Of a DNA stretch of 61,595 bases, positions 1 through 61,595 are shown piece after piece. The notes beneath the pieces were generated by a model, which saw only the letters and a list, made by a program, of their open reading frames with translations, did not search any database and was not told where the DNA came from. The number at the start of each line of letters is the position of its first letter. The stretch's first letter is position 1. Source of the stretch: Umezawaea endophytica (GTDB lineage: Bacteria > Actinomycetota > Actinomycetes > Mycobacteriales > Pseudonocardiaceae); assembly GCF_025061645.1 (NCBI RefSeq), contig NZ_JANYMP010000026.1:89513-151107 (forward strand), read 5' to 3'. Made by a program: the position numbers and the translations under genes.

Positions 1-20
1 GCGGGCCCCCCCACGGCGGG

Positions 21-428
21 TCAGTCGAGGACCGCGGTGGCCTCGACCTCCAGCAGCAGGCCGGGCTCGGCCAGCGCGGCGACGCCGATGCCGGTGAGCG
101 GCGCGATCGGGGTGACGCCCAGCTTCGCGGCGGCCCTGGCGACCCCCTCGGCGAACAGGGGCATCTTCTCCGGCGTCCAGTCGACGACGTAGACGGTCAA
201 CTTCACCACGTCGGCGAACGTGGCGCCGACCTCGGCCAGCGCGGTGCCGACGTTGAGGTAGCACTGCTCGGCCTGCGCGGCGAAGTCGCCGTCGCCGACG
301 TGGCGACCGTCGGCGTCGAGCGAGACCTGGCCCGCGATGAACACCAGCCTCGACCCGGTGGCGACCGACACCTGCCGGTAGAGGTCGACCTTCGGCAGAC
401 CCTCGGGGTTCACCAGGGTGATGGGCAT
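21..428 (-). CDS. RidA-like (YjgF/YER057c/UK114) family protein
   Basis: This is a 135-residue protein of the RidA fold, a small trimeric family whose best-known members hydrolyse reactive enamine/imine intermediates. The family pattern is clear: a GQVSLDADG segment near residue 38, a central VKLTVYVVDW strand, and a C-terminal LLLEVEATAVLD strand. The catalytic arginine that precedes the last strand in true RidA is not evident (the region reads APLTGIGVAAL), so deaminase activity is doubtful and it may be a Rid-like subgroup member. The ATG at 428 is chosen because an AAGGAG site lies just upstream; longer upstream reading would cross the divergent promoter. It is divergent from the TetR gene at 499, with a palindrome between them. 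Confidence 0.85.
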   Translation of the reverse strand: MPITLVNPEGLPKVDLYRQVSVATGSRLVFIAGQVSLDADGRHVGDGDFAAQAEQCYLNVGTALAEVGATFADVVKLTVYVVDWTPEKMPLFAEGVARAAAKLGVTPIAPLTGIGVAALAEPGLLLEVEATAVLD

Positions 429-465
429 GCTGACTCCTTGCGGCGAGAACGGCGGGACCCTCTGA

Positions 466-487
466 ACATAGCAGTGCAATGCTATGT
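466..487. promoter_or_regulatory. Palindromic operator between RidA-like and TetR genes
   Basis: ACATAGCA (466-473) and TGCTATGT (480-487) form perfect 8-base inverted arms around GTGCAA; 20 of 22 positions are symmetric. It sits 12 bases before the TetR start and about 38 bases before the RidA-like start. Most likely this is the autoregulatory operator of the TetR protein, controlling both genes; that assignment is inference. Confidence 0.7.
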
Positions 488-498
488 AATCTTCTCCC

Positions 499-1107
499 AT
501 GGTCAGGACGAAGGATCCGGCGGTCCGCACCCTGCTCCTCGAACGCGCCGCGCACATGCTCCGCACCCGCCAGCCCATCACCCTGCGCTCGCTGGTGGCC
601 GGGACCGGGGTGTCGACGATGGCCGTCTACACCCACTTCGAGGGCATGGACGGCATGTGGAAGGCACTGCGGCAGGAGGGCTTCACCCGGCTCGCGGCCC
701 GGTTCGCGCTGGTGGAGATGTCCGCGGACCCGGTGCTGGACCTGACCGCGCTGGTGGCCGCCTACCTCCGCAACGCGCTGGACCACCCCGACCTGTACCG
801 GGTCATGTTCGACGCCGACTTCGACCTCGAAGACCTCGGCGCGGCGGACGCGACGCTGGAGCACATGGTCCAGGCCGTCGTCCGGGGTCGGGCGGCCGAG
901 CGCTTCCGCGCCGACGTCGTCCCGCTCGACCTGGCCACCCAGAGCTGGGTCGTCGGCCACGGGCTGGTGTCCCTGGTCGCCACCGGCCCGCTGCCGGACC
1001 AGGCGCTCGACCACGGCCCCGTCCTGCTGACCTCGCTGTTCACCGGCGCGGGGGACCGGCCGGACCGGTGCCGCGCCTCGGTCGAACGGGGCTGGCGGGT
1101 CGGGTAG
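499..1107 (+). CDS. TetR/AcrR family transcriptional regulator
   Basis: A 202-residue regulator with an N-terminal helix-turn-helix at about residues 20-55 (PITLRSLVAGTGVSTMAVYTHF, with the typical VYTHF recognition-helix end) followed by an all-helical ligand/dimerisation domain. The C-terminal part resembles the TetR_C domains in which YRVMFD-type segments occur. It is divergent from the RidA-like gene and probably represses it and itself through the palindrome at 466-487. The ligand cannot be read from the sequence. Another in-frame start upstream is unlikely because it would cover the palindrome. Confidence 0.88.
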   Translation: MVRTKDPAVRTLLLERAAHMLRTRQPITLRSLVAGTGVSTMAVYTHFEGMDGMWKALRQEGFTRLAARFALVEMSADPVLDLTALVAAYLRNALDHPDLYRVMFDADFDLEDLGAADATLEHMVQAVVRGRAAERFRADVVPLDLATQSWVVGHGLVSLVATGPLPDQALDHGPVLLTSLFTGAGDRPDRCRASVERGWRVG

Positions 1108-1110
1108 CGG

Positions 1111-1866
1111 TCAGGACCAGGAACGGGTGGTGCTCGCCCGCACCGGGACCTCGACCGTCGTGTCGTCGGAACCGGGGACCGGGTCTTGGAGGTGCGCCGT
1201 CGAGTACTCGTGCACCAGCCGGAAGCCCCCGTCGTCCCGCGCCCACGACGTCAGCGACCCGGTGGCCACCACGGAGGCGCGCGCGACGGCGAGCAGGTCC
1301 CGCTCCGGCACCCCTTCGAGCAGGTACCGCAGCAGGTACGCGGTGACCTCGTGGGCGAACAGCAGCACCCGCCTGCCCTCGTGGTCGCGTTCCAGGTCGC
1401 CCAGCAGCGACCGCAGTCGAAGCGCCACGTCGGCCCACGACTCGCCGCCCGGCGGCCGGTGGTAGAACTCGCCGAGCCGTTGCCTGCGGATCAGCTCGTC
1501 CGGGTACCGCAGGGCCACCCCGCGCGCGGTCAGCAGGTCCAGGACCCCCGGTTCGCGGTCGCGCAGGCGCTCGTCCACGACCTGCGTCGGCTGGTAGTCC
1601 AGCTCGCGGGTGGCGAACCACGCCGTGCCCAGCGTCCGCAGGTAGGGCGAGCACACGACCACGTCCGGCCGCTGGTCGACGGGCACCGCCGCGAGCCACC
1701 GCCCGACGGCGCGGGCCTGCTCCTCGCCGCGCGGCGACAGCGGCACGTCCGCGTCCCGCTCGGGGACGTCGATGACGTCGAGCCCGGTGGCCTCGGCGTG
1801 CTGCCTGGCGACGTCGCCGGTGCTCTCCCCGTGCCTGACCACACCGATCCACCCGAGATGCGTCAC
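1111..1866 (-). CDS. Histidine phosphatase (phosphoglycerate-mutase-like) family protein
   Basis: The protein has the phosphohistidine signature VRHGEST close to the N-terminus, a second conserved arginine in CSPYLRTLGTA, and the C-terminal LLFAHEVTAYLLRYLL segment carrying the second active-site histidine. These are the marks of branch-1 histidine phosphatases, which act on small phosphorylated metabolites; the substrate is not predictable. Length is 251 residues from GTG 1866; a GTG at 1884 in the same frame is an equally possible start, and neither has a strong ribosome site. The gene ends 3 bases from the convergent TetR stop and is divergent from the ceramidase-like gene, leaving only about 40 bases for two promoters. 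Confidence 0.85.
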   Translation of the reverse strand: MTHLGWIGVVRHGESTGDVARQHAEATGLDVIDVPERDADVPLSPRGEEQARAVGRWLAAVPVDQRPDVVVCSPYLRTLGTAWFATRELDYQPTQVVDERLRDREPGVLDLLTARGVALRYPDELIRRQRLGEFYHRPPGGESWADVALRLRSLLGDLERDHEGRRVLLFAHEVTAYLLRYLLEGVPERDLLAVARASVVATGSLTSWARDDGGFRLVHEYSTAHLQDPVPGSDDTTVEVPVRASTTRSWS

Positions 1867-1908
1867 GCGGTGGTACGTACCCACTTCTCGTGCGCTAAAA
1901 CCCACACC

Positions 1909-2556
1909 ATGAACCAGTACGTCGACACCTACTGCGAGCGGTTGGCCCCCGGTCTGTGGGGCGAACCGCTCAACGCGCTCAGCAACCTCGCGTTCCTGCT
2001 GGCCGCTGCGGTGCTGTGGTTCCGCTACCGGCCGGAGGACCGGAGCATGCGGGCACTGGTGGCGCTGCTGGCGCTGATCGGGTTGGGCAGCCTCTCGTTC
2101 CACACGGCGGCCACCGAGCTGACGCGGGTGTTCGACGTGCTGTTCATCGCGCTGTTCGTGTTCTTCTACGTGGTCTGCTTCGGGCACTGGTTCTGGGGCC
2201 TGCCGTGGCCGAGGGCGTGGCTGTTCGCGCCCGCGCTGGCACTGCTGGGCGTGCTGCTCATCCCGGTGTCGCTGCTGATCCCGGCCGGGTCGGGGTCGTA
2301 CCTGGCGGCCGGGGTGGCGCTGGTGGGGCTGGCCGTGGCGCTGCGGTTCTTCGGGCCGGACGGGACGCGGCACCACTGGCGCGCGTTCGGGATCGCGGCC
2401 GTGGTGTTCGCGGTGTCGCTGACGCTGCGGACCGTCGACCTCAGCGCGTGCACCGGGTGGCCGACGGGCACCCACTACCTCTGGCACCTGCTGAACGCCG
2501 TCGTCCTCTACCTGGTCGCCCGCGAGGCGATGATCCGGGTCAGTCCTCCTCGATGA
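1909..2556 (+). CDS. Ceramidase-like (CREST superfamily) membrane protein
   Basis: A 215-residue integral membrane protein with about seven hydrophobic segments. The N-terminal YCERLAPGLWGEPLNALSN block, the SLSFHTAATELTRVFDVLF block (Ser, His and Asp of the metal site) and the HYLWHLLNAVVLYL block near the C-terminus (paired His) match bacterial alkaline-ceramidase-like proteins of the CREST superfamily of membrane hydrolases. Actinomycetes do not usually contain ceramide, so the lipid substrate is open. The ATG at 1909 follows the divergent promoter region. Its 3' end overlaps the convergent DUF2252 gene by 17 bases. Confidence 0.8.
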   Translation: MNQYVDTYCERLAPGLWGEPLNALSNLAFLLAAAVLWFRYRPEDRSMRALVALLALIGLGSLSFHTAATELTRVFDVLFIALFVFFYVVCFGHWFWGLPWPRAWLFAPALALLGVLLIPVSLLIPAGSGSYLAAGVALVGLAVALRFFGPDGTRHHWRAFGIAAVVFAVSLTLRTVDLSACTGWPTGTHYLWHLLNAVVLYLVAREAMIRVSPPR

Positions 2557-3934
2557 ACGCGGGCAGCCTGCCCGCCCGCACCTCGGCCACGAGCCTCCCG
2601 TGGTCGGACTCGGTCTGGTCGGCGTAGTCGAACGCGTACTTCGCGAACGCCTCGTCCAACTCCTCGCCGTCGTCCGCGCAGTAGCCCGCGAGCAGCCGCG
2701 GGTCGACGGACCGGGTGTGCGCGCGGGCCAGCAGGGCGCCCGCGAAGCGGCCGTAGTCGTCCAGGTCGTCCCGCTTGAGCGTGGTCGCGTCGATCTCGCC
2801 CTTGCGGTTGCGGAACTGGCGGACGATGTAGTCGCGGCCGTCGATGGTCGTCCAGCCGAGCAGGATGTCCGTCTCGGCCTGCACCAGCCGCGCGCCGTGC
2901 ACGATCCGCTTGCCCTGGTGCTTGCTCGGCGGCACGTCGAGGAACGGCTCCAGCGCCGACGGCCGCGCCTCCTTGACCTGGAGGATCAGCGCCTCGTCGC
3001 CGTTGCCGTGCAGCAGCACCAGGTAGTTGCGCAGGCCGACGCTGCCCGTGCCGACGACGCGGAAGGCCACGTCGGACACCCCGTAGCGCATGATCAGGTT
3101 GCGGCGGGACTCGCGCAGCGAGTCCACGTAGGACGGCAGGGAGGCGACGACCTCGGCCGCGGTCCGCTCGGTGACCTTGGTCAGCACCGGCGGGTCCTCG
3201 AGGAACCGCCAGTGCTCGCCCTGCTTGCGGGTCCACTTCGCGGCGACCTTCGCGCTGGTGTTCTTGCGCGCCTTGGACGCGGCCTTGCTGAACTCGTCGA
3301 TCAGGTCGTTCGCCTTCGCCTTGTTCAGCACCGACTCGTCGCCGAGCGCGCTCCACGAGTCCAGGAACGGCAGTTCCGCCATGTGCCTCATCGCGCCCCG
3401 GTACGCGCGCACGGTGTCCTCGACGGCGTCGCGGCAGCCCTTGTCCGACACGCCGCCCTCGCGGCCCGCCAGCACGAGGCTGGTCACGAGCCTCTTCAGG
3501 TCCCACTCCCACGGCCCGGGGAGGGTCTCGTCGAAGTCATTGACGTCCATCACGATCTGGCCCTCGGGCGTCCCGTACAGGCCGAAGTTCGCCGCGTGCG
3601 CGTCCCCGCACAACTGGACGTCGACGCCGCTGCGCGGGCTTACCGCGAGGTCGCCCGCCATCAGGCCCGCGCTGCCGCGGAAGAACGAGAACGGCGACGC
3701 GACCATCCGCCCGATCCGCAGCGGGACCAGCGTTTCCAGCCTGCCCTCGTTGCTCGCCCGCACGTAGTCCGGGATGGACGGCCGGTCGACCGCGAGCAGC
3801 GCCTTCCGGTGCGCCTGGTGCCCGACGGCGTCCCGCAGCGCCCGTCCGGCCGCGTGCACCTCCTCCGGCTCCGTCCACCGGCCAAGAGCCGCCGCCGCTT
3901 CCGCCCGCACCCGTTCACCCATGAACGGCATCAT
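2540..3934 (-). CDS. DUF2252 domain-containing protein
   Basis: A 464-residue soluble protein matching the DUF2252 family throughout. It includes the R-x-GRM-x-SPFSFFRG segment (residues about 75-90) and the hallmark LCGDAHAANFG and VMDVNDFDET blocks (about 108-135). The GDxHxxN and DxNDFD motifs resemble the catalytic and metal-binding loops of aminoglycoside-phosphotransferase-like kinases, so a kinase-like fold is a reasonable inference, but no substrate is known for the family. Start at ATG 3934, with alternative in-frame ATGs at 3931 and 3922. It lies downstream of rocD, separated by a strong hairpin, so it probably has its own promoter. Confidence 0.85.
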   Translation of the reverse strand: MMPFMGERVRAEAAAALGRWTEPEEVHAAGRALRDAVGHQAHRKALLAVDRPSIPDYVRASNEGRLETLVPLRIGRMVASPFSFFRGSAGLMAGDLAVSPRSGVDVQLCGDAHAANFGLYGTPEGQIVMDVNDFDETLPGPWEWDLKRLVTSLVLAGREGGVSDKGCRDAVEDTVRAYRGAMRHMAELPFLDSWSALGDESVLNKAKANDLIDEFSKAASKARKNTSAKVAAKWTRKQGEHWRFLEDPPVLTKVTERTAAEVVASLPSYVDSLRESRRNLIMRYGVSDVAFRVVGTGSVGLRNYLVLLHGNGDEALILQVKEARPSALEPFLDVPPSKHQGKRIVHGARLVQAETDILLGWTTIDGRDYIVRQFRNRKGEIDATTLKRDDLDDYGRFAGALLARAHTRSVDPRLLAGYCADDGEELDEAFAKYAFDYADQTESDHGRLVAEVRAGRLPAFIEED

Positions 3935-3944
3935 GCAACGCGAA

Positions 3945-3985
3945 CGGGCACCTCACGACGTGTATGACACATCGTGAGGTGCCCG
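3945..3985. terminator. Long hairpin downstream of rocD
   Basis: Fourteen-base arms at 3945-3958 and 3972-3985 are perfectly complementary (CGGGCACCTCACGA/TCGTGAGGTGCCCG). The loop itself is nearly palindromic (GTGT-ATG-ACAC), so 39 to 40 of 41 bases are symmetric. It lies 15 bases after the rocD stop. There is no T-run, so it may be a factor-independent terminator of the actinobacterial type or an mRNA-protecting hairpin. Confidence 0.65.
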
Positions 3986-3999
3986 CGTGCCCATCGTGA

Positions 4000-5235
4000 C
4001 TATCGCTTGACGATCTCGGCGATGGCGTCCACGCCGAGGTCGATCTCCTCCGCCGTGATCACCAGCGGGGGCGCCACGCGCAGGGTCGAGTCGTGCGTCT
4101 CCTTGCACAGCACGCCGCGGGCGGCCAGCGCCTCGGACGCCTCCCGGCCCTTCGGCCCGCCCGCCGAGATCTCCACCCCGGCCCACAGCCCGCGACCGCG
4201 GACCTCGGACACGCCGTGGCCGACGAGGTCGCCGAGCCTGGCGTGCAGGTAGGCGCCGAGTTCGCGCGAGCGCTCCTGGTACTCGCCGGTGGCCAGCAGC
4301 TTCACGACCGCGCGCCCGATGGCGCAGGCCAGCGGGTTGCCGCCGAACGTGGACCCGTGCTCGCCTGGCTTGAGGACGCCCAGCACCGACCGGGTGCCGA
4401 CCACGGCCGACACCGGCATGATCCCGCCGCCGAGCGCCTTGCCCAGCGTGTACAGGTCGGCGCGCACGCCCGCGTGGTCGAGCGCCAGCAGCTCGCCGGT
4501 CCGGCCGAGACCGGACTGGATCTCGTCGGCGATCATCAGCACGTCGTTCTCGTCGCAGATCCGGCGCACGGCGGCCAGGTAGCCGTCCGGCGGCACGACG
4601 ATGCCGGCTTCGCCCTGGATGGGCTCGATCAGCACGGCGGCGGTCCGGTCCGTGATGGCGTTCCGCAGCGCCTGCTCGTCGCCGTAGGCCACGACCGAGA
4701 AGCCGGGCGTGAACGGGCCGAAGTCGGCGCGCGCCACCTCGTCGGTGGAGAACGACACGATGGTGGTCGTGCGGCCGTGGAAGTTCGCGCCCGCGACGAC
4801 GATCTCCGCCGTGCCCGCCGGGACGCCCTTGACCTGGTAGGCCCACTTGCGGGCCACCTTGATCGCGGACTCGACGGCCTCGGCGCCGGAGTTCATCGTC
4901 AGCACCATCTCGGTGCCGGTGAGGTCGGCCAGCTCCCGGCAGAACAGGCCGAACTGGTCGTGGTGGAACGCGCGGCTGGTCAGCGTGACGCGGCCGAGCT
5001 GCTCGACGGCCGCGGCGATCAGCGCGGGGTGGCGGTGGCCGAAGTTGAGGGACGAGTAGCCGGACAGGAAGTCCAGGTAGCGACGACCGTCCACGTCCGT
5101 CACCCACGCGCCCTCGCCGTGGGAGATCACGACCGGCAGCGGGTGGTAGTTGTGCGTGCTCCAGTGCTCGTCCAGCGCGATGAAGTCGGCCCCGCTGGTC
5201 GGGGCCTCTGTGGTGGGAGCGGCGATGGCGGTCAT
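4000..5235 (-). CDS. rocD: Ornithine--oxo-acid transaminase
   Basis: A 411-residue class-III PLP aminotransferase. It would convert ornithine and 2-oxoglutarate to glutamate semialdehyde and glutamate in arginine/ornithine breakdown. Evidence is the EHWSTHNYHPLPVVI N-terminus, LDFLSGYSSLNFGHRHP, the MNSGAEAVESAIKVARKW cofactor-binding block, LIEPIQGEAGI, ADEIQSGLGRTG, and LYTLGKALGGG containing the PLP lysine (about residue 266). This combination, especially the YSSLNFGH and NFHGRTTTI segments, fits RocD rather than acetylornithine or GABA aminotransferases. ATG 5235 is the start. The upstream region carries repeated TTGCGCA elements; an arginase or Lrp gene is not adjacent. Confidence 0.92.
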   Translation of the reverse strand: MTAIAAPTTEAPTSGADFIALDEHWSTHNYHPLPVVISHGEGAWVTDVDGRRYLDFLSGYSSLNFGHRHPALIAAAVEQLGRVTLTSRAFHHDQFGLFCRELADLTGTEMVLTMNSGAEAVESAIKVARKWAYQVKGVPAGTAEIVVAGANFHGRTTTIVSFSTDEVARADFGPFTPGFSVVAYGDEQALRNAITDRTAAVLIEPIQGEAGIVVPPDGYLAAVRRICDENDVLMIADEIQSGLGRTGELLALDHAGVRADLYTLGKALGGGIMPVSAVVGTRSVLGVLKPGEHGSTFGGNPLACAIGRAVVKLLATGEYQERSRELGAYLHARLGDLVGHGVSEVRGRGLWAGVEISAGGPKGREASEALAARGVLCKETHDSTLRVAPPLVITAEEIDLGVDAIAEIVKR

Positions 5236-5281
5236 AGGACAAGGCTAAGGGGCGGATGGCGGCGATTTCATCCGTCAGCCG

Positions 5282-5339
5282 TTGCGCAGGTGTCAGGTTT
5301 CTTGCGCAATCGGGGTGATCGACGGAGATCCGTTGCGTA
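5282..5339. promoter_or_regulatory. Repeated TTGCGCA elements upstream of rocD
   Basis: TTGCGCA occurs at 5282-5288, TTGCGCAA (a perfect 8-base palindrome) at 5302-5309 and a weaker TTGCGTA at 5333-5339, in the 140-base divergent spacer between rocD and the PPK2 gene. The first two are 20 bases (about two helical turns) apart, a spacing suited to a multimeric regulator such as an Lrp/AsnC protein. The identity of the regulator is a guess. Confidence 0.4.
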
Positions 5340-5376
5340 CCGAGCGGAGTGATCACCGCCTGGCTACCCTGCGACG

Positions 5377-6246
5377 ATGGCGAAGAAGTCGGCTCACGTC
5401 CCCTCCGTCCGCGACGTGCTGGAGGTGGACCCGGCCGGGGTCGACCTCGCGGCGATCGACCCGGCCGCCACGCCGGTCGGTCCGACGAACAAGGCCGACG
5501 CCGCGAAGGCCATGGAGGCCATCGGCGTCGAGCTGGACCAGCTCCAGGAGAACCTCTACGCCGAGGGCGTCGGCGGTGGTCGGCGGCGGGTGCTCGTCGT
5601 GCTCCAGGGCATGGACACCTCCGGCAAGGGCGGCACGATCAGCCACGTCGCCGGGCTGATGAACCCGCAGGGCCTGCGCGTGGTGTCGTTCAAGAAGCCC
5701 ACCCGCGCGGAGCTGTCGCACGACTTCCTCTGGCGGATCCGCAGGCAGGTGCCCGGTCCGGGGCAGATCGGCTTCTTCGACCGGTCGCACTACGAGGACG
5801 TGCTGGTCCCGAGGGTGGACGAGCTGGTGCCGCCGTCGACCTGGCAGGCCAGGTACCAGCAGATCAACGACTTCGAGGCCGAGCTGGCCGAGTCCGGCGT
5901 GACGATCGTGAAGTGCTTCCTGCACATCTCGCCGGAGAAGCAGAAGGAGCGGCTGGTCGCCCGGCTCCAGACGCCGGAGAAGCTCTGGAAGTACAACCCG
6001 TCCGACCTCGCGGTGCGGGCCAAGTGGTCGCGGTACCAGGAGGCGTACACCGACCTGCTGGCCAAGTGCTCGTCGCGGGCCGCGCCCTGGTACGCCGTGC
6101 CGTCCGACCGCAAGTGGTACCGCAACTGGGCCGTCGCCGAGTTGCTGCTGCACGCCCTGCGCGACCTCGCGCCCACGTATCCTGTGCCCGCGTACGACCC
6201 CGCGGTGGAGCTGGCCAAGCTGACCGAGGCGGATCCGTTGCGCTAG
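5377..6246 (+). CDS. PPK2 family polyphosphate:nucleotide phosphotransferase
   Basis: A 289-residue cytosolic kinase that transfers phosphate between polyphosphate and a nucleoside mono- or diphosphate. Walker A is GMDTSGKGG at about residues 78-86, Walker B is the GFFDRSHYEDVL block around residue 135, and an arginine-rich lid lies in QKERLVARLQTPEKLWKYNPSDL. The HISPEKQKERL and KWYRNWAVAELL segments are typical of one-domain PPK2 proteins. The length and sequence suggest the class that can phosphorylate AMP and/or ADP, but class assignment by eye is tentative. It is divergent from rocD and monocistronic in appearance. Confidence 0.88.
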   Translation: MAKKSAHVPSVRDVLEVDPAGVDLAAIDPAATPVGPTNKADAAKAMEAIGVELDQLQENLYAEGVGGGRRRVLVVLQGMDTSGKGGTISHVAGLMNPQGLRVVSFKKPTRAELSHDFLWRIRRQVPGPGQIGFFDRSHYEDVLVPRVDELVPPSTWQARYQQINDFEAELAESGVTIVKCFLHISPEKQKERLVARLQTPEKLWKYNPSDLAVRAKWSRYQEAYTDLLAKCSSRAAPWYAVPSDRKWYRNWAVAELLLHALRDLAPTYPVPAYDPAVELAKLTEADPLR

Positions 6247-6330
6247 GCGCAATCTTCGTTGCATCCCTTGTCCGGGCGCAGTGGTCTAGGCCACTGTGGG
6301 TCCTGCCGCCAGGGATCAACGGAGGTGTTC

Positions 6331-7476
6331 GTGACGATCGACAGGCGACGGTTCCTCGGAGCCATGGGTGTTGGGGCGGGGATGCTGGTGACCGGTGAGG
6401 CCGCTGCGGCGCAACTACGTGCGGAGTCCCGCGTGTACCTCGGGACGTACACGACGTGGCCGGGCGGGGGCACCGGGATCGGGCTGGCCTCCTACGACCA
6501 GACCACCGGGCAGCTCCGCGCCACCGGCGTGTTCCCCGGTGTGGCGAACCCGTCGTTCGTCATCGAGTCGGGCCGCACCCTCTACGCGGTGAACGAGCAG
6601 GGCAGCGGGTCCGTCACGGCCATCGCCGTCGGCGCGGGCGGCGGGCTGCGGATCATCAACGCGCAGAGCACCGGCGGAGCGGACCCGTGCCACCTGGCGC
6701 TGGACCCGTCCGGGCGGTACCTGCTGTCCGCGAACTACTCGTCGGGCAGCGTCTCGGTCCACCCGGTGAAGGCCGACGGCGGACTGGGCGCGCGCACGGA
6801 CCTGGTGACGCACCAGGGCTCCGGGCCGGACCGCGAACGCCAGGAGGGCCCGCACGCCCACCAGGTGCTCCCGGACCTCGCGGGCAAGCACCTGCTGGCC
6901 GTCGACCTCGGCACCGACTCCGTCTACAGCTACCGGCTCGACACGACCACCGGGAAGCTCGCGCTCGTCGGCACCGCGAAGGTGAAGCCCGGCGCCGGTC
7001 CGCGGCACCTCGCGTTCCACCCGACCGGCAAGTTCGCCTACATCGCGAACGAGCTGGACTCCACGATCGTGGCCGCCTCCTACGACGCCGACCGCGGGGT
7101 GCTGACCCCCGGCCAGGCGCTGCGGACCGTGCCCGTGGGAGCGCCCGCCACCCCGCGGAACTACCCGGCGGAGGTCGTCGTGTCGGCGGACGGGCGGTTC
7201 GTCTACCTGTCCAACCGCGGCCACGACAGCGTGGCGCTGTTCGCCGTCGAGCAGGGCGGCGCGCGGCTGCGGTTCGTCGAGGCCGTGCCCACCGGCGGCA
7301 AGTTCCCGCGGCACGTCACGTTCGACCCGTCCGGGCGATTCCTGTTCGCCGCCAACCAGAACTCGAACACGGTGACGTCGTTCCGGGTCGACCTGGCCAC
7401 CGGCCGGTTGACCGCTTCCGGGGTGCCGCTGTCGTCGCCGATCCCGGTCTGCGTGGTGCCCACCCGGCTGGGTTAA
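6331..7476 (+). CDS. Exported lactonase-family seven-bladed beta-propeller protein
   Basis: A 381-residue protein resembling the YkgB/6-phosphogluconolactonase-like propeller family (PF10282). The N-terminus reads TIDRRRFLGAMGVG followed by a small-residue stretch ending AAAA, a twin-arginine signal, so it is probably exported folded. Repeated blade signatures such as YLGTYT, DPCHLALDPSGRYLLSANY, GPRHLAFHPTGKFAYIANE, FVYLSNRGHDSVALF and PRHVTFDPSGRFLFAANQN cover the rest. GTG 6331 is chosen for the GGAGG five bases upstream. Lactone hydrolysis is a family inference; being extracytoplasmic, it is unlikely to serve the pentose phosphate pathway. Confidence 0.85.
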   Translation: MTIDRRRFLGAMGVGAGMLVTGEAAAAQLRAESRVYLGTYTTWPGGGTGIGLASYDQTTGQLRATGVFPGVANPSFVIESGRTLYAVNEQGSGSVTAIAVGAGGGLRIINAQSTGGADPCHLALDPSGRYLLSANYSSGSVSVHPVKADGGLGARTDLVTHQGSGPDRERQEGPHAHQVLPDLAGKHLLAVDLGTDSVYSYRLDTTTGKLALVGTAKVKPGAGPRHLAFHPTGKFAYIANELDSTIVAASYDADRGVLTPGQALRTVPVGAPATPRNYPAEVVVSADGRFVYLSNRGHDSVALFAVEQGGARLRFVEAVPTGGKFPRHVTFDPSGRFLFAANQNSNTVTSFRVDLATGRLTASGVPLSSPIPVCVVPTRLG

Positions 7477-7518
7477 CGGCCTTCCGGGCCGACTGTCCAC
7501 AGTGGTACCGCTATCACC

Positions 7519-8262
7519 ATGGGTATCGCTGCCGCGTTGGTCTTGAGCTTGGTCATGGTTCCCGCGCCGGTGGCGTCGGAGTACGTCGCGCTGGGCGACT
7601 CCTACGCCGCCGGTGTCGGGAGCGGGAGCTCGGGTGAGTGCGGCCGGAGCGCTTCCGCGCACCCGAGCCTGTGGAACGCCGAGCACTCGCCCGCCGCCTT
7701 CCGGTTCGTCGCGTGCACCGGCGCGACCACGCAGGACGTGCTGGACGGCCAGGTGGCGTCGCTGTCGTCCACGACGACCCTGGTGACCCTCACCGTGGGC
7801 GGGAACGACATCGGGTTCACCGAGGTGATGACGACCTGCACGCTCAGCTCGGACGAGGGGTGCGAGGCCGCCGTCGCCCAGGCGGGCGAGGTGATCCGCA
7901 CCGAGCTGCCCGGTCGGCTGGAGCGGCTGCTGGCCGAGGTCCGGGCCAGGGCCCCGATCGCGCAGGTCGTCCTCCTCGGCTACCCCAGGCTCTTCGAGTC
8001 CGGGGATTGCGTGAGCGGGACGTCCGCGGCGAAGCGCGCGGCGGTGAACAGCGGCGCCGACTCGCTGGCGGCCACGACGGCCGCCGCGGCGCAGGCGGCG
8101 GGCGTGGCCTTCGTGGACGTGCGGGAGGCGTTCACCGGGCACGGGATCTGCGGGGCGGACCCGTGGCTGCACTCGATCACGCTGCCCGTCCGCGACTCCT
8201 ACCACCCGAACCGGAACGGGCAGACCGGCTACCTGCGGGCGCTGGAGGCGGAACTCCGGTAG
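7519..8262 (+). CDS. Secreted SGNH/GDSL-family esterase or lipase
   Basis: A 247-residue secreted hydrolase with a hydrophobic signal segment at residues 1-19. Block I is YVALGDSYAAGVG with the nucleophilic serine, the Gly/Asn oxyanion block is TLTVGGNDIGF, and the C-terminal block DSYHPNRNGQ supplies the Asp/His pair. Paired cysteines (SGECGRS, FVACTG, TTCTLSSDEGC, SGDCVSG, HGICGAD) suggest disulfides, as in secreted Streptomyces lipases of this family. The start is short of a clear ribosome site but the signal peptide fits. It lies 42 bases after the lactonase gene and may be cotranscribed. Confidence 0.88.
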   Translation: MGIAAALVLSLVMVPAPVASEYVALGDSYAAGVGSGSSGECGRSASAHPSLWNAEHSPAAFRFVACTGATTQDVLDGQVASLSSTTTLVTLTVGGNDIGFTEVMTTCTLSSDEGCEAAVAQAGEVIRTELPGRLERLLAEVRARAPIAQVVLLGYPRLFESGDCVSGTSAAKRAAVNSGADSLAATTAAAAQAAGVAFVDVREAFTGHGICGADPWLHSITLPVRDSYHPNRNGQTGYLRALEAELR

Positions 8263-8321
8263 TCACCGGCTCCGGGTTAACCGGTTGGCACCGGACCGGT
8301 CGTTCCGACCATGATGCGGGC

Positions 8322-9116
8322 GTGGAATCAACGAACGGGCTGCGGAAGGTGTCGGCCACGCGCTACGTGACCCCCTTCCGCGAAGGCGGGTCCCTGCCGG
8401 GGCTGGTCGAGGCGGACGACCTCGGGATGTACGTGCTCAAGTTCCGGGGCGCCGGGCAGGGCATCAAGGCGCTCATCGCCGAGATCGTGGTGGGGGAACT
8501 GGCGCGACGGCTTGACTTCCGGGTGCCGGAGGTCGTGCTGGTCGACGTCGACCCCGAACTGGCGCGGTCCGAGCCGGACGAGGAGATCCAGGACCTGCTG
8601 CGGGCCAGCGGCGGGGTCAACCTCGGCCTGGACTTCCTGCCCGGTTCCTTCGACTACAACCCGGTCGTGCGCGAGCCCGACGTCGAGACGGCCACGCGGC
8701 TGCTGTGGCTCGACGGCCTGGTGCTGAACGTCGACCGGAGCTGGCGCAACCCGAACACCCTGCTGTGGCACCGGCAGTTGTGGCTGATCGACCACGGCGC
8801 CGCGCTGTACTTCCACCACGGCTGGCGCGCGGATCGCTTCCCCGCCAAGGAGTACCGGTTCGACGCAGGCGACCACCTGATGCTGCCGTTCGCCGGCCCG
8901 CTGGCGGACGTCGACGCCGACCTGGCCGCGAAGGTGACCCCGGAGCTGCTGCGGGAGGTACTGGCGCTGGTCCCGGACGAGTGGTTGGCGCAGGACCAGG
9001 TGTTCGACGGCGCGGACGCCGTGCGCGAGGCGTACCTGGCGTACTTCGCCGCTCGCCTCGCCGGGCCCCGTGCGTGGGTCGACGTGCTGGAGGTGGCTCG
9101 TGCCGCACGTGTTTGA
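8322..9116 (+). CDS. HipA-like kinase domain protein
   Basis: A 264-residue protein resembling the short HipA-type kinases (HipA_2 family). Visible features are an N-terminal GGSLPGLVEADDLGMYVLKFRG strand pair that includes a candidate ATP-binding lysine, GELARRLDFRVPEVVLVDVD, and a catalytic-loop-like stretch LNVDRSWRNPNTLLW followed by LWLIDHGAALYF (Asp as metal ligand). It lacks the N-subdomain of classical HipA toxins. The GTG at 8322 is chosen. It overlaps the DUF3037 gene by 17 bases, so the two are translationally coupled. HipA_2 and DUF3037 genes commonly occur as neighbours; the substrate and biological role are unknown. Confidence 0.75.
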   Translation: MESTNGLRKVSATRYVTPFREGGSLPGLVEADDLGMYVLKFRGAGQGIKALIAEIVVGELARRLDFRVPEVVLVDVDPELARSEPDEEIQDLLRASGGVNLGLDFLPGSFDYNPVVREPDVETATRLLWLDGLVLNVDRSWRNPNTLLWHRQLWLIDHGAALYFHHGWRADRFPAKEYRFDAGDHLMLPFAGPLADVDADLAAKVTPELLREVLALVPDEWLAQDQVFDGADAVREAYLAYFAARLAGPRAWVDVLEVARAARV

Positions 9117-9489
9117 GTACGCCGTGCTGCGGGCGGTTCCCCGCGTCGAGCGCGGTGAGTTCGTCAACGTCGGGGTGCTCCTGTACTGCCCCGACCTGGA
9201 CTTCCTGTGCGCCAGGACGTTCGTGGACGTCGCTCGGGTGCGGGCGCTGGACCCCGGCGTCGACGTCGAGCTGCTGGAGGCCGCCCTGCGGCACCTCGGG
9301 TCGTCGTGCGACGGGGCCGCCGACGCCGGTCCGGTGTCGGGGACGACCCGCGGCCAGCGGTTCCGGTGGCTGACCGCGCCGCGGAGCACGGTGATCCAGA
9401 CCTCGCCCACGCACACGGGGTTCACCACCGACCCCGACGCCGAGGTGAACCGGCTGCTCGCCGCGCTCGTGATGCCACTGGGTGACTAG
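9100..9489 (+). CDS. DUF3037 domain-containing protein, partner of HipA-like kinase
   Basis: A 129-residue protein of the DUF3037 type: the N-terminal FEYAVLRAVPRVERGEFVNVGVLLYC segment and the C-terminal SPTHTGFTTDP block are characteristic. GTG 9100 is preceded by GGAGG at 9089-9093 inside the end of the HipA-like gene. The tight overlap says the two products are needed together. Whether it inhibits, is a substrate of, or acts alongside the kinase cannot be seen. Confidence 0.8.
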   Translation: MPHVFEYAVLRAVPRVERGEFVNVGVLLYCPDLDFLCARTFVDVARVRALDPGVDVELLEAALRHLGSSCDGAADAGPVSGTTRGQRFRWLTAPRSTVIQTSPTHTGFTTDPDAEVNRLLAALVMPLGD

Positions 9490-9573
9490 GGTGGCAACCT
9501 CTCCGCTCGCGCCGCGTCTCTTAGGGGCAAGAGCGGTTGACCGGAGCATCCATCCAGATCGGGGTTGGCGAAC

Positions 9574-10587
9574 ATGAGCGCTGGATACCAGCAGGGGTAC
9601 CAGCAACCGCCCGCGCGCAGGCCGATGCCGCAGCGGCGCAAGGTGAAGAAGGGCCGGGTGTTCCTGGCCATCGTCTTCGTGCTGTTGCTGGTCCTGGTCG
9701 GGTTGTACTTCTACGTCGACTCGTCGTTGCGGCGTTCCAACGCGCTGCCGGACTACGAGGGGCGGCCCGCCGACACACCCGGCACCAACTGGTTGCTGGT
9801 CGGCTCGGACGCCCGCGACGACCTCACCCAGGAGCAGAAGGACGCGCTGTCGACCGGTGACGCGGGCGGCAAGCGGACCGACACCATCATGCTCCTGCAC
9901 ATCCCGGCGGGTTCCGGGAAGTCGACGCTGGTGAGCCTGCCGCGCGACTCCTATGTGGACATCCCGGGCGAGGGGAAGAACAAGATCAACGCCGCGTTCG
10001 CGCTCGGTGGCGCGCCGCTGCTGGCGCAGACCGTCGAAGGCGTGACCGGGATCCACCTCGACCACTACATGGAGATCGGCTTCGGCGGGTTCGCGGGCAT
10101 CGTGGACGCCGTCGGCGGCGTCGACATGTGCATCGAGGAGCCGATGCAGGACCCGTTGGCGGGCCTGGACCTCAAGCCCGGCTGCCAGGAGCTGGACGGC
10201 ACGCAGGCGCTCGGGTTCGTGCGCACGCGGGCCTTCGCCACGGCCGACCTCCAGCGGGTGCAGAACCAGCGCAAGTTCCTGTCCGCGCTGTCGGACCGGG
10301 CGACGAGCCCGGCCACGCTGCTGAACCCGTTCCGCGCGTTCCCGCTGCTGTTCGCGAGCACCGATTCCATCTCGGTGAACGACGACGACAGCCTGTTCAA
10401 CCTCGGCGGGCTCGCGTTCGGGATGGGCGGCGGCGTGGACACGGCGACCGTGCCCGTCGGCGGCACGCCGACGCTCGACGGCGTCGGGTCGGTCGTGCAG
10501 TGGGACCGGGAGAACGCCCTGCGCCTGTTCGGCGCGCTGGAGAAGGACGAACCGGTCCCCGCGGACCTGTTGCAGCAGCCCGGCTAG
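9574..10587 (+). CDS. LytR-CpsA-Psr (LCP) family cell-wall glycopolymer ligase
   Basis: A 337-residue membrane-anchored protein. After a basic cytoplasmic tail (ARRPMPQRRKVKKGR) comes one transmembrane helix at about residues 26-45. The extracytoplasmic LCP domain has NWLLVGSDARDD, GGKRTDTIMLLHIP, LVSLPRDSYVDIPG, the KINAAFALGGAPLLAQTVEGVTG block, and LGFVRTRAF near residue 210. The arginines in RTDT, PRDS and VRTR correspond to pyrophosphate-lipid-binding residues of the family. It should attach arabinogalactan or teichoic-type polymers to peptidoglycan. ATG 9574 is used; a TTG at 9565 is a weak alternative. Confidence 0.92.
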   Translation: MSAGYQQGYQQPPARRPMPQRRKVKKGRVFLAIVFVLLLVLVGLYFYVDSSLRRSNALPDYEGRPADTPGTNWLLVGSDARDDLTQEQKDALSTGDAGGKRTDTIMLLHIPAGSGKSTLVSLPRDSYVDIPGEGKNKINAAFALGGAPLLAQTVEGVTGIHLDHYMEIGFGGFAGIVDAVGGVDMCIEEPMQDPLAGLDLKPGCQELDGTQALGFVRTRAFATADLQRVQNQRKFLSALSDRATSPATLLNPFRAFPLLFASTDSISVNDDDSLFNLGGLAFGMGGGVDTATVPVGGTPTLDGVGSVVQWDRENALRLFGALEKDEPVPADLLQQPG

Positions 10588-10594
10588 TAGTCGA

Positions 10595-10729
10595 TCAACT
10601 GGCGATCGGGCCGTCGAGCTCCTGCTCGGCGGCCTTTTCGTCGTTCTCGGCCGGACTCTTCGCCTTGCTGGCCGCCATGATGCCGTCGAGCTCGCGCATG
10701 AGGTCGTCGTAGATCGGCGTTAATGACAT
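10595..10729 (-). CDS. Small acidic hypothetical protein
   Basis: A 44-residue reading frame starting MSLTPIYDDLMRELDG, with a GGGGGT ribosome site at 10735-10740 upstream of ATG 10729. The C-terminal half is charged and low complexity (KAKSPAENDEKAAEQELD). A longer 69-residue version from 10804 exists but lacks a ribosome site. It converges on the LCP gene with 7 bases between stops. No family is recognised; the good ribosome site and codon pattern support a real small protein, but this is uncertain. Confidence 0.5.
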   Translation of the reverse strand: MSLTPIYDDLMRELDGIMAASKAKSPAENDEKAAEQELDGPIAS

Positions 10730-10924
10730 TGAGTTACCCCCAAGTACGTCGTGGTCCCCCGAACGGATCAACGAACTGTACTCATGGATGAGCCCTGATA
10801 TCACCAGGTATTGGGTAAGCCGATGGTCACATCGCTAACTGTCGGCTAAACACATGAAGCAATACGGCGTTATGTGCTGGTCACACATGTGCCGACCCGG
10901 AGGCCCCTCGCTAGCGTCGACGGC

Positions 10925-11695
10925 ATGAACAGTGGGCTCCGTCACAGCGGCGACGACCTCGCGGGCCGCACGGCACTCGTCACGGGGGCGGGAGGCGGCA
11001 TCGGCCGCGCCTGCGCCGTGGCGCTGAGCGAGGCCGGGGCGAAGGTCCACCTGGTCGACCGGGACGCCGACGCGGTGCGCGCGGTGGCCGCCGAGACCGG
11101 CGGTACGGAGCACGTGGTCGACCTCTCCTCCGCCGACCCGACCCGCGACCTGCCCCGCGAGGTCGACATCCTGGTCAACAACGCCGGGCTCCAGCACGTG
11201 GCGCCGATCCACGAGTTCCCGCCGGAGCGGTTCGAGCTGATCCAACGGGTCATGCTCACCGCCCCGTTCCTGCTGATGCGGCACTGCCTGCCGCACATGC
11301 GCTCGCACGGCTGGGGCCGGGTCGTCAACCTCACCAGCGTCCACGGCCTGCGCGCCAGCGCGTTCAAGGCCGCCTACGTCGCCGCGAAGCACGGCCTGGA
11401 GGGGCTGAGCAAGGTCGCCGCGCTGGAGGGCGCCGAGCACGGCGTGACGAGCAACTGCGTGAGCCCCGGCTACGTGCGCACACCGCTGGTGGAGGGGCAG
11501 GTCGCCGAACAGGCCCGCGCGCACGGCGTCCCGGAGGACCGCGTGCTCGCCGAGGTGATGCTCCAGCGCACCGCCATCAAGCGGCTCATCGAGCCCGAGG
11601 ACGTCGCGGCGACCGTGCTCTGGTTGTGCGGCAAGCACTCCGGGCACGTGACCGGCTCCACGTTCACGATCGACGGCGGCTGGACCGCCCAGTAG
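10925..11695 (+). CDS. bdhA: 3-hydroxybutyrate dehydrogenase (SDR family)
   Basis: A 256-residue classical short-chain dehydrogenase: TGAGGGIGR nucleotide-binding motif (about residue 20), NNAG, catalytic Ser in NLTSVHG, and YVAAK. The C-terminal block YVRTPLVEGQVAEQARAHGVPEDRVLAEVML is the signature of D-3-hydroxybutyrate dehydrogenases, which oxidise 3-hydroxybutyrate to acetoacetate with NAD. ATG 10925. It starts a three-gene run (transporter at 11733, regulator at 13072), close to two secreted esterases, which supports a role in using external 3-hydroxybutyrate. Confidence 0.85.
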   Translation: MNSGLRHSGDDLAGRTALVTGAGGGIGRACAVALSEAGAKVHLVDRDADAVRAVAAETGGTEHVVDLSSADPTRDLPREVDILVNNAGLQHVAPIHEFPPERFELIQRVMLTAPFLLMRHCLPHMRSHGWGRVVNLTSVHGLRASAFKAAYVAAKHGLEGLSKVAALEGAEHGVTSNCVSPGYVRTPLVEGQVAEQARAHGVPEDRVLAEVMLQRTAIKRLIEPEDVAATVLWLCGKHSGHVTGSTFTIDGGWTAQ

Positions 11696-11732
11696 ACGCC
11701 CCGCAAGTCCGCCCCGACGAAGTGGTGACCCC

Positions 11733-13067
11733 ATGACTACCGCAGCACCGAGGAAACCCATCATCAAGGTGGTGGCCGCAAGTCTGATCGGAACGACTAT
11801 CGAGTGGTATGACTTCTTTCTCTACGGCTCCGCCGCCGCTCTGGTGTTCAACAAGCTGTTCTTCCCCAGCGTGGACCCGCTGACCGGCACGCTGCTGGCG
11901 TTCACCACCTACGCCATCGGGTTCCTGGCCAGGCCGCTGGGCGGTGTGGTGTTCGGGCACTTCGGCGACAAGATCGGCCGCAAGAAGCTGCTGGTGTTCG
12001 CGCTCGTCCTCATGGGCGGGGCCACGTTCGCGATGGGCCTGCTGCCCACCTACGCCACCATCGGCGTCGCGGCACCGCTGCTGCTGACGCTGCTGCGCCT
12101 GGTGCAGGGCTTCGCGCTCGGCGGCGAGTGGGGCGGCGCGGTGCTGATCGTGTCCGAGCACGGCGACGCGAAACGGCGTGGCTTCTGGGCTTCCTGGCCG
12201 CAGGCCGGGGTTCCGCTCGGCAACCTGCTCGCCACGGCGGTGCTCGCCGTGCTGGCGGCCGTGCAGACCGACGAGGCGTTCCTGGCGTGGGGCTGGCGGG
12301 TGCCGTTCCTGCTGTCCGGCCTGCTGGTCGTGATCGGCCTGTGGATCAGGTTGACCGTCAGCGAGTCGCCGGTGTTCCTGGAGGCGCAGCGGAAGGCGGA
12401 ACTGCGGAAGTCGCCGGTCGCGGAGAAGGCGCCGATCGTCACGCTGCTGCGCCTGCACTGGCGCGAGGTGCTGATCGCGATGGGCGCCAGGATGGGCGAG
12501 AACGTCTCGTACTACGTCATCACCGCGTTCATCCTCGTCTACCTCACCGGCCCGTTGGGACTGTCCAAGTCGTACGGCCTCAACGCCGTCCTGATCGCCT
12601 CGGTGATCCACTTCATCTCGATCCCGCTGTGGGGAGCCCTGTCCGACCGCGTCGGCCGCCGCGCGGTGTACCTGTTCGGCGCGGTCGGCGTCGGCGTGTG
12701 GATCTTCCTGTTCTTCACCCTGCTGGACACGAAGTCGTTCGGCGCCATCGTGCTCGCCACGTCCGTCGGCCTGCTGCTGCACGGCGCCATGTACGGCCCG
12801 CAGGCCGCGTTCTTCTCCGAGCTGTTCGGCACCAGGGTCCGCTACTCGGGCGCATCGGTCGGCTACCAGCTCGCGTCCATCGTGGCCGGTGCGCTCGCGC
12901 CGCTGATCGCCACGGCCCTGCTCAAGTCGTACGGCAGCACCGTCCCGGTCGCCCTCTACGTCGGGTTCGCCTGCCTGCTCAGCGTCGTCGCCGTGGTCGT
13001 CGCGAAGGAAACCAGGGGCGTGTCGCTGGAGAAGAACACCGATGAGGCCGCGGAAGTGTCAGCATGA
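11733..13067 (+). CDS. MFS transporter, metabolite:H+ symporter (MHS) type
   Basis: A 444-residue permease with 12 predicted transmembrane segments. The N-terminal IGTTIEWYDFFLYG block, the loop motif GHFGDKIGRKKLL, and RLVQGFALGGEWGGAVLIVSEH are diagnostic for the MHS branch, whose members import carboxylates such as shikimate, proline/betaine, citrate or hydroxybenzoates. Its place 38 bases after the 3-hydroxybutyrate dehydrogenase gene suggests import of 3-hydroxybutyrate or acetoacetate; that is inference from context. Betaine is an alternative substrate, but the choline cluster is more than 6 kb away and separately regulated. Confidence 0.88.
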   Translation: MTTAAPRKPIIKVVAASLIGTTIEWYDFFLYGSAAALVFNKLFFPSVDPLTGTLLAFTTYAIGFLARPLGGVVFGHFGDKIGRKKLLVFALVLMGGATFAMGLLPTYATIGVAAPLLLTLLRLVQGFALGGEWGGAVLIVSEHGDAKRRGFWASWPQAGVPLGNLLATAVLAVLAAVQTDEAFLAWGWRVPFLLSGLLVVIGLWIRLTVSESPVFLEAQRKAELRKSPVAEKAPIVTLLRLHWREVLIAMGARMGENVSYYVITAFILVYLTGPLGLSKSYGLNAVLIASVIHFISIPLWGALSDRVGRRAVYLFGAVGVGVWIFLFFTLLDTKSFGAIVLATSVGLLLHGAMYGPQAAFFSELFGTRVRYSGASVGYQLASIVAGALAPLIATALLKSYGSTVPVALYVGFACLLSVVAVVVAKETRGVSLEKNTDEAAEVSA

Positions 13068-13071
13068 CGCC

Positions 13072-14931
13072 ATGACCGACCCGGTGGAGCACCTGCTCGA
13101 ACTGCTCGCCCAGGACGCGGGCAGCGAGCGGCTCGCGCAGGTGCTCCCCGCGGCGCGGGCCGCGGGGGCGAGCGGCGCCGACCTCGACCGGGTCGAGCGG
13201 GCCGCGGAGTGGGCGTTGGAGATCCGGCGCACGCTGACCGAGCACCGCCGCCGCGAGGCCGAGCTGGAGGCGCTGTTCGACACCGCCAGCGACCTCGCGG
13301 GCGCCCGCGACCCGGACGCGGTGCTGCGGTCGATCGTCCGGAGGGCCCGGCTGCTGCTGGGCACGGACGTGGCGTACCTGAGCATGAACGAACCCGCCGC
13401 GCACGGCACGTACATGCGCGTCACGGACGGATCGGTCTCCGCGCTGTTCCAGGAGGTCCGGCTCGGCATGGGGGAGGGGCTCGGCGGTCTGGTCGCCCAG
13501 ACGGCCAGGCCGTACGCCACCGCCGACTACTTCGCCGACCTGCGCTTCAACCACACCAGGCCGATCGACACCGCCGTGGAGGACGAGGGCCTGGTCGCGA
13601 TCCTCGGCGTGCCGCTGACGCTGGGCAGCCGGGTGATCGGCGTCCTGTACGCGGCGAACCGGTCACCGCGGCGCTTCCCGCCCGACGAGGTGGCGCTGCT
13701 GTCGTCGCTCGCGGACCACGCGGCCATCGCGCTGGACACCGCGCACCTGCTGGAGGAGACGCGGGTCGCGCTGCGGGAGCGCAACGAGGCCAACGAGGTC
13801 ATCCGCGCGCAGAGCGAGGACATGCGCCGCGCCGAGGAGGCGCACGACCGGCTCGCGGACCTCGTGCTGCGCGGCGCGGACCTGCCCGAGGTGGCGGCGG
13901 CCGTGGCGAAGGTGCTCGGCGGCGCCATCGCCGTGCACGACGGCGACCTGGGTGAACTGGCCCGGATCGGCGTCACGAAGAAGACCCCGCCCCGGTCGGC
14001 GGTGAACGCCTCCCGCGCGACCGGGCGGGCGGTGGCGCAGGACGGCACGTGGGTGTGCGCGGTGCTGGCCGGTCGGGAGCTGCTGGGCAGCATCACGTTG
14101 ACCGGCAGGCCCGACCTGGAGGACGCCGACCGGCGGCTGTTCGAACGCGCGAGCGTCGTGACGGCGTTGCTCCTGCTGTTGCGCCGCAGCGTGGCCGAGG
14201 CGGAGAACAAGGTGCGCGGCGAGCTGATCACCGACCTGCTGACCGCGCCGGACCGCGACCCGGCCGGGTTGGCCGCGCGGGCCAGGCGGGTCGGCGTCGA
14301 ACTGGGCGTGCCGCACGTCGTCCTGGTCGCCGACGGCGGCCCCCGCGATCGACTCCTCGCCGCCGCGGCGCACCTCGCGTCGACCGGGCGCGGGCTCGCG
14401 GGCGTGCACGGCGAGCACGTCGTGCTGCTGCTGCCGGGCACGGCCGCCGGGCCCGCCGCCACGGACACCGCGCGGGTGCTCGGCAAGGCCGTGGGCGTGC
14501 CGGTGACCGTCGGCGCGGGCGGCCCGGCGGAGGGCCCGGAACAGGTCGTCACGGCGCACGCCGAAGCCGCCCGGTGCCTGTCCGCGCTGCTCGTGCTGGA
14601 CCGGCGCGGCCAGGGCGGGACACCCGCCGACCTCGGGTTCGTCGGCGTGCTGCTGGGCGAGCGCGCGGACGTGGCCGGGTACGTGCGCACGACGTTGGGA
14701 CCGCTGCTGGACTACGACGCCGCGCGCGGCACGGAACTCGTGCGGACCCTCGCCGTCTACTTCTCCTGCGGCGCGAACCTCAGCCGAGCCAAGGACGAGC
14801 TGCACGTGCACGTCAACACCGTGGTGCAGCGGCTGGACCGCGTCGCCACGCTGCTCGGCGAGGACTGGCAGTCGCCGGAGCGGGTGCTGGAGATCCAGTT
14901 GGCGCTGCGCCTCCTGCTGCTCGTCGGCTAG
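13072..14931 (+). CDS. GAF-domain, PucR-type HTH transcriptional regulator
   Basis: A 619-residue regulator. A helical N-terminus leads into a GAF domain at about residues 75-225 (LFDTASDLAGARDPDAVL, GEGLGGLVAQTARP, GVPLTLGSRVIGVLYAANRSPR). A coiled linker and central region follow, and the last 70 residues hold the PucR C-terminal HTH (LVRTLAVYFSCGANLSRAKDELHVHVNTVVQRLDRV). Such proteins often activate catabolic operons in response to the pathway substrate. ATG 13072 lies 4 bases after the transporter stop, so it is probably cotranscribed with bdhA and the permease. Its stop codon shares the palindromic CTAG at 14928-14931 with the convergent esterase gene. Confidence 0.88.
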   Translation: MTDPVEHLLELLAQDAGSERLAQVLPAARAAGASGADLDRVERAAEWALEIRRTLTEHRRREAELEALFDTASDLAGARDPDAVLRSIVRRARLLLGTDVAYLSMNEPAAHGTYMRVTDGSVSALFQEVRLGMGEGLGGLVAQTARPYATADYFADLRFNHTRPIDTAVEDEGLVAILGVPLTLGSRVIGVLYAANRSPRRFPPDEVALLSSLADHAAIALDTAHLLEETRVALRERNEANEVIRAQSEDMRRAEEAHDRLADLVLRGADLPEVAAAVAKVLGGAIAVHDGDLGELARIGVTKKTPPRSAVNASRATGRAVAQDGTWVCAVLAGRELLGSITLTGRPDLEDADRRLFERASVVTALLLLLRRSVAEAENKVRGELITDLLTAPDRDPAGLAARARRVGVELGVPHVVLVADGGPRDRLLAAAAHLASTGRGLAGVHGEHVVLLLPGTAAGPAATDTARVLGKAVGVPVTVGAGGPAEGPEQVVTAHAEAARCLSALLVLDRRGQGGTPADLGFVGVLLGERADVAGYVRTTLGPLLDYDAARGTELVRTLAVYFSCGANLSRAKDELHVHVNTVVQRLDRVATLLGEDWQSPERVLEIQLALRLLLLVG

Positions 14932-16142
14932 CCCAGCGAGCACTCGGTGGGGGAGACGGTGTCCGGTCGGTCGACCGTGGCCGAGGCGGGTGGCCGTTCG
15001 CCGCCGAGCCAGCGCTCCAGCGCGGCGAAAGCCGTGCGGTGGCAGGGGGTCAGCGGTCGGAGCCGGTCGGGGAAGGCGTCGTACAGCGAGTCGACGTGCG
15101 TGCCGCCCTCGACCCGGTAGTAGCGGAACAGCCTGTCCCGCCCCGCCTTCCGCACCATCTCGGCGTACACGTCGGAGTCCTGGTCGATCGGCAGCAGCCC
15201 GTCCAGCGTGCCGTGCAGCGTCAGCAGTGGCTTGCCGATCCGACCGGTCAACGCGATCTCCCGCACCGCCCGCCGCGCCGCGGGCCTGCTCGCGTAGTCG
15301 TAGTCCGCTTCCGCACCCTCGTAGTCGGGGTCCAGCGCCTCCCGGTAGATGCGCTGGGTCAGCTCCCAGTAGTGCTGGCGGTAGAACGGCCACAGGAACT
15401 CCGACGCGGCCGGGAACACCGGCTCACCGCGCAGCGCGGGCGGCAGGAACGTCAGCAGGTTCGGCCCGTCCTCCCGCCACAGCACGCCCTCCCAGTCGAC
15501 CCCGCCGTCGTACAGCTCGGGGTGGTTCTCCAGTTGCCACCGCACCAGGTAGCCGCCGTTCGACAGCCCGGTCGCGATAGTGCGACTCGCCGGACGGCAG
15601 TAGTGCTCCCGCACCAACGCCTTCGCCGCGCGGGTCAACTGGGTCACGCGCTGGTTCCACTCCACGATCGCGTCCCCACCGGCGTAGAACCCGACCCCGG
15701 TGTTGCCCTTGTCGGTCGCGGCGAACGCGTACCCGCGCTGGAGCACCCAGTCGCTGATCGCGCGGTCGTTCGCGTACTGCTCGCGGACCCCCGGCGAGCC
15801 GGAGACCACCAGCCCGCCGTTCCACCGCGCGGGCAACCGGATCACGAACTGCGAGTCGTGGTTCCAGCCGTGGTTGGTGTTGGACGTCGAGTCGTCCGGG
15901 AAGTACCCGTCGACCTGCGTGCCGGGCACGGCGGTCGGCGCGGGCAGTCCGGCGGGCGTCAACCCGGCCCAGTCCGCCGGATCGGTCACCCCGCCCGCCG
16001 TGGTCAGGTCGACGGCACGGCGGACCTCCTGGTGTTCGGCACCGGGCACCCGCACCGGCCCGCACCGACCGGCCTGCTCGGCCTGGGCTGGGGTGATGTT
16101 GACGAGGAACAGGGCTGCGACGAGCGGAACGACGATGTTCAC
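14928..16142 (-). CDS. Secreted alpha/beta hydrolase, 3-hydroxybutyrate-oligomer-hydrolase or tannase/feruloyl-esterase-like
   Basis: A 404-residue secreted protein with a signal peptide ending near AQA at about residue 20. The nucleophile elbow is TGLSNGG (Ser about residue 193), with later TLHGTLDGLLPIDQDSDVY (acid) and EGGTHVDSL (histidine). Large-domain blocks such as YANDRAISDWVLQRGYAFAATDKGN and QLENHPELYDGGVDWEG are shared with actinobacterial hydrolases of the tannase or 3-hydroxybutyrate-oligomer-hydrolase type; I cannot separate the two by eye. Context next to a PHB-depolymerase-family gene and bdhA favours the oligomer hydrolase. GTG 16142 is chosen because it begins the signal peptide. 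It is divergent from the gene at 16279. Confidence 0.7.
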   Translation of the reverse strand: MNIVVPLVAALFLVNITPAQAEQAGRCGPVRVPGAEHQEVRRAVDLTTAGGVTDPADWAGLTPAGLPAPTAVPGTQVDGYFPDDSTSNTNHGWNHDSQFVIRLPARWNGGLVVSGSPGVREQYANDRAISDWVLQRGYAFAATDKGNTGVGFYAGGDAIVEWNQRVTQLTRAAKALVREHYCRPASRTIATGLSNGGYLVRWQLENHPELYDGGVDWEGVLWREDGPNLLTFLPPALRGEPVFPAASEFLWPFYRQHYWELTQRIYREALDPDYEGAEADYDYASRPAARRAVREIALTGRIGKPLLTLHGTLDGLLPIDQDSDVYAEMVRKAGRDRLFRYYRVEGGTHVDSLYDAFPDRLRPLTPCHRTAFAALERWLGGERPPASATVDRPDTVSPTECSLG

Positions 16143-16278
16143 GCACCCGACGGTAGGGCGAGGACCGTTGGCGGGTAATGGTTCCGGCCACCACACGCGC
16201 GCCGCGCGATGTGGCTGTCCCTTCCATCGCGCCGCGGTCGGGCGCTTCCTACCGTGAGGTGCGGACAAGGAGGTCCGC

Positions 16279-17205
16279 ATGCGCATCATCGCCCTGGTCT
16301 TGATCCTGCTCATGACCACGACACCGTCCGCGAGCGCCGCGAGCGTCACCGAGGTGACCGGGTTCGGCACCAATCCCGGCAACCTCAGGATGTTCCGCTA
16401 CGTCCCCGACAACCTCCCCGCCGGTCGCCCGCTCGTGGTGGCCCTGCACGGCTGCACCCAGGACGCCGCGGGCTACGGCACCGCGTCGGGCTGGCTGGCG
16501 CTGGCCGACCGCTACCGCTTCACGGTGCTGCTGCCGCAGCAGCAGAGCGCCAACAACCTCAACAAGTGCTTCAACTGGTTCCAGACGACGGACACCACCC
16601 GCGGTCAGGGTGAGGCGGCGTCCATCGCCCAGATGATCACCAAGACGGGCGCGACCCCGGTCTACGTCACCGGCCTGTCCGCGGGCGGCGGCATGACCTC
16701 GGTCCTGCTCGCCACCTACCCGGAGACCTTCCGCGGCGGCGGCATAGTCGCCGGCCTCCCGTTCGGCTGCGCCGCCTCCGTCATCGACGCCTACACCTGC
16801 ATGAACCCCGGCAAGAACCTCACACCGCAGCAGTGGGGCGACAAGGTCCGCGCCGCAGCCCCGTTCTCCGGCACCCGCCCACCCGTGACGATCTGGCACG
16901 GCACGGCCGACTACACCGTCGCCGTGGCCAACCAGCGGGAACTCGTCGAGCAGTGGACGAACGCCCACGGCACCGACGCAGTCGCCGACACAACCGACAC
17001 CGTCGCCGGCCACCCGCACGCCGTGTACCGCAACACCTCAGGAGGTGCAGCGGTCGAAACGCACACCATCACCGGAATGGGCCACGGCCAACCAGTCGAC
17101 CCCGGCACCGGCCCCCAACAATGCGGCACCGCCACCGCTTACGTGCTCGACGTGAACGCCTGCGCCGCCTGGCACCTGGCGCACGGGTGGGGTTTGGACG
17201 GTTGA
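16279..17205 (+). CDS. Secreted PHB-depolymerase-family esterase
   Basis: A 308-residue secreted esterase of the PF10503 type. A signal peptide (residues 1-20, ending ASA) precedes an alpha/beta hydrolase with LHGCTQDAAGYG (oxyanion region), LLPQQQSANNLNKCFNWF, nucleophile elbow VTGLSAGGGM, acid in WHGTADYTV and histidine in GMGHGQPVDPG. The family cleaves extracellular short-chain-length polyhydroxyalkanoates, but some members are feruloyl or acetylxylan esterases. No linker or substrate-binding domain follows the catalytic domain, so binding to solid PHB is not guaranteed. An AGGAGG site precedes ATG 16279. Its 3' end overlaps an antisense reading frame discussed at 17038. Confidence 0.82.
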   Translation: MRIIALVLILLMTTTPSASAASVTEVTGFGTNPGNLRMFRYVPDNLPAGRPLVVALHGCTQDAAGYGTASGWLALADRYRFTVLLPQQQSANNLNKCFNWFQTTDTTRGQGEAASIAQMITKTGATPVYVTGLSAGGGMTSVLLATYPETFRGGGIVAGLPFGCAASVIDAYTCMNPGKNLTPQQWGDKVRAAAPFSGTRPPVTIWHGTADYTVAVANQRELVEQWTNAHGTDAVADTTDTVAGHPHAVYRNTSGGAAVETHTITGMGHGQPVDPGTGPQQCGTATAYVLDVNACAAWHLAHGWGLDG

Positions 17206-17610
17206 ACGGAGTTGCTGCCAGAGCGCACGCCGGGTCCGGTGGAACTCGGTCTCGTCGGCCTTGAGGGCGCTCCAGTCCGCGTTGTCCAGACCGGTGCCCG
17301 GAGCCAAGCCGGTCGGACGCAGGATCGCGACCTCGTCCGGACCGTTCTCCTCCCAGCCGAGTTCGGTGCTGCTGCAGAACATCCCGTGTGAGACCGCTCC
17401 CCGGAACCTCGTGCGCCGCATCTTCCTGCGCCCCGGCAAACGGGTTCCGGGGAGGGCGACGGGCACGAAGTCGCCTGCCTTGACCAAGGCCGGTCCACCG
17501 AAGACTATTTGAACCTTGTCACGTCCGATGTCGACTATTGCGAGACGGATGAAATCAGCATTCGGGTGGTCGAAGACGTCGATGACCATCCCTGCAACGA
17601 CACCGGGCAC
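17038..17610 (-). CDS. Orphan tRNA-binding-domain protein (PheT N-terminal/EMAP-like)
   Basis: The first 115 or so of 190 residues match the OB-fold tRNA-binding domain found at the N-terminus of bacterial PheT. The blocks are VIDVFDHPNADFIRLAIVDIG, QIVFGGPALVKAGDFVPVALPG, RFRGAVSHGMFCSSTELG and a closing GLAPGT. Nothing else of PheT is present. GTG 17610 lies 21 bases after the HTH gene stop, so the two form an operon. After about residue 135 the frame runs for 56 residues antisense over the end of the PHB-depolymerase-family gene. That tail (Gly/Ala/Val-rich) does not look like a domain and suggests an original stop near 17210 was lost. Function is unknown. Confidence 0.7.
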   Translation of the reverse strand: MPGVVAGMVIDVFDHPNADFIRLAIVDIGRDKVQIVFGGPALVKAGDFVPVALPGTRLPGRRKMRRTRFRGAVSHGMFCSSTELGWEENGPDEVAILRPTGLAPGTGLDNADWSALKADETEFHRTRRALWQQLRSTVQTPPVRQVPGGAGVHVEHVSGGGAALLGAGAGVDWLAVAHSGDGVRFDRCTS

Positions 17611-17631
17611 CGGGGGATCCTATTGGAAGGC

Positions 17632-18561
17632 TCAGGCCCTGCTCGCAGCGGCCCAGAGGACGTCGAACGCGACCTGTGCTCGATCGCGGTGTTCCTTGTT
17701 CATCACCATGTCGCTATTGGAATCCTCATTCGGCCTGATCAGATAACCCAATTCTCCTCTCGTGCTGATGTAGTCCTGCATCTGGGCGAGGAGTGCGGGT
17801 TCTTCGGTGTCCAGTGCGTCCAGGTCGAGTCGGTAGAGGGCGGTTCCCGAAGTCACCGGTTGAGTGGCTCGGCGGAATGAGCAGTTCCGGCGGACGAGGT
17901 CGCGGCCCACCCGATCGGTGAGCAGGTCGCGGAACTGCTCCACGACGTGTCCCGAGTACGCCGGTACCAGGAAGCGGTAGTCGCACCCCTCCAGCACGTT
18001 CGACGCCACGACGCCCATGAACTTCCCGGCCACCGCCCTTCCGTCGGGCATGACGATCAAGTCGTATTCCAGGTTGAGCGTCAAGATGTCCGCCGAGAGG
18101 CAGAACCGCTCTATCCGGGCCGCCTCGTCGTCCTGGATCAGACCTTCGCGTCCTGCGGTGGGCGATTTCGCCAATTCGCGCGCGACCTGGTCGACCCGGT
18201 CGGCCAGTACCCGGCCCACGCGTCCCACCAGTGCGGTGTGGCGTCGTGTGTTGACCGAGACGCGCTGCCAGGAGTTCTCGATGTAGCCCGTCAGCAGGGT
18301 GTGGTCGGGTGCCGGTTGGCTCGCTTCGCCGAACACGAGGTAATCCAGGCTCACCCCGAAGAAGTCCGCCAGCGCCACCAGCTTCTGGAAGCTGGGCCGG
18401 GTCTGGTCGCGGGTGTACTGCGAGAGCGCCGCGGGACTGATTTCGAGAGCGTCGAGTATTTCTCGTCTATGTCTGCTGTACCCACCGCGTTCGATCAGTG
18501 AGATGAGCGTCTGTCCGAGCTTTACCTGTCGTTCGTTCACTTCATCCACCCGCGCTTTCAC
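17632..18561 (-). CDS. XRE-type helix-turn-helix regulator with unknown sensor domain
   Basis: An approximately 309-residue protein. Residues about 10-75 form a Cro/CI-type HTH (SRHRREILDALEISPAALSQYTRDQTRPSFQKLVALADFFGVSLDYLVFG). The remaining 230 residues make an unrecognised domain with LEYDLIVMPDGRAVAGKFMGVVASNVLEG and a C-terminal HRDRAQVAFDVLWAAA helix. Starts GTG 18561, 18549 and 18540 are all possible; the last has a GGTGG before it. It is divergent from a small membrane protein gene and probably binds the dyad at 18596-18628. Codon use is less GC-biased than in neighbouring genes (several AAG/GAT/TAT/ATT-type codons), which fits acquired DNA but does not prove it. Confidence 0.8.
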   Translation of the reverse strand: MKARVDEVNERQVKLGQTLISLIERGGYSRHRREILDALEISPAALSQYTRDQTRPSFQKLVALADFFGVSLDYLVFGEASQPAPDHTLLTGYIENSWQRVSVNTRRHTALVGRVGRVLADRVDQVARELAKSPTAGREGLIQDDEAARIERFCLSADILTLNLEYDLIVMPDGRAVAGKFMGVVASNVLEGCDYRFLVPAYSGHVVEQFRDLLTDRVGRDLVRRNCSFRRATQPVTSGTALYRLDLDALDTEEPALLAQMQDYISTRGELGYLIRPNEDSNSDMVMNKEHRDRAQVAFDVLWAAASRA

Positions 18562-18595
18562 GTGGAATCGACCCTTGGAGGCCGATTCCAAGGTA

Positions 18596-18628
18596 AAGCA
18601 AGGCTTCACGGCTGTGAAGCGACGCTTT
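18596..18628. promoter_or_regulatory. Nested inverted repeat upstream of the XRE gene
   Basis: GCTTCAC (18603-18609) and GTGAAGC (18614-18620) are perfect arms around GGCT. A second arm pair, AAAGC at 18596-18600 and GCTTT at 18624-18628, lies outside it almost in register. It is between the divergent HTH gene (start 18561) and membrane protein gene (start 18701). A binding site for the XRE regulator is the simplest reading. Confidence 0.55.
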
Positions 18629-18700
18629 GCGAAGGCTCTTGACGGGCCCGACAAAGCACGCATACTTCAGGGTGAACGGCCAAAAATCAAGTCCGCAAAA

Positions 18701-18958
18701 ATGGCGGATAGCTTGATCGGAATTGGGCGGGTGGTCGCGATGGTGGTTCTGGTCTTCCTCATCGGCGCGTTGTTGGGATTGTTGGTCGGGGCGGCGGTCT
18801 GCGTTCGCAACGTCCGGCAGGAGGTGCCGACGCGGGTGGCGTTCCGCATGCACGTCCTGGAGTCGCGGCTGAGCGCGCTCCAGTCGTCGGTCGACCAGGC
18901 GCTGTCGAGGTGGAACGACGACGTGCCCGCCCCGCGGCGTGAACGAGTGCTCGACTGA
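18701..18958 (+). CDS. Small single-pass membrane protein
   Basis: An 85-residue protein. A strongly hydrophobic helix at about residues 9-35 (GRVVAMVVLVFLIGALLGLLVGAAV) is followed by a charged, probably helical tail (MHVLESRLSALQSSVDQALSRWNDD). ATG 18701 has no strong ribosome site; a later ATG at 18740 would remove part of the helix, so the upstream start is preferred. No family recognised. It is divergent from the XRE regulator, which may control it, and ends at a perfect palindromic terminator. Confidence 0.6.
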   Translation: MADSLIGIGRVVAMVVLVFLIGALLGLLVGAAVCVRNVRQEVPTRVAFRMHVLESRLSALQSSVDQALSRWNDDVPAPRRERVLD

Positions 18959-18963
18959 ACTGG

Positions 18964-18997
18964 CGTGGAGCTTCCCCCGCGCGGGGGAAGCTCCACG
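18964..18997. terminator. Perfect 34-base palindrome between convergent genes
   Basis: Positions 18964-18980 and 18981-18997 are exact reverse complements (CGTGGAGCTTCCCCCGC and its mirror). It fills the gap between the stops of the small membrane protein gene and betA, so it most likely ends transcription from both sides. As RNA, the central bases would open to a small loop. Confidence 0.8.
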
Positions 18998-19001
18998 GGG
19001 T

Positions 19002-20468
19002 TCACGCGCCGCGGATCAGGTCCGCTGCTCGTTCGCCGATCATCAGCACCGTCACCATCGGGTTCACGGTCGGCATCGTCGGGAACACTGAAGCGTCCAC
19101 GACCCTCAACCCCTCCAACCCGATGACCTTCAACGACGGGTCCACCACGGACCCGATCGCGCACGTCCCGGCCGGGTGGTAGACGGTGTGGGCGGCGCGG
19201 CGGCCGTACTCCGACAGGTCCTCGTCGGACGTCACCTCGGGGCCGGGGGCGATTTCCCGTTTGAGCCAGGACTTCAGCGGTTCCTGCGAGGCGATCTCCC
19301 GCGCGATCCGGAACCCGTCGACCAGGGTCTGCTCGTCGTACCCGTCGGGGTTGGTGAAGTACCCGAAGTCGAGCGCCGGTTTCACGGTGGGGTCCGCGCT
19401 GGTGAGCCACATCCGGCCGACGCTGTGCGGGCGGGGGATGTTCGGGGTCATGCAGACGCCGTGCTCGACGACCGGGTAGCCGAGCCGCTCGGTGTTGGCG
19501 GTGAACGGGATCTGGTAGAAGTGGAACATCAGGTCCGGGCGGGGGTCGGACTGGTCGCGCCGGACGAACAGGCCCGCGTCGGAGTCCATCACCGAGTTCA
19601 GCGGGATCGGGCCGTCGGTCTCCCAGATGATCACCGACTCCGGGTGGTCCAGCAGGTTCTCGCCGACGCCCGGCAGGTCGTGCACGACCTCGATGCCCAG
19701 CGCGGACAGGTCCGCGGCCGGGCCGACGCCGGACAGCATCAGCAGCCGCGGCGTGTCGATCGCGCCCGCGCACAGCAGGACCTCGCGCCGCGCGGAGATG
19801 AACCCGGCCGACGTGTCGACACCAATCGCCCGTCCGTCCTCGAAGGACACGCGCGAGACCCACGTCTCCAGCACCAGCGTCAGGTTCGGCCGGTCGAGGA
19901 CCGGGTGCAGGTAGGCCGTGGACGCGGAGGACCGAGACCCGGTCTCCGGGTGGTAGGCGACCGAGAAGAACCCCGTCCCGTCGGCGAACGGCTTGGCGTT
20001 GAAGTCCTCGACCTCCGGAACGCCCAGCGCCGCCTTGGCCGCCGCGATGAAGTCCAGCGCGATCGGGTTCCGGTCCGCCGGGTCCACCGGGATGATGTTG
20101 TTGAGCAGCCTGTCGTAGTACGGGCCGAACGTGTCCCAGTCCCAGCCCGGCCCCCAGGAGGCGACGTCCTGCGGGAACGGGACGAAGCTGATCAGCGTGT
20201 TGTGCGAGGAGCAGCCGCCGAGCACGCGGGCGCGGGAGTGGCGGATGTGGGAGTTGCCGCGCGGTTGCTCGACGGTGGGGTAGTCGTAGTCCAGTTCCGA
20301 GCCGAGCAGGTTGATCCAGTTGCGGAGTTCCAGGACGCGCGGGTCGTCGACGTCGCTCGGCCCGCCCTCGACGACGCACACCGTCACCGAGGGGTCCTCC
20401 GAGAGCCTGGCCGCGAGCACCGATCCGGCGGTGCCACCGCCGACGATGACGTAGTCGTACTCAGGCAT
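19002..20468 (-). CDS. betA: GMC-family choline dehydrogenase (or related alcohol oxidoreductase)
   Basis: A 488-residue FAD oxidoreductase that would oxidise choline to betaine aldehyde. The FAD-binding motif YVIVGGGTAGSVLAARLSE is at residues 6-24. The GMC signature around SRARVLGGCSSHN (about 78-90), the second signature GAIDTPRLLMLSGVGP (about 248-263) and the C-terminal catalytic block HTVYHPAGTCAIGSVVD plus NPMVTVLMIGERAADLI are all present. It is shorter than E. coli BetA (556 residues). It overlaps betB by 8 bases and lies in the choline/betaine cluster, which supports the choline assignment over other GMC substrates. Confidence 0.82.
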   Translation of the reverse strand: MPEYDYVIVGGGTAGSVLAARLSEDPSVTVCVVEGGPSDVDDPRVLELRNWINLLGSELDYDYPTVEQPRGNSHIRHSRARVLGGCSSHNTLISFVPFPQDVASWGPGWDWDTFGPYYDRLLNNIIPVDPADRNPIALDFIAAAKAALGVPEVEDFNAKPFADGTGFFSVAYHPETGSRSSASTAYLHPVLDRPNLTLVLETWVSRVSFEDGRAIGVDTSAGFISARREVLLCAGAIDTPRLLMLSGVGPAADLSALGIEVVHDLPGVGENLLDHPESVIIWETDGPIPLNSVMDSDAGLFVRRDQSDPRPDLMFHFYQIPFTANTERLGYPVVEHGVCMTPNIPRPHSVGRMWLTSADPTVKPALDFGYFTNPDGYDEQTLVDGFRIAREIASQEPLKSWLKREIAPGPEVTSDEDLSEYGRRAAHTVYHPAGTCAIGSVVDPSLKVIGLEGLRVVDASVFPTMPTVNPMVTVLMIGERAADLIRGA

Positions 20469-21942
20469 CGGAGCTCCTCGCGAACCAGTTCTGGGCCGTG
20501 GGCTTGAGGTTCTGGTAGACGTGCTTCGGTTCGCAGTACTCGTGCAGGCCGCTGGGCCCGAGTTCGCGGCCGATGCCGGACCGCTTGAAGCCGCCCCACT
20601 CCGCCTGCGGCAGGTACGGACCGAAGTCGTTGATCCACACGGTGCCGTGGCGCAGCTTGCGCGCGACCCACTGGGCCTTCTCCAGGTCCTGCGACCACAC
20701 GCCGCCCGCCAGGCCGTACTCGGTGTCGTTGCCCAGGAACACCGCCTCCTCCCGCGTGCTGAAGCGCTCCGCGGTGATGATCGGACCGAAGGTCTCCTCC
20801 TGCACCAGCTTCATCTCACGGGTGCAGTCCGCGAACACGGTGGGGCGGAAGAAGAAACCCTCCCGCAAGTCCGGGGACGTGGGCCGCGCACCGCCCGCCA
20901 CCAGCCGCGCGCCCTCGGCCAGCCCGATCTCCACGTACTTCTCGACCTTGGCGCGGTGCTCGGCCGACACCAGCGGCCCGCTCTCCGTGTCGGGGTCGAA
21001 ACCGTTGCCCAGCCGGACCAGGTCCGCGCGCCGGGCGACCTCCGCGACGAAGTCGTCGTACACCGAGTCCTGCACGATCAGGCGGGTGCCGGACGAGCAC
21101 ACCTGGCCCGCGTGGAAGAACGCGGCCGTCAGCGCGTAGTCGACGGCGGTGTCCAGGTCGGCGTCGGCGAACACGATGTTCGGGTTCTTGCCGCCCAGTT
21201 CCAGCGCGACCTTCTTCACCGACGTCGCCGCCGCCCGCATGATGTACTGCCCGACGCCCAGGCTGCCGGTGAACGAGACCAGGTCGACGTCGTCGCTCTC
21301 CACGAGCACCGAGCCGACCTCGGATCCCGTGCCCAGCACCAGGTTCGCGACCCCCGCGGGCACCCCCGCCTCCGCGAGGACCTCGAACAGCTTGACGGTC
21401 GTCAGCGGCGTGATCTCACTCGGCTTGGCGACGAGCGTGTTGCCCGCCAACAACGCCGGCGCGATCTTCCACGCCACCTGGAGCAGCGGGTAGTTCCACG
21501 GCGCGATCATCGCGCACACGCCGACGGGGTCGTAGTCGATCCGGCTGATCACGTCCGGGCCCGCGCCGGTCACGACGCGCGGGTGGATCGCCCCCGCGAG
21601 GTTGCCGTAGTAGCGGAACACCGCCGCCACGTCGTCGACGTCGATCCGGCTCTCCACCAGGGTTTTGCCGGTGTCCAGCGTCTCGGTGCGGGCGATGTCC
21701 TCCTTCGACCGGTCGAGCAGGTCGGCCACGTGGTTCAGCACGGCCGCGCGGTGCTCGGGACTGGTCGCCGACCAGCGGCCGTCGTCGAACGCGCGCCGAG
21801 CGGCCGCGACGGCGGCCAGTGCGTCCGCCGCCGTCCCCTCCGCCACGGTGGCGACCACGCTCCGGTCGAAGGGGTTGATCACCTCGCGCTCGGCGCCGCT
21901 ACTCGACCCGACCCACCGGCCGTCGATGAACAGCTTCGACAC
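20461..21942 (-). CDS. betB: Betaine-aldehyde dehydrogenase
   Basis: A 493-residue NAD(P)-dependent aldehyde dehydrogenase that would convert betaine aldehyde to glycine betaine. It shows IAPWNYPLLQVAWKIAPALLAGNTLVAKPSE, SFTGSLGVGQ, the catalytic-glutamate block ALELGGKNP, the catalytic cysteine in FFHAGQVCSSGTRL, and the C-terminal WGGFKRSGIGRELG. GTG 21942 is chosen because AAGGAGG lies eight bases before it. It is the first gene of the betB-betA pair; a 74-base gap separates it from the FAD reductase gene upstream, so all four minus-strand genes 23467-19002 may be one transcript. Confidence 0.88.
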   Translation of the reverse strand: MSKLFIDGRWVGSSSGAEREVINPFDRSVVATVAEGTAADALAAVAAARRAFDDGRWSATSPEHRAAVLNHVADLLDRSKEDIARTETLDTGKTLVESRIDVDDVAAVFRYYGNLAGAIHPRVVTGAGPDVISRIDYDPVGVCAMIAPWNYPLLQVAWKIAPALLAGNTLVAKPSEITPLTTVKLFEVLAEAGVPAGVANLVLGTGSEVGSVLVESDDVDLVSFTGSLGVGQYIMRAAATSVKKVALELGGKNPNIVFADADLDTAVDYALTAAFFHAGQVCSSGTRLIVQDSVYDDFVAEVARRADLVRLGNGFDPDTESGPLVSAEHRAKVEKYVEIGLAEGARLVAGGARPTSPDLREGFFFRPTVFADCTREMKLVQEETFGPIITAERFSTREEAVFLGNDTEYGLAGGVWSQDLEKAQWVARKLRHGTVWINDFGPYLPQAEWGGFKRSGIGRELGPSGLHEYCEPKHVYQNLKPTAQNWFARSSDA

Positions 21943-22016
21943 GGGTGTTCGCCTCCTTGCGAGATGGACTGATCGTTTCACCGTTCCCGCAGGTGGCTGG
22001 TCCTGTCAAGCCGGCC

Positions 22017-23153
22017 TCACGGTGCCGGTGTGGACAGTGGGGCCGCGCCGAGCTGCCTGCGCAGCCGGGTGAAGTGCCGGGCGTTGTTCATCGCCACGAC
22101 CCCGACGACCACGTCGTCGCGCAGGTACACGGCGGCGAACTTGCGGTCCTCCGGCGTGCCGTCGACGTACCGGACCTCGTCGTACAGGTGGGTTTCGCCG
22201 ACGAACTGGATGCGGACGCCGTACTGGTCCGACCAGAAGTAGCCGGGGCGGTCGTGGACCTCCGCGGTCGTGCCCGCGAGCAGGTTGCGCACCGCCACCG
22301 ACGCCTGTTCGGCCGCGCTGGTCCAGTGCTCGTGCCGCTGGCCGCTCCACCGGGCCACGTCGCCGACGGCGACCACGCCGGGCACGTTCGTCACGCCGCC
22401 CTGGTCGCACAGCACGCCGTTGCCGACCGCCACGCCCGAGCCCGCGAGCCAGTCGGTGGCCGGGTGCGCGCCGACGCCCGCGACGACCAGGTCGGCGGGC
22501 AGCACGTCGCCGTCGGTCAGCACGACCCCGGCCGCGGACACCTCGTTCACGCCGACGCCGCAGCGCAGCGCCACGCCGTGGTCGAGGTGCAGTTCGCCGC
22601 AGACCGCGCCGATCTCCGGCCCGAGCACGCGGCCCAGCGGGATCGGCAGCACCTCCACGACGGTCACGTCGAGGCCGAGCTTCCGGGCCGTGGACGCGAC
22701 TTCCGCGCCGATGAAGCCCGCGCCGATCACCACGAGCCGCTCGGTGCCGCCGGTGAGCGCCGCCCGCAGCGCGACGGCGTCGTCCAGCGTCCGCAGCGCG
22801 AGGGCGCCGGGCACCGTCCTGGGCGCGCCGCCGGTCGCGATCACCACGCCGTCGGCGGTGAGGGTCGAGCCGTCGGACAGGTGGACCTCGCGGGTGGTCG
22901 TGTCGAGCCGGTCCGCGCGCACGCCCAGTCGCCAGTCGGCGTCGAGCGCGGCCAGCGCGTCCGGGTCCGACAGCGCCAGCGACTCGCGGTCCACCGTGCC
23001 GAGGAGGAAGTCCTTGGACAGCGGCGGCCGGTCGTACGGTGCGTGCGGCTCGTCGCCGACGACGACCAGCCGTCCGTCGAAACCCTGTGCCCGCAACGCT
23101 TCCGCGGAGCGGAGTCCGGCGAGCGAGGCGCCGATGACCGCGATGGTCCTCAC
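22017..23153 (-). CDS. FAD-dependent ferredoxin reductase of a Rieske oxygenase system
   Basis: A 378-residue pyridine-nucleotide-disulfide-type reductase resembling the reductase components of three-part dioxygenases. It has VIGASLAGLRSAEALRAQGF (FAD), the YDRPPLSKDFL block at about residues 40-50, the second dinucleotide site VVIGAGFIGAEVASTARKLG (about 143-162, NADH), and VAVGDVARW near 270. It would pass electrons from NAD(P)H to the Rieske ferredoxin encoded immediately upstream; the two genes overlap by 4 bases (GTGA). With the oxygenase at 28143 this forms a split electron chain for betaine demethylation (inference from context). Confidence 0.85.
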   Translation of the reverse strand: MRTIAVIGASLAGLRSAEALRAQGFDGRLVVVGDEPHAPYDRPPLSKDFLLGTVDRESLALSDPDALAALDADWRLGVRADRLDTTTREVHLSDGSTLTADGVVIATGGAPRTVPGALALRTLDDAVALRAALTGGTERLVVIGAGFIGAEVASTARKLGLDVTVVEVLPIPLGRVLGPEIGAVCGELHLDHGVALRCGVGVNEVSAAGVVLTDGDVLPADLVVAGVGAHPATDWLAGSGVAVGNGVLCDQGGVTNVPGVVAVGDVARWSGQRHEHWTSAAEQASVAVRNLLAGTTAEVHDRPGYFWSDQYGVRIQFVGETHLYDEVRYVDGTPEDRKFAAVYLRDDVVVGVVAMNNARHFTRLRRQLGAAPLSTPAP

Positions 23154-23467
23154 GCCACGTCCTGCTGGGCCTCGGTGTTCACGTAGACGACGTCGTCGAC
23201 CACGACGACCGGGTAGGTGCGGACGGGTCTCTTGGCGGGCAGCCCGTTTGGCAGGCCGGTGCGCAGGTCGAACGACGACGCGTGCAGCGGGCACTCCACC
23301 CAGCAGCCCTCCAGCCAGCCGTCCGCGAGGGAGGCGTCCTGGTGGGAGCAGGTGTCGTCGATGGCGTACAGCTCGCCGTCGGCGTTGAACACCGCGATGG
23401 GCACGCGGGCCAGGATGCGGACCGCCTCGCCAGGGGGGAGGTCGATGACGGTGCAGACGCGGATCAT
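23150..23467 (-). CDS. Rieske-type [2Fe-2S] ferredoxin
   Basis: A 105-residue ferredoxin with the Rieske cluster motifs CSHQ (C-x-H) near residue 40 and CPLHASSFD (C-x2-H) near residue 59, and the standard FNADGELYAIDDTC lead-in. Such proteins carry electrons from a flavin reductase to a Rieske oxygenase. It is the first gene of the minus-strand run and is divergent from the IclR regulator. ATG 23467 is preceded by GGAGG. Confidence 0.9.
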   Translation of the reverse strand: MIRVCTVIDLPPGEAVRILARVPIAVFNADGELYAIDDTCSHQDASLADGWLEGCWVECPLHASSFDLRTGLPNGLPAKRPVRTYPVVVVDDVVYVNTEAQQDVA

Positions 23468-23504
23468 GGGGGCGCCTCCGTTGCGCGATGCAGAACACGA
23501 CCTG

Positions 23505-23594
23505 GATAACGCAACAATGTGAGGCTGGCGGGGGCCGCCGTCAAGAGGTTCGCCTGGTTGGACCATGGCTCATTTACCCAGTGGTTACTGTTGC
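23505..23594. promoter_or_regulatory. Divergent promoter region with mirrored GCAACA elements
   Basis: ACGCAACA at 23509-23516 and its near mirror TGTTGCG at 23589-23595 lie in the 130-base spacer between the Rieske ferredoxin and IclR genes. The same TGTTGC hexamer recurs at 24530-24535 in the promoter of the dimethylglycine-dehydrogenase-like gene. These are candidate IclR binding elements that would coordinate both halves of the cluster. The signal is short, so confidence is limited. Confidence 0.4.
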
Positions 23595-23597
23595 GCC

Positions 23598-24380
23598 ATG
23601 AGCAACTCGGACGCAGATCGGGGAACGGTGGCTCAGGTCCAGTCCGTGGACCGGGCCATCAGCGTGCTGGAGATGCTGGCGCACGGCGAGGCGGGTATCA
23701 CCGAAATCGCTGGTGAGCTGGGTGTGCACAAGTCCACGGCGTCCAGACTCGTGAGCGTGCTGGAGTCACGGGGCCTCGTCGAGCAGCTCGGCGAACGGGG
23801 CAAGTACGCCATCGGGTTCGGGATCGTCCGGCTCGCGGGCGCGGCGACCGGGCGCATGGACCTCACCAAGTTGGGCCAACCGACGTGCCAATCGCTCGCG
23901 GACGAGTTCGGCGAGACGGTCAACATCGCCGTGGCGGACCAGGGCGTCGCCATCAACATCACTCAGGCCAGGGGATCGGCCGCGATCAGCGCGCAGAACT
24001 GGATCGGCCAGCGCACGCCGCTGCACGCCACGTCCAGCGGCAAGGTGCTGCTCGCGTTCATGCCGCCGGAGGAGCGAAAGCGCCTGCTCGGCCAGCCCCT
24101 CGACCGGTACACGCCGCGCACGGTCGTGGAGCCGGACGACCTGTCCGTCGAGCTGGACCGGATCGCGGTCGACGGCTTCGCGGCCTGCTACGAGGAGCTG
24201 GAACTCGGGCTGCACGCGGTCGCCGTGCCGATCCGCGGGCAGCGCGGTGAGGTGATCGCGGCGATGAGCGCCTCCGGGCCGTCCTACCGGCTCTCGCGGC
24301 AGCGGGTGAAGCAGATCGTCACCCCCATGACGGACTCCGCCACGGAGCTGTCCGCCCAGCTCGGGTACTTCGCGGGCTGA
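23598..24380 (+). CDS. IclR family transcriptional regulator of the choline/betaine cluster
   Basis: A 260-residue IclR protein. The winged HTH is at about residues 15-75 (SVDRAISVLEMLAHGEAGITEIAGELGVHKSTASRLVSVLESRGLV). The GAF-like effector domain follows, with PTCQSLADEFGETVNIAV, RTPLHATSSGKVLLAF, and a C-terminal AVAVPIRGQRGEVIAAMSASGPSYRL block. It sits in the middle of the choline-to-glycine genes, which makes it their likely local regulator; betaine or a downstream N-methyl glycine would be a sensible effector, but this is inference. Confidence 0.88.
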   Translation: MSNSDADRGTVAQVQSVDRAISVLEMLAHGEAGITEIAGELGVHKSTASRLVSVLESRGLVEQLGERGKYAIGFGIVRLAGAATGRMDLTKLGQPTCQSLADEFGETVNIAVADQGVAINITQARGSAAISAQNWIGQRTPLHATSSGKVLLAFMPPEERKRLLGQPLDRYTPRTVVEPDDLSVELDRIAVDGFAACYEELELGLHAVAVPIRGQRGEVIAAMSASGPSYRLSRQRVKQIVTPMTDSATELSAQLGYFAG

Positions 24381-24396
24381 CCTCCGACGATCTTGG

Positions 24397-24423
24397 ACCC
24401 CGTTTCACGTGGTGGGACGGGGT
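24397..24423 (+). terminator. Probable terminator after the IclR gene
   Basis: Arms ACCCCGT (24397-24403) and ACGGGGT (24417-24423) enclose a 13-base loop and are followed by TCTTGTCGTTTTG. It lies 17 bases beyond the IclR stop and would separate that gene from the downstream operon, which has its own promoter-like sequence. Confidence 0.5.
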
Positions 24424-24501
24424 TCTTGTCGTTTTGTCCCATTACCTGCCGGTAGCGGCCGAACGCCGTGTTTCCGGCGTGCGACTACTCGGATGGAGGG
24501 A

Positions 24502-26978
<2,477 letters not shown>

Positions 26979-26982
26979 CGCC

Positions 26983-28146
26983 GTGCCCGACACCTATGAC
27001 GTCATCGTGATCGGCCTTGGTGGGATGGGCAGCGCCGCGGCGTACCGCCTCGCCGAACGCGGTCAGCGCGTGCTCGGCCTGGAGAAGTTCGCGCCCGTGC
27101 ACACCCAGGGCTCCAGCCACGGCGGGTCCCGCATCACCCGGCAGGCCTACTTCGAGGACCCCGCGTACGTGCCGCTGCTGCTGCGCGCGCACGAGATGTG
27201 GGACCAGATCGAGGCCGACTCGGACCGCGAGATCTTCCACCGCGTCGGCGGGATCATGGTCGGGCGGCCGGACTCCCGCACGGTCTCCGGCAGCCTCCGC
27301 TCGGCGCGGGAGTGGGACCTGCCGCACGAGCTGCTGGACGCCACCGAGATCCGCCGCCGCTTCCCGACCATGCGCCCGACCGACGAGGACATCGCCCTCT
27401 ACGAGGCGGGCGCGGGCCTGGTCGTGCCGGAGTCCAGCGTCGGCGCGCACCTCGACCTGGCCGCCAGGGCGGGCGCCGACCTGCGCTTCGAGGAGGAGGT
27501 CCTCTCCTGGACCGCCGACGACGGCGTCGAGGTGGTGACGTCGAAGGGCACGTACCGCGCCGAGCAGCTCGTGATCTGCCCCGGCGCCTGGGCCCCCGGC
27601 CTGCTGGCCGACCTCGGCGTCCCGTTCGTCGTCGAGCGCCAGGTCCAGTACTGGTTCGAGCCCGAGGGCGGCGCCGAGCCGTTCCTGCCCGACCGCCACC
27701 CCGTCTACATCTGGGAGAACCCCGAGGGCCGCCAGTTCTACGGCTTCCCCGCGCACAACGGCGTCGACGGCGGCGTGAAGGTCGCGTTCTTCCGCGGCGG
27801 CGACCCGTGCAGCCCGGACACCATCGACCGCACCGTGCACGACCACGAGGTCGCAGCGATGGCCGACTTCGTCGGCACGGCGATGCCCACGCTGCCCGGC
27901 ACGTTCCTGCGCGCGGCGACCTGCATGTACACCAACACCGCCGACGAGCACTTCGTCATCGCCCGCCACCCCGACCACCAGGCGGTGGTGGTCGCCTGCG
28001 GCTTCTCCGGCCACGGCTTCAAGTTCGTCCCCGTCGTCGGCGAGATCGTCGCCGACCTCGTCGCGAACGGCACGACCAGCCACCCGATCGCCCTCTTCGA
28101 CCCCGCACGGCTGACCGGCTCGGAAGAGAAGGTGACCACCGGATGA
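26983..28146 (+). CDS. Monomeric sarcosine oxidase / N-methyl amino acid oxidase family protein
   Basis: A 387-residue FAD oxidoreductase of the MSOX/N-methyltryptophan oxidase (SolA) family. It shows [23 protein letters not shown] at residues 5-27, the [23 protein letters not shown] block typical of these enzymes (about 44-66), and a C-terminal [16 protein letters not shown] and [16 protein letters not shown], the last containing residues near the covalent-flavin site in the family. It would oxidise sarcosine to glycine, formaldehyde and hydrogen peroxide. It starts 4 bases after the preceding stop and its stop overlaps the start of the Rieske oxygenase gene (ATGA-type). Confidence 0.85.
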
Positions 28147-29261
28147 CCGCGACCGAGCAGCCGAGCAGCCTCATCTCCACGCTGGGCGGCCACTACTACA
28201 CCGACCCCGCCGTCTTCGCCGCCGAACAGGCCCGCATCTTCGAGCAGATGTGGTTCTGCGCGGTCCGGAGCTCGGACGTCCCCAACCCCGGCGACTTCCG
28301 CACCGTCACCGTCGGCCGCGAGAGCGTCATCGTCTCCCGCGCCAGGGACGGTTCCCTGAAGGCGTTCCTCAACGTCTGCCGCCACCGCGGCGCACGGCTG
28401 TGCACCACCGAGTCCGGCACGGTGAAACGCGCCTTCCAGTGCCCGTACCACGCCTGGACCTACGGCCTGGACGGGAAGCTCATCGCCGCCCCCAACCTCA
28501 CGTCCATGCCGGACGTCGACCGCGTCGAGTACGGCCTCACCACCGTGCACCTGCGCGAATGGCTCGGCTACGCCTGGATCACCCTCGCGGAGGACCCGCC
28601 CTCCTTCGCCGACACCGTGCAGAGCGCCGTCACCGAACGACTGGGCGACCTGAGCGCCATCGACGGCTACGAGATCGACGAACTAGAGGTCGGCAGACGC
28701 ATCCGATACGAGGTGAAGGCGAATTGGAAGCTCATCATCGAGAACTTCATGGAGTGCTACCACTGCGCCACGATCCATCCCGAACTGACCGAGGTGCTGC
28801 CCGAATTCGCGGATGGGTACGCCGCTCAGTACTACGTGGGACATGGCGCCGAATTCGGGTCGGAGATCGACGGCTTCACCGTGGACGGCAGTGAGGGCTT
28901 CGACAAGCTGGCGGGCGTCAGCGCCGACCAGGACCGGCGCTACTACGCCATCACCATCCGCCCGCAGGTCTTCATCAACCTCGTACCCGATCACGTGATC
29001 ATCCACCGGATGTACCCGATGGCGCCGGATCTCACGATCGTGGAGTGCGATTGGCTGTACGCGAAACAGGTAGTGGCAGAAGGCCGCGACGTCTCCCGCT
29101 CGGTCGAGTTGTTCCACCGGGTGAACGAACAAGACTTCGACGCCTGTGAGCGATGCCAGCCCGCCATGTCGTCACGCGCGTATGCCAAGGGCGGTGTACT
29201 AGTGCCATCGGAACACCACATCGGGCAGTTTCACGATTGGGTCGAACGGGTACTGGAGTGA
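28143..29261 (+). CDS. Rieske oxygenase alpha subunit, glycine-betaine monooxygenase-like
   Basis: A 372-residue aromatic-ring-hydroxylating-type oxygenase. The Rieske cluster ligands are CRHRGA (about residue 79) and CPYHAWTYG (about 100). The mononuclear iron site is [16 protein letters not shown] (two His; about 203-218). The sequence and context match GbcA/BmoA-type enzymes that demethylate glycine betaine to dimethylglycine rather than true aromatic dioxygenases; no beta subunit is present. Electrons would come from the ferredoxin and reductase encoded at 23467-22017. From about 28680 onward codons become visibly less GC-biased (CTA, AGA, CGA, GAT, CAT), a change within one gene that is unusual here. 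Confidence 0.82.
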
Positions 29262-29265
29262 CGGT

Positions 29266-29300
29266 CCGAGGTTCCCTCGGCTAGGGGATGGACCATCCCC
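29266..29300. terminator. Two adjacent inverted repeats after the betaine operon
   Basis: CCGAGG/CCTCGG (29266-29271/29275-29280) and GGGGATGG/CCATCCCC (29284-29291/29293-29300) follow the oxygenase stop directly. A tandem terminator is likely; the second dyad, with only one base between its arms, could also be an operator for the small gene downstream. Confidence 0.5.
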
Positions 29301-29309
29301 CTTGTCGAG

Positions 29310-29594
29310 GTGAACGCTGCTGTGGTGATGGAGCAACGGCGCTCGCAGGTCTCGGACGAGGACCTGGTACTCATTCGACGGATTCAGCACCTGGCAAGGC
29401 GTGCTGAACGAACAGCGCACGACCACTCGAACTTCGTCGGCCCCCCGCCATCCCAGGAACACCTGGACCTGCTGGCGGAGATCCGCGCGCTCACCGAATC
29501 CCACCTCTCGGTGACGTCGAAGTCGATGATGCCCCGACAGGCCGAGCCAGCCGGGGAGAAACGAATCGCCTCATCGGCGGTGCGCTTCCCTTGA
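29310..29594 (+). CDS. Hypothetical protein
   Basis: A 94-residue polar, mostly helical protein (EDLVLIRRIQHLARRAERTAHDH; HLDLLAEIRALTES) without a recognised domain. Possible starts are GTG 29310, GTG 29322 and ATG 29328; GAGGTG at 29307-29312 would serve the later two. No signal peptide or cysteine. It stands alone between the oxygenase and an AraC-type regulator, so context gives no function. Confidence 0.5.
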   Translation: MNAAVVMEQRRSQVSDEDLVLIRRIQHLARRAERTAHDHSNFVGPPPSQEHLDLLAEIRALTESHLSVTSKSMMPRQAEPAGEKRIASSAVRFP

Positions 29595-29740
29595 CCGAAT
29601 CCCCGGCGGCGACCCCGCCGGGGGACCCAGGGGTTCACCGGGCGATTGGTGTCCGGGTGAAGTAGGGCCGGCGTCCGGGTGAGGGGGTTGCGTCGCGGGG
29701 CCGCTGTCCCCCGCGGTCGAAGCCCGCCGGGACGTCGACG

Positions 29741-30592
29741 ATGCTGTGCCCCGTGGAGTACGTGTCCAGAACACCGCGACCACCGCTGAACGGACTGATC
29801 GACGACCTCTACTACCTGGAGGGCGCACCGCCGTACGCCCGACTGACGCTGCCGCCGGCACCGTCGGCACTGCTCATCATCAACCTCGGCGCCCCGTTCC
29901 AGATCCGCGCGGCCACCGACATCAAACCGACCGACTACACCGACGGCTGCGTGATCACCACCCGCACCCGCACACTGGAGTTCGGCTACCCACTCCCCAC
30001 CCGATCAGTAGGCGTGCACTTCACACCGTGGGGCCTGGCACCGTTTCTACCGATGCCCGCGACCGAACTGCGCGACCGCCCGGTGACGGTGGAACAGGTC
30101 TGGGGACGCCCCGCCACCGCCGAACTGCGAGACCGCCTGGCCACGGCCAACGACCCGCACGAGATGCTGACGCTGCTGGAGAACGAGTTGACGCGACGAC
30201 TGCACGAAACCGCAGGCCTGGACCTGGTCCGCCACACGAGCAGCGTCATCGCAGCGACCAGGGGGGCGCTGTCGATCGGCGACCTGAGCACAGCGGCAGG
30301 CGTCAGCAGCACCCACCTGGCACAGCGGTTCAAACAACTCATCGGCGTCACACCAAAGCGACTGGCCCGCACCTACCGCTTCACCGCCACCGTGTTCGCG
30401 ATCAACCCCGCCGAACCGATCGACTGGAGCGACCTGGCAGGCAACGCGGGCTACTTCGACCAGGCCCACTTCAGCCACGAGTTCCGAGCCTTCACCGGCC
30501 TCACGCCAACCAGGTACGTAGAGGTTCGTCAACGATTCCTGCGCGAACACCCCGGCCACGCCTTGGACGGCTGGCCACTGCCCACCGATTGA
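29741..30592 (+). CDS. AraC family transcriptional regulator
   Basis: A 283-residue regulator. An N-terminal sensor domain (about residues 1-140; FGYPLPTRSVGVHFTPWGLAPFL) resembles that of AraC proteins with a DUF6597-like input. The C-terminal double HTH covers about 185-275, with IGDLSTAAGVSSTHLAQRFKQLIGVTPKRLARTYRF and AGYFDQAHFSHEFRAFTGLTPTRYVE. It is 65 bases upstream of a dihydrofolate-reductase-family gene on the same strand, a pairing seen often with this regulator type, so it may control that gene. A/C-ending codons are commoner here than in surrounding genes. Confidence 0.85.
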   Translation: MLCPVEYVSRTPRPPLNGLIDDLYYLEGAPPYARLTLPPAPSALLIINLGAPFQIRAATDIKPTDYTDGCVITTRTRTLEFGYPLPTRSVGVHFTPWGLAPFLPMPATELRDRPVTVEQVWGRPATAELRDRLATANDPHEMLTLLENELTRRLHETAGLDLVRHTSSVIAATRGALSIGDLSTAAGVSSTHLAQRFKQLIGVTPKRLARTYRFTATVFAINPAEPIDWSDLAGNAGYFDQAHFSHEFRAFTGLTPTRYVEVRQRFLREHPGHALDGWPLPTD

Positions 30593-30657
30593 TTTCTTAC
30601 AAGAACACCAGCTCACAACACGCTAGCTTTCGGGCACCCCAAACAGAGGAGAGCCCC

Positions 30658-31239
30658 GTGGGCAAGGTGGTCATGTACAGCTCGGTGTCGGTGGACGGCT
30701 TCATCGCAAACGAGAATGACCAACCCGGTCCACTGTTCGACTGGTTGACCAGTGGCGACGTTCCGTTGGACGACAGTGGTTACCTGAAGGTGTCGCAGAC
30801 CTCGTACGACTACACCCGCCCGTACTGGGACCAGATCGGGGTGACGATCGCAGGCCGCCATGTTTTCGACCTGACGGATGGCTGGGACGGAAAGCCGCCG
30901 AGCGGAATCGACCACGTAGTCGTCGTGACACACCGCCCAGCACCCGAGGGCTGGAACCCTGAGGCACCGTTCCACTTCGTTGACGGCATCGAGGCGGCAG
31001 TTGCCAAGGCACAGGAGTTGGCGGGTGACCGCGTGGTCGAGGTCGCCGCAGGCGACGTAGGCGGCCAGGTACTGGCAGCAGGCCTGATCGACGAGGTACG
31101 CATGGACGTCGTACCCGTCGTGCTCGGAACAGGCAAACGCTACTTCGGATCAACCCAAGCACAACACCTGCTGGAAGACCCTGACGTGGTAATCCAGGGC
31201 AACAGAGTGTTACATCTGCTCTACCGGCTACACCGCTGA
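30658..31239 (+). CDS. Dihydrofolate reductase family (RibD C-terminal-like) protein
   Basis: A 193-residue NADPH-binding reductase of the RibD C-terminal/YyaP type: MYSSVSVDGFIA at the N-terminus, GVTIAGRHVFDLTDGWDG in the middle, and GGQVLAAGLIDEVRMDVVPVVLGTGKRYF near residue 140-170. It is not the housekeeping folate enzyme. The GTG at 30658 follows GAGGAG. The physiological substrate is unknown. Its stop is followed by tandem short repeats and the structured repeat. Confidence 0.82.
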   Translation: MGKVVMYSSVSVDGFIANENDQPGPLFDWLTSGDVPLDDSGYLKVSQTSYDYTRPYWDQIGVTIAGRHVFDLTDGWDGKPPSGIDHVVVVTHRPAPEGWNPEAPFHFVDGIEAAVAKAQELAGDRVVEVAAGDVGGQVLAAGLIDEVRMDVVPVVLGTGKRYFGSTQAQHLLEDPDVVIQGNRVLHLLYRLHR

Positions 31240-31241
31240 CC

Positions 31242-31337
31242 GCCGACCACCGCAAAACCGGCACCAACAGCAGCCGACCACCTACGAAGCCGGACGCCGC
31301 CTACCGCCGACCACTTACGAATCCGGACGCCGCCTAC
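31242..31337 (+). repeat. Degenerate tandem repeat of about 32 bases
   Basis: GCCGACCAC begins copies at 31242, 31273 and 31306. Copies two and three (31273-31304 and 31306-31337) differ at only two positions and share CCGGACGCCGCCTAC at their ends; the first is more diverged. Related units follow the other repeat copy on the opposite strand near 39108-39170, so this tandem belongs to the same mobile or dispersed element. It is too short and irregular for CRISPR. Confidence 0.6.
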
Positions 31338-31676
31338 GCAGCGTGGCCGATTTTACTTGGGGGATTTGCCCCTTAAACTTGCGTCGGACGGCGGCTTCAC
31401 CTCCCCGCCGTTTTGGTCCGACGAAGGGGCAAATCTAGGGGCCCCAAGTCAAATCGGCCACATCCCCGCTGGATCCCCGGTACGCAACCCAGCCATGCTG
31501 TGACCTGCGGGTATGTTTTCGAGGGGTTCCCCCGCCACCCCGCTCGCGCAATTATTTCGATGTCTCCTTTTCTTTGTCAAGGCGGGAAAGATGCCTTGAC
31601 AAAGAAAAGGAGACACGAAGGGCGCTGGGGATGGGGCCGGCGGGGGAGGTCTGTGCCGGGGTCAGTTGCGTGCGTC
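31309..31676 (+). repeat. Structured inverted-repeat element, copy A
   Basis: About 370 bases here reappear, inverted, at 38778-39140 (copy B). Copy A holds two hairpins. The first is an interrupted palindrome of 119 bases at 31343-31461, bounded by GTGGCCGATTT and AAATCGGCCAC. The second has perfect 23-base arms at 31561-31583 and 31593-31615 around a 9-base loop (GGGAAAGAT). Between them lies a conserved unpaired stretch (GTGACCTGCGGGTATGTTTT and neighbours). No convincing gene lies within. The copy fills the spacer between convergent genes (30658-31239 and secA2). Differences from copy B in the stems are compensated on both arms. Confidence 0.9.
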
Positions 31677-31716
31677 CGTCACGTCCCAGCCACCACGCTT
31701 CCGGCCAAAGACAAAA

Positions 31717-31747
31717 CGCCTGCCACCCCCAGAGGGGACAGCAGGCG
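31717..31747 (-). terminator. Rho-independent terminator of secA2
   Basis: CGCCTGC (31717-31723) and GCAGGCG (31741-31747) pair, with an inner CCCC-AGA-GGGG stem. Read on the minus strand the hairpin is followed by TTTTGTC. It lies 16 bases after the secA2 stop. Confidence 0.8.
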
Positions 31748-31762
31748 CCTCGAAACCAACCC

Positions 31763-34072
31763 CTACTTACGTTTCACCATCTTCACCAACCCCTTGAACG
31801 TCTCCTCCAACCCGGAAGAGAACGGGTTGTCATGCACCAGATAAGTCCAAGTCGTATTCGGCCGCTTGACCCCAGCCGCAGCCAACTCCGCCCCCTCCGG
31901 ACCGATCTTCGCCTCGGCGAACGTCTCCTCCGCCGATTCCCAGGAATCCGGCACGATCCGGTTGAACGTGGGAATCGCCTCCCGGTGGAACTCGTCCAAC
32001 GGGTTCTGCCGCGCCAGCGCCCTCAGGTGGATGCCCTCACGCAGGTCCGTCAGGAACGTCAGGTGCTCACTCCACCGCTGATCCAGGTGGTACAGCGTGA
32101 TCAACCGAGCCGCCCCGACGAGGACCTCCTCCGAGACGTCCTCCTTCAACTCCGCCGCGCGCTCAGGAGCCCGCTTGGCCAACTCCTCCCAAGCCGCGTC
32201 CGTCGTCAGCACCTTGTTCCGGTGAGCCATCAGCAGTTCCCGCTGGTGCTCCACGAGCTTGTTGTACCGCCACGTGTTCCGGTGGATCTCCAGGTGCACG
32301 CCCTCGGCCACCCGCTGCGCGTGCTCGACCGTGTGCAGCGTCCCCGAGTCGGTGATCCGCCCGTCGTCGTCCACCTCGACCGGCTCGTCGTGGTCCGGCG
32401 CGAACTGCGTGACCAGCTCGTCCTGCAACGACCCGAAGAACACCGACCCACCGGGGTCGCCCTGACGGCCTGCGCGACCGCGCAACTGGTCGTCCAACCG
32501 GCTCGACGTGTGCCGACCGGACCCGACCACGTACAACCCGCCCAGTCCGACGATCCGCTCGTGGTCCTCACCGTCGTGCCCGCCCAGCCGGATGTCGGTA
32601 CCTCGACCGGCCATCTGCGTCGACACCGTGATCCGGTCGAACGACCCGGCGTCGGCGATGATCGTCGCCTCCTCGGCGTCGTTCTTCGCGTTCAGCACCA
32701 CCGGTTCCAACCCGGCCGCGCGCAGCTTCGTCGAGAGCCTCTCCGACTCGGCCACGTCCAGCGTCCCGACCAGGATCGGTCGCCCGGTCTCGTGAACGGA
32801 CGCGATCTCCTTGACGAGGGCCGCTTCCTTCAACTCCAGCGTCGTGTACAGCCGCGGCGCCTCGTCCTCCCGGATGCACTCCTGGTTCGACGGGATCACC
32901 AGGACTTCCAGGGTGTAGAACGTCCGGAGCTGCTCCGCCACCGCGACGGCCGTGCCGGTCATCCCGCACACCGTCGGGTACCGGTTCAGCAGCGCCTGCA
33001 CGGTGATCGAGTCCAGCACCTCGCCGGAGTCCGTCGCAGCGACGGACTCCTTCGCCTCGACGGCGGCCTGCAAGCCGTCGGGCCAGCGCTGCAAGCGGGC
33101 GATCCGGCCGCGGGTGTCGTTGATCAGGTGGACCTTGCCGTCGCGCACGATGTAGTCGATGTCGCGGTGCAGCAGGACGTGCGCGTGCAGGGCCACGTTG
33201 ACCTTGCTCAGCGTCGTCTGGACGTGCTCGTCGGAGTACAGGTCGATGCCGCCGAGCGTGCGCTCCACGGCCTCGGAGCCCGCGCCCGTCAGGTAGACGT
33301 TGCGCTCCTCGTCGTCGACCTCGAAGTGCAGGTCCTTGCGGAGCCTCCGCACCAGGTCGGCGATCACGGGGTCGGCGGCCTCGTTCGCGGTCGAGCCCGC
33401 GAGGACCAGCGGCACGCGGGCCTCGTCGACGAGCACCGAGTCGGCCTCGTCGACCAGCACCACGCGCGGCTTCGGGACGATCCGGTCCGCCTCGTCCACG
33501 GCCAGCCGGTCGCGCAGCACGTCGAACCCGATCTCGCTGACCGCCGCGTACGTCACCTCGGCCTCGTACGCCGCGCGCCGCTCCTCCGGCTTCGAGCTCT
33601 GGCTCAGCCACCCGACGGACACGCCGAGCAGCTCGTACAGCGGACCCATCCACTCGGCGTCGCGCTGGGCGAGGTAGTCGTTCACCGACGCCACGTGCAC
33701 CTGGTCGCCGCGCAGCGCGAACCCGGCCGCCGCGATGGCGCCGGACAGCGTCTTGCCCTCACCGGTCGCCATTTCGACGACGTGACCCTCCAGGAGCCCG
33801 AGGGCACCGAGGATCTGCACGTCGAACGGACGCAGACCGAGCGCGCGGTCGGCGGCCTCCCTGGCGAGCGCGCACACCTCTACCAGTTCGTCCTTGCCGA
33901 ACACGTCCCGTTCGCGCAGCTCCCCGGCCGCGGCGGTGAGCTCCTCGTCGCTGAGCGCGCCGACGCGCTCCTCGTGGGTGTTCACGGCGGCCAGCAGGGT
34001 CCGGTAGGGCGTGAGGTCGGCCGAGCCGGGGCGTTGTGCGAACCGACGCATCCGCTGCTTCAGCCGTGCCAT
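31763..34072 (-). CDS. secA2: Accessory Sec-system translocase ATPase SecA2
   Basis: A 769-residue SecA-type ATPase. Walker A is MATGEGKT at about 101-108, the DEAD-like box is VVLVDEADSV (about 210), and motifs QMAGRGTDIRLGG and LRGRAGRQGDPGGSVFF lie in the second nucleotide-binding domain. The protein is shorter than housekeeping SecA and lacks the C-terminal linker with the zinc-binding cysteines, as in mycobacterial SecA2. SecA2 exports a restricted protein set. ATG 34072 is preferred; GTG 34084 is possible. It is 204 bases downstream of the carboxylase gene and has a clear terminator. Confidence 0.88.
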   Translation of the reverse strand: MARLKQRMRRFAQRPGSADLTPYRTLLAAVNTHEERVGALSDEELTAAAGELRERDVFGKDELVEVCALAREAADRALGLRPFDVQILGALGLLEGHVVEMATGEGKTLSGAIAAAGFALRGDQVHVASVNDYLAQRDAEWMGPLYELLGVSVGWLSQSSKPEERRAAYEAEVTYAAVSEIGFDVLRDRLAVDEADRIVPKPRVVLVDEADSVLVDEARVPLVLAGSTANEAADPVIADLVRRLRKDLHFEVDDEERNVYLTGAGSEAVERTLGGIDLYSDEHVQTTLSKVNVALHAHVLLHRDIDYIVRDGKVHLINDTRGRIARLQRWPDGLQAAVEAKESVAATDSGEVLDSITVQALLNRYPTVCGMTGTAVAVAEQLRTFYTLEVLVIPSNQECIREDEAPRLYTTLELKEAALVKEIASVHETGRPILVGTLDVAESERLSTKLRAAGLEPVVLNAKNDAEEATIIADAGSFDRITVSTQMAGRGTDIRLGGHDGEDHERIVGLGGLYVVGSGRHTSSRLDDQLRGRAGRQGDPGGSVFFGSLQDELVTQFAPDHDEPVEVDDDGRITDSGTLHTVEHAQRVAEGVHLEIHRNTWRYNKLVEHQRELLMAHRNKVLTTDAAWEELAKRAPERAAELKEDVSEEVLVGAARLITLYHLDQRWSEHLTFLTDLREGIHLRALARQNPLDEFHREAIPTFNRIVPDSWESAEETFAEAKIGPEGAELAAAGVKRPNTTWTYLVHDNPFSSGLEETFKGLVKMVKRK

Positions 34073-34276
34073 GAGTGTGGTCACGGTGCCGAAACGTACG
34101 GCAAGGCGGTTGCGTTCCCGGTGTGGTGGGTGCTTCCTCCACCGTTGACGCAGGTCGCTGAGCTGTTCGGCCCAGCATTCACCCGTTCGCACCGCCCCAG
34201 CACACCTCGAAGCGCCAAAACTGTCGGACCCCGGCCGTAGCGTGTGCGTCGGGGGGCCTTCACGCACGGGGGACCT

Positions 34277-37200
34277 CTACCAGGTGTCGATGTACGGCCG
34301 TTTCTTGCCCGAGGCGCGCGGGACGGCCGGGTCGAACCCCGTCGTGATCCAGCGCCGCGTGTCCGCCGGGTCGATCACGTCGTCGACCTCGAACGCCCCC
34401 GCCAGGTTCAGCGCCTTGCCGTGGTCGTAGGAGGCGGCGACCATCCGGTCGAACGCCGCCCGCCGTTCCTCCGGGTCGGCGATGGCCTCCAGTTCCCGCC
34501 GGAACCCGAGTTTCACGGCGCCCTCCAACCCCATGGGGCCGAACTCGCCGCTCGGCCAGGAGACGGTGAACCCCGGCACGGCCAGGCTGCCGCCCGCCAT
34601 CGCCTGCGCGCCGAGCCCGTAGGCCTTGCGCAGCACCACCAGGCCGAACGGCACGTCCAGGTTGGCCGCCACGACCATCATCCGGCTCAGGTGCCGCACG
34701 GTCGCCGTGCGCTCCGCGTCCGGACCGACCATGAACCCCGGTGTGTCGCACAGCGACAGGACCGGCAGGTCGAACGCGTCGCAGAGCTGGAGGAACCTGG
34801 CCGCCTTGTCCGCCGCGTCCGCGTCGATCGCGCCGCCGAGGTGGGCCGGGTCGTTGGCGATCAGGCCGATTGGCCTGCCCTCGACGCGGATCAGCGCGGT
34901 GACGATCCCCCGGCCGAACGCCCGGCGCAGCTCCAGCACCGAGTCGGTGTCCGCGAGGGTGTCGACGACCGCGCGCACGTCGTACGCGCGGAGCCGGTTC
35001 TCCGGGATGGCGTGCCGCAGCAGGCGCTGGTCCGGCGCCGTCCACCCTGGCACCGGTCCGGTGAAGTAGGAGAGGTACTTCCTCGCCACGGCAACGGCTT
35101 CCGCCTCGTCGGCGACCGCGACGTCGACCACCCCGTTGGGGACCTGGACGTCCATCGGACCGATGTCCTCCGGGCGGAACACGCCCAGCCCGCCGCCCTC
35201 GACCATGGCCGGACCGCCCATGCCGATGTTCGCGTCGGCGGTCGCGATGATCACGTCGCAGGTGCCGAGCAGCACGGCGTTGCCCGCGAAGCAGCGGCCC
35301 GAGACGACGCCCACCAGCGGCACCGCGCCGCTGAGCTTCGCCATGGCGTGGAACGAGCCGGTGTCCAGGCCGCTGACCAGACCGTGGTCGGTGTCGCCCG
35401 GCCGACCGCCGCCGCCTTCGGCGAACAGGACCACGGGCAGGTGGCGCTGTTCGGCCAGCGCGAGCATCCGGTCCAGCTTGGCGTGGTTGCGGACGCCCTG
35501 CGTGCCCGCCAGAACCGTGTAGTCGTAGGACATCACGACGGACCGGTGGCCGTCGATCGTGCCGATCCCGGCCACCAAGCCGTCCGCGGGCGTGCGGTCG
35601 ACCAGCTCCTCCAACGTCCGGCGCTGGCGTTGCGCGGCGACGGCCAGACCGCCGTACTCCACGAAGCTGTTGTCGTCGCAGAGGTCCGCGACGTTCTCCC
35701 TGGCCGTGCGGCGGCCGGTCCGGTGGCGCTTCGCCTCGGCGTCCGGACGGCGGAAGTCGTGTCGTGCCAACACTTCCGCGAGGTCCGGTCGGATGGCGTC
35801 GAGGTCGATCCGCTCGACCTCCCCGGTCTCCGCGAGGTCGCCGCCCTCGGCCACCGGCGCGCCCTCGGCGACCGTGTCGCCCACCGCCACCAGCGCACGG
35901 CCGGAGCCGGTGGCGATGACGTGCTGCATCTTCATCGCCTCCACGACGACCGCGCCGGGGTCGACCGCGACGACCGTGCCCGCCACGGGGGAGCGGGGGC
36001 CGTCCTGGCAGGTCGGAGCCGGGAGGGCGTCCAGGGAACCGGTGTGCGTGTCGGACAGGTCCCGGTCCAGCAGGTCGCGGAGGAACCCGAGGTTCGTGGG
36101 AACGCCGTCGACGCGGAACTCGGCGAGCGCGCGGCGCGCCTTGCGCAGCGCGGTGTCGAGGTCGTCGGCGTGCACGACGAGCTTGGCCAGCAGCGCGTCG
36201 AAGCGGTCGCTCGCCCGGTAGCCGCCGTAGGCGTGGGTGTCCACGCGGACGCCGGGGCCCGTCGCCGGTTGGAACGCCGTGACCGTGCCCGCGGAGGTCA
36301 GCGTGACGCGGAGCTGGACGGCGCAGCCGCGTTCCCGGTGCGCGAGGTCCGGGTCCTCGCCCGCGGCGATCAGGAGCTGGGCGCGCACGAGGTCGAGACC
36401 GGTGACCTCCTCGGTCACCGTGTGCTCGACCTGGAGCCGCGGATTGGCCTCCAGGAAAACGAAACCGCCGTCCGGGGACACCAGGAACTCGACCGTGCCG
36501 ACACCCCGGTACGCCACGGCCTCCGCGATCCGCGCAGCGGCGTCGTGCAGCGCCTTGCGCAGGTCCGGGTCCAGCCGCGGCGCGGGGGCGATCTCGACGA
36601 CCTTCTGGTGGTCCCGCTGGAGGCTGCAATCGCGGTCGCCGAGCACGGTCGTGCCGACGACCTGCACCTCGACGTGCCGGGCCCGCGTCAGCAGGCGTTC
36701 CAGGTAGACCGCGCCGTCGCCGAACGCGGCCAGCGCCTCGGCCCGGCAGCGGTCGAGCGCGGCGGGCAGGTCGGCCACGTCGTGGACCTGCCGCATGCCC
36801 TTACCGCCACCGCCCGCGACGGCCTTGACCATGACCGGACCGTGCTCGGCGAAGAACGCCCGCGCGGCCTCGGCGTCCACGGGGCCCGTACCCGGCAGCA
36901 CGGGAACGCCCAGTTCCACGGCGAGCGCGCGGGCACGGCTCTTGTCGCCCAGCAGCGCCAGCACGTCCGGACCGGGCCCGACGAACACCAGACCGGCGTC
37001 GGCGCACGCCCGCGCGAAGCCCGCGTTCTCGGACAGGAAGCCGTAACCGGGGTGGACGGTGTCGCAGCCGTGGTCCAGCGCGACCCGCACGAGGCGGTCG
37101 ACGTCGAGGTACGGAGCCGGTCCGACGCCGTCCAGCCCGACGGCGACGTCGGCCAGCCGGACGTGCAGGGCGTCCGCGTCATCGGCCGAGTGCACCGCCA

Positions 37201-37282
37201 CGGTGCGAAGACCCAGGTCAGCGGCGGTTCGGAGGACGCGGACCGCGATCTCACCCCGGTTGGCGACGAGCAGTCCGGGCAC
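34277..37282 (-). CDS. Single-chain acyl-CoA carboxylase (biotin carboxylase-BCCP-carboxyltransferase)
   Basis: A 1001-residue fusion. Residues about 1-415 are biotin carboxylase (LLVANRGEIAVRVLRTA, HPGYGFLSENAGFA, KAVAGGGGKGMRQV, FLEANPRLQVEHTVTE). The biotinyl domain contains EAMKMQ with the target lysine near residue 451. Residues about 500-1001 are both halves of a carboxyltransferase (SVVMSYDYTVLAGTQG, GGGGRPGDTDHG, LSLCDTPGFMVGPDAE, PSGEFGPMGLEGAVKLGFRREL). Actinobacterial acyl-CoA carboxylases are normally split into alpha and beta subunits, so the fused form marks a long-chain or specialised acyl-CoA carboxylase. GTG 37282 follows AGGAGG. A CTAAGC-type operator lies 11 bases upstream of the start. 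Confidence 0.9.
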   Translation of the reverse strand: MPGLLVANRGEIAVRVLRTAADLGLRTVAVHSADDADALHVRLADVAVGLDGVGPAPYLDVDRLVRVALDHGCDTVHPGYGFLSENAGFARACADAGLVFVGPGPDVLALLGDKSRARALAVELGVPVLPGTGPVDAEAARAFFAEHGPVMVKAVAGGGGKGMRQVHDVADLPAALDRCRAEALAAFGDGAVYLERLLTRARHVEVQVVGTTVLGDRDCSLQRDHQKVVEIAPAPRLDPDLRKALHDAAARIAEAVAYRGVGTVEFLVSPDGGFVFLEANPRLQVEHTVTEEVTGLDLVRAQLLIAAGEDPDLAHRERGCAVQLRVTLTSAGTVTAFQPATGPGVRVDTHAYGGYRASDRFDALLAKLVVHADDLDTALRKARRALAEFRVDGVPTNLGFLRDLLDRDLSDTHTGSLDALPAPTCQDGPRSPVAGTVVAVDPGAVVVEAMKMQHVIATGSGRALVAVGDTVAEGAPVAEGGDLAETGEVERIDLDAIRPDLAEVLARHDFRRPDAEAKRHRTGRRTARENVADLCDDNSFVEYGGLAVAAQRQRRTLEELVDRTPADGLVAGIGTIDGHRSVVMSYDYTVLAGTQGVRNHAKLDRMLALAEQRHLPVVLFAEGGGGRPGDTDHGLVSGLDTGSFHAMAKLSGAVPLVGVVSGRCFAGNAVLLGTCDVIIATADANIGMGGPAMVEGGGLGVFRPEDIGPMDVQVPNGVVDVAVADEAEAVAVARKYLSYFTGPVPGWTAPDQRLLRHAIPENRLRAYDVRAVVDTLADTDSVLELRRAFGRGIVTALIRVEGRPIGLIANDPAHLGGAIDADAADKAARFLQLCDAFDLPVLSLCDTPGFMVGPDAERTATVRHLSRMMVVAANLDVPFGLVVLRKAYGLGAQAMAGGSLAVPGFTVSWPSGEFGPMGLEGAVKLGFRRELEAIADPEERRAAFDRMVAASYDHGKALNLAGAFEVDDVIDPADTRRWITTGFDPAVPRASGKKRPYIDTW

Positions 37283-37292
37283 GGGGGACCTC

Positions 37293-37308
37293 CTGAGCGA
37301 CCGCTTAG
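37293..37308. promoter_or_regulatory. Acyl-CoA regulon operator at the carboxylase promoter
   Basis: CTGAGCGACCGCTTAG is a 16-base dyad with one mismatch from the CTAAGC-N4-GCTTAG pattern found at 39856, 39874 and 47763. The bases ACCGCTTAGTATGT from 37300 are identical to those at 39881-39894 in the acyl-CoA dehydrogenase promoter. Repression by the TetR protein encoded at 39184-39810 is the likely mechanism. Confidence 0.7.
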
Positions 37309-37439
37309 TATGTTGTCGGCCCATCATGGTGGCAGCGCGACACGCCCACGTCCAGGTGGAACCAAAAGCCCCTGTCGGGCGTCAATGGGACACACTTCCA
37401 CCCAACTGTGAACCCGCCAGCCGCCCCAGGAGGTCCCCC

Positions 37440-38240
37440 GTGGTGTTCAAGAGGATGTTGCGCGCGTTCGGTGTAGGCGGGCCCACGGTCGACACCGTGC
37501 TCACCAACCCGAACACGCGTCCCGGCGAGCTGCTGACGGGGGAGGTGCGCATCGCCGGAGGCGACCACCCCGCCGACATCGACCACGTGGCGCTCTCGCT
37601 GGTCACCAGAGTCGAGTTCGAGGGCAGCGACAGCGAGACGATCCGCAACGTCGACTACGGCAAGGTGTTCGTCGCCCAGCGCATCACCGTCGCGCCCGGC
37701 CAGCACATGTCCATCCCGTTCCAGTACCAGGTCCCGCTGGAGTCGCCGATCAACGTCGTGGGCGGCCAGCAGCTCCACGGCATGACCCTCGGCCTCCGCA
37801 CGGAACTCGCCGTGCGCGGCGCAGTCGACCCCGGCGACCTCGACCCGGTCTCGGTCCACCCGCTCCAGTCGCAGGAACGCGTGCTCAACGCCTTCGTCCA
37901 GCTCGGCTTCCGCTTCACCCGCGCCGACAACGAGGCGGGCCGCCTGCACGGCGTGCCGCAGCAGCTCCAGTTCTACCAGGAGATCGAATTCCTGCCCCCG
38001 CAGCAGTTCGTCTCCAAGATCAGCCAGGTCGAACTGACCTTCGTCGCCGACCCGCACAGCCTCTGGGTGATCCTCGAGGCCGACCGCCGCGGCGGCATGT
38101 TCCGCTCCGGCGGCGACAGCTTCGGCCACTTCCACCTGAGCCACCAGGAGGCCGTGGGAGCCGACTGGGCGGGCATCATCCACAACTGGATGGACCAGAT
38201 CGCCGGCCGCCGCGGCTCGTTCGGCGCGTTCGGTCACTGA
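37440..38240 (+). CDS. SpoOM family protein (sporulation-control protein-like)
   Basis: A 266-residue arrestin-like protein of the SpoOM family. Evidence is the N-terminal VFKRMLRAFGVGGPTVDTVL, the RPGELLTGEVRIAGGDHPADIDHVALSLVTRVE block, IPFQYQVPLESPINVVGGQQLHGMTLGLRTELAV, and the closing EADRRGGMFRSGGDSFGHF. In Bacillus the protein affects sporulation initiation; in actinomycetes its role is unclear. The AGGAGG ribosome site precedes GTG 37440. It is divergent from the carboxylase, and the two starts share the same local sequence CAGGAGGTCCCCCGTG, probably by convergence on a strong ribosome site. Confidence 0.85.
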   Translation: MVFKRMLRAFGVGGPTVDTVLTNPNTRPGELLTGEVRIAGGDHPADIDHVALSLVTRVEFEGSDSETIRNVDYGKVFVAQRITVAPGQHMSIPFQYQVPLESPINVVGGQQLHGMTLGLRTELAVRGAVDPGDLDPVSVHPLQSQERVLNAFVQLGFRFTRADNEAGRLHGVPQQLQFYQEIEFLPPQQFVSKISQVELTFVADPHSLWVILEADRRGGMFRSGGDSFGHFHLSHQEAVGADWAGIIHNWMDQIAGRRGSFGAFGH

Positions 38241-38362
38241 ACTGGGCGAATAGACCCGCTGTTCACCCTGCGGACCAGGCGTTCGGTGGGATAGTGATCG
38301 CCGAAGACCCCGGACACGGGCCGGGCGCTTCATCGAGGGTTTTCCAACCCGCAGGAGGCATC

Positions 38363-38635
38363 GTGAGCATCGGCAGCATCATCGGCGCTCTGGTCATCGG
38401 ACTGATCATCGGACTGCTCGGCAAGCTGGTCGCGCCGGGGAAGCAGGGCATCCCCCTGTGGTTGACCATCGTGGTCGGCATCGCGGCGGCGTTCCTCGGG
38501 ACGTTCGTGGCACGGATCTTCGGCGTGGAGGACACACCGGGAATCGACTGGATCGAGTTGGTGGTTCAGATCGCGATCGCGGCGGTCGGGGTGACGTTGG
38601 CGGCGGGCGTGTATGGGAAGAGGAGCGTTCACTAG
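38363..38635 (+). CDS. GlsB/YeaQ/YmgE-family stress-response membrane protein
   Basis: A 90-residue protein with three hydrophobic helices and the family pattern IIGALVIGLIIGLLGKLVAPGKQG, LTIVVGIAAAFLGTFVARIFG and a final hydrophobic segment ending GVYGKRSVH. These transglycosylase-associated proteins accompany general stress responses; the biochemical role is unknown. GTG 38363 follows GCAGGAGG. A hairpin terminator follows at 38712. Confidence 0.88.
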   Translation: MSIGSIIGALVIGLIIGLLGKLVAPGKQGIPLWLTIVVGIAAAFLGTFVARIFGVEDTPGIDWIELVVQIAIAAVGVTLAAGVYGKRSVH

Positions 38636-38711
38636 CGGTTGGTTGTTGCGGTTGAGGGTCGGCGGTTGGTGCAGTCGTGGCCGTCGTCGCAGCCGTAGCC
38701 GCAGGCAAATG

Positions 38712-38736
38712 CCCGCCCTCCTACGGGAGTGGCGGG
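38712..38736 (+). terminator. Terminator of the GlsB-family gene
   Basis: CCCGCC (38712-38717) pairs with GGCGGG (38731-38736), with an inner CTCC-TACG-GGAG stem, followed by TGTTTGCG. It lies 76 bases after the stop and just before repeat copy B. Confidence 0.7.
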
Positions 38737-38777
38737 TGTTTGCGTGAAAAGCCGACCTGCTTCGACGCTTGATCTGG

Positions 38778-39140
38778 CGCACGCAACTGACCCGGCACAC
38801 ACTTCCCCCGCCGCCCCCATCCCCAGCGCCCTTCGTGTCTCTTTTGCTTTGTCAAGGCATCTTTCCCGCCTTGACAAAGCAAAAGAGACATCGAAATAAT
38901 TGCGCGAGAGGGGTGGCGGGGGAACCCCTCGAAAACATACCCGCAGGTCACGGCGTGGTCAGGCTCCGTACCGAAGTGCCAGCGTGGGGGTGGCCGATTT
39001 GACTTGGGGCCTCTAGATTTGCCCCTTCGCCGGACAATAAAGGGCAGAGGTGAAGCTGCCGTCCGGCGCAAGTTTAAGGGGCAAATCCCCCAAGTAAAAT
39101 CGGCCACGCTGCGTAGACGGCGTCCGGTCTCGTAGGTGGC
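38778..39140 (-). repeat. Structured inverted-repeat element, copy B
   Basis: The reverse complement of this stretch matches copy A at 31309-31676 over nearly its whole length. The long-armed hairpin lies at 38836-38858/38868-38890 (23 perfect pairs, loop identical to copy A after reversal) and the GTGGCCGATTT...AAATCGGCCAC interrupted palindrome at 38990-39107. Weaker similarity may continue to about 39170 as diverged copies of the 32-base unit. It fills the spacer between the convergent GlsB-family and TetR genes. Open frames crossing it are shadows. With copy A it forms an inverted pair around 7.1 kb, which could invert by homologous recombination. Confidence 0.9.
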
Positions 39141-39183
39141 TGGCGGTCTGCGAGGTCCGGTTTCGTGGGTCGTGGGTCGTGGC

Positions 39184-39810
39184 TCAAACGCTCTTGCTGA
39201 GCATGCGTAGTGCCAGGTCTGCGTAGAGGGTGCCGATGTCCTCTGGTGTCCGTTTTCCGTCCGGGCGGTACCACCTGGCCACGTCTATGCACAGCGACAG
39301 CACTGCCAGTGCTGTGCCGTTCTGGTCCGGGGTTTCGAAGCTGCCCGCCTTCACCCCGTCCTCGACGATCTGCCGCACGTGCGTCTCGATCTTGCGTCTC
39401 AACTCCGCCACCACGGCGTGGTGTTCCGGTGAAAGTGATCCCAGTTCGTACTGCACCACTCGTGCCGTTGTCCTGAACTCCGCGTGCCACCGCGCGAAAG
39501 CTGCCACTGTTTTTGCCATCCGGTCCCTAGGATCCGGGTCCTGGACGGCTGTCAGCACTTTCAACGACCGTTCGTGGCCGACCTTGCTGATCTGGAACAG
39601 CAGGTCTTCCTTCGAGCGGTAGTGGATGTACACGGCTGCTGGGCTCATGCCTGCTCTGGCGGCGATGTCCCTCGTCGTGGTGGCGTGGTAGCCCTTGTCC
39701 GCGAAGGCGTGGGCGGCGGCGATGAGCATGCGTCTTGCTGCGTCCGGGGTGATGGCGTCGTGCCAGGACTGGTCGAGCAGGGCGTACTCGCCTTCACCCA
39801 GGCTGGTCAT
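39184..39810 (-). CDS. TetR family regulator of acyl-CoA metabolism
   Basis: A 208-residue TetR protein. The HTH is at about residues 25-70 (LIAAAHAFADKGYHATTTRDIAARAGMSPAAVYIHYRSKEDLLF); the ligand domain includes ARVVQYELGSLSPEHHAVVAELRR, a block seen in TetR regulators of fatty-acid or acyl-CoA breakdown. It is divergent from the acyl-CoA dehydrogenase gene, and two 16-base palindromes (39856-39889) lie between them. Identical sites occur at two other operons, so it is the best candidate for a local regulon repressor responding to an acyl-CoA. The ligand is not known. Confidence 0.88.
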   Translation of the reverse strand: MTSLGEGEYALLDQSWHDAITPDAARRMLIAAAHAFADKGYHATTTRDIAARAGMSPAAVYIHYRSKEDLLFQISKVGHERSLKVLTAVQDPDPRDRMAKTVAAFARWHAEFRTTARVVQYELGSLSPEHHAVVAELRRKIETHVRQIVEDGVKAGSFETPDQNGTALAVLSLCIDVARWYRPDGKRTPEDIGTLYADLALRMLSKSV

Positions 39811-39855
39811 GTGTCCTCCGGGACGTGTTGACAGGGGTGTGGATCGTACTGCAAT

Positions 39856-39889
39856 CTAAGCGCGCGCTTAGTTCTAAGCAACCGCTTAG
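39856..39889. promoter_or_regulatory. Tandem TetR operators CTAAGC-N4-GCTTAG
   Basis: Two 16-base dyads lie 18 bases apart: CTAAGCGCGCGCTTAG (39856-39871, fully palindromic) and CTAAGCAACCGCTTAG (39874-39889, perfect 6-base arms). They sit between the divergent TetR gene (start 39810) and the acyl-CoA dehydrogenase (start 39913). The pair could bind two dimers on nearly the same or adjacent faces of the helix. Confidence 0.85.
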
Positions 39890-39912
39890 TATGTCGTTTT
39901 GAGGAGGCTCCA

Positions 39913-41058
39913 GTGCGGCGGACGCTGTTCGAGGCTGATCACCACGCGTTCCGGGAATCGGCACGGGAGTTCGTTGATCGCACGTTGCGGCCGAACTACG
40001 AGAAGTACGTGGAGCAGCGGTTCATCGATCGTGAGGCGTGGCTCGAAGCCGGGCGGCAGGGGCTGCTGGGGCTCGAGGTGCCTGAGGAGTACGGCGGCAG
40101 CGCGGCTGGTGACTACCGGTTCAACGCGGTGTTCGGTGAGGAGCTGTGCAGGCTCAGCGCGGGTGTCGCGTCGTGCATCGGGATTCACGGGGACGTGGTC
40201 GCGCCCTACCTCGTCGATCTCTGCACCGAGGAGCAGAAGCAGCGGTGGTTGCCGCGGTTCTGCTCCGGTGAGATGACCACGGGCATCGGGATGACCGAGC
40301 CGTCCGGTGGGTCGGACCTGGCCGCGTTGCGCAGCGTCGCGGTGCGGGACGGGTCGGACTGGATCCTGAACGGGTCGAAGACGTTCATCACCAACGGGTA
40401 CTCGGCGGACATGATCATCGTGGCCGCGCGCACCTCGCCGGACAAGGGGGCGAAGGGCATCACGCTGTTCGCCGTCGAGACCGGGATGAAGGGGTTCGAG
40501 CGGGGGCGGAAGCTCGACAAGGTGGGGCAGCCCGAGTCGGACACCGCCGAGCTGTTCTTCTCCGACGTGCGGCTGTCCGCGGAGCAGGTCATCGGTGAGG
40601 TCGACCGCGGGTTCATCTACATGATGGAGCGCCTGCCGCAGGAGCGGATCGGTGGCGCGATCTCGAACCTGGCGCACGCCGCGCAGATCCTGATCGAGAC
40701 GATCGAGTACGTGAAGGAGCGCAAGGCGTTCGGGCAGCCGATCGGTTCGTTCCAGCACAACAAGTTCCTGCTCGCCGAGCTGGCGACGAAGGTCGACGTC
40801 ACGCAGGCGTTCCTGGACCAGTGCACGCTGGCGCACACGCGTGGTGAGCTGACCGCCGTGGACGCGGCGAAGGCGAAGTACTGGAGCGCGGACGTGCAGA
40901 ACGAGGTGCTCGACGCGTGCGTTCAGTTGCACGGCGGCTACGGGTACATGACCGAGTACCGGGTCGCGCGGGCGTGGATGGACGCTCGGGTCACGAAGAT
41001 CTGGGCGGGGTCGAACGAGATCATGAAGGAACTCATCGGCCGCGACCTCGGCCTGTGA
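39913..41058 (+). CDS. Acyl-CoA dehydrogenase
   Basis: A 381-residue FAD flavoprotein for the first step of fatty or branched acyl-CoA oxidation. The two family signatures are clear: GIGMTEPSGGSDLAALRS near residue 125 and QLHGGYGYMTEYRVARAWMDARVTKIWAGSNEIMKELIGRDL at the C-terminus, which includes the usual catalytic-region Glu context (MTEYRVAR). Chain-length preference cannot be told. GTG 39913 follows GGAGG. It probably heads an operon with the SDR gene at 41086 and is controlled by the TetR protein on the opposite strand. Confidence 0.92.
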   Translation: MRRTLFEADHHAFRESAREFVDRTLRPNYEKYVEQRFIDREAWLEAGRQGLLGLEVPEEYGGSAAGDYRFNAVFGEELCRLSAGVASCIGIHGDVVAPYLVDLCTEEQKQRWLPRFCSGEMTTGIGMTEPSGGSDLAALRSVAVRDGSDWILNGSKTFITNGYSADMIIVAARTSPDKGAKGITLFAVETGMKGFERGRKLDKVGQPESDTAELFFSDVRLSAEQVIGEVDRGFIYMMERLPQERIGGAISNLAHAAQILIETIEYVKERKAFGQPIGSFQHNKFLLAELATKVDVTQAFLDQCTLAHTRGELTAVDAAKAKYWSADVQNEVLDACVQLHGGYGYMTEYRVARAWMDARVTKIWAGSNEIMKELIGRDLGL

Positions 41059-41085
41059 CCACCAACCCGGAAAGGCTTTGCTGAC

Positions 41086-41847
41086 ATGGGAATCCTCGAC
41101 AAGTTCCGGCTCGACGGCCAGGTCGCGATCGTCACGGGCGCGTCCTCCGGGCTCGGTGTGGCGTTCGCCAAGGCGCTCGCGGAAGCGGGCGCGGACGTGG
41201 TGCTCGCGGCCCGGCGCGCGGAGAAGCTGAAGGACACCGCGCAGCTTGTCGAGGCCGCGGGTCGGCGCGCGCTGATCGTGCAGGCCGACGTGTCGTCGCC
41301 CGAGGACTGCCGTCGGATCGCCCAGGAGGCGGCCGGGTTCGGGCCCGTGTCGGTCCTGGTCAACAACGCCGGTGTGGGCACGGCCGTGCCCGCGTCGCGG
41401 GAGACCCCGGAGCAGTTCCGCGGGGTCATCGACGTGAACCTCAACGGGGCGTTCTGGATGGCGCAGGCCGCCGCCGCCGCGATGGCCAACGGCGGTTCGA
41501 TCATCAACATCTCCAGCGTGCTCGGGCTGATGTCCGGTGGGCTGCCGCAGGCCGCCTACTCGGCGTCCAAGGCCGGGCTGATGGGGTTGACCAGGGACCT
41601 GGCCGCGCAGTGGAGCGCCCGCAAGGGGATCCGGGTCAACGCCATCGCGCCCGGCTACTTCGCCAGCGAGATGACCGACACCTACCCGGACGGCTACCTG
41701 GACGGAAACCTGGCCCGCACGCCGTTGCGGCGCATGGGCGACCCGGAGGAACTGGCCGCGGCGGTCGTCTTCCTGGCGTCCGCGGCGGGCGGGTACGTCA
41801 CCGGTGCCACGCTCGTCGTGGACGGTGGCATCTCCATCGGCGGCTGA
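41086..41847 (+). CDS. SDR family oxidoreductase
   Basis: A 253-residue classical short-chain dehydrogenase: TGASSGLG cofactor motif at about residues 17-24, NNAG near 89, catalytic Ser in NISSVLG, YSASK near 156, and PGYFASEM. The MGILDKFRLDGQVAIVTG start resembles SDRs linked to acyl-CoA beta-oxidation or gluconate-type substrates. Located 27 bases after the acyl-CoA dehydrogenase, it may act as a 3-hydroxyacyl-CoA dehydrogenase; that is inference. A strong terminator follows. Confidence 0.85.
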   Translation: MGILDKFRLDGQVAIVTGASSGLGVAFAKALAEAGADVVLAARRAEKLKDTAQLVEAAGRRALIVQADVSSPEDCRRIAQEAAGFGPVSVLVNNAGVGTAVPASRETPEQFRGVIDVNLNGAFWMAQAAAAAMANGGSIINISSVLGLMSGGLPQAAYSASKAGLMGLTRDLAAQWSARKGIRVNAIAPGYFASEMTDTYPDGYLDGNLARTPLRRMGDPEELAAAVVFLASAAGGYVTGATLVVDGGISIGG

Positions 41848-41854
41848 TCTCCGG

Positions 41855-41890
41855 AACCCCGCGCACGGATCGTCCTTCGTGCGCGGGGTT
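41855..41890 (+). terminator. Rho-independent terminator
   Basis: Thirteen-base arms AACCCCGCGCACG (41855-41867) and CGTGCGCGGGGTT (41878-41890) surround a 10-base loop and run into TTTTCC. It ends the acyl-CoA dehydrogenase-SDR unit. Confidence 0.85.
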
Positions 41891-41932
41891 TTCCGTTTCC
41901 GGTCCGATGAGGACCCGTGCCACGATGACCGG

Positions 41933-42466
41933 GTGAAACTGGACAGGCTGCTGGTCGTCGACGTGGAAGCGACCTGCTGGGAAGGCGATCCGCCGCCCGG
42001 TGAGGCGTCGGAGATCATCGAGATCGGGGTGTGCGAGCTGGACGTCGCCACCGGTGAGCGCCTGGGCAAGCACAGCGTCCTGGTGCGGCCCGAACGGTCG
42101 TCGGTCAGCGCGTTCTGCACGTCGCTGACGACCCTCACCGCGGAGCAGGTGTCCGGCGGCGTCACCTACGTCGAGGCGTGCGCCTTGCTGCGCAAGGAGT
42201 TCCGGTCCCGCGACCGGGTGTGGGCCAGCTACGGCGACTACGACCGGAAGCAGTTCGAACGCCAGGGGCACTACCCGTTCGGGCCGCGGCACGTGAACGT
42301 GAAGACGCTGTTCGCGCTGAGCCGGGCGCTGCCGCGGGAGGTGGGGCTCGCCGAGGCGCTGGCGCTGGCCGGGCTGCCGCTGGAGGGCACGCACCACCGG
42401 GGCGACGACGACGCGTGGAACATCGCCGCGCTCTTCGGCGGGATCCTGCGTTCCACCAGGGAATAG
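41933..42466 (+). CDS. DEDDh-type 3'-5' exonuclease domain protein
   Basis: A 177-residue exonuclease of the ERI-1/KapD-like DEDDh group. The metal-binding residues are visible in LVVDVEATCWEG (Asp, Glu), SYGDYDRKQF (Asp), and HHRGDDDAWNIA (His and last Asp). The FCTSLTTLTAEQV segment is typical of this group. It may trim RNA or ssDNA 3' ends. GTG 41933 is taken as the start. It is followed 13 bases later by a TetR gene, perhaps cotranscribed. Confidence 0.85.
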   Translation: MKLDRLLVVDVEATCWEGDPPPGEASEIIEIGVCELDVATGERLGKHSVLVRPERSSVSAFCTSLTTLTAEQVSGGVTYVEACALLRKEFRSRDRVWASYGDYDRKQFERQGHYPFGPRHVNVKTLFALSRALPREVGLAEALALAGLPLEGTHHRGDDDAWNIAALFGGILRSTRE

Positions 42467-42479
42467 GTAGGCTTCGACG

Positions 42480-43046
42480 GTGACCGTCCCCGAACGTCTG
42501 ATCAGCGCCGCCACCGAACTGTTCGCGGCCAAGGGTTTCGACCGGGTGGCCGTGCAGGAGATCGTGGACCGCGCCGGGGTCACCAAGGGGGCGATGTACC
42601 ACTACTTCGGCTCCAAGGACGATCTGCTGCACGAGATCTACGGCAGCGTGCTGCGGATGCAGACGGAGCGGTTGGAGAAGATCGCCGCCGGGGACGGCCC
42701 GGTCGTGGAGCGCCTGCACGCCGCCGCGTCGGACGTGATCGTCACCAGCATCGACAACTTCGACCAGGCGAAGGTGTACTTCCGGTCGGCGGACCACCTG
42801 GCCGAGGACAAGCGGCTGGCCATGCGGTCGGAACGGCGGCGGTACCACGAGCGGTTCCGGGCGCTGGTGGAGGAGGGGCAGGCGGCCGGGGTGTTCCGCG
42901 CGGACGTCCCGGCGGACGTGACGGTGCACTACTACTTCGGCGCGGTCCACCACCTGGCCACCTGGTACAGCCCGGACGGGGTGCTGTCGGCGGAGGACGT
43001 GGGGCGGCACTACGCGGACCTGCTGGTCGGTTCGCTGCGTCCCTAG
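42480..43046 (+). CDS. TetR/AcrR family transcriptional regulator
   Basis: A 188-residue TetR protein with the HTH at about residues 5-50 (LISAATELFAAKGFDRVAVQEIVDRAGVTKGAMYHYFGSKDDLL) and a C-terminal domain with VTVHYYFGAVHHLATWYSPDG, found in TetR proteins linked to fatty acid metabolism. Its stop codon shares CTAG (43043-43046) with the convergent NTPase gene. A candidate target is the CCGAC-TG-GTCGG dyad at 47841, but this is a guess. Confidence 0.85.
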   Translation: MTVPERLISAATELFAAKGFDRVAVQEIVDRAGVTKGAMYHYFGSKDDLLHEIYGSVLRMQTERLEKIAAGDGPVVERLHAAASDVIVTSIDNFDQAKVYFRSADHLAEDKRLAMRSERRRYHERFRALVEEGQAAGVFRADVPADVTVHYYFGAVHHLATWYSPDGVLSAEDVGRHYADLLVGSLRP

Positions 43047-46000
43047 TCGGGCTGGAGCCCGTCCGGGTCGCCGAGCCGGGCGGTCATCGTCCGCCTGGTG
43101 GCCAGGGCAGCGTCGCCGAACGCGGACGGTTCGTCCCGCGCCAACCTGCGGTAGATCGCGTGCGCCTGCTCCATCGCGTCCGAGGCGGATTCCAGTTCCA
43201 GCGAGGCCTTCAGCCGCACCCAGGCGTAGGCCCGCAACGCGCAGGCGGTCATGGCGGTCGACGACCCGAGGTCGATGGCCGACGGCCAGCCCAGGAGGCT
43301 GACGGCGTACTCGGTGGCCTTCAGCGCGTGGTCCCGGTGGCCGGACTCCGCGAGCCGCACACCGTGGTTGACCAGGCACGAGATGAGGTCCGGGCGGTAG
43401 AGGACCGGGTCGACGGCCACGAGGCGGCGGCAGGTGGACACCGCCTGCTCGGAGGTCTTCAGCGCCTCGCTGCCCTTGCCGATGTCGACCAGCCGTGAGC
43501 TGAGGGCGCTGAGCGTCCTGGCGAGCCCGCACTCCACCCGCGCGAGTTCGCGTTGGCCCAGTGCCAGGAGGCCCTCCACCACCGGACTGGCGCTCGTGAC
43601 GACCGCGGTCAACCTGGCGGCTCGGGCCAGCCTGATCTCCAGGTTCCTCGTCGACTGCACGTTGCCGGGATCCATCGACCTGACGATGGCGTTCACCGAC
43701 CTCTGGAGGCTGCTCACGGCCGGGGACGGCTTCTCGTCCAACAGCGAGGGCCCCGGTAATCGGACCCCGAGGCGCAGCATCGCCTCCGCCAGCAGTTCCT
43801 CGTAGCGGGACAGGGCGGCCTCGGCGATGTCCGCCCGGATCGCCACTGCTCGCCGGGAGGCCGCCGCGGCGTCGTCGAGCTTGCCCGCACGGGACAGGTG
43901 GGCACCCTGGTTGTGCAGGCAGGCCGCCAGTTTCGGCGCGTAGATCTCCGGCGCGGTGAAGTGCAGCCGCTCGTAGTGGTCGATGGCGTTCTGGACGTGC
44001 GACAGCGCGCGGTCCCCGAACCCCAGTTCGGCGCACGTCGTCGCCAGGCTGTGCAGGGAGGCGGCCAGTTCCGCCTCGAACACGACCCGCCTGGAGACGG
44101 CCAGCCGCGTTCGGATCAGCACCGCCTCCTCCGTCGCGTCGAGTGCCGCCGTGAGGTGGCCGAGTTCGGCCCTGTGCGTGCCGAGGTTGTGCAGCGCGCT
44201 CGCGAGGTCGGGGGAGAACACGTGGGGGTCGCGGGCGGCGAGGTTCCGGTACAGCCGGACCGCCTCCTCCGCGACGTCGAGCGCCTTCGCGGTCCGCTGC
44301 ACGCCCGCCAGGTGCATGCCGAGGTTGTTCAGCGTCGCCGCGAGGGTGGGCTCGTGGGCGGTCGGGTCGTGGGCGGCGAGCCGCCGGTGGATGTCCACGG
44401 CTTCCTCGATCGTGGCCAGCGCCAGCTCCCGCAGGTTGACCTCGGACAGGTCCGCGGCCAGGTTGTTGAGCGACGACGCGAGGTCGGCCTCGTGCGCGCA
44501 CGGGTCGGCCTCGGCGAGCCGCTTGCGGATCGCCACCGCCTCCTGCGACGCCTCCAGAGCCTCCTGCTTGCGGCCGATCCCCGCGAGGTGGGTGCCGAGG
44601 TGGTGCAGGGAGAGGGCGAGCCCCGGCTCGTGGGCGCTGGGGTGGTCCGCCGCCAGTTCGCGGTAGATCCGCACCGCGGGCTCCGTCGTGCGCAGCGCCT
44701 GGTCGAACGCGCCCGCGTTGCCGAGCCTCCACCCCAGGCCGATCAGGAGCCGAGCGCGTGCCTCGGGTGACCGGGTGTGTACCAGCCGGTAGTCGGTCAG
44801 CCTCCGCACGAGGGCCGCCGCGGCCGGGTCGAGGTCGGCGTGGTGGTCGGGCAGGAGGGGCTCGATGGCGGCGAGCACCCGGATGTCGGCGGCGTTCGCG
44901 ACCGCCATCAGAGCGGCGCCACCCGCCGTGACCGCGCGGCCGGGGTCCACGAGCAGCAGGTCCCGCAGGTGCGCGCCCACGTGCGGCCACCGCTTGCCGG
45001 ACTCGGTCAGCACCGTGATCAACTGGCCGTGCGGGACGCCTTCGTCGATCAACCGCGCGGCGACGTCCACCGTCCACGGGTCGAGCATCCGCGTGGCGCC
45101 GTCCCGACCCGCCGTCCCGGTGGGCAGGCAGTAGGCCAGGAAGTCCTCGCCCAGCCTGTCCGGGTAGACGGGTTCGAGCACCGTCTGGTCGTCGGCGGGC
45201 GGGTAGCACGCGCTGTGGTCCGCCAGGATGCGCCCGGCTTCGCAGTCCGACGCCGCGACGCCGAGGCCCCGGAGCACCGCGACGCCCTCGCGGTGGGACA
45301 CGGGACCGACCAGGGTGGCGATGAACGCCGCGCGCGCCAGTTCCTCGTGCCCGGACGTGATCGCGCGGGTCTCGCGCATCGCCGCCCAGTGGTCGATCTC
45401 CCGGTGCAGCAGGTACTCGGACAGCGCTCCGGGGTCGGTCGGGGGCAGCCTCCGCCGGTCCGAGGCGTCCACGGCGACGAGGGCGGCCATGTGGATGGTG
45501 AGCACCGACCCGTAGGCGCTGTGGTCGAGCGAACCGAGCGGGCGCACGCCCTCGGCGTCCACGCCGAACACCTCGGCGAACCGGTTGCGCGCCGCGGTGA
45601 AGACCTCGCGCCTCGACGCGAGGTCCGTCGCGAGCTCCGGGAGCCGTCGGGCGTCGGCGCTGACGCCCAGCTTGCGCAGCGGGTACTGGAGGAGGTCCCA
45701 GCACCGGCGGGGTGACCTGGCCAGCAGCAGGATCCGCCTGGCCCCGTTGTGCCGCAGCCTGACGTCCTCGACCAGCGCCAGCAGATCGCTCCGCGGCCAC
45801 CGGTCCGCGTAGTCCACGACGACCAGCAGCCCCTCCGCCCCGGTCGGGCTGATCCCGTCGCAGGCCGCGAACCCCGGATCGCTGCCGTGCTGGGCGAAGG
45901 CGACCGTCCACCCCGCGGCCACCGACCGGGCCGCGAACTTCACCGCGAGCCTGGTCTTGCCGAACCCGCCCGGCGCGTGCAGCAGCAGGGCGTCGATCCT

Positions 46001-46297
46001 GGCCGCGCCCCGCCGCCACCGGTCGAGTTCCCGCAGATCGGATTCCCTGCCGATGAAGTCGACGACCTCGTTGCGGGCCAGCAGCAACTGGCTGGGTTGG
46101 CGCCGGGAGGGTTCCGGCAGCGCGGAGTGCTCGGGGCCGGGGAAGGACCGCAGGGCGTACCCCCGCTTGGCCGAGGTCACGTGGACGTCGCCGTGGACGG
46201 CACCGGTCTGCACGACCGGGCCGATCAGGTTGCCGTTGGCGCTGTTGTGGACGGTTCCACCGACAGCGCTTCGAGGGGCGTTGTTCCGCCACCGCAT
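43043..46297 (-). CDS. STAND-type NTPase with tetratricopeptide repeats
   Basis: A 1084-residue protein. Residues 12-42 hold a short beta-rich motif (VHNSANGNLIGPVVQTGAVHG), a form common at the N-terminus of actinobacterial signalling NTPases. A P-loop ATPase follows, with Walker A APGGFGKT at 108-115, Walker B VVVDYAD at 158-164 and a sensor-like ILLLARSP near 190. A winged-helix-like region comes next. From about 500 to the end are ten or so TPR-like repeats of about 45 residues (LASSLNNLAADLSEVN, LAATLNNLGMHLAGVQ, LASALHNLGTHRAELG). No effector domain such as TIR, protease or nuclease is seen. It may be a signalling or defence ATPase. ATG 46297 follows GGAGGTGG. Confidence 0.8.
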   Translation of the reverse strand: MRWRNNAPRSAVGGTVHNSANGNLIGPVVQTGAVHGDVHVTSAKRGYALRSFPGPEHSALPEPSRRQPSQLLLARNEVVDFIGRESDLRELDRWRRGAARIDALLLHAPGGFGKTRLAVKFAARSVAAGWTVAFAQHGSDPGFAACDGISPTGAEGLLVVVDYADRWPRSDLLALVEDVRLRHNGARRILLLARSPRRCWDLLQYPLRKLGVSADARRLPELATDLASRREVFTAARNRFAEVFGVDAEGVRPLGSLDHSAYGSVLTIHMAALVAVDASDRRRLPPTDPGALSEYLLHREIDHWAAMRETRAITSGHEELARAAFIATLVGPVSHREGVAVLRGLGVAASDCEAGRILADHSACYPPADDQTVLEPVYPDRLGEDFLAYCLPTGTAGRDGATRMLDPWTVDVAARLIDEGVPHGQLITVLTESGKRWPHVGAHLRDLLLVDPGRAVTAGGAALMAVANAADIRVLAAIEPLLPDHHADLDPAAAALVRRLTDYRLVHTRSPEARARLLIGLGWRLGNAGAFDQALRTTEPAVRIYRELAADHPSAHEPGLALSLHHLGTHLAGIGRKQEALEASQEAVAIRKRLAEADPCAHEADLASSLNNLAADLSEVNLRELALATIEEAVDIHRRLAAHDPTAHEPTLAATLNNLGMHLAGVQRTAKALDVAEEAVRLYRNLAARDPHVFSPDLASALHNLGTHRAELGHLTAALDATEEAVLIRTRLAVSRRVVFEAELAASLHSLATTCAELGFGDRALSHVQNAIDHYERLHFTAPEIYAPKLAACLHNQGAHLSRAGKLDDAAAASRRAVAIRADIAEAALSRYEELLAEAMLRLGVRLPGPSLLDEKPSPAVSSLQRSVNAIVRSMDPGNVQSTRNLEIRLARAARLTAVVTSASPVVEGLLALGQRELARVECGLARTLSALSSRLVDIGKGSEALKTSEQAVSTCRRLVAVDPVLYRPDLISCLVNHGVRLAESGHRDHALKATEYAVSLLGWPSAIDLGSSTAMTACALRAYAWVRLKASLELESASDAMEQAHAIYRRLARDEPSAFGDAALATRRTMTARLGDPDGLQPD

Positions 46298-46512
46298 GCC
46301 GCCACCTCCGAGGAAGTGGACAGGCTAGCCCGTGGAAGCCGTCCGTCAGATCTCCAGGACGGGCGTGTCGTTCATCCGGGATCGAGGTGCCGCAATAGTG
46401 CGGTTCTGTTGGTGTGCAAGGGTTTCCCGATTTGTGCGGGCTCGGCCGCGGGTGACGGGGAGCGCGCTCGTCGAGCGGTTCGGCGCGCCCCCGTCGCCGG
46501 GTGGGTGCGCCT

Positions 46513-46965
46513 TCAGGCCACGAAGAGCACCACGGTTTCCGCTACGCAGCCCGGTTTCGGGTTGCCGTCGATCTCGACCGTCACCTTCACCACGGCCTGC
46601 TTGCCCGGCGGGAAGTCGACCACGTCGATGATCTCCGCCCCCGCCCGCACCCGTGAGCCCACGACGACCGGACTGGGGAAGCGGACCTTGTTCAGGCCGT
46701 AGTTCACCCCCATCTTCAAGCCCTCGATGGTGTAGATGTCCTTCACCAGCATGGGGATCAGGGACAGGGTCAGGTAGCCGTGCGCGACCGGCGCGCCGAA
46801 CGGGCCCGCCTTCGCCTTCTCGATGTCGATGTGGATCCACTGGTGGTCGCCGGTGGCGTCGGCGAACAGGTTGATCTCGTCCTGGGTGATCTCGTGCCAC
46901 TCGCCGTGACCGAGGTGTTCGCCCTTGGCCGCGGTGTACTCGTCAAGGGAAGCGAAAACGCGCAT
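46513..46965 (-). CDS. MaoC family (R)-specific enoyl-CoA dehydratase
   Basis: A 150-residue hot-dog-fold hydratase. The catalytic block FADATGDHQWIHID (Asp and His) is at about residues 30-45, followed by GPFGAPVAHGYLTLSLIP and VNYGLNKVRFPSPVVVGSRVRA. It hydrates trans-2-enoyl-CoA to (R)-3-hydroxyacyl-CoA. It lies 11 bases downstream of the FabG-like gene in one operon, a pairing that suits (R)-3-hydroxyacyl-CoA metabolism, including PHB precursor supply or beta-oxidation by an R-specific route. ATG 46965. Confidence 0.88.
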   Translation of the reverse strand: MRVFASLDEYTAAKGEHLGHGEWHEITQDEINLFADATGDHQWIHIDIEKAKAGPFGAPVAHGYLTLSLIPMLVKDIYTIEGLKMGVNYGLNKVRFPSPVVVGSRVRAGAEIIDVVDFPPGKQAVVKVTVEIDGNPKPGCVAETVVLFVA

Positions 46966-46976
46966 GGTCTGTCCCC

Positions 46977-47741
46977 TCAGTCCTTCGGTCCGCCTGCGAC
47001 GTAGATGACCTGGCCCGACACGAAACCGGCGCCTTCGCTGACCAGGAACGAGACCGTGTGCGCGATGTCGTCCGGGGTGCCCACGCGGGCGACCGGGATC
47101 TGGCTGGCCGCGGCCTTCTTGAAGTCCTCGAAGTCCACCTTGATCCGCGCGGCGGTGGCCGCGGTCATCTCCGTGGCGATGAAGCCGGGGGCGATGGCGT
47201 TGACGGTGACGCCGAACTTGCCGAGTTCGATGGCCAGCGTCTTGGTGAAGCCCTGGAGGCCCGCCTTGGCCGTCGCGTAGTTCGCCTGGCCCCGGTTGCC
47301 CAGCGCGGAGGTGCTGGACAGGTTCACGATGCGGCCCCAGCCCTGCTCGGTCTGGAACTTCTGGACCGCGCGGCTCATCAGGAACGCGCCGCGCAGGTGG
47401 ACGTTCATGACCGCGTCCCAGTCGTCGTCGGTCATCTTGAACAGCAGGTTGTCGCGGAGGATGCCCGCGTTGTTCACCAGGACGGTCGGGGCGCCGAGTT
47501 CGTCGGCGACCTTCTGGACGACCGCGGTGACCTGCTCGGAGTCGCTGACGTCGACCGCGGCGGCGAGAGCGCGGCCACCCGAGGCGTTGATCTTCTCGGC
47601 GGCTTCGGCGCAGCTCTCCACGTCGAGGTCGAGCAGCGCCACGGCGAAGCCGTCCTGTGCCAGCCGCCACGCGGTCGCGGCGCCGATGCCACGTGCCGCG
47701 CCGGTGACGATCGCTACCCGCGAAGCGGTTTCTGCGGCCAC
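46977..47741 (-). CDS. FabG-like 3-oxoacyl-ACP/CoA reductase (SDR)
   Basis: A 254-residue SDR with TGAARGIG (about 14-21), NNAGILRDNLLFKMTDDDWDAVMNVHLRGAFLM, catalytic Ser in NLSSTSALGNRGQ, and NYATAKAGLQGFTKTLAIELGKFGVTVNAIAPGFI. These blocks are those of FabG-type 3-ketoacyl reductases. GTG 47741 follows AAGGAGG. A CTAAGCAAGCGCTTAG operator lies 22 bases upstream, so the operon belongs to the acyl-CoA regulon. Direction of the reaction in vivo is not decided by sequence. Confidence 0.88.
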   Translation of the reverse strand: MAAETASRVAIVTGAARGIGAATAWRLAQDGFAVALLDLDVESCAEAAEKINASGGRALAAAVDVSDSEQVTAVVQKVADELGAPTVLVNNAGILRDNLLFKMTDDDWDAVMNVHLRGAFLMSRAVQKFQTEQGWGRIVNLSSTSALGNRGQANYATAKAGLQGFTKTLAIELGKFGVTVNAIAPGFIATEMTAATAARIKVDFEDFKKAAASQIPVARVGTPDDIAHTVSFLVSEGAGFVSGQVIYVAGGPKD

Positions 47742-47762
47742 TGGTTCCTCCTTGAACGAGAG

Positions 47763-47778
47763 CTAAGCAAGCGCTTAG
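47763..47778. promoter_or_regulatory. Acyl-CoA regulon operator at the FabG-MaoC promoter
   Basis: CTAAGCAAGCGCTTAG has perfect 6-base arms and the same spacing as the dyads at 39856 and 39874. It lies just upstream of the ribosome site of the minus-strand FabG-like gene, suited to repression. Confidence 0.8.
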
Positions 47779-47840
47779 AAAGTACCTCGCGCGGACTGGC
47801 TCGCGCCAGCTTGACGGCCTAGCATGGTCCCAGAACCATA

Positions 47841-47852
47841 CCGACTGGTCGG
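47841..47852. promoter_or_regulatory. Dyad CCGAC-TG-GTCGG upstream of SDR-quinone reductase pair
   Basis: CCGACTGGTCGG, inside the wider stretch ATACCGACTGGTCGGAAT, lies 20 bases before the GTG start at 47873. It has the size and symmetry of a TetR-family half-site pair. It differs from the CTAAGC operator 65 bases away, implying independent control of the two divergent units. Confidence 0.45.
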
Positions 47853-47872
47853 AATGTAGTCACGAGGGAGTT

Positions 47873-48682
47873 GTGCCGGTGGAGGACCGCAGGTTCGAGG
47901 GCAAGGTCGCGCTGATCACCGGTGCGGCGAACGGAATCGGCGCGGGTGTGTCCCGGCGCCTCGCCGAGGAGGGCGCGCGCGTCGTCGTCGCCGACATCGA
48001 CGGCGACCGGGGCAAGGTGATCGCCGACGAGGTCGACGGCCTGTACGTGCACTGCGACGTGCGCGACCCCGAGCACAGCAAGGCGGCGGTCGCGGCGGCC
48101 GTGGAGCGGTTCGGCGCGCTGGACCTCGTCGCGCTCAACGCGGGCATCTCCACCGGCTTCGGCCTCGGCTCCGACTTCGACCCCGAGCGCTACCGCAGCG
48201 TCATGGGGATCAACCTCGACGGCGTGGTCTACGGCGTCCACGCCGCGCTGCCCGCGCTGCGCGCCAGCCACGGCCAGATCATCGCGACGGCGAGCATGGC
48301 GGGCATCACGCCGACGCCGCTCGACCCGATCTACGGCGCCAACAAGACCGCCGTCGTGGGCCTGGTGCGCTCGCTCGCGCCGTCGCTGGTCCGCGACCGC
48401 GTGCGGGTCAACGCCCTGTGCCCGTCCTTCGCCGACACCGCCATCATCGCGCCGTTCCGCGAGACGCTCGAATCGACGAACATGCCGATCATGGAGGTCT
48501 CCGACGTCGTCACGGCGTTCATGGCCATCGCCGGGTCGAACGGCACCGGCGAGTGCTGGTTCGTCGTGCCGGGCCGCGAGTCCCAGCCGTTCACCTTCCG
48601 CAACGCTCCCGGTCCGCGCTCCGCGGCGGGCGAGCGCATGTCCGTCGACCCCGGCGCTTTCGCGACCGGACAGGAGGCCTGA
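47873..48682 (+). CDS. SDR family oxidoreductase
   Basis: A 269-residue short-chain dehydrogenase: TGAANGIGAG near residues 16-25, VALNAGIS in place of the common NNAG, catalytic Ser in TASMAGITPTPLDPIYGANK (Tyr and Lys). The C-terminus is unusual, with ECWFVVPGRESQPFTF instead of the typical glycine-rich end. Substrate unknown. It is 5 bases upstream of a quinone-reductase-like gene; the pair would be one transcript, divergent from the FabG-MaoC operon. Confidence 0.83.
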   Translation: MPVEDRRFEGKVALITGAANGIGAGVSRRLAEEGARVVVADIDGDRGKVIADEVDGLYVHCDVRDPEHSKAAVAAAVERFGALDLVALNAGISTGFGLGSDFDPERYRSVMGINLDGVVYGVHAALPALRASHGQIIATASMAGITPTPLDPIYGANKTAVVGLVRSLAPSLVRDRVRVNALCPSFADTAIIAPFRETLESTNMPIMEVSDVVTAFMAIAGSNGTGECWFVVPGRESQPFTFRNAPGPRSAAGERMSVDPGAFATGQEA

Positions 48683-48687
48683 AACCC

Positions 48688-49647
48688 GTGCGTGCCATCC
48701 AGATCACCGAGTTCGGCGGCCCCGAGGTCCTCACCGAGACCGAACTGCCCGACCCCGTCGCCGGGCCCGGCGAGGTGCTGATCGACGTCAGCCGCGCGGG
48801 CCTCAACTACGCCGACACCCACCAGGCGGAGAACTCCTACCTGTCGAAGACGGAACTCCCGATCGTGCCCGGCGGCGAGATCGCGGGCATGACGTCGAAC
48901 GGCCGCCGCGTCGTCGCGCTGACCAGCGGTGGTGGCGGCTACGCGCAGCGGGCCGTCGCGCCCGCCGCGACCACCTTCGACGTGCCGGAGGGCGTGGACG
49001 ACCTGACCGCGCTCAGCCTCGTCGTCCAGGGCGCGACGGCGTGGCTGCTGCTGCGCCGCAGCGTGAACCTGCTGGAGGGCGAGAGCGTCGTCGTGCACGC
49101 CGCCGCGGGCGGTGTCGGCTCGATCGCCGTGCAGTTGGCGAAGCTGTGGGGCGCGGGCCGCGTCATCGCGACCGCCAGCACCGACGACAAGCGCAAGCTC
49201 GCGCTCGACCTCGGCGCCGACGTCGCCATCTCCTCGACCGAGGAGAACATGACGGACGCCTTGAAGGAGGCCAACAACGGCCGCCGCGTCGACATCGTGC
49301 TCGACATGGCGGGCGGTTCCGTGACGGACCAGAGCCTCGCCGCGCTGGCCCCGTTCGGCAGGCTCGCGTTCTACGGCATGGCCAGCCGCGAGAAGCCGTC
49401 CCCGGTCGACCCGGTCAAGCTCCTCGGGCGCTCCACGGCCGTCATCGGCATGTGGCTGCCGCACGCGTTCCGCCTGCCCGGCGGCGTCGTCCACCGCGCC
49501 ATGGACGAGCTGTTCACCCTCGTGCTGGAGGGGAAGCTCCGCGCCGTCCCCGGCGGCGAGTACGGCATGTCCGAGGTCCGCCGAGCCCACGAGGACCTGC
49601 GTGCCCGCCGCACCAGCGGCAAGCTCCTGCTCGACCCGAACCGCTAG
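48688..49647 (+). CDS. Zinc-independent MDR-family NADPH:quinone oxidoreductase
   Basis: A 319-residue medium-chain dehydrogenase of the quinone reductase type. The N-terminal fold has ITEFGGPEVLTETELPDP and RAGLNYADTHQAENSY; the NADPH domain has VVVHAAAGGVGSIAVQLAKLWGAGRVIATAS (about 130-160); the end is RRAHEDLRARRTSGKLLLDP. No structural zinc cysteines are seen. It reduces quinones or enones with NADPH; the physiological substrate is unknown. GTG 48688 is preceded by CAGGAGG. A strong terminator follows. Confidence 0.87.
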   Translation: MRAIQITEFGGPEVLTETELPDPVAGPGEVLIDVSRAGLNYADTHQAENSYLSKTELPIVPGGEIAGMTSNGRRVVALTSGGGGYAQRAVAPAATTFDVPEGVDDLTALSLVVQGATAWLLLRRSVNLLEGESVVVHAAAGGVGSIAVQLAKLWGAGRVIATASTDDKRKLALDLGADVAISSTEENMTDALKEANNGRRVDIVLDMAGGSVTDQSLAALAPFGRLAFYGMASREKPSPVDPVKLLGRSTAVIGMWLPHAFRLPGGVVHRAMDELFTLVLEGKLRAVPGGEYGMSEVRRAHEDLRARRTSGKLLLDPNR

Positions 49648-49655
49648 CCCCGACG

Positions 49656-49691
49656 CGAAGGGCCCCCTCCGTTGCCGGAGGGGGCCCTTCG
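49656..49691. terminator. Strong bidirectional hairpin terminator
   Basis: Sixteen-base arms at 49656-49671 and 49676-49691 (CGAAGGGCCCCCTCCG and its mirror) close on a TTGC tetraloop. It separates the quinone reductase gene from the convergent coiled-coil protein gene and suits termination from both directions. Confidence 0.85.
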
Positions 49692-49704
49692 TCGTGTCAC
49701 AGCG

Positions 49705-50181
49705 TCAGTCGCTCAGTTCGGCCAAGGCCTGCTTGACCTTCGCCAACTCGGCTTCGAGCTCCTCCATGCGGGTGCGGTGCTGGTCGCGCGCCGCTTCCAG
49801 GACGGTCTCGATGCCGCTGAAGATGTCCTCGTGCAACTCCTTCGCGGCCTTGGACACCGCGATGGCGGGGATGGTGAGGCCCTGCACGACGCGCTGGGTG
49901 CCGTGCAGCAGGTCGGCCTGCCAGTCGCCGTCCATGGTCCCGGTGACCGTCAGCGTCAACTCGACGGTCCGCGTCTTCTTGGCGGTGCTCTTGGCCCGCT
50001 TGACCGGCTTGGCGGGCGCCTCCTCCGCCACCGGCTCGGCGGCGGCCTCGGCGGGCTTGGCACCCTCGTCCGCCACCGGCTTCGCCGCGGGAACCGACTC
50101 CACAACGGCCTCATGGGCCGCCGGAACCTTGGCTTCCACCGCGTCTACCTGGTCACTCTGCTCCGTGAGCGTGTTAGACAC
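49705..50181 (-). CDS. Ala/Pro/Glu-rich protein with conserved C-terminal domain (DUF6319-like)
   Basis: A 158-residue protein. The first 65 residues are low complexity (Ala, Glu, Pro, Val) and end in a basic patch VKRAKSTAKKTR. The rest is ordered: VELTLTVTGTMDGDWQADLLHGTQRVVQGLTIPAIAVSKAAKELHEDI and a closing coiled coil (RMEELEAELAKVKQALAELSD). I believe it matches a small actinobacterial family (DUF6319), though this is from memory. The basic patch suggests nucleic-acid contact, but function is unknown. GTG 50181. Confidence 0.7.
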   Translation of the reverse strand: MSNTLTEQSDQVDAVEAKVPAAHEAVVESVPAAKPVADEGAKPAEAAAEPVAEEAPAKPVKRAKSTAKKTRTVELTLTVTGTMDGDWQADLLHGTQRVVQGLTIPAIAVSKAAKELHEDIFSGIETVLEAARDQHRTRMEELEAELAKVKQALAELSD

Positions 50182-50346
50182 GTTCTGGTTTCCTCTCTAG
50201 CAATACCGGCTCGACCCGGCCATAGCATAGAACACTTGTTCGATCCGAAAGGTGAAGGCTCGACAAGCGCCCCAGCGCGCCGCGGTCGTCCGGTTATCTT
50301 CCCACCCCGCTCACCACCACCGAGAACGGCACAGCCGCGGGCCGCC

Positions 50347-50571
50347 TCACCCCTCCGACGGGAACCCCCGCACCACCCTCTGCACCGCCACCTCGGCCAC
50401 CCCGTCCACCTCGGCCAACCGGGCCAGCGCCCCGCCCTCCGCGGACCCGGTGACCATCCCCAGCGCTTCCAGCACGTCATCCACGACGAGGCCCGCCGCC
50501 GTCAACTCGGTGACGACGGCGGGCAGCCGTTCCAGGCTGTCGTCGGCGATCGATACCACGACCTTCTCCAC
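50347..50571 (-). CDS. Small I9-inhibitor/propeptide-like protein
   Basis: A 74-residue protein whose pattern suggests a beta-alpha-beta-beta-alpha-beta fold: VEKVVVSIADD, LERLPAVVTELTAAGL, VVDDVLEALGMVTGSA, GALARLAEVDGV, VAEVAVQRVVRG. That order, with an L..VDGVA.V run before the last strand, is the pattern of subtilase I9 propeptides. It starts at GTG 50571 with GGAGG upstream, 19 bases after the stop of the S8 protease gene, so both are on one transcript. A trans-acting inhibitor or folding helper for that protease is the natural inference. No signal peptide is present. Confidence 0.65.
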   Translation of the reverse strand: MEKVVVSIADDSLERLPAVVTELTAAGLVVDDVLEALGMVTGSAEGGALARLAEVDGVAEVAVQRVVRGFPSEG

Positions 50572-50590
50572 CGGCGACCTCCACGGGACC

Positions 50591-51757
50591 TCAGGGAGCT
50601 TGCACCAATCCTGCACCGACATCCGTGGAAGGCAAAGGGAGTCGGCGCGCGGTCTGGGACAGCCTCGCCCACAGCTCGAACCCGCGCGACCCGTGCTTCT
50701 GCGCCATCAGCGCGGCGACGCCCGCGACGTGCGGCGTGGCCATGCTGGTGCCCTGCAACCGCTTCGTGCCCCCGACGTTCCAGCTCGAGTACACGTCGAC
50801 GCCGGGCGCGACCACGTCCACCGCGCCGACGGTGTCGGTGGTGCCGCAGGAGAAGAAGCCCATGGCCCGCGCCACGTCGACCGCCCCGACCGCCATGATC
50901 GACGGGCAGTTCGCCGGGTGGCCGACGGGGGCGACGGCTCCGGGCCGCCTGCTGTCGTTGCCCGCGGCGGCGATGATGAGCGTCCCCCTCGCCAGCGCCC
51001 GCGACGCCGCCTGCTCGAAGATCGCCGAGTGCGGCGTGCCGGGCCGGACGGAGGCGCCCAGCGACATCGAGATGACCGCGCACCCGTTGGCGATGGCCCA
51101 CTCGATGCCCGCCAGGATGCCGCCGTCCGAGCCGGAACCCTTGTTGCTGAGCACCTTGCCCGCGAAGATCTCCGCCTCGTGCGCGACGCCGTAGCCGGGG
51201 CCGGACGCGGGCGTGCGCGGACCGCAGGACGTGCCGATGCAGTGCGTGCCGTGGCCGTGCACGTCGTCGACGGTCTCGCCCGTGATGAACGAACTGGTGG
51301 TGACGGTGCGGCCCGCGAAGTCGGGGTGCGCGACGGTGAACCCGGTGTCCAGCACCGCGACCCGGATCCCCTTGCCGGACGCGGTGCTCAGGTTCGCGCC
51401 CACGGCCTGCAAGCCCCAGGTGAACACGCTCTCGTCCACCGCGGCGACGTCCGTCGCCGTGTCGGCGCTGATGGCGTGCACGACCCGCTCGGCCTCCACG
51501 GCGAGCACCGGACCGGGCTCGTCGACCGCGCGGTTCAGACCGGGGAGCTGCTCGGCGGTGGCGTCCACGAGCGCGATGCCCAGCTCGTGGAAGATCACCC
51601 CGTCCGCGCCCGCGATCTGCTCGGCCACGGTGTCGGCCGTGGTCGCGACCTGGATGCCCGCTACGCGGTCCAGTTCCCGGACGCCCGCTGCGGTGGAGTT
51701 GTTCTCTAGGAGCACCAGGTAGCGACCAGTGGTCTCGGTGCTCGTCGGCTGTGACAT
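50591..51757 (-). CDS. S8 family serine peptidase (subtilase)
   Basis: A 388-residue subtilisin-type protease. Catalytic residues are Asp137 (VAVLDTGF), His169 (HGHGTHCIG), oxyanion Asn267 (AAAGND) and Ser338 (GTSMATPHVAG). Residues 1-115 form an I9-like prodomain (RYLVLLENNS, VIFHELGIALVDATAEQLPGL, VLAVEAERVVHA). No N-terminal signal peptide is seen, so it may act in the cytoplasm or leave by an unusual route. Catalytic domain length is normal. It is followed closely by a small I9-like protein gene. The start at 51757 has GGGGGTCG upstream. Confidence 0.9.
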   Translation of the reverse strand: MSQPTSTETTGRYLVLLENNSTAAGVRELDRVAGIQVATTADTVAEQIAGADGVIFHELGIALVDATAEQLPGLNRAVDEPGPVLAVEAERVVHAISADTATDVAAVDESVFTWGLQAVGANLSTASGKGIRVAVLDTGFTVAHPDFAGRTVTTSSFITGETVDDVHGHGTHCIGTSCGPRTPASGPGYGVAHEAEIFAGKVLSNKGSGSDGGILAGIEWAIANGCAVISMSLGASVRPGTPHSAIFEQAASRALARGTLIIAAAGNDSRRPGAVAPVGHPANCPSIMAVGAVDVARAMGFFSCGTTDTVGAVDVVAPGVDVYSSWNVGGTKRLQGTSMATPHVAGVAALMAQKHGSRGFELWARLSQTARRLPLPSTDVGAGLVQAP

Positions 51758-51858
51758 GACGACCCCCTTCGGGGACGGTGGCGGCGGTCAACCTCTCCAC
51801 GTAGTGAGACGCCGCACACCGCGCAGATACCGGGGTTCACCCGAACGCCGCAACCGGT

Positions 51859-53046
51859 TCAGGCGGTTGCCGCCTCCCGCGCGCCGCGGCGCTTGCGCAC
51901 CAGACCGACCACCGGTTCCACGATGCGGGCCGTCACCGGGCCGAGCACCGCCATCAGGAGCACGTACGCCGTCGCCAGCGCCGCCAGCTTCTCGTCCACC
52001 GCGCCGGAGGCGACCGTCAGCCCGGCGATGACGATGGAGAACTCGCCGCGCGCCACCAGCGCCGCGCCCGCGCGGGCCCGACCCATCTTGGCGATGCCCT
52101 GCCTCTTCGCCGCCCACCACCCGGTCGCGATCTTCGTCAGCGTCGTCACGACCGCCAGCGCCACGGCCACGCCGAGCACCGGCGGGATGGACGCGGGGTT
52201 GGTGTTGAGGCCGAACACGACGAAGAACATCGCGGCGAACAGGTCGCGCAGCGGTTCGAGCATGCGGGTCGCGTTCTCCGCCGTGGAACCGGAGATGGCG
52301 ATGCCCAGCAGGAACGCGCCGACCGCGGCGGACACCTGGAGCTGCGAGGCGATGCCCGCCACCAGCAGCGCCGAGCCGAGGACCTTGAGCAGGAACACCT
52401 CGTGGTCGGGACTGTCCACGATGGCCGACACGAACCGGCCGTACTTCAACGCGATCACCAGGACGACGGTGATCGCGGCCAGCGAGATGCCCACCGCGCT
52501 CAGGCCGCCGAAGAAGCTCACGCCCGCCAGCAAGGCCGTCAGGATCGGCAGGTACACCGCCATCGCCAGGTCCTCGAACACCAGCACCGACAGCACCACC
52601 GGGGTTTCCCGGTTGCCGAGCCGACCGAGGTCGCCGAGGACCTTCGCGATGATGCCGGAGGACGAGATGTAGGTGACGCCCGCCATCGCGAGCGCGCCGA
52701 CCGGGCCCCAGCCCAGCAGCAGCCCGGCGATCGCGCCCGGCGTCGCGTTCAGCACGATGTCGAGCAGGCCCGCCGTCCACGACTTCTTCAAGCCGGTGAC
52801 CAGTTCGCTGGCCGAGTACTCCAGGCCGAGCAGCAACAGCAGCAGCACCACGCCGATCTCGCTGGCGAGGTGGGTGAACTCCTCGATGCCGTCCAACGGG
52901 ATCAGCCCGCCGTGGCCGAAGGCCAGACCGCCGATCAGGTAGAGGGGGATGGGGGAGATGCCGATCTTCCAGGCCACCCGGCCGAGCAGGCCCAAGCCGA
53001 AGAAGACCGCCCCGAGTTGGATCAGTGCGATCGCTGTCGTGTGCAC
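51859..53046 (-). CDS. CPA2-type cation:proton antiporter (KhtU-like)
   Basis: A 395-residue membrane protein with about 12 transmembrane helices and the Kef/CPA2 fold: GGLAFGHGGLIPLDGIEEFTHLASEIGVVLLLLLLGLEYS near residues 38-77 and VLVFEDLAMAVYLPILTAL near 150. It ends after a short cytoplasmic tail and has no TrkA-N domain. The regulatory subunit gene lies 6 bases upstream, so together they form a KhtTU-type K+/H+ antiporter. Its job would be potassium and pH homeostasis. GTG 53046. Confidence 0.88.
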   Translation of the reverse strand: MHTTAIALIQLGAVFFGLGLLGRVAWKIGISPIPLYLIGGLAFGHGGLIPLDGIEEFTHLASEIGVVLLLLLLGLEYSASELVTGLKKSWTAGLLDIVLNATPGAIAGLLLGWGPVGALAMAGVTYISSSGIIAKVLGDLGRLGNRETPVVLSVLVFEDLAMAVYLPILTALLAGVSFFGGLSAVGISLAAITVVLVIALKYGRFVSAIVDSPDHEVFLLKVLGSALLVAGIASQLQVSAAVGAFLLGIAISGSTAENATRMLEPLRDLFAAMFFVVFGLNTNPASIPPVLGVAVALAVVTTLTKIATGWWAAKRQGIAKMGRARAGAALVARGEFSIVIAGLTVASGAVDEKLAALATAYVLLMAVLGPVTARIVEPVVGLVRKRRGAREAATA

Positions 53047-53052
53047 GAGTGC

Positions 53053-53535
53053 TCAGCCACCACCCAGGATCTCGGCGGAGGACGCGAGACCGTCCGACGT
53101 GCCGACCACCACGACGAGGTCGCCGCCGGTGAACAGGAAGTCCGGCCGGGGCGAGGGGTGCACGACGCCCGCGCGCACGACGGCGACGATCGACGCGCCG
53201 GTGCGGGTGCGGAGCTGGGTGTCGCCGAGTTCCCTGCCGTCGTACCGCGAGCCGGGCACGATCGGGAACTGCTTCGTGTCGATCCCGGTGACCTCGCTGT
53301 GCTGGTTCTCCAGGTGCGCCACCAACTGCGGCGCCCCGAGCAGCCCGGCCAGCGTCCCTGCTTCCTGCGGGGTCAGCGGTATGGACGCCGAACACGCGTC
53401 CGGGTCGTCGGTCTTCGAGATGATGAACTCGAACTTGCCGTCGCGGTAGGTGATCACCCCGATCCGGCGGCCCGAGCGGATCATGAAGTCCTGGCGGGTG
53501 CCGATCCCCGGTAGCGGCGTCACCTCGACGTTCAC
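53053..53535 (-). CDS. TrkA-C domain regulatory subunit of the antiporter (KhtT-like)
   Basis: A 160-residue soluble protein. The N-terminal half (VEVTPLPGIGTRQDFMIRSGRRIGVITYRDGKFEFIIS) and the C-terminal RCK_C/TrkA-C domain (about 85-155; FPIVPGSRYDGRELGDTQLRTRTGASIVAVVR and FLFTGGDLVVVVGT) match KhtT/YhaT-type subunits. TrkA-C domains bind nucleotides such as cyclic di-AMP, so gating by that messenger is plausible. First gene of the two-gene operon; GTG 53535. Confidence 0.88.
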   Translation of the reverse strand: MNVEVTPLPGIGTRQDFMIRSGRRIGVITYRDGKFEFIISKTDDPDACSASIPLTPQEAGTLAGLLGAPQLVAHLENQHSEVTGIDTKQFPIVPGSRYDGRELGDTQLRTRTGASIVAVVRAGVVHPSPRPDFLFTGGDLVVVVGTSDGLASSAEILGGG

Positions 53536-53592
53536 GGTTGAAGCCTACTTCACGTCGGATGACGGGATCGTCGGCCGCAGTACCGTGCCGAC

Positions 53593-54738
53593 ATGACGGG
53601 ATGGCTTCAGCCTGTGCGGCGCGGGTGGGTCGTGCGCGACCGCGTACCGGGGCCGGACGTGGACGAGTTCGCCGAGCCGGACCAGGTGGTCCGCGCACTG
53701 GCCGGTCCCGGCGGCGGCCGGGGCACGCTGCTCGCCGTGCAGCACCCGCACCGCACGCCCGCCGCGCTGGCCGCGGGGACGGGACTGGTGGAGTCGCTGC
53801 CGCTGGCCCGCGAAGCGCTCGGGCAGCTCCTGCGCCAGGCGTACCGGCCGGTCTCCGACGTGGTCGCGCCGTACTGGGTGGACGGCCCGGACGGGACGGC
53901 GTGCGGGCTGCTCTGCGTGGTCGACCCCGCCGCGGTGGACGCCGACGGCATCAGCCGGGTCCGGCACAGCGAGCAGGTGTACCCCGACGTGGTGGCCGAA
54001 CGGGCCCGCGTGCTCGCCGGGCTCGGCGTCGCCACCAGCGCCGCGATGCTCGTGCCGGTCGCCCCGCGCGACGAGCTGACCGCGCTGCTGCACGCCGAGT
54101 TCGACCACGACCCCGCCGTGTCGCTGGTCGACTCGGGCGGCCGTCGGCACCGCGTGTGGCTCGTCGGTCCCGGCGACGCGCAGGACACCCTCCTGGAGGT
54201 CGCCGGGGCGCACCCGCTGCTGGTCGCCGACGGCAACCACCGGGTCGCCGCCGCGGCCGCCGCGGGCCTGAGCGGGCTGCTCGCGCTGGTCACGGCCGGG
54301 CCCGCGCTGCGGATCGGGCCGATCCACCGCGCGCTCGTCGACACCGGCCTGTCCGCCGACGACCTGGCCACGGCCTGGCGCGCGCTCGGGCTGCGGGTCG
54401 ACGACCTGCCCGCCGTGCGGCCACCGGAACCCGGCGTGGTCGTGGTGGTGTGCCCGGACCGGGTGCTGCGCGTCGACCTGCCGACGCCGGGGATCGACCA
54501 CGCCGCCGTGGAATCCCTGCTGCTGGAGAAGGCGCTCGGCCTGGACCCCGAGAGCCCGCGGGTGCGGCCGGTGATCGACGAGCGGTGGCGGTCGGTCGCG
54601 GCCGACGCGGTGCTGCTGGTGGCTCCCGTGCCGCTCGCGGACGTCCTCGCCGTGCACGCGGCGGGGGAGCGGATGCCGCGCAAGAGCACCTACTTCACGC
54701 CGAAACCCCGTAGCGGTCTGCTGCTGGCTGACCTCTAG
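53593..54738 (+). CDS. DUF1015 family protein
   Basis: A 381-residue protein with DUF1015 marks: an ALAGPGGGRGTLLAVQHPHRTP segment near the start, PLLVADGNHRVAAAAAAG near residue 215, and the C-terminal ERMPRKSTYFTPKPRSGLLL block. The family is large but has no established biochemical role. ATG 53593. It ends 10 bases before aroH, so the two may be cotranscribed. Divergent from the KhtT gene. Confidence 0.85.
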   Translation: MTGWLQPVRRGWVVRDRVPGPDVDEFAEPDQVVRALAGPGGGRGTLLAVQHPHRTPAALAAGTGLVESLPLAREALGQLLRQAYRPVSDVVAPYWVDGPDGTACGLLCVVDPAAVDADGISRVRHSEQVYPDVVAERARVLAGLGVATSAAMLVPVAPRDELTALLHAEFDHDPAVSLVDSGGRRHRVWLVGPGDAQDTLLEVAGAHPLLVADGNHRVAAAAAAGLSGLLALVTAGPALRIGPIHRALVDTGLSADDLATAWRALGLRVDDLPAVRPPEPGVVVVVCPDRVLRVDLPTPGIDHAAVESLLLEKALGLDPESPRVRPVIDERWRSVAADAVLLVAPVPLADVLAVHAAGERMPRKSTYFTPKPRSGLLLADL

Positions 54739-54748
54739 AGTCCTTCGA

Positions 54749-55114
54749 ATGGCGGTACGAGCGATTCGCGGAGCGACCCAGATCGACGCCGACGACCGCG
54801 ACCAGGTGCTGGAGGCGACAGCCGAACTGGTCCGGGAGCTGTTGGCGCGCAACGGTCTCACCAGCGACGAGGTCATCAGCGTGATCCTCACGGCGACCCC
54901 GGACGTCGTGTCCGAGTTCCCCGCGTACGCGGCGCGGAAGGCCGGGTTGGACGACGTCCCGCTGCTGTCGGCGACGGAGATCGCGGTGCCCGGCGCCATG
55001 CCGAGGGTGATCCGGCTCATGGCGCACGTGGAGACGGACCTGACCCGTGCCGAGGTGAGGCACGTCTACCTGAGGGGCGCGGCGGCGCTGCGGACCGACC
55101 TGAAGCAGTTGTGA
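54749..55114 (+). CDS. aroH: Monofunctional chorismate mutase, AroH class
   Basis: A 121-residue chorismate mutase of the trimeric AroH fold, which converts chorismate to prephenate for Phe/Tyr synthesis. Residues matching the Bacillus active site are Arg7 (VRAIRGATQ), Glu77 (SATEIAVPG), Arg89 ([12 protein letters not shown]), Tyr107 and Arg115 ([10 protein letters not shown]). The length is that of the family. ATG 54749 directly follows DUF1015. AroH-type genes next to cmk are common in actinobacteria. Confidence 0.93.
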
Positions 55115-55238
55115 CGCCTGGGGCGAACGCGGCCGTGCGGGGGGAATAACCCCGCCTGGTGCGGGCGTGACGCTCCACACCAGGCACAATGGGAGCGTGG
55201 GCGGCGGCCCGCGTCAACGACATCAGGAGGCAGTCGCG

Positions 55239-55949
55239 GTGGGACAAGGTGAGCTGCGTGGCGTGGTGGCCCTCGACGGGCCTTCCGGCACCGGCAAGTC
55301 CTCCGTGGCCCGCAGGCTGGCGGGCATCCTGGGCGCCCAGTACCTGGACACCGGCGCGATGTACCGCGCCGTGACGCTCGCGGTGCTGCGCGCCGGGGTC
55401 GACCCCCTCGACACCGAACGGGTGATTTCGCTCGCCCGCTCGTCGCGCCTGGTGCTCGGCACCGACCCGGCCCACGCGACCACGACGCTCGACGGCCAGG
55501 ACGTCGGCGCCGAGATCCGCGGCGCGGACGTGACGCTGGCGGTCTCGCCGGTGTCGGCCGTGCGCGAGGTCCGCGAACTGCTCGTCGCCGAGCAGCGCCG
55601 CATCATCGCCGAAGCGGACGGCATCGTCGTGGAAGGCCGGGACATCGGCACCGTCGTCGCGCCCGACGCCGAGCTGAAGGTGTACCTGACGGCGTCCGCC
55701 GAAGCGCGCGCCCAGCGCCGCACCAGGCAGGACACCGCCGCGGGCCGCGCGGTGACCGTGGACGCGACGCTCGCGGACGTGCAGCGGCGCGACAACTACG
55801 ACTCGACGCGCGCGGTGTCGCCGCTCCGACCCGCCGACGACGCGGTCGAGCTCGACACGACGACGCTCGACCTCGCGGGCACCGTCGCCGCGCTCCTCGA
55901 CCTGGTGGACCGGCGCGGCCTCCGGGTGGCGGATCGGGTGACCAGGTGA
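55239..55949 (+). CDS. cmk: (d)CMP kinase
   Basis: A 236-residue cytidylate kinase that makes (d)CDP from (d)CMP. It shows the P-loop [10 protein letters not shown] at residues about 13-22, [16 protein letters not shown], the CMP-binding [32 protein letters not shown] and the [27 protein letters not shown] lid. GTG 55239 is chosen with AGGAGG at 55225-55230. It overlaps plsC by 4 bases (GTGA); cmk-plsC-der is one translationally coupled operon. Confidence 0.93.
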
Positions 55950-56605
55950 CCGGTCAACTCCCCGACGGGTCGTCGGCGGGGTGGACGGACTTCGGCAGGT
56001 GGATCGCGCGGTACCCTTACGCGCTGCCGTTCCGCGTGCGGGTGCACGGCGGTGAGCACGTACCGCCGACGGGCGCGGTCGTGGTCGTGGCCAACCACAG
56101 CTCCATGGCGGACGGGCCCCTGCTGTTCGGCGCGCTGCCCCGCCGGGTGGTGTTCCTGATCAAGCAGGAGATGTTCGCCGGCCCACTCGGCTGGTTCCTG
56201 CGCAAGATCGGCCAGCTCCCGGTGCGCCGCGGCGTGCCGGACCGGACACCGCTGCTCGCGGCGGTGGAGGTGCTCCGCGCCGGTGGCGTGGTCGGCGTCT
56301 TCCCCGAGGGCACGCGCGGCAGCGGCGACGTGGCCGACGCGCAGCACGGGGCCGCGTGGCTGGCCAGGTCGTCGGACGCCGTGGTGCTGCCGGTGGCCTG
56401 TCGCGGGACGCTGCGGCCGCCGGGCGCCACCCGGAGGTTCCTGCCCGTGGTCGACGTGCTGGTCGGAAAGCCGTTCGAGCTGCCCCCTGGGAAGGGAAAA
56501 CAGGCGCTCGACGTTGCCACCGGGCAGGTGCGCGACCGCCTGGCCGCACTGGTGGCCGAACTGGACGATTTTCGCAACAGAAGTCTGAGTGGAGAAGCAA
56601 AGTGA
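55946..56605 (+). CDS. plsC: 1-acylglycerol-3-phosphate O-acyltransferase family protein
   Basis: A 219-residue acyltransferase for phospholipid synthesis. The catalytic NHSSMAD (H-x4-D) block is near residue 50, followed by [24 protein letters not shown] and the substrate-binding FPEGTRG near residue 118. Membrane-associated through its hydrophobic N-terminal half. GTG 55946 overlaps the cmk stop; its own stop overlaps the der start (GTGA), so all three are coupled. Confidence 0.88.
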
Positions 56606-58050
56606 CGGACTTGGACGGCACGTGGACGGACGAGTCCGACTGGTCGGCGTTCGACGGTGACGGCTCGGGGGACGGCGAGGACGGCGTCGCCGTACCGCAG
56701 CCGACGCTCGCCGTGGTCGGACGCCCGAACGTGGGCAAGTCGACCCTCGTGAACCGCATCATCGGCCGCCGCGAGGCGGTCGTTCAGGACGTGCCCGGCG
56801 TGACGCGCGACCGCATCGCGTACGACGCGCTGTGGAACGGCCGCAAGTTCACCGTCGTGGACACCGGCGGCTGGGAGCCGGACGCGACCGGCCTCCAGGG
56901 CGCCGTCGCCGCGCAGGCCGAGCTGGCGATGGCGGCGGCGGACGTGATCCTGCTGGTCGTGGACACGACCGTCGGCTACACCGCCACCGAGGAAGCCGTG
57001 GCCAAGATCCTGCGCCGCTCCAAGCGGCCGGTGCTGCTGGTCGCGAACAAGGTCGACGACGAGCGGCTGCTGGCCGAGACCGCGTCGCTCTGGTCGCTGG
57101 GCCTCGGCGAGCCGTGGCCGGTCTCCGGTCTGCACGGCCGCGGCTCCGGCGACCTGCTCGACGCGATCCTGGCCGCCCTGCCGGAGACCCCGCGCGACGA
57201 CTTCAAGCCCGTCGCGGGCCCCCGCCGCGTGGCGTTGGTCGGCAAGCCGAACGTGGGCAAGTCCAGCCTCCTCAACCGCCTGACCGGCGAGAACCGCTCG
57301 GTCGTCGACGCGGTCGCGGGCACCACCGTCGACCCGGTCGACTCCATGGTCGAGCTGGACGACGAGGTGTGGCGCTTCGTCGACACCGCCGGTCTGCGCA
57401 AGCGCGTGAACTTCGCCAGCGGCGCCGAGTACTACGCGTCGCTGCGCACCAAGGCCGCGATCGACTCGGCCGAGGTCGCGATCGTGCTGCTCGACGCGAG
57501 CGAGCCGATCAGCGAGCAGGACCTGCGCGTGCTGACCATGGCCGTCGAGTCCGGCAAGGGCATCGTGCTGGCCATGAACAAGTGGGACCTCGTGGACGAG
57601 GACCGCCGCAAGGAGATGGTCCGCGAGCTGGAACGCGGCCTCGTGCGCGTGCCGTGGGCGGAGACGGTGAACATCTCCGCGCTGACCGGCCGCGCCGTCC
57701 GCAAGCTGGCCCCGGCCCTGCGCACCGCGCTGGCGTCGTGGGACACCCGCGTCCCGACCGGCAAGCTCAACTCGTGGCTGACGGCCCTCATCGCCGCCAC
57801 CCCGCCGCCGGTCCGCAGCGGCAAGCAGCCCAAGGTCCTGTTCGCGACCCAGGCCTCGACCCGGCCGCCGACGTTCGTGCTGTTCACCTCCGGCTTCCTG
57901 GAGGCGGGCTACCGCAGGTTCATCGAGCGCAAGCTCCGCGAGGAGTTCGGCTTCGTCGGCAGCCCCGTCCGCGTCTCCGTGCGCGTCCGCGAGAAGCGCG
58001 GCTTCAGCGGCAAGCCCGGTGACAAGCGCGGCAAGGGCGGCAAGAAGTAG
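56602..58050 (+). CDS. der: Ribosome-associated GTPase Der (EngA)
   Basis: A 482-residue tandem GTPase for 50S subunit maturation. An acidic N-terminal extension of about 30 residues precedes GTPase domain 1 (G1 [20 protein letters not shown]) and domain 2 (G1 [22 protein letters not shown]). The C-terminal KH-like domain is at about 375-460 ([40 protein letters not shown]). A basic glycine/lysine-rich tail ends the protein. GTG 56602 with GGAGAAG upstream. Confidence 0.95.
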
Positions 58051-58089
58051 CTGTTGCTCCAGGCGGCCGAATGAGGTCTCCTGGGCGAC

Positions 58090-58734
58090 GTGGTGGTGCG
58101 ATTGGTGCTGGCGGACGACGAGCCCCTGCTCAGGCGGGGGCTCAAGGTCCTGCTGGAGACCGACGACCGCATCGAGGTCGTCGCCGAGGCGTCGGACGGC
58201 GCCGCCCTGCTGGACGTGGTCGCCCGCGTTCACCCGGACGTGGTGCTGGTTGACGTGCAGATGCCCGTCGTCGACGGCCTGGAGGCCCTGCGCCGCCTCC
58301 GCGACCTGCCCGACCCGCCGGTGGTCGCGGTCCTGACCACGTTCGACCTGGACGACTACGTCGCCACCGCGCTGGACCTCGGCGCACAGGGCTTCCTGCT
58401 GAAGGACGCCGAACCGGACGCCCTGATCAGAGCCGTGCTCGACCTCGCGGCGGGCGGCGCCGTCCTGGACCCCAGGATCACCGCCCGCCTCCTGCCCAGG
58501 CTGCGCGGCTCCGGCCTGCGCGAGAACCACCAGGTGGCAGGCCTCACCGGCCGTGAACGCCAGGTGCTGGCCCTGCTGGCCGACGGCCAGCCCAACGCCG
58601 CCATAGCCCTCAACCTCGGCCTCACCGAGGCCACCGTGAAGAGCTACGTCTCCGCGCTCCTCACCAAGCTGGGCGTGGACAACCGCGTCCAAGCGGCCCT
58701 CGTGGCCCAACGCGCCAACGGCGTCTCGTGGTGA
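58090..58734 (+). CDS. NarL/LuxR-type response regulator
   Basis: A 214-residue two-component regulator. The receiver (1-120) has LADDEPLLRRGLKVLL (acidic pair), phospho-acceptor Asp in VVLVDVQMPVVDGLEAL (about residue 54), TTF and Lys in FLLKDAEPDAL. The LuxR HTH is at about 150-210 (LTGRERQVLALLADGQPNAAIALNLGLTEATVKSYVSALLTKLGVDNRVQ). Its stop overlaps the histidine kinase start. Target genes are not evident nearby. Confidence 0.92.
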   Translation: MVVRLVLADDEPLLRRGLKVLLETDDRIEVVAEASDGAALLDVVARVHPDVVLVDVQMPVVDGLEALRRLRDLPDPPVVAVLTTFDLDDYVATALDLGAQGFLLKDAEPDALIRAVLDLAAGGAVLDPRITARLLPRLRGSGLRENHQVAGLTGRERQVLALLADGQPNAAIALNLGLTEATVKSYVSALLTKLGVDNRVQAALVAQRANGVSW

Positions 58735-59867
58735 CCTGGCGCCGCGCGGCCCTGGAACTGCCGACCATCGGCGTCCCCGCGGCCATGGTCCTCATGGCGG
58801 GCACCTACCCGTTCACCTGGTCCGTCCCCACCGCCCTGGCCGCCTGCCTGGCCCTGCCGCTGCGCCACAGGTGGCCCTGGCTGGCCACCGTGATGTGCCT
58901 ACCGGCCCTCTGCGGCGGCCTGGGCTGGCCCCCGGCCGTGATCGCCTTCTACCGCACCGGCCGCCACACCCGCTCCCCACGAGTCGCCCTGACCTGCGTC
59001 CTGCTGGCCACCGCCGTCCCCACCACGTTCGTAGCCCTCAACGAGCGCCTACCCCTCAACCAACTGCTGCTCACGCTCGCCTACACGTTCTTCATGTCCG
59101 CCGCCCCGGCCGCCATAGGCGCCCTGATCACCGCCAGACAGGACCTGACAACCAGCCTCGCCGAAACCGCCAGGGCCCGCGAAGCCGAGCTGGAAGCCCG
59201 CGAGGCCACCGCCAGGGCCTCGGAACGAGCCAGGATCGCCAGGGAGATCCACGACGCCGTCGGCCACCACGCCACCCTCATAGCCGTCGAATCAGCCGCA
59301 CTGGCAGCCACCACCACCGACCAGCACACGAAGGACACGGCACTTCGCGTACGCGGCCTGGCAAAGGAAACCCTCACAGAAATGCGCGCCGCCCTGGGCC
59401 TCCTCAACGCCCCACGAGAACCCGCCCAGGGCTACCTCGACCTACCCAACTTGATCAACCGCGCCCGCGCAGCAGGCCTACCGGTCGACTACACCAACCA
59501 CGCCCGCACCACCCCCACCCCAGCGGTAGGCCGCGCCATCTACCGCGTAGTCCAAGAAGCCTTGACCAACGTCACCAAACACGCCCCCAACGCCCCCGTG
59601 CAGATCCACCTGACCCGCCAGTCCCACTCCATCCACATCACCGTCACGAACACCGCCTCCCCAAACCCCCCACCTCACCAGCACCACGACGGCACAGGCC
59701 TACACGGCCTCTCAGAACGCGTAACCACACTCGGCGGCACCTTCACCGCCACCCCAGGCCCGGACGGCGGCTTCAGCGTCGAGGCGACCCTACCGACCGG
59801 TAGGACGAAAGTTGACCAAAAAGACTCGACTTATGGCGGTAGTGCACGAAACCCGGCGAACGCATAG
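58731..59867 (+). CDS. Sensor histidine kinase (HisKA_3 type)
   Basis: An approximately 378-residue membrane kinase partner of the regulator at 58090. Four to five hydrophobic segments (about 10-130) precede a coiled coil (ETARAREAELEAREATARASERARIA), the H-box AREIHDAVGHHATLIAVE (His near 178) and an HATPase_c domain (YRVVQEALTNVTKHAPN; GTGLHGLSERVTTLGG). GTG 58731 overlaps the regulator stop (GTGA); GTG 58728 is an alternative. The 3' half uses many A-ending codons, unlike the upstream genes. Stimulus unknown. Confidence 0.88.
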   Translation: MTWRRAALELPTIGVPAAMVLMAGTYPFTWSVPTALAACLALPLRHRWPWLATVMCLPALCGGLGWPPAVIAFYRTGRHTRSPRVALTCVLLATAVPTTFVALNERLPLNQLLLTLAYTFFMSAAPAAIGALITARQDLTTSLAETARAREAELEAREATARASERARIAREIHDAVGHHATLIAVESAALAATTTDQHTKDTALRVRGLAKETLTEMRAALGLLNAPREPAQGYLDLPNLINRARAAGLPVDYTNHARTTPTPAVGRAIYRVVQEALTNVTKHAPNAPVQIHLTRQSHSIHITVTNTASPNPPPHQHHDGTGLHGLSERVTTLGGTFTATPGPDGGFSVEATLPTGRTKVDQKDSTYGGSARNPANA

Positions 59868-59915
59868 TTGCGCTTGTTCGATCGACGGTCGGGGGGCCGA
59901 TCGGGACCGAGGGGA

Positions 59916-59945
59916 GCAGAGGCCCGCCACAAGGCGGGCCTCTGC
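59916..59945 (+). terminator. Hairpin after the two-component operon
   Basis: GCAGAGGCCCGCC (59916-59928) and GGCGGGCCTCTGC (59933-59945) form 13 perfect pairs around ACAA, followed by TATATCGG. It lies 49 bases after the kinase stop and insulates the tRNA gene. Confidence 0.8.
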
Positions 59946-60038
59946 TATATCGGCAGGTCGGACGGTATGTGGGGGGTCGTTTCAAGGGGACGATGGTGGT
60001 GCGCTAAGCTTTCCGAGCACCCCGCAAGGGAGTGCGGC

Positions 60039-60112
<74 letters not shown>

Positions 60113-60123
60113 CGGTCCGAATC

Positions 60124-60167
60124 AGCCCGCTGATTCTGGGTAGTAAGCCCAGGTCAGCGGGCTTTTT
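60124..60167 (+). terminator. Rho-independent terminator of tRNA-Pro
   Basis: AGCCCGCTGA (60124-60133) pairs with TCAGCGGGCT (60154-60163), followed by a run of T (60163-60167). It lies 12 bases downstream of the tRNA. Confidence 0.85.
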
Positions 60168-60179
60168 CGTGCGCGAATA

Positions 60180-60490
60180 ACGATCTTCGCATGATCGCTC
60201 GCGGACCCTATTTTCAACATCAACAGGGCCGCAGAAGGAGCGAAAAAGGAGCGAGCCGCTCCAGACTTTTGCCAGCGGGCAAATGTGGTCACCCCAAACG
60301 GGTGATTCGCCGCAACAGCGCGGAAATGTCACCCGTTGGCGTGAACCGAGGTGAACGAGCCTCAAGTGACGTTGAATGAAAACCCTGCCACGGTTCGTGG
60401 ACCGGCTGGCAGCGGACCGTCGTTCCTTGCGCACGTCGTGCCCGGCGACGTCGTGTGCACGCAGTGCTGTCGTCGCCATTTCGACAGCAA
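60180..60490. other. Region without a convincing gene
   Basis: About 310 bases downstream of the tRNA terminator. Base composition is less GC-rich than the rest of the window (for example the A-rich stretch near 60233-60255). Short frames exist on both strands, but none has a ribosome site with sensible coding pattern. No tRNA 3'-end duplication or integrase is visible. It may be upstream or leftover sequence of an insertion beside tRNA-Pro. Confidence 0.5.
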
Positions 60491-60790
60491 CTACGGCAGG
60501 TGTCGATCGATCCAGTGCAGCGCGCCGCCGATAATCCGACGTTCGTGCCAGCCCTTCCTGATCACCACCGACCGGACAGTTCCCACGATCGCCCGCAGCC
60601 TGGCTCCGACCGTCGGATGATTCTGGTCATAGCGCTCGACCGCCCGCCGGTGCAGCGACTGCGCGCACGTCCGGCAGACGCCCACCTCCGGATGTGTTCC
60701 CAGCCGTGTCAACTCGGCCTCCGCGTACTCCCCGCCGCAGCACCAGCACTCGGTCGCTGAAGCACTTGTGTTGTCGGATTGGGTGCTCAT
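60491..60790 (-). CDS. Small zinc-ribbon-like protein
   Basis: A 99-residue protein with paired cysteines CWCCGG near residue 15 and CRTC near residue 38, spaced as a treble-clef or zinc-ribbon. A basic helical C-terminal part follows (LHRRAVERYDQNHPTVGARLRAIVGTVRSVVIRKGWHERR). ATG 60790 or GTG 60793 with AAGGTGAG upstream. Family not recognised. It lies near the ArsR gene on the same strand, about 100 bases downstream of it. Confidence 0.6.
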   Translation of the reverse strand: MSTQSDNTSASATECWCCGGEYAEAELTRLGTHPEVGVCRTCAQSLHRRAVERYDQNHPTVGARLRAIVGTVRSVVIRKGWHERRIIGGALHWIDRHLP

Positions 60791-60893
60791 CACTCACCTT
60801 CGCGCGGCAGTCGACGCCCGAACATGTCGGTGTGTCCATTGGGAGCCTGTGCCTGGGGCGTGCCATTGCTTGGCTTGGGAGATTGTGTCGTGG

Positions 60894-61247
60894 TCACTGC
60901 AAGGCTGATGTGTTTTCGCTCAGGTGATTCTCGGTCATCGAAGGCGGACAACACGTGGTCAGGTGATCCTGCAGTTCGGCCAGCGCGGCCGTGATGCCTG
61001 CCGGGTCGGCGCGGTAGTACACGGTCTTGCCCTCGCGGCGTGACGCGAGCAATCCCCCTTGGCGCAGAAGAGAAAGCTGCTCGGACGCGGTCGACTGGGC
61101 GATCGACAGGCGTTCGGCGACCTCTCCCACGGTCAACTCGGCGCCGCCGCCGAACTGCAGCATCACCTGCTGCCTGCTCTCGCTGGCAAGTGCCTTGAGG
61201 AACCGGCGCGTCGTCTCGCCCAGTTCGACTCCTGCATCGCTGGTCAC
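60894..61247 (-). CDS. ArsR/SmtB family transcriptional regulator
   Basis: A 117-residue winged-HTH repressor: RFLKALASESRQQVMLQF, LTVGEVAERLSIAQSTASEQLSLLRQGGLLASRREGKTVYYRAD, and a C-terminal TTCCPP cysteine pair. The usual alpha-3 CxC metal motif is absent, so sensing may use the C-terminal cysteines or a non-metal signal. GTG 61247. It is divergent from a flavoprotein gene, with a clear palindrome between them. Confidence 0.88.
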   Translation of the reverse strand: MTSDAGVELGETTRRFLKALASESRQQVMLQFGGGAELTVGEVAERLSIAQSTASEQLSLLRQGGLLASRREGKTVYYRADPAGITAALAELQDHLTTCCPPSMTENHLSENTSALQ

Positions 61248-61272
61248 CGAGCTAGTCTGGCAAACGTATCGT

Positions 61273-61294
61273 CATATCGCGAATATCCGATATG
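61273..61294. promoter_or_regulatory. ArsR-type operator
   Basis: CATATCG (61273-61279) and CGATATG (61288-61294) are perfect 7-base arms around an AT-rich 8-base centre. It lies 26 bases from the ArsR start and 10 bases from the flavoprotein start, so one site can repress both divergent genes. Confidence 0.75.
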
Positions 61295-61303
61295 GTGCCG
61301 CGC

Positions 61304-61595
61304 ATGACAGAGATCGACGTGCTCGTGATCGGTGGTGGCCAATCAGGGCTGGCCGCTGCCCATGCCGTGAAAGCCGCAGGTGGCAGTCCAGTGGTGCTCG
61401 AAGCAGGGGAGCGTCCAACCGGTTCATGGGCGCGGTACTACGACAGCCTCACCCTGTTCTCGCCCGCGAAATACAGTGAGCTGCGTGGCCTGGCCTTCGG
61501 CGGCGACCCGGACCGCTACCCCCACCGCGACGAGGTCGTCGACTACCTGGCCCGCTACGCCACACGGATCGATGTCGACATCCGCACCCACCATC
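61304..61595 (+). CDS. Flavin-containing monooxygenase-like NAD(P)/FAD protein, 5' part only
   Basis: The first 97 residues are present; the gene runs off the window. The FAD motif VLVIGGGQSGLAAAHAVKAAG (residues 6-26) and GERPTGSWARYYDSLTLFSPAKYSELRG follow the pattern of ArsO/CzcO-type flavoproteins. PHRDEVVDYLARYA supports this. Divergent from ArsR, it could be part of an arsenic or electrophile-response set; the rest of the operon is not visible. Confidence 0.8.
   Translation, partial: MTEIDVLVIGGGQSGLAAAHAVKAAGGSPVVLEAGERPTGSWARYYDSLTLFSPAKYSELRGLAFGGDPDRYPHRDEVVDYLARYATRIDVDIRTHH

Follow-up and report, generated by a model that had tools for sequence, protein, structure and literature searches.

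The inverted pair of elements found in the analysed DNA of Umezawaea endophytica (61,595 nucleotides, hereafter the window) turns out to be one compound present twice, in which members of two unrelated dispersed families, A and B, are combined (Table 1). On balance we favour the view that both are dispersed palindromes, that the mirrored changes in the arms of B come from DNA arm copying rather than from selection on an RNA, and that the tip of B and an nAYAAT block are under selection. A and B would each be a family of DNA palindromes scattered through intergenic space, REP-like in genomic habit and belonging to one actinobacterial family.

Two palindrome families and their spread

The element of about 370 bases described in the earlier note is present twice in the window, but as a unit it dissolves into A and B, which are also found separately. 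A BLAST search of its 368 bases against the window's own genome gave at least 46 matches (40 of 175 candidates scored), at least 10 of them spanning query positions 3–342 or more. The 23-pair hairpins proved exact (arms 31561–31583/31593–31615 and 38836–38858/38868–38890, 100% complementary, loop of 9), and at the two stem positions where the window's B copies differ both arms have changed alike. The two interrupted palindromes were confirmed and their arm ends located, and alignment shows both pair changes reported for A to be mirrored in the two arms. A composite transposon with cargo between the inverted copies was rejected, since the intervening genes read as SecA-like, acyl-CoA carboxylase-like and Spo0M.

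Table 1. Positions of the palindromic elements and associated features in the window
Feature	Position	Strand	Remarks
Two tandem repeats of 33 bases	31273–31337	+	directly 5' of A
Element A, copy 1, interrupted palindrome	31343–31461	+	outer arms GTGGCCGATTTTACTTGGGG / CCCCAAGTCAAATCGGCCAC; bulges and a single T.C mismatch conserved
Element B, copy 1, long imperfect hairpin	31522–31655	+	stretch as folded, ends approximate
Promoter-like TTGACA-18-AATAAT, antisense strand of B	31551–31580	-	on folding, its second box lies in the internal loop
B stem-loop, copy 1	31561–31615	+	23 pairs, loop 9; outer 13 pairs variable, mirrored
B tip TTGTCAAGGC-GGGAAAGAT-GCCTTGACAA	31574–31602	+	near invariant in the window's genome
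Element B, copy 2, inverted	38796–38929	-	limits transferred from copy 1
B stem-loop, copy 2	38836–38890	-	
Element A, copy 2, inverted	38990–39107	-	

The two outer helices of A contain 1,763 Watson-Crick, 0 G-T and 4 mismatched cells. These figures come from copies selected by a pattern that presets 7 of the 19 counted outer pairs, and copies without a known loop motif were excluded, so that 4/12 loci of genome G002 and 1/14 of G001 contributed none. Most copies start with GTGG and end with CCAC. Terminal inverted repeats, a trait of MITEs, are present as 20-base arms with one mismatch, and direct flanking repeats of 2–9 bases, sought at 40 copies as target-site duplications, were no commoner than with shuffled partners. 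The initial exact-pattern scan for A in the named genomes gave no match.

With a 17-base match to the tip, 77 copies of B are counted in the window's genome, and B is spread over five genera of one actinobacterial family, among them Amycolatopsis and Actinokineospora. Its constrained parts are the tip and a promoter-like block (TTGACA, 18–19 bases, nAYAAT). In a BLAST search of the window's genome that set no tip condition, the full 29-base tip was found in 40/42 B loci, the other two (L041 and L344) differing by one base each. BLAST matches to B, some of them weak, were obtained in 33/41 Amycolatopsis genomes, including 22 of the 30 that lack the 17-mer, which weakens the argument that B is patchy and so recently mobile. 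Weak matches in two further genomes of other genera contained, on reading, neither a tip nor a hairpin motif, and the plasmid and phage collections gave no match to B.

Mirrored changes in the B stem

The compensatory changes claimed for the stems were borne out on a far larger sample. In the window's genome, where the stems of 43 of about 77 B copies were read (39 different arms), 559/559 variable-stem cells are Watson-Crick and none is G-T; over 920 cells G-T is equally absent, and no pair has changed on one side only. Across many genomes, 241 copies with an intact left tip gave 3,038 Watson-Crick, 15 G-T and 80 other cells, with 207 perfect stems, in a count (the tip pattern matches both strands and a loop filter keeps one) that misses copies with a broken left tip and for which the named Amycolatopsis copies were fetched by requiring both tip arms, so perfect stems are favoured. 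Old, diverged B copies frequently lack a perfect stem. Many uncompensated copies, named in the earlier note as a ground for refutation, are found in part only: against the 207 perfect stems stand 9/17 diverged Amycolatopsis copies, found by BLAST, without a perfect stem of at least 12 pairs; imperfect stems are also seen in G011 (6/7) and G002 (5/22), and mirroring is therefore not universal. That structure and not sequence is kept holds only for the outer 13 pairs of the B stem and for parts of A, but not for the tip and loop of B, which in the window's genome are kept as sequence.

Selection on RNA pairing could also hold the helices of A and B, which would then be structured RNAs of the small RNA or 3' UTR type. 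The predicted folds of both elements are indeed far better than those of shuffled sequences (z of -10.0 for A as DNA; for B, -10.4 as RNA and -8.9 and -10.4 for the two DNA strands), the helices have changed on both sides, and the elements lie at the 3' ends of genes. We nevertheless regard this reading as very unlikely. G-U pairs are not enriched: G-T makes up 15 of the 95 non-Watson-Crick cells in the 241 copies, about the share given by random mispairing, and 0 of the 920 cells in the window's genome. Covariation that includes G-U pairs, as expected of a structured RNA family, was found in neither A nor B. Among the small pair changes in the window's genome 19/33 are transversions, which a G-U route cannot explain. 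Additionally, the arms of B diverge at the pace of its other parts, by 17.4% against 14.8% and 14.6%, at 54 matching sites of sister species, a set from which pairs with flanks at least 99.5% identical were dropped and which is biased to loci where B is present, since loci were fetched for holding it. The tip is largely fixed by the search pattern in this comparison, and its invariance there is therefore not evidence. The Rfam search gave no match at the gathering threshold and no plausible one at a lax threshold. Compensatory changes by themselves are no proof of a functional RNA.

Nuclease-type purging of mismatches was also considered and rejected, the spectrum of 25 copies with 1–3 non-Watson-Crick cells (A.C 16, C.T 13, G.T 9, G.G 6, C.C 2, T.T 1) having no clean pattern.

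Genomic place, strand and mobility

B is located just past stop codons, chiefly between convergent genes. Among 159 classified copies 76 lie in convergent and 15 in divergent gaps, as judged from gene calls of a home-made codon model and with copies at a locus edge excluded (36/100 named, 4/31 from the window's genome, 1/22 from G002), and the tips are often found 70–110 bases 3' of a sense stop codon. The place at the 3' ends of genes agrees with the bidirectional terminator suggested earlier, and B could be a transcription terminator or 3'-end element spread between convergent genes. However, a simple scan of 31200–31800, covering the window copy, found no hairpin followed by a T tract, wobble pairs would be tolerated in such an element, and in G165 and G209 the orientation of B tracks replication and not genes. 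Taken together, this makes a terminator decidedly unlikely. In those two genomes the strand of B is independent of gene direction in 23/25 classified copies (30 loci, the first 15 listed per genome, 5 of them unclear).

The orientation of B follows replication in four Amycolatopsis chromosomes (63–65/85, 64/74 and 36/39 copies), which makes the replication fork the probable site of its action or insertion there. Such polarity is not seen in the window's genus and one other; it is absent in G002, G226 and G233. Both the dispersal of B in tens of copies and this orientation, which is independent of genes and known from IS200/IS605 elements, where it is tied to replication (PMC5371812), would fit a hairpin that is mobile in single-stranded form, passing through the lagging-strand template with the help of a non-Y1 enzyme. 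Such mobility seems to us rather unlikely, given that the polarity is confined as described and that many B sites are common to sister species in the comparison of matching sites described above. No recurrent partner gene was found either: in forty 20-kb stretches of G186 the only protein family of at least three members was one with integrase-core domains, in 4 copies. A DNA hairpin used by a transposase had been among the options of the earlier note and lost ground when the Y1 transposase (Y1_Tnp, PF01797; IS200/REP-type, RAYT) was found in 0/25 carriers of B, while the same search gave 2/34 among non-carriers.

Comparison with known systems is therefore one of partial likeness. As in REP, REPIN and BIME sequences with their RAYT (TnpAREP), A and B are palindromes scattered between genes in tens of copies per genome, some of them paired, with the high copy number in intergenic space that is a REP trait, and the GTGG start and CCAC end of most A copies resemble the double-foot REPs described in PMC6006769. 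Unlike REPs, however, B has a far longer stem and carriers without a Y1_Tnp gene, and the GT[AG]G foot of A is inconstant, its second position varying in 3/39 copies of the window's genome and in 5/8 of G002 (GCGG in those five). With the ends of IS200/IS605 elements B shares hairpins with conserved unpaired bases and, in Amycolatopsis, the replication-tied orientation; it differs in its want of a Y1 enzyme and in the absence of polarity in other genera.

Promoter-like block and proposed arm copying

The promoter-like block is present in 266/279 B copies across genera, with a spacing of 18–19 in 254 of them, and was recovered with 11/12 matches in the scan of 31200–31800. The predicted fold of the antisense strand, for the window copy and for locus L170, has a duplex -35-like and an open -10-like box. 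B might accordingly be a folded promoter whose TTGACA-(18–19)-nAYAAT site, on a single or double strand, serves as the start of antisense transcription or of primer synthesis; single-strand origins are likewise folded structures that host RNA polymerase reads as promoters (PMC4595007, PMC7736820). With Frpo and sso elements B would share this predicted arrangement of boxes, but it differs from them in having tens of chromosomal copies. None of the 266 copies has T as the first letter of the second box, the motif was defined post hoc, and in Amycolatopsis it is the template of the leading strand that is competent, opposite to a lagging-strand priming site. We consider the folded promoter unlikely. 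We assign a similarly low probability to B being a chromosomal hairpin signal at the fork, in which RNA polymerase or a single-strand enzyme reads the tip and the open nAYAAT, fork direction determines the strand wherever the family is active, and constant arm copying keeps the spacer stem perfect. Should it be true, such dispersed palindromes would form a class that does not depend on the known Y1 enzymes.

Among the explanations offered in the earlier note, arm-to-arm templating is the best supported. The part of the B stem that runs from the nearly fixed tip to the following conserved block drifts in sequence, yet its arms stay complementary and show no wobble stage. According to the favoured explanation, this mirroring would be made by template switching between hairpin arms (quasi-palindrome correction) during replication. 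Exchange of hairpins between copies may add to it; G186 has hybrid stems with a left arm of one type and a right arm of another. Selection would act on the nAYAAT block, which is unpaired, and on the tip; together they form a candidate promoter-like or protein-binding site with a spacer of fixed length and free sequence. Template switching is a route to mirrored stems described in PMC8794818. B resembles the quasi-palindromes treated there in its mirrored changes and perfect stems without a wobble stage, and differs from them in being a family of dispersed repeats whose tip is nearly fixed.

Whether selection or template switching is the source of mirrored stem changes is an open question, and families A and B supply paralogous stems by the dozen in each of many genomes, in which the contrast between kept tip, free arm and unmirrored loops makes mutation and selection separable. 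No switch event was seen, which counts against arm copying; an inverted loop, its signature, was found in 0 of 295 tips by flank motifs, two being undecided. Exchange between copies can also mimic part of the mirroring pattern, and of the five covariation measures two (double-change pairs and pair types) were not above shuffles (66 and 63 of 500). It is also worth mentioning that the T.C mismatch of A, kept in 54/61 copies, and the internal loops of B persist, and the copying process is therefore not blind.

Two dispersed elements and their distribution

The window (G000:C26:89513-151107, where G000 is its own genome of 11.0 Mb in 65 contigs) contains two 370-base stretches that are inverted copies of one compound of element A, an interrupted palindrome, and element B, a long hairpin. 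With 40 of 175 candidates scored, a 368-base query has at least 46 matches in G000, 10 of which span at least query positions 3-342. A and B are each also found apart, with at least 42 matches to an A-only and at least 47 to a B-only query (40 candidates scored each), and an exact 17-mer consisting of the left tip arm and loop of B occurs 77 times. Between the inverted copies (31763-38635) the genes read as SecA-like, acyl-CoA carboxylase-like and Spo0M, none of them mobile cargo.

Coordinates of the two elements in the window
Feature	Positions	Arrangement
Element A, interrupted palindrome	31343-31461; 38990-39107	inverted pair
Element B, long hairpin, 23-pair stem-loop central	about 31522-31655; 38796-38929	inverted pair

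In a family-wide scan the 17-mer is present in 36 of 390 genomes, spanning five genera, and the reversed 17-mer gave none among the matches listed; named carriers include at least seven Amycolatopsis species and at least one Actinokineospora (80 of 101 stretches listed). An order-wide draw of 397 genomes yielded 10 carriers, all within this family, and none among the 318 genomes outside it. An Amycolatopsis B used as BLAST query matches 33 of 41 genomes of that genus, in some cases weakly, and 22 of these are among the 30 lacking the 17-mer, so the exact pattern undercounts B. Element A is present in 3 of 60 genomes searched, namely G000 and its two congeners. The plasmid and phage collections searched gave no match; five viral-contig stretches (L317-L321) bear the 17-mer. 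No Rfam family matched, and a narrow search of open-licence papers found no publication on either family.

Mirrored stems and a kept tip

The stem-loop of B comprises 13 outer pairs, forming variable arms, and a tip of 29 bases, loop included, that is near-fixed in G000. The 43 stems read in G000, with 39 distinct 13-base arms, are Watson-Crick in 559 of 559 cells, and in the 40 distinct rows 99.9% of 920 cells are paired, 183 carrying double-sided changes and none single-sided ones. None of 500 shuffles and no slid version reaches these rows in paired cells, double-changed cells or covariation score; two further measures are unremarkable, the count of doubly changed pairs being as high in 66 of the 500 shuffles and that of pair types in 63. 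The compensated changes that the earlier note had observed in both hairpins of the inverted pair are confirmed and strengthened. Its claim that structure is kept, not sequence, holds for the arms and is incomplete for the tip: in G000, 40 of the 42 loci that BLAST gave when no tip was required show all 29 bases, and the two exceptions (L041, L344) differ by one base each, in L344 within the loop, the stem remaining intact. Genome G001 and diverged copies in Amycolatopsis show variation in the loop and in some of the tip, so conservation of the tip holds within lineages, not family-wide.

Across 241 copies of B from all genomes examined there are 3,038 Watson-Crick, 15 G-T and 80 other cells, and 207 stems are perfect; imperfect stems account for 6 of 7 in genome G011 and 5 of 22 in G002, a genome of the window's genus. 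The Amycolatopsis genome G186 has some hybrid stems, whose left and right arms belong to different types, and these point to exchange between copies; one-base-shifted stems are among the exceptions outside G186. Of the 17 diverged copies that BLAST recovered in Amycolatopsis, eight contain a perfect stem, 12-25 pairs long, and nine lack any of at least 12; decay of old copies therefore occurs. The outer two helices of A in 61 copies from three species comprise 1,763 Watson-Crick, no G-T and 4 mismatched cells, the search pattern itself fixing 7 of the 19 pairs counted. The inner helix has 438 Watson-Crick, 2 G-T and 48 mismatched cells, a lower regularity for which the alignment is partly to blame, and a single T.C mismatch persists in 54 of the 61 copies.

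Probable arm copying and a promoter-like block

Were RNA pairing selected, G-U would be expected to be common among non-Watson-Crick cells; G-T makes up 15 of 95 in the 241 copies of B, near the random-mispairing share of 2 in 12 types. Among the nearest arms of G000, 19 of 33 small pair changes are transversions, to which the G-U route is closed. Left-arm divergence at 54 matching sites in sister species, whose flanks are about 90% identical, is 17.4%, against 14.8% and 14.6% for the remaining parts of B, and mirrored arms that change at roughly the pace of the remaining element are hard to get from two independent mutations under selection. Copying of one arm onto the other, a one-step process published for hairpins (PMC8794818), would keep the arms mirrored while they drift, and exchange between copies would add arm swaps; the arms are unlike in 40 of the 54 pairs. 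Such copying would not be blind, because the internal loops of B and the T.C mismatch of A persist. We rate a DNA-level origin of the mirrored arms by arm copying at slightly better than even, the decayed old copies counting somewhat against it.

A promoter scan of 31200-31800 gave a single promoter-like site, which lies within B on the minus strand (TTGACA-18-AATAAT). A block nA[TC]A[AC]T lies 16-20 bases from the tip TTGACA in 266 of 279 copies, with a spacing of 18-19 in 254, and at 2 of 3,906 positions further out; it is a local conservation peak in G186 and A. nivea and, in the predicted DNA fold of the antisense strand, sits in an open internal loop. Tip and block may form a promoter-like site, which would explain why both are kept, why the arm between them is free in sequence and why its length is near-fixed. 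However, T is the first letter of the block in none of the 266 copies, the motif was defined post hoc, and the promoter-foldable strand in Amycolatopsis is the leading-strand template, whereas a lagging-strand primer site needs the opposite.

Genomic place, strand and neighbours of B

Gaps holding B in G186 have a median of 1,083 bases versus 75 for all gaps, and convergent gaps of at least 150 bases account for 27 of 116 kb in the G186 stretches. Of 159 classified copies in four sets, convergent gaps hold 76 and divergent gaps 15; many copies have 70-110 bases between the sense stop codon and the tip. With the replication origin set at dnaA, B is co-oriented with replication in 63-65 of 85 copies in G186, depending on terminus placement, and, in further genomes, in 64 of 74 (G209), 36 of 39 (G165), 8 of 9 (G141) and 3 of 5 (G148); because sites are shared between G186 and its relatives, these genomes are not independent tests of polarity. 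In G165 and G209, co-orientation holds for 23 of 25 classified copies versus 49% of nearby gene bases, and all 5 copies between head-on tandem genes obey the fork direction, so the strand of B is not set by genes. The polarity is not general, being missing in G002 (37 of 65 listed, of 86 copies) and in genomes G226 (4 of 10) and G233 (3 of 10 listed, of 22). In G002, B is mainly minus at 2.2-3.4 Mb and mainly plus at 4.2-6.35 Mb, dnaA lying at 5.5 Mb, and the sampled GC skew is too noisy to account for this pattern.

B may be a hairpin signal linked to the fork, a mobile element moving as single-stranded DNA by an enzyme other than Y1, or a 3'-end element. None of 25 carriers has a Y1 gene, no target duplication was found at A, and the window copy of B has no T tract. 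Among 162 matching-site comparisons, duplicates included, the target lacks B in three; at one of these, a site where roughly 4 bases separate apparent convergent stop codons in G186, A. jejuensis has B and another hairpin. Sister species also carry B in opposite orientations at some matching intergenic sites (locus L217 versus L225, L249 and L267; L283 versus L200), each copy adjoining a different gene end; such copies suggest separate acquisition.

Other repeats also accompany B in G186. Behind one copy a 30-base unit is repeated 7.8 times in an array (L177:10204-10438), similar units occurring behind B in other gaps, and about 300-500 bases past the tip (L179, L189) there are at least two more palindrome families with mirrored arms of the type GTGAGGGGAACCCT and TGAAGGGCTCCTTGA. 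A 284-aa protein is encoded beside B in four near copies (L178:10370-11224, L189:10911-11765, L190 and L198), with integrase-core domains in the two of the four that were scanned.
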